Source: Nitrososphaerales archaeon
GTDB lineage: Archaea > Thermoproteota > Nitrososphaeria > Nitrososphaerales > UBA183
DNA: 6,363 bases
Assembly: GCA_030042335.1 (NCBI GenBank)
Contig: JASHZW010000075.1
Span: 1 to 6,363 of the forward strand
Reading direction: 5' to 3'
How positions within the stretch are numbered: the first letter of the stretch is position 1; each line of letters starts with the position of its first letter. The position numbers and the translations under genes are program-made. Positions 1-6,363 of the stretch are shown here, piece after piece. The notes under the pieces are model-generated. The model saw nothing but the letters and a program-made list of their open reading frames with translations, ran no database searches and was not told the origin of the DNA.

Positions 1-1
1 C

Positions 2-733
2 CAGGCGCTGGACTCTTTTGCGGGATGGGCCACTGCCCTAACCGACCGAAACGGAACACGCCTGATGCCCAAGACAGTTCATCGATTCATGGACGGTACC
101 AAGAAGTTCCTGCGCTATCACGACATCGAGATAAGGAACGACCTGTTCCGCGAGCGAGTCACGCTGCCCGTAGCCGAGGAGATACCTGACATCGCGGTGG
201 AACGCAAACTCGTCCGAACCCTGCTCTTGTCACCGATGCCGCTCTGGGTGAGGGTGGCGATTGGGATAATGAAAGACGCCGGGACGCGCGTCGGAGAGAC
301 AATGCAGCTGCGCATCGATGACATTCACCTTGATGAATATCCAGTCCGTATCTCCATTCGGAGGGAGACCGTCAAGGCGACTAGGCAGGGACGAGTCGGG
401 CGAGATGTCTTCATCACCGGCGAAACGGCTGAACTGCTCAACGCTCTCTTGGTCACCAAGAACCTGAAGGGACGGATGAATTTGTTCACTGCCAGCGACA
501 AACAGCTACGCAAGACAATGGGACGTTGGCTGCCGAAGCTGAACAAGGGTTCCTCGGTCGCGATTGTCCTCAGTCTACTGATAGGAGGACTCGCGGTCAG
601 CTTCTTCGATCCGAACACTTCGACAATCACGGTAAGCCGAGGTCAGATTTCAATCAACGCCCAAGAAATTGGAGCCGTGAGTTTCCAAGCAGCAAACATG
701 AAACAGACTTTGCCGGTGACTAACCGTTCCTGA
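2..733 (+). CDS. Tyrosine recombinase/integrase, 5'-partial, C-terminal catalytic half missing (chimeric)
   Basis: The frame is open from the window edge, so the true start lies upstream; the first Met is at position 65. Counting from that Met, residues 1-30 resemble the end of the helical core-binding domain. Residues 73-90 (AGTRVGE followed by LRIDDIHL) match box I of phage-integrase-family recombinases, with catalytic Arg75. Residues 100-118 form the beta-hairpin segment carrying Lys104. These enzymes cut and rejoin DNA at att sites through a tyrosine. Here the family match stops at about residue 160, and no HxxR box or nucleophilic Tyr follows in any forward frame. The last 60 residues instead hold a hydrophobic stretch (about 164-180) and a polar tail. 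I infer a decayed gene fused to unrelated sequence and probably inactive as a recombinase. A rearranged but functional membrane-tethered protein is less likely. The family call is firm; the inactivity is inferred. Confidence 0.72.
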   Translation, partial: QALDSFAGWATALTDRNGTRLMPKTVHRFMDGTKKFLRYHDIEIRNDLFRERVTLPVAEEIPDIAVERKLVRTLLLSPMPLWVRVAIGIMKDAGTRVGETMQLRIDDIHLDEYPVRISIRRETVKATRQGRVGRDVFITGETAELLNALLVTKNLKGRMNLFTASDKQLRKTMGRWLPKLNKGSSVAIVLSLLIGGLAVSFFDPNTSTITVSRGQISINAQEIGAVSFQAANMKQTLPVTNRS

Positions 734-879
734 TGAGCTTCTTGATTCAAAGGGGGAGAGACAGAATTGAAGCGACTTTGAACGACTTGCTAACATAATC
801 TGCTAGGTCGATTGATGCTCCTAAACCTCTCAAAGACAATGCAGAACAAGGTCTCATCCGTCGTCGGCAAAGACATCGC

Positions 880-1377
880 TCAGAGCTCGGGGAGGGTGCG
901 AGTGAGAATCGCTGCCGATGCGCTCGCTTGGTCTATTGTGTGCTGGGTGTTGCTGCGCCTCAGTATCGCCAGCCCGAAGAGCACGATAGAACCTATCACG
1001 AAGGGTATCAGAAGCACTACCCCGAGGGCTATCGCACCGGTGGTGGCAGAGACCCTGTACCCAACGCGAAGGTTGCGGCCCTCCTGGGTCACGTAAATCC
1101 GGACCTCATCGAAGAAGTCCCTGTAAATCAGGTCCACGCCCTTCTCAAGGGGCACTCTGGGGACGAGACCCCTTCGCTTCAGTTCCTTCTCGAAGTTCGA
1201 GAGGAAGACGTCCTTGCTGTCCCCCAAGCCCTCGAAGATGGTCTCGTTGATCGAGGTGGTTATCCCTCTGTTCAGGTCTCTCGAGAAGATTACCCCGACA
1301 AGGACGATGACCGCTAGGGCGATTCCTGTGGCTACCCCGAAAAGCAACCACAGCGAGACTATAGACCCAAGCGCCAT
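880..1377 (-). CDS. Small two-helix membrane protein of unknown function
   Basis: This is a 165-residue protein I do not recognise. Residues 5-31 form a long hydrophobic segment (a membrane anchor or uncleaved signal). Residues 33-110 are a charged soluble domain, with a Lys/Arg-rich helix around 62-70 and a predicted beta segment around 92-110 (EVRIYVTQEGRNLRVGYRV). Residues 113-139 form a second transmembrane helix ending in Arg-Arg, followed by a Ser/Ala/Thr-rich tail. The central domain therefore sits between two membrane spans. The clean hydrophobic and charged blocks argue that this strand is coding rather than the overlapping forward frames, which are low-complexity mirrors of it. The gene converges on the integrase remnant and diverges from the FKBP gene. 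The ATG at 1377 is the first good start; no strong Shine-Dalgarno precedes it. No function can be assigned. Confidence 0.62.
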   Translation of the reverse strand: MALGSIVSLWLLFGVATGIALAVIVLVGVIFSRDLNRGITTSINETIFEGLGDSKDVFLSNFEKELKRRGLVPRVPLEKGVDLIYRDFFDEVRIYVTQEGRNLRVGYRVSATTGAIALGVVLLIPFVIGSIVLFGLAILRRSNTQHTIDQASASAAILTRTLPEL

Positions 1378-1423
1378 GTCTTGTGGTACCGGCCCTCGCC
1401 GCTGGTGTCCGGACCCTTGGGAT

Positions 1424-1452
1424 TAGCTTTACCCTCACGACAACCGTTTAAA
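1424..1452. promoter_or_regulatory. Divergent promoter region between the membrane-protein and FKBP genes
   Basis: The 87 bp gap between the two start codons contains two AT-rich boxes in otherwise GC-rich DNA: TTAGCTTTA at about 1424-1431 and the palindromic TTTAAA at 1447-1452. Read leftwards, either could place a start of transcription 20-50 nt ahead of the membrane-protein ATG at 1377. Read rightwards, the first box would give a leader of about 12 nt before the ATG at 1465. The second would start RNA at about 1475, inside that reading frame, which would favour the TTG at 1486 as the FKBP start. These are inferences from archaeal TATA spacing. Confidence 0.35.
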
Positions 1453-1464
1453 GGGTCGAGGGTC

Positions 1465-1818
1465 ATGTCTCGGTTCTGGATTCACTTGAGCGAAATCATC
1501 GCGAAGAATGGGGACACGGTATCCGTGCACTACGTGGGGAAGTTTCCTGGTGGGAAGGTCTTTGACACCAGCATGAAATCCGAAGCTATAAACGCGGGAC
1601 TTTTCACTCCCGCACGTGACTACAAGCCCTTGCAGGTGGTCTTGGGTGCCCATCAGGTCATTCCGGGATTCGAGGAGGCACTAGTCGGGATGAAGGTCAA
1701 TGAAACGAAAGAGGTAACGATCCCACCTGAGAAAGGCTATGGGAAGGCCGGCAGGCATCCGATGGTCGGTAAGACCCTCCAGTTCAAGCTGCTTGTGACT
1801 AACATCAAGAGACCGTGA
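1465..1818 (+). CDS. Minimal FKBP-type peptidyl-prolyl cis-trans isomerase
   Basis: A single FKBP domain of 117 residues that catalyses prolyl bond isomerisation during protein folding, probably in the cytoplasm, since no signal peptide is visible. Family landmarks are GDTVSVHYVGK (16-26, Tyr23), VFDTS (32-36, Phe33 and Asp34 of the active site), QVIPGFEEAL (64-73, with Phe69 where human FKBP12 has Trp), MKVNETKEVTIPPEKGYG (76-93, Tyr92), and the closing strand HPMVGKTLQFKLL (98-110). Many archaeal FKBPs carry an 'insert-in-flap' chaperone domain after the GYG motif. Here GYG runs almost directly into HPMVGKTL, so that domain is absent. The ATG at 1465 has only a GAGG placed too close to act as a good ribosome site. 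TTG 1486 would give a tidier N-terminus beginning SEIIAKNGD, and an in-frame ATG at 1381 would add 28 unlikely residues. It converges on the peroxiredoxin gene 12 bp away. Confidence 0.9.
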   Translation: MSRFWIHLSEIIAKNGDTVSVHYVGKFPGGKVFDTSMKSEAINAGLFTPARDYKPLQVVLGAHQVIPGFEEALVGMKVNETKEVTIPPEKGYGKAGRHPMVGKTLQFKLLVTNIKRP

Positions 1819-1830
1819 ACCCTGCCGGAT

Positions 1831-2298
1831 TCAGGATAGGCTCTTTCTGATCCCACTAAAGTCGGGAGCGACATCCGGGTTGGCGGCTACCCACGAATAG
1901 AGTATCTTGCCTGTATCGTCGAGCGTGTAGACTGCCCGGTTCGAGACATCATACCCCCTGATTCCGTCTATATCGCGCCAGACAAGACCATACTCCCGGG
2001 TAACCTTGCGGCTAAAGTCGCACAGCAGGGGAAAGGTGAAACCATACTTCTCGGCATATGCTTTCTGGGCGAACGGCGGGTCGACCGAGATTCCGACCAC
2101 TTGGGCCTTCATCTTCTGGAGTTCCCCAAACATGTCCCTGAAAGTGCACAGCTCTTCGGTGCACACGCTCGTGAAGGCACCAGGATAGAAAGCCAGTATC
2201 GTCTTCTTTCCCCTGACCAGGAACTCAGACAAACTGCGCTCCTTCTGATCGGCATCATATAGCGTGAAGTCCGGGGCAATACTACCGACTTGTGGCAT
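1831..2298 (-). CDS. Peroxiredoxin, PrxQ/BCP type (thiol peroxidase)
   Basis: A 155-residue AhpC/TSA-family peroxidase that reduces hydrogen and organic peroxides using thiols, usually supplied by a thioredoxin-like donor. The active-site motif Pxxx(T/S)xxC is intact in FYPGAFTSVC, with Pro39, Thr43 and peroxidatic Cys46. A second cysteine, Cys51, lies five residues on in the same helix (CTEELC). This is the usual position of the resolving cysteine in the CxxxxC class of PrxQ/BCP and predicts an intramolecular disulfide. Arg121 (SNRAVYTLDD) is the likely active-site arginine, and Cys93 is a further cysteine. Length is normal for the family. The ATG at 2298 follows the upstream oxidoreductase stop by 10 bp and has a GGCGATC element resembling archaeal Shine-Dalgarno, so it is almost certainly co-transcribed as the second gene of an operon. 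It may protect the cell from peroxide made by flavin enzymes. Confidence 0.93.
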   Translation of the reverse strand: MPQVGSIAPDFTLYDADQKERSLSEFLVRGKKTILAFYPGAFTSVCTEELCTFRDMFGELQKMKAQVVGISVDPPFAQKAYAEKYGFTFPLLCDFSRKVTREYGLVWRDIDGIRGYDVSNRAVYTLDDTGKILYSWVAANPDVAPDFSGIRKSLS

Positions 2299-2308
2299 GC
2301 AGGATCGC

Positions 2309-3235
2309 CTAGAGCTCCTTCAGGACAGTGGCGAGCAGGTGGATTTGTTCCCAGTCCTTGATTTCCCACGTCTGGAAGTAAATCTTCTCCACCCCCATGT
2401 CACGCAGCCGACTCACGCCCCCTGCGAACTCTCCCGTCGTGGCCACCACACACCCGCGGCTCAAGAGTTCGCGAGCGTAGACGTCCTCGTCCTTGCTCAC
2501 CCCTTGTCTTCGCATGTCCGCGCGCACCCTCGCCTTCAGACCCCTCTTGTCCTCCGCTATGATGAACTGACCCATCTTGGACACTTCGATATGTCTCTTG
2601 CTGGCATCGAGAGACTTCTTTATCTTCTCAAAATCAGCCGGAGGAGCTCCGACGAAGTTCCATTCGTCTGCGTAGGTCACGGTCTCCCGCGCTATGGAGG
2701 GCGTCTTGCCGCCTACGATCAAGTGTATCTTGCGTCCGAGAGCAGGCAATCCCTTCAGGTGCGCTGAGAAGTACTTCCCTTCGAAGTCGACCCTGCTGGT
2801 CTGCGTCAGCGGACGGATGATTTGCAGCGCCTCGTGGAATTGCTCTTTCCTTACCTTGAGAGAGGGAAACTCAAAGCCGTGGGCAAGGTATTCGTCTTCG
2901 TACCAGCCGGCACCGACTCCCAACCGAAGTCTTCCGGAGGATATCGAATCGACCGTACACGCCATCCTGGCCAGCAGCGCGGGGTTGCGGAAGCCTATCG
3001 GCGAGACCATCGGCCCGAATCTCAAAGTCTTGGTGACTGCCGCGATCGCGCCAAGGGTCGCCCAGCACTCGGGCGAGTCAAGGTTCTGCCGGCGAGAAGT
3101 TGGCAGCAGATGGTCGGAACGGAAGAGGTAGCCATAACCCATCTTCTCCACGCTCTTGGCCACATCCAGCAACTCCCTGAGGCCCATGCCTTCCTGAGGT
3201 TCGAGCATTATCCCGCAGTTCCTGATGAAGGCCAA
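2309..3235 (-). CDS. Luciferase-like (LLM class) flavin/F420-dependent oxidoreductase
   Basis: A 308-residue bacterial-luciferase-fold (TIM-barrel) oxidoreductase. Family landmarks are the N-terminal strand CGIMLEPQ (7-14), RSDHLL (39-44), the run around 71-102 (FGPMVSPIGFRNPALLA, then DSISSGR), the signature GRLRLGVGAGWYEDEY (101-116), and HLIVGGKTPSIARETVTYADEWN (171-193) near the cofactor phosphate site. In Archaea such proteins commonly use coenzyme F420, so F420 is the favoured cofactor, but FMN cannot be excluded. The substrate is unknown. The start is unusual: the best frame begins at TTG 3235, and an in-frame stop lies 9-12 bp upstream. The alternative is ATG at residue 10 (3208), but that would remove the first beta strand. 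A TATA-like box about 26 bp from a transcription start near 3240 supports TTG with a very short leader. It is the first gene of a two-gene operon with peroxiredoxin and diverges from the thermosome. Confidence 0.88.
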   Translation of the reverse strand: MAFIRNCGIMLEPQEGMGLRELLDVAKSVEKMGYGYLFRSDHLLPTSRRQNLDSPECWATLGAIAAVTKTLRFGPMVSPIGFRNPALLARMACTVDSISSGRLRLGVGAGWYEDEYLAHGFEFPSLKVRKEQFHEALQIIRPLTQTSRVDFEGKYFSAHLKGLPALGRKIHLIVGGKTPSIARETVTYADEWNFVGAPPADFEKIKKSLDASKRHIEVSKMGQFIIAEDKRGLKARVRADMRRQGVSKDEDVYARELLSRGCVVATTGEFAGGVSRLRDMGVEKIYFQTWEIKDWEQIHLLATVLKEL

Positions 3236-3260
3236 GTAGCACAGCTACCCGAATCCAGCC

Positions 3261-3270
3261 ATAATAATCT
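3261..3270 (-). promoter_or_regulatory. TATA box for the oxidoreductase-peroxiredoxin operon
   Basis: Read on the minus strand, the sequence is AGATTATTAT, the most AT-rich decamer on that side of the intergenic region. Its centre near 3265 predicts a transcription start near 3239-3240, only a few bases before the TTG at 3235. That fits the near-leaderless transcripts common in Archaea. The spacing rule is established; the specific start is inferred. Confidence 0.5.
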
Positions 3271-3317
3271 AGTGTAGAGTCTATCGCGTGAGCCATCGCG
3301 TGGCACGAACAAAAATC

Positions 3318-3324
3318 ATATATA
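3318..3324 (+). promoter_or_regulatory. TATA box of the thermosome promoter
   Basis: ATATATA is preceded by a purine-rich stretch (GAACAAAAAT, 3308-3317) at the place expected for the TFB recognition element. Its centre at 3321 predicts transcription from about 3347 and a leader of roughly 12 nt before the ATG at 3359. This is a strong archaeal core promoter, as expected for an abundant chaperonin. Confidence 0.68.
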
Positions 3325-3341
3325 CAACTCGAAGTTGTATA
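3321..3341. promoter_or_regulatory. Perfect 9+9 bp palindrome, candidate operator of the thermosome gene
   Basis: The arms TATACAACT (3321-3329) and AGTTGTATA (3333-3341) are exact inverted complements separated by CGA. The left arm overlaps the last four bases of the TATA box, and the right arm ends about 6 bp before the predicted transcription start. A protein dimer bound here would block TATA-binding protein/TFB or polymerase. Because it lies mostly upstream of the predicted RNA start, a DNA operator is more likely than an RNA hairpin. Repressors acting in this position are known for archaeal heat-shock genes (for example Phr), but the motif does not let me name the regulator. Confidence 0.6.
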
Positions 3342-3358
3342 GCTGACGCGAATTATTT

Positions 3359-5011
3359 ATGTCAAGTAGCCCGCAGTACATTATTCTAAAGGAAGGCACG
3401 GCGGAGTCAAAGGGAAGGGAGGCACAGAGGAACAACATCCAAGCTGCAAAGCTCATCTCGGAGATTGTCAGAACATCTCTCGGTCCCCGTGGCATGGACA
3501 AGATGCTCGTCGACTCGCTCGGTGATGTAACCATCACCAACGACGGAGCGACCATGCTCAAGGAGATCGATGTCCAGCATCCCGCTGCCAAGATGCTCGT
3601 GGAGGTATCCAAGGCCACCGACAACGAGGTGGGTGATGGAACCACATCAGCAGTAATCCTCGCGGGTGCTCTGCTCGAGAAGGCAGAGGAGCTCATCAGC
3701 AAGGACGTCCATCCCACCGTCGTCGTGGATGGTTACATGAAGGCGCTGGAAAAGTCGCAACAGGTTCTCGAGAAGATTGCCGAGAAGGTAGACCCATCCT
3801 CCAAGGCGGACCTACTCAAGGTAGCCACTACCAGCATGATGACGAAGCTCGTCTCGGACGACGCCCCTCATCTCGCCGAGCTCGTGGTCGACGCGGTGAC
3901 CCAGGTTGCAGAGCAGACCGAGACCGGCTACAAGGTCGACATTGACAATGTAAAGGTAGAGAAGAAGGCTGGCGGTTCGATGATTGACACCAAGCTCATC
4001 ACTGGAATCGCCCTCGACAAGGAGGTCGTCCACTCGGCGATGCCGAAGAGGATTGACGGGGCCAAGATTGCTCTCATCAACTCGCCACTCGAGATCGAGA
4101 AGACCGAGTTCAGCGCAGAGATTAGGATAAGCGATCCGGACCAGATGCAGAAGTTCCTAGACGAGGAGAACAGCATCCTGAAGGGCATGGTCGAGAAGAT
4201 TGAGGAGTCGGGCGCAAACGTTGTAATATGCCAGAAAGGCATCGATGATGTCGCACAGCACTACCTCGCTAGGGCCGGTGTCCTCGCGGTGAGGCGTGTC
4301 AAGGAGAGCGACATGACAAAGCTCGCCAAGGCGACAGGAGCGCGAATCGTCACGAACTTGGATGATCTTAGCGCCAAGGACCTCGGGTCGGCAAAACTCG
4401 CCGAGGAGAGGAAGGTCGAGGAAGACAAGTGGGTCTTCATCGAGGGAGCGAAGAATCCAAAGGCGGTTACCATCCTGGTAAGAGGAGGCTCGCAGAGGGT
4501 CGTCGACGAAGCCGAACGCTCGCTTCACGACGCGCTGATGGTGACGAAGGATGTCGTCGAGATTCCTTCGATCGTCGCAGGTGGTGGTGCGCCCGAGGTC
4601 GAGATTGCTAGCAAGGTCAGGGAATGGGCTCAGAAGCTCACAGGAAGGGAGCAGCTCGCGGCTCTCCGGTACGCTGATGCGGTAGAGAGCATCGCAACCA
4701 TTCTTGCCGAGAATGCAGGCATGGATCCCATCGACACACAGGTCGACCTGAGGGCGAGGCACGGCAAGGGCGAGAAGTGGGCCGGAGTCGATGCGCTCTC
4801 GGGCAAGGTCGCTAACATGTGGGGCAAGAACGTCATCGAGCCGATGGCTGTGAAGACCCAGATCCTGAAGGCCGCGACCGAATCCGCGAGCATGATTCTG
4901 CGCATCGACGATGTCATAGCCTCGAGCAAGACAAAGGAGGTGCCCGCCGGCGCAGGAGGGCCCGGCGGACCCGGAGGCATGGGAGGAATGGGCGGCATGG
5001 GCGGGATGTAG
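3359..5011 (+). CDS. Thermosome subunit (group II chaperonin)
   Basis: A full-length 550-residue archaeal chaperonin subunit. It assembles into a double-ring ATP-driven folding chamber with a built-in lid in the cytoplasm. The equatorial domain (about 1-145 and 400-525) shows LGPRGMDKML (41-50), the ATP-site loop NDGATML (61-67, Asp62) and GDGTTS (92-97, Asp93). The intermediate domain carries the conserved HDAL with Asp391, which in relatives helps activate water for ATP hydrolysis, and GGGAPE (408-413). The apical domain (about 215-365) carries the lid segment around 245-275. The C-terminus ends in GGP and GGM repeats projecting into the cavity. ATG 3359 is preceded by a good TATA box at suitable distance and by a palindrome likely to control expression; no Shine-Dalgarno is needed with the short leader. 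No second subunit gene is present in the window. Every catalytic residue I checked is present. Confidence 0.98.
   Translation: MSSSPQYIILKEGTAESKGREAQRNNIQAAKLISEIVRTSLGPRGMDKMLVDSLGDVTITNDGATMLKEIDVQHPAAKMLVEVSKATDNEVGDGTTSAVILAGALLEKAEELISKDVHPTVVVDGYMKALEKSQQVLEKIAEKVDPSSKADLLKVATTSMMTKLVSDDAPHLAELVVDAVTQVAEQTETGYKVDIDNVKVEKKAGGSMIDTKLITGIALDKEVVHSAMPKRIDGAKIALINSPLEIEKTEFSAEIRISDPDQMQKFLDEENSILKGMVEKIEESGANVVICQKGIDDVAQHYLARAGVLAVRRVKESDMTKLAKATGARIVTNLDDLSAKDLGSAKLAEERKVEEDKWVFIEGAKNPKAVTILVRGGSQRVVDEAERSLHDALMVTKDVVEIPSIVAGGGAPEVEIASKVREWAQKLTGREQLAALRYADAVESIATILAENAGMDPIDTQVDLRARHGKGEKWAGVDALSGKVANMWGKNVIEPMAVKTQILKAATESASMILRIDDVIASSKTKEVPAGAGGPGGPGGMGGMGGMGGM
4973..5008 (+). repeat. 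Four tandem Gly-Gly-Met codon repeats at the thermosome C-terminus
   Basis: Four consecutive 9-base units encode Gly-Gly-Met (residues 539-550) immediately before the stop codon. Two Gly-Gly-Pro units precede them. The units differ at glycine third positions (GGA, GGC, GGG), so selection on the peptide rather than recent DNA slippage probably maintains them. Similar flexible Gly/Met tails occur in GroEL and several archaeal chaperonins and line the cavity floor. Confidence 0.85.
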
Positions 5012-5077
5012 GAAAAGACCACCCCGTTCACTCTTTATTCTCTAAAGAATACTAATTCCGTCAAGCTTATGAAGTAG

Positions 5078-5122
5078 CTACCGTCGTCACGGTGGCGGTA
5101 GTGCATGCAGGTCTCATTTTTT
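5078..5122 (+). terminator. Hairpin plus downstream T-tract after the thermosome gene
   Basis: CTACCGTC (5078-5085) pairs with GGCGGTAG (5094-5101) through eight pairs, one of them a T-G wobble, closing an 8-base loop. A run of six T follows at 5117-5122, and pyrimidine-rich CTCTTTATTCTCT lies upstream at 5031-5043. Archaeal termination depends mainly on T-tracts, so either T-rich stretch could end the thermosome RNA. The hairpin is separated from the T-run by 15 bases, so it is not a classic bacterial-type terminator. It could instead belong to the leader of the downstream operon. Confidence 0.35.
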
Positions 5123-5150
5123 GGCCTAGATGCTGCCGTGTTGAGAACAA

Positions 5151-5567
5151 ATGACTCTGTCGATAGCAAAGCGCGTACTCGAGGAGATACACACTCACGC
5201 GGAGTCGACCTACCCGGAGGAGTGCTGCGGATTGCTAATCTCGGACAGGTCTAAGCACGTGACGGAATCCATCAGGATGAAAAACGCTTACGAGGGGCCG
5301 AAGCATGATCGCTATAACATCGACCCTCTGGAACTGTTCAGAGCCGACCGGACCAGCGCACAAAAGGGTCTCACGATAGCAGGCATATACCACTCCCACC
5401 CGGACTATCCGGCGACGCTGTCGAAGTTCGATACCGATCACTCTTTTCCATGGTACTCCTACCTCGTGGTCTCCGTACCTAAAGGTAAGGCCGGGGACAC
5501 CAGGGCCTGGATACCGAAGGAAGACAGGACGTCGGCCACTGAGGAGACGGTGGAGGTCTTCGGGTGA
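5151..5567 (+). CDS. JAMM/MPN+ metalloprotease, Mec-like (ubiquitin-like protein processing)
   Basis: A 138-residue single-domain JAMM zinc protease with an intact active site: Glu24 in PEECCG, then the zinc motif H-S-H-x7-S-x2-D at His81, His83, Ser91 and Asp94. Such enzymes cut the bond after the C-terminal Gly-Gly of ubiquitin-fold proteins. The closest familiar relative by eye is mycobacterial Mec, which releases cysteine from the sulfur carrier CysO; archaeal desampylases (HvJAMM1) have the same fold. The partner supports this reading, because the next gene begins 5 bp after this stop and encodes a CysO-like domain fused to its E1. The Shine-Dalgarno for that gene overlaps this stop codon, so the two are translationally coupled. 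ATG 5151 gives the usual short N-terminal helix; only a weak GAGAA precedes it. Whether its substrate is CysO-cysteine, the fusion linker or protein conjugates cannot be read from the sequence. Confidence 0.92.
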   Translation: MTLSIAKRVLEEIHTHAESTYPEECCGLLISDRSKHVTESIRMKNAYEGPKHDRYNIDPLELFRADRTSAQKGLTIAGIYHSHPDYPATLSKFDTDHSFPWYSYLVVSVPKGKAGDTRAWIPKEDRTSATEETVEVFG

Positions 5568-5568
5568 G
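5562..5568 (+). promoter_or_regulatory. Shine-Dalgarno deciding the start of the carrier-E1 fusion gene
   Basis: GGGTGAG contains GGTGA, complementary to the archaeal 16S rRNA 3' end, and is spaced 5 bases from ATG 5573. It overlaps the TGA stop of the JAMM gene. This supports ATG 5573 over the in-frame GTG at 5564 and indicates translational coupling. Confidence 0.7.
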
Positions 5569-5572
5569 AAGA

Positions 5573-6363
5573 ATGGCGGTCAAGATAATCATACCGACCG
5601 CTCTGCGGCAGCACACGAACAACGAGGACGAGCTCCAGCTGAGCGCGCGCGACGTGAAGGGAGCGCTGCAGGAGCTGATCGTCGCCTTCCCCGGGCTCAA
5701 ACGGTATCTATACTCCGACAACGGAAGGCTCCGCAACTTCATCAACATCTACCTCAACGAGGAGGACATCCGCTACATGAAGGGAGAGGAGACCCCGCTT
5801 TCCGACGGGGATACCCTGATGATAGTCCCGTCAGTGGCAGGAGGGTCGAGGCGGCCCGACCCGCACAACGTCAGCCTGTCGAGCAGTGAGTTCGCACGTT
5901 ACAGCCGGCACCTGATAATGCCCGAGGTAGGCATGGAAGGTCAAAAGGCGATAAAGGCGTCGAGCGTCCTGATAATAGGCGCAGGGGGGCTGGGGACACC
6001 CTCCGCGACCTATCTCGCGGCCGCAGGCGTCGGCAGGATAGGCATCGTCGACTTTGACACCATCGAGAAGAGCAACCTCCACCGGCAGATACTGTACTCG
6101 GAGCAGGACGTGGGGAAGAGCAAGGCAGAGGTTGCCAAGGAACGCCTGCAGCAGGTAAACCCGAACATCAGCATCGAACTCCACAAGGTCCATCTCGACT
6201 CTTCTAACGCGCTGGAGATCCTGAAGAACTACGACATCATCATGGACGGTACAGACAACTTCCCCACCCGTTATCTCGTGAACGACGCCTGTGTGCTCCT
6301 CGGCAAACCCAACGTTTACGCGAGCATTTTCAGATTCGAGGGTCAAGCCTCAGTGTTCTTCGC
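5573..6363 (+). CDS. CysO/MoaD-like sulfur carrier fused to MoeZ/MoeB/ThiF-type E1 enzyme, 3'-partial
   Basis: The frame is open for 263 residues to the window end. Residues 1-91 form a ubiquitin-fold sulfur carrier that closely resembles mycobacterial CysO: IPTALRQHT near the start, FINIYLNEEDIRY (56-68), LSDGDTLMIVPSVAGG (76-91), with Gly90-Gly91 at the position of the usual C-terminus. A linker of about 14 residues (SRRPDPHN and on) leads into an E1-like domain: FARYSRHLIMPEVG (107-120), nucleotide loop GAGGLG (136-141), acidic D160/D162, SNLHRQ (167-172, Asn168 and Arg171), Lys182, and DGTDN (225-229). E1 enzymes adenylate the carrier's C-terminal glycine so that it can receive sulfur. 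The zinc-binding cysteines, catalytic cysteine and any rhodanese domain lie beyond the window. The start is ATG 5573, supported by GGTGA. In bacteria these two parts are normally separate proteins. The fusion hides the Gly-Gly, so it implies cleavage or in-cis use. Confidence 0.93.
   Translation, partial: MAVKIIIPTALRQHTNNEDELQLSARDVKGALQELIVAFPGLKRYLYSDNGRLRNFINIYLNEEDIRYMKGEETPLSDGDTLMIVPSVAGGSRRPDPHNVSLSSSEFARYSRHLIMPEVGMEGQKAIKASSVLIIGAGGLGTPSATYLAAAGVGRIGIVDFDTIEKSNLHRQILYSEQDVGKSKAEVAKERLQQVNPNISIELHKVHLDSSNALEILKNYDIIMDGTDNFPTRYLVNDACVLLGKPNVYASIFRFEGQASVFF

Follow-up and report, generated by a model that had tools for sequence, protein, structure and literature searches.

A sulfur carrier translated as one chain with an E1 enzyme in a Nitrososphaerales archaeon, and a neighbouring JAMM protease gene that may release it

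A sulfur carrier and a MoeB/ThiF/Uba4-type E1 enzyme are encoded as a single chain in a Nitrososphaerales archaeon, within a stretch of 6,363 nucleotides referred to below as the window, and the Gly-Gly that closes the carrier is buried at the junction. A JAMM metalloprotease gene lies directly upstream. We consider it likely that this protease uncaps the carrier by cutting after Gly91, that the E1 and a rhodanese domain then load the carrier with sulfur, and that a partner PLP enzyme makes use of it. Among the explanations offered in a preliminary description of this DNA, cleavage by a protease is the best supported, and it is strengthened by the adjoining JAMM gene; the cut is one that we infer.

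The fused gene occupies positions 5573-6363 of the plus strand, as one open reading frame that runs without interruption from the ATG at 5573 to the window end. Residues 1-91 (5573-5845, +) form a ThiS/CysO-like beta-grasp sulfur carrier domain ending VPSVAGG, recognised over residues 6-91 by the Pfam model ThiS (PF02597; 5.1e-11, 43.4 bits against a cut-off of 22.5). The solved chain 4n6e_B aligns to residues 1-91 (2.2e-16), and 3dwg_C, which we take to be CysO (the entry name there is cfp10A), to residues 2-91 (7.3e-16); both chains end at the Gly-Gly. In the window the two glycines, G90 (GGA, 5840-5842) and G91 (GGG, 5843-5845), close the carrier domain and the frame runs on into the E1; as translated, this carrier has no free C-terminal glycine carboxylate.

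The E1 adenylyltransferase domain (5882-6363, +) is cut off by the window end. ThiF (PF00899) matches its residues 110-262 (8.8e-62), and solved chains found with it were 6yub_B (Uba4, 7.8e-42) and 1jw9_B (MoeB, 1.2e-34). The closest relative among the best 80 loci presented below, L001, is 96% identical across all 263 window residues. Its chain of 475 residues matches ThiF at 2.2e-86 and extends past the E1 into a C-terminal rhodanese (PF00581, 8.4e-19). The open reading frame, the Pfam matches and L001 thus bear out the claim first made for this gene, that one frame joins a carrier ending in VAGG (residues 88-91) to an E1 domain. The frame of 263 residues does not, however, hold the complete E1, since the window truncates it, and L001 adds the rhodanese. 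With family models, L001 scored below the MoeZ equivalog NF005902 (484.8 bits, curated cut-off 647) and above the MoeB model NF006444 (458.3 bits, cut-off 449). Past the window end, in L001 numbering, cysteines C269, C272, C286, C343 and C346 are each conserved at 0.98 and C433 at 0.97 across 61 fused relatives; zinc, E1 catalytic-type and rhodanese roles are presumably shared out among them.

Relatives were collected by a contig scan of genomes, which gave 330 confirmed stretches, and the best 80 loci were retained. These span archaea and several bacterial phyla, according to record titles. Carrier and E1 lie in one frame in 61 of the 80 and are split in the other 19, a ratio that overstates the frequency of fusion because the search started from a fused sequence and ranked the loci by match. 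In a tree of 81 rows, a supported clade unites the window with the Nitrososphaerota loci L001-L004. Acidobacteriota make up most of the bacterial rows, and the others belong to Bacteroidota, Ignavibacteriota, Gemmatimonadota, Chloroflexota, Elusimicrobiota and Omnitrophota, with one Actinomycetota and one Pseudomonadota record. The gene has likely been transferred between archaea and bacteria, in one direction or the other.

One of the loci is peculiar: in L005 (5310-6854) the E1 half is 90% DNA-identical to the acidobacterial L061 up to the contig end, and the carrier half is archaeal. L005 is likely a chimeric contig, the alternative being recombination inside the gene. It is counted among the 61; without it, 60 of 79 loci are fused. 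On a quick tree, the number of changes between the fused and the split state was 6 with L005 (3 of them forced by well-supported branches) and 5 without it (2 forced). Splits probably arose more than once, and how many were independent is uncertain, because the counts shift with L005 and few changes are forced.

The codon right after the second glycine, TCG (5846-5848), is indeed one substitution from the stop TAG, as had been pointed out, and it had been suggested from this that the fusion could have arisen by loss of a stop codon in this genome or by a base error. Chance or base error is excluded, because L001 matches the 263 residues at 96% and 61 of the 80 loci are single-frame; moreover, the codon after the Gly-Gly is one substitution from a stop in only 6 of the 61 fused relatives. 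We therefore reject stop loss or sequencing error, which the fused relatives rule out and to which we give practically no chance. What the relatives share is the fusion (61/80); neither the linker nor the residue that follows the Gly-Gly is constant among them.

The junction itself is strongly conserved. Ala89-Gly90-Gly91 (5837-5845, +), after which the JAMM cut is predicted, is identical in 61/61 fused relatives (60/60 without L005). The linker that follows, residues 92-103 (5846-5881, +), starts with the TCG codon of S92 and is variable: mean modal identity over the 61 relatives is 0.43 in the linker (gaps excluded), compared to 1.00 for AGG, 0.66 for the carrier and 0.82 for the E1. The first residue after the Gly-Gly is A in 25 relatives, S in 20, V in 5, N in 4, I in 3, R in 2, and M and D in 1 each. 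In a protein search that scored 8000 sequences, the 120 listed all keep the Gly-Gly as well (119 recognised by pattern, and P0030 by eye). Since the Gly-Gly is conserved while the linker drifts, we concluded that the Gly-Gly is used.

Use of the Gly-Gly may take more than one form. If the two glycines must fit the E1 site, the same conservation is expected of a fused domain that is never cut, and that would serve as a fixed docking or pseudo-substrate module regulating the E1, with other carriers loaded in trans. Such a module fits poorly with the spacing between the Gly-Gly and the conserved RYSRH, which ranges from 12 to 45 residues (median 18). An AlphaFold2 model of L001 (27 sequences; mean pLDDT 84.9, pTM 0.63), whose best Foldseek matches were Uba4, ThiF and MoeB, also speaks against it: the Gly-Gly and linker are disordered in the model rather than docked, with the reserve that, at this pTM, the arrangement of the domains with respect to one another is unreliable. 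Model confidence falls under 50 at residues 88-96 and 114-118. Because of the low values at 88-96, the Gly91 bond is probably exposed, and the Gly-Gly and linker are probably flexible and reachable.

The statement in the preliminary description that no suitable internal start lies near the junction is not entirely accurate. ATG 5819 (M83) and GTG 5834 (V88) are in frame just before the Gly-Gly, and ATG 5918 (M116) is in frame at the E1 start. Initiation at these codons could yield a separate E1, in which case both fused and free enzyme would come from one gene, and M116 is present in 61/61 fused relatives. M83 and V88, however, are each found in only 7 of the 61, and the conservation of M116 needs no start to explain it, since this residue is part of HLIMPEVG, an invariant block of the E1. 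Moreover, none of these starts can free the carrier. We regard internal initiation as very improbable.

The JAMM gene was missing from the coordinates of the preliminary description, which had overlooked it. It is found at 5151-5567 (+) and encodes a JAMM/MPN+ (Prok-JAB) metalloprotease of 138 aa (PF14464, 2.6e-21; PF01398, 1.6e-6); its stop, TGA 5565-5567, lies 5 bases ahead of the fusion ATG at 5573. The metal site is intact, with the motif HSHPDYPATLSKFD (H-S-H-x7-S-x2-D) at residues 81-94 and ECCG at 24-27. The nearest solved chains are 2kcq_A (3.6e-18) and JAMM1 5lda_A (2.9e-6), and the score with the NCBIfam desampylase model NF041370, 62.8 bits, is below the cut-off of 130. A same-strand JAMM gene was found upstream in 74 of the best 80 loci, with HxH-x7-S-x2-D kept in 74/74 and the E-x-C-G pattern in 65/74. 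Among the 6 loci that lack it, L016, L022 and L045 begin within 0.7 kb of a contig end; for L031, L061 and L079, no JAMM gene was found in the fetched flanks, though flanking sequence is present. Five of these 6 genomes carry an above-cut-off JAMM elsewhere, and the L016 genome a sub-cut-off match only.

The strongest doubt about uncapping comes from a known JAMM protein. Mec+ hydrolyses CysO-cysteine, thereby releasing cysteine, and MoeZR loads CysO, as described in the part of PMC3227635 that concerns us here. A JAMM neighbour taken alone does not imply uncapping, because the Mec+ role needs a JAMM though CysO already ends at Gly-Gly. In other words, JAMM neighbours are expected for amino-acid release alone, CysO natively ending at Gly-Gly.

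Upstream of the JAMM gene, a group II chaperonin (thermosome) subunit gene occupies 3359-5011 (+; PF00118, 1.3e-185). L001 has the same order, with the same chaperonin start as judged by eye (2785-4437), then the JAMM gene, then the fusion. We do not take the chaperonin to be part of the pathway. Two further frames were seen in the window. The one at 2-733 is open and weakly matches phage integrase (25.9 bits, cut-off 27.1), and is perhaps an integrase remnant. The other, a 165-aa frame at 880-1377 (-), gave no Pfam match at 0.001; a similar frame is seen by eye in L001 at 294-833, and its hydrophobic start suggests a membrane protein.

The split loci are informative, as their carriers might have ended at the Gly-Gly. 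None does: in the draft assemblies, where tails were read from stop to stop, all 19 run 1-35 residues past it (for instance R in L065 and TA in L007, and KS, IF and FV in others). The tail of L049 was set at 15 by eye, from the first AGG, the script having measured from the second. JAMM neighbours were found in 17 of the 19 split loci, and JAMM together with PALP in 13. In 12 genomes of our choosing, ThiS-family matches numbered 40, of which 12 were the loci's own. Inspected by eye, the other 28 comprise 17 proteins that end exactly at Gly-Gly, 8 with tails and 3 MoaD-MoaE fusions. Tails are thus present in 19/19 split carriers versus 8/25 unfused paralogs (Fisher p = 1.6e-6, kinship ignored). 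A stop arising in the linker would leave a tail regardless of later removal; still, splits never result in a free Gly-Gly, unlike most paralogs.

No carrier in the best 80 loci, fused or split, is translated with a free Gly-Gly. Because 0/80 carriers end at the Gly-Gly as translated, yet it is kept in 61/61 fused and 19/19 split members, the balance tips to uncapping. The split loci also weigh against a fixed module. As 19 of the 80 carriers are separate, with the same Gly-Gly and mostly the same neighbours, covalent attachment is dispensable. Two observations remain on the side of a module loading other carriers in trans: another CysO-like carrier occurs in 5 of the 12 genomes, and row 1 of Table 1 in PMC1779556 lists ThiS-ThiF fusions with a second, solo ThiS-like protein in the operon. 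On the whole, we find the uncut module unlikely.

The second carriers also bear on the idea that the chemistry falls to a separate free carrier, the fused one being a relic. Six proteins score at least 42 bits against the window carrier: L082, L087, L091, L099, L135 and L137, in genomes G002, G005, G006, G010 and G011. Three of them, L082 (G002), L091 (G006) and L099 (G010), are free CysO-like carriers that end exactly at Gly-Gly and count in favour of this idea; L087, L135 and L137 are tailed. A relic, however, would lose its Gly-Gly, and all 61 fused relatives keep it. Moreover, no second carrier above 13 bits was found in 7 of the 12 genomes (G001, G003, G004, G007, G008, G009 and G012, whose assemblies may be incomplete). 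In G001, the genome of L001, the sole other ThiS-family match, L081, ends HGG and reaches 6 bits to the window carrier. A relic appears to us more improbable still than an uncut module.

Other ThiS-family proteins in these genomes deserve mention on their own account. L097, L136 and L139, outside the studied loci, are stand-alone ThiS-like carriers that run 7-27 residues past their final glycines. L096, L098 and L138 are MoaD-MoaE fusions (Pfam ThiS and MoaE) with a buried Gly-Gly; their genomes also have a carrier linked to a JAMM, and a single JAMM could act on the two.

The pathway that we propose, with uncapping by the JAMM protease, would run as follows. The gene product would be a precursor made of sulfur carrier, linker, E1 and, judging by L001, rhodanese. 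The JAMM protein encoded one gene upstream would cut after Gly91, leaving a carrier with a free Gly-Gly carboxylate. The E1 would adenylate the terminal glycine, and the rhodanese cysteine would give the sulfur for a carrier thiocarboxylate. This thiocarboxylate would be used by the partner PLP enzyme, a cysteine-synthase-like PALP in most bacterial loci and in L025, and, in the archaeal loci nearest to the window, a member of the cystathionine-gamma-synthase family (Cys/Met PLP); the product would be cysteine, or possibly homocysteine in these archaea. The JAMM may also have a second role, freeing the amino acid that the carrier bears, in the way that Mec+ acts on CysO.

The window ends too soon to include a partner gene, and such genes were traced in the relatives. 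Relatives of the L025 PALP are found in 65 of the best 80 loci, and relatives of the L001 PF01053 protein in 7. The PF01053 frame begins 17-53 bases after the fusion in L001, L002 and L003, with no PALP in the fetched stretch; the two PF01053 proteins scanned, those of L001 and L002, pass the cystathionine gamma-synthase family model NF006347. The remaining 4 of the 7 matches are weaker and lie 2-3.5 kb upstream, in bacterial loci. Gene order is PF01053, JAMM, fusion in L102, an archaeal fused locus, and in L025 it is PALP (cysteine-synthase-like, 330.6 bits, model cut-off 344.15), JAMM, fusion. Cysteine-synthase-like genes exist elsewhere in the L001-L004 genomes; 3 of the 5 genomes searched pass the cut-off, and that of L001 reaches 334.2. 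Because of these genes, the role of the PF01053 partner may lie in homocysteine synthesis and not in that of cysteine.

If the JAMM does uncap the carrier, carrier and E1 would be supplied in equal amounts and remain inactive until the cut. This would amount to a zymogen-like control of sulfur metabolism common to archaea and bacteria, parallel to ubiquitin-precursor processing. A bolder version holds that the carrier is always born capped throughout the family, in fused and split members alike, JAMM cleavage being an obligatory gate on a carrier-bound route to sulfur amino acids, and that the Nitrososphaerales branch switched partner, from a cysteine synthase to an enzyme of the cystathionine-gamma-synthase family, and makes homocysteine from a protein thiocarboxylate. 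We put this forward tentatively, at somewhat less than an even chance.

The class to which L001 belongs was scanned more widely, in 150 genomes. A match was present in 137 of them, and at least 93 of the 150 are fused; a match was scored as fused when its row ran from residue 45 or before to residue 340 or beyond, rows being counted by eye, and G098 was added, as its two pieces are in the same frame. JAMM was found in 141. None of the 9 JAMM-less genomes falls within the at least 93 fused among the matches listed (p = 1e-4), an association to which we attach little importance, since nearly all related genomes have both traits.

Most of these class matches are a distinct form, 35-40% identical to L001 in the 26 loci fetched (L105-L130), which we take to be ammonia-oxidiser-type fusions. 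Their match to L001 ends before the rhodanese part, and Pfam found no rhodanese in the three loci scanned, L105, L119 and L124; in L105 a TBP match lay below the cut-off. PAVAGG is present at the junction of all 26, and the next residue is A or S. In the 3.4-4.2 kb fetched for each, no gene related to the window JAMM was found. A weak PALP match was present in 21 of the 26, and the one scanned, L119:236-1483, is a threonine synthase. With a PALP gene so often beside this Ubl-E1 gene, a link between carrier sulfur and phosphohomoserine chemistry is conceivable. The distinct form fits the Ubl-E1-TBP fusion of Makarova and Koonin, as outlined in PMC2948915.

The background to such systems includes HcyS/HcyD/MetY of Wolinella, QbsE/QbsD and the work of Burroughs et al. 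2009. Section 3.3 of PMC2948915 reported in 2010 a Ubl-E1 fusion common to bacteria and Thaumarchaeota. In the Ubl-E1-TBP fusions presented there, which come from the same archaeal class, a ubiquitin-like carrier precedes a MoeB/ThiF E1 in one chain, as it does in the window. Iyer et al. 2006 (PMC1779556), in the pages relevant here, propose that carriers joined to other proteins are released by JAB. Both the architecture and the idea of processing have thus been published, and novelty is modest for this reason. The suggestion that novelty rested on a CysO/MoeZ pairing in an archaeon proved weak, since the fusion recurs in bacteria, soil bacteria among them, and Ubl-E1 was published in 2010. 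Searches of titles and abstract openings, in which subscription journals are thinly covered, returned no experimental study of such a carrier-E1 fusion; nor did searches of this kind return the always-capped pattern of fused and split members.

The closest operon is in row 4c of Table 1 in PMC1779556, which has the same four parts, ThiS/MoaD, E1-rhodanese, JAB and cysteine synthase, and includes Acidobacteria (Susi). The entry in that row notes an E1-rhodanese fusion, without a carrier fused to it. The three archaeal loci nearest the window differ from the row 4c operon in having a Cys/Met PLP neighbour, and no PALP in the fetched stretch. The mycobacterial CysO-MoeZR-CysM-Mec+ pathway, in the outline given by PMC3227635, resembles the present one in its carrier, homologous nearly end to end, its E1 and rhodanese, its JAMM and its PALP; in that pathway, however, the carrier is a protein apart from the E1, and its solved chain ends at Gly-Gly.

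Cleavage of a carrier from a fusion has precedents. MoaX is cut at Gly82-Ser83, and the cut is needed, according to the sections of PMC4326299 drawn on here, which leave the protease unnamed. In the account given by PMC8832034, DRJAMM cuts a MoaD-MoaE fusion and leaves a C-terminal Gly, and linear SAMP1 fusions are cut by HvJAMM1. Like the window protein, the DRJAMM substrate and MoaX, as these two sources present them, have a buried Gly-Gly; these two are cut after the second Gly, as their function requires, at the position predicted here for the archaeal carrier. The partner in these MoaD-MoaE fusions, however, is MoaE and not an E1, and the pathway is a different one.
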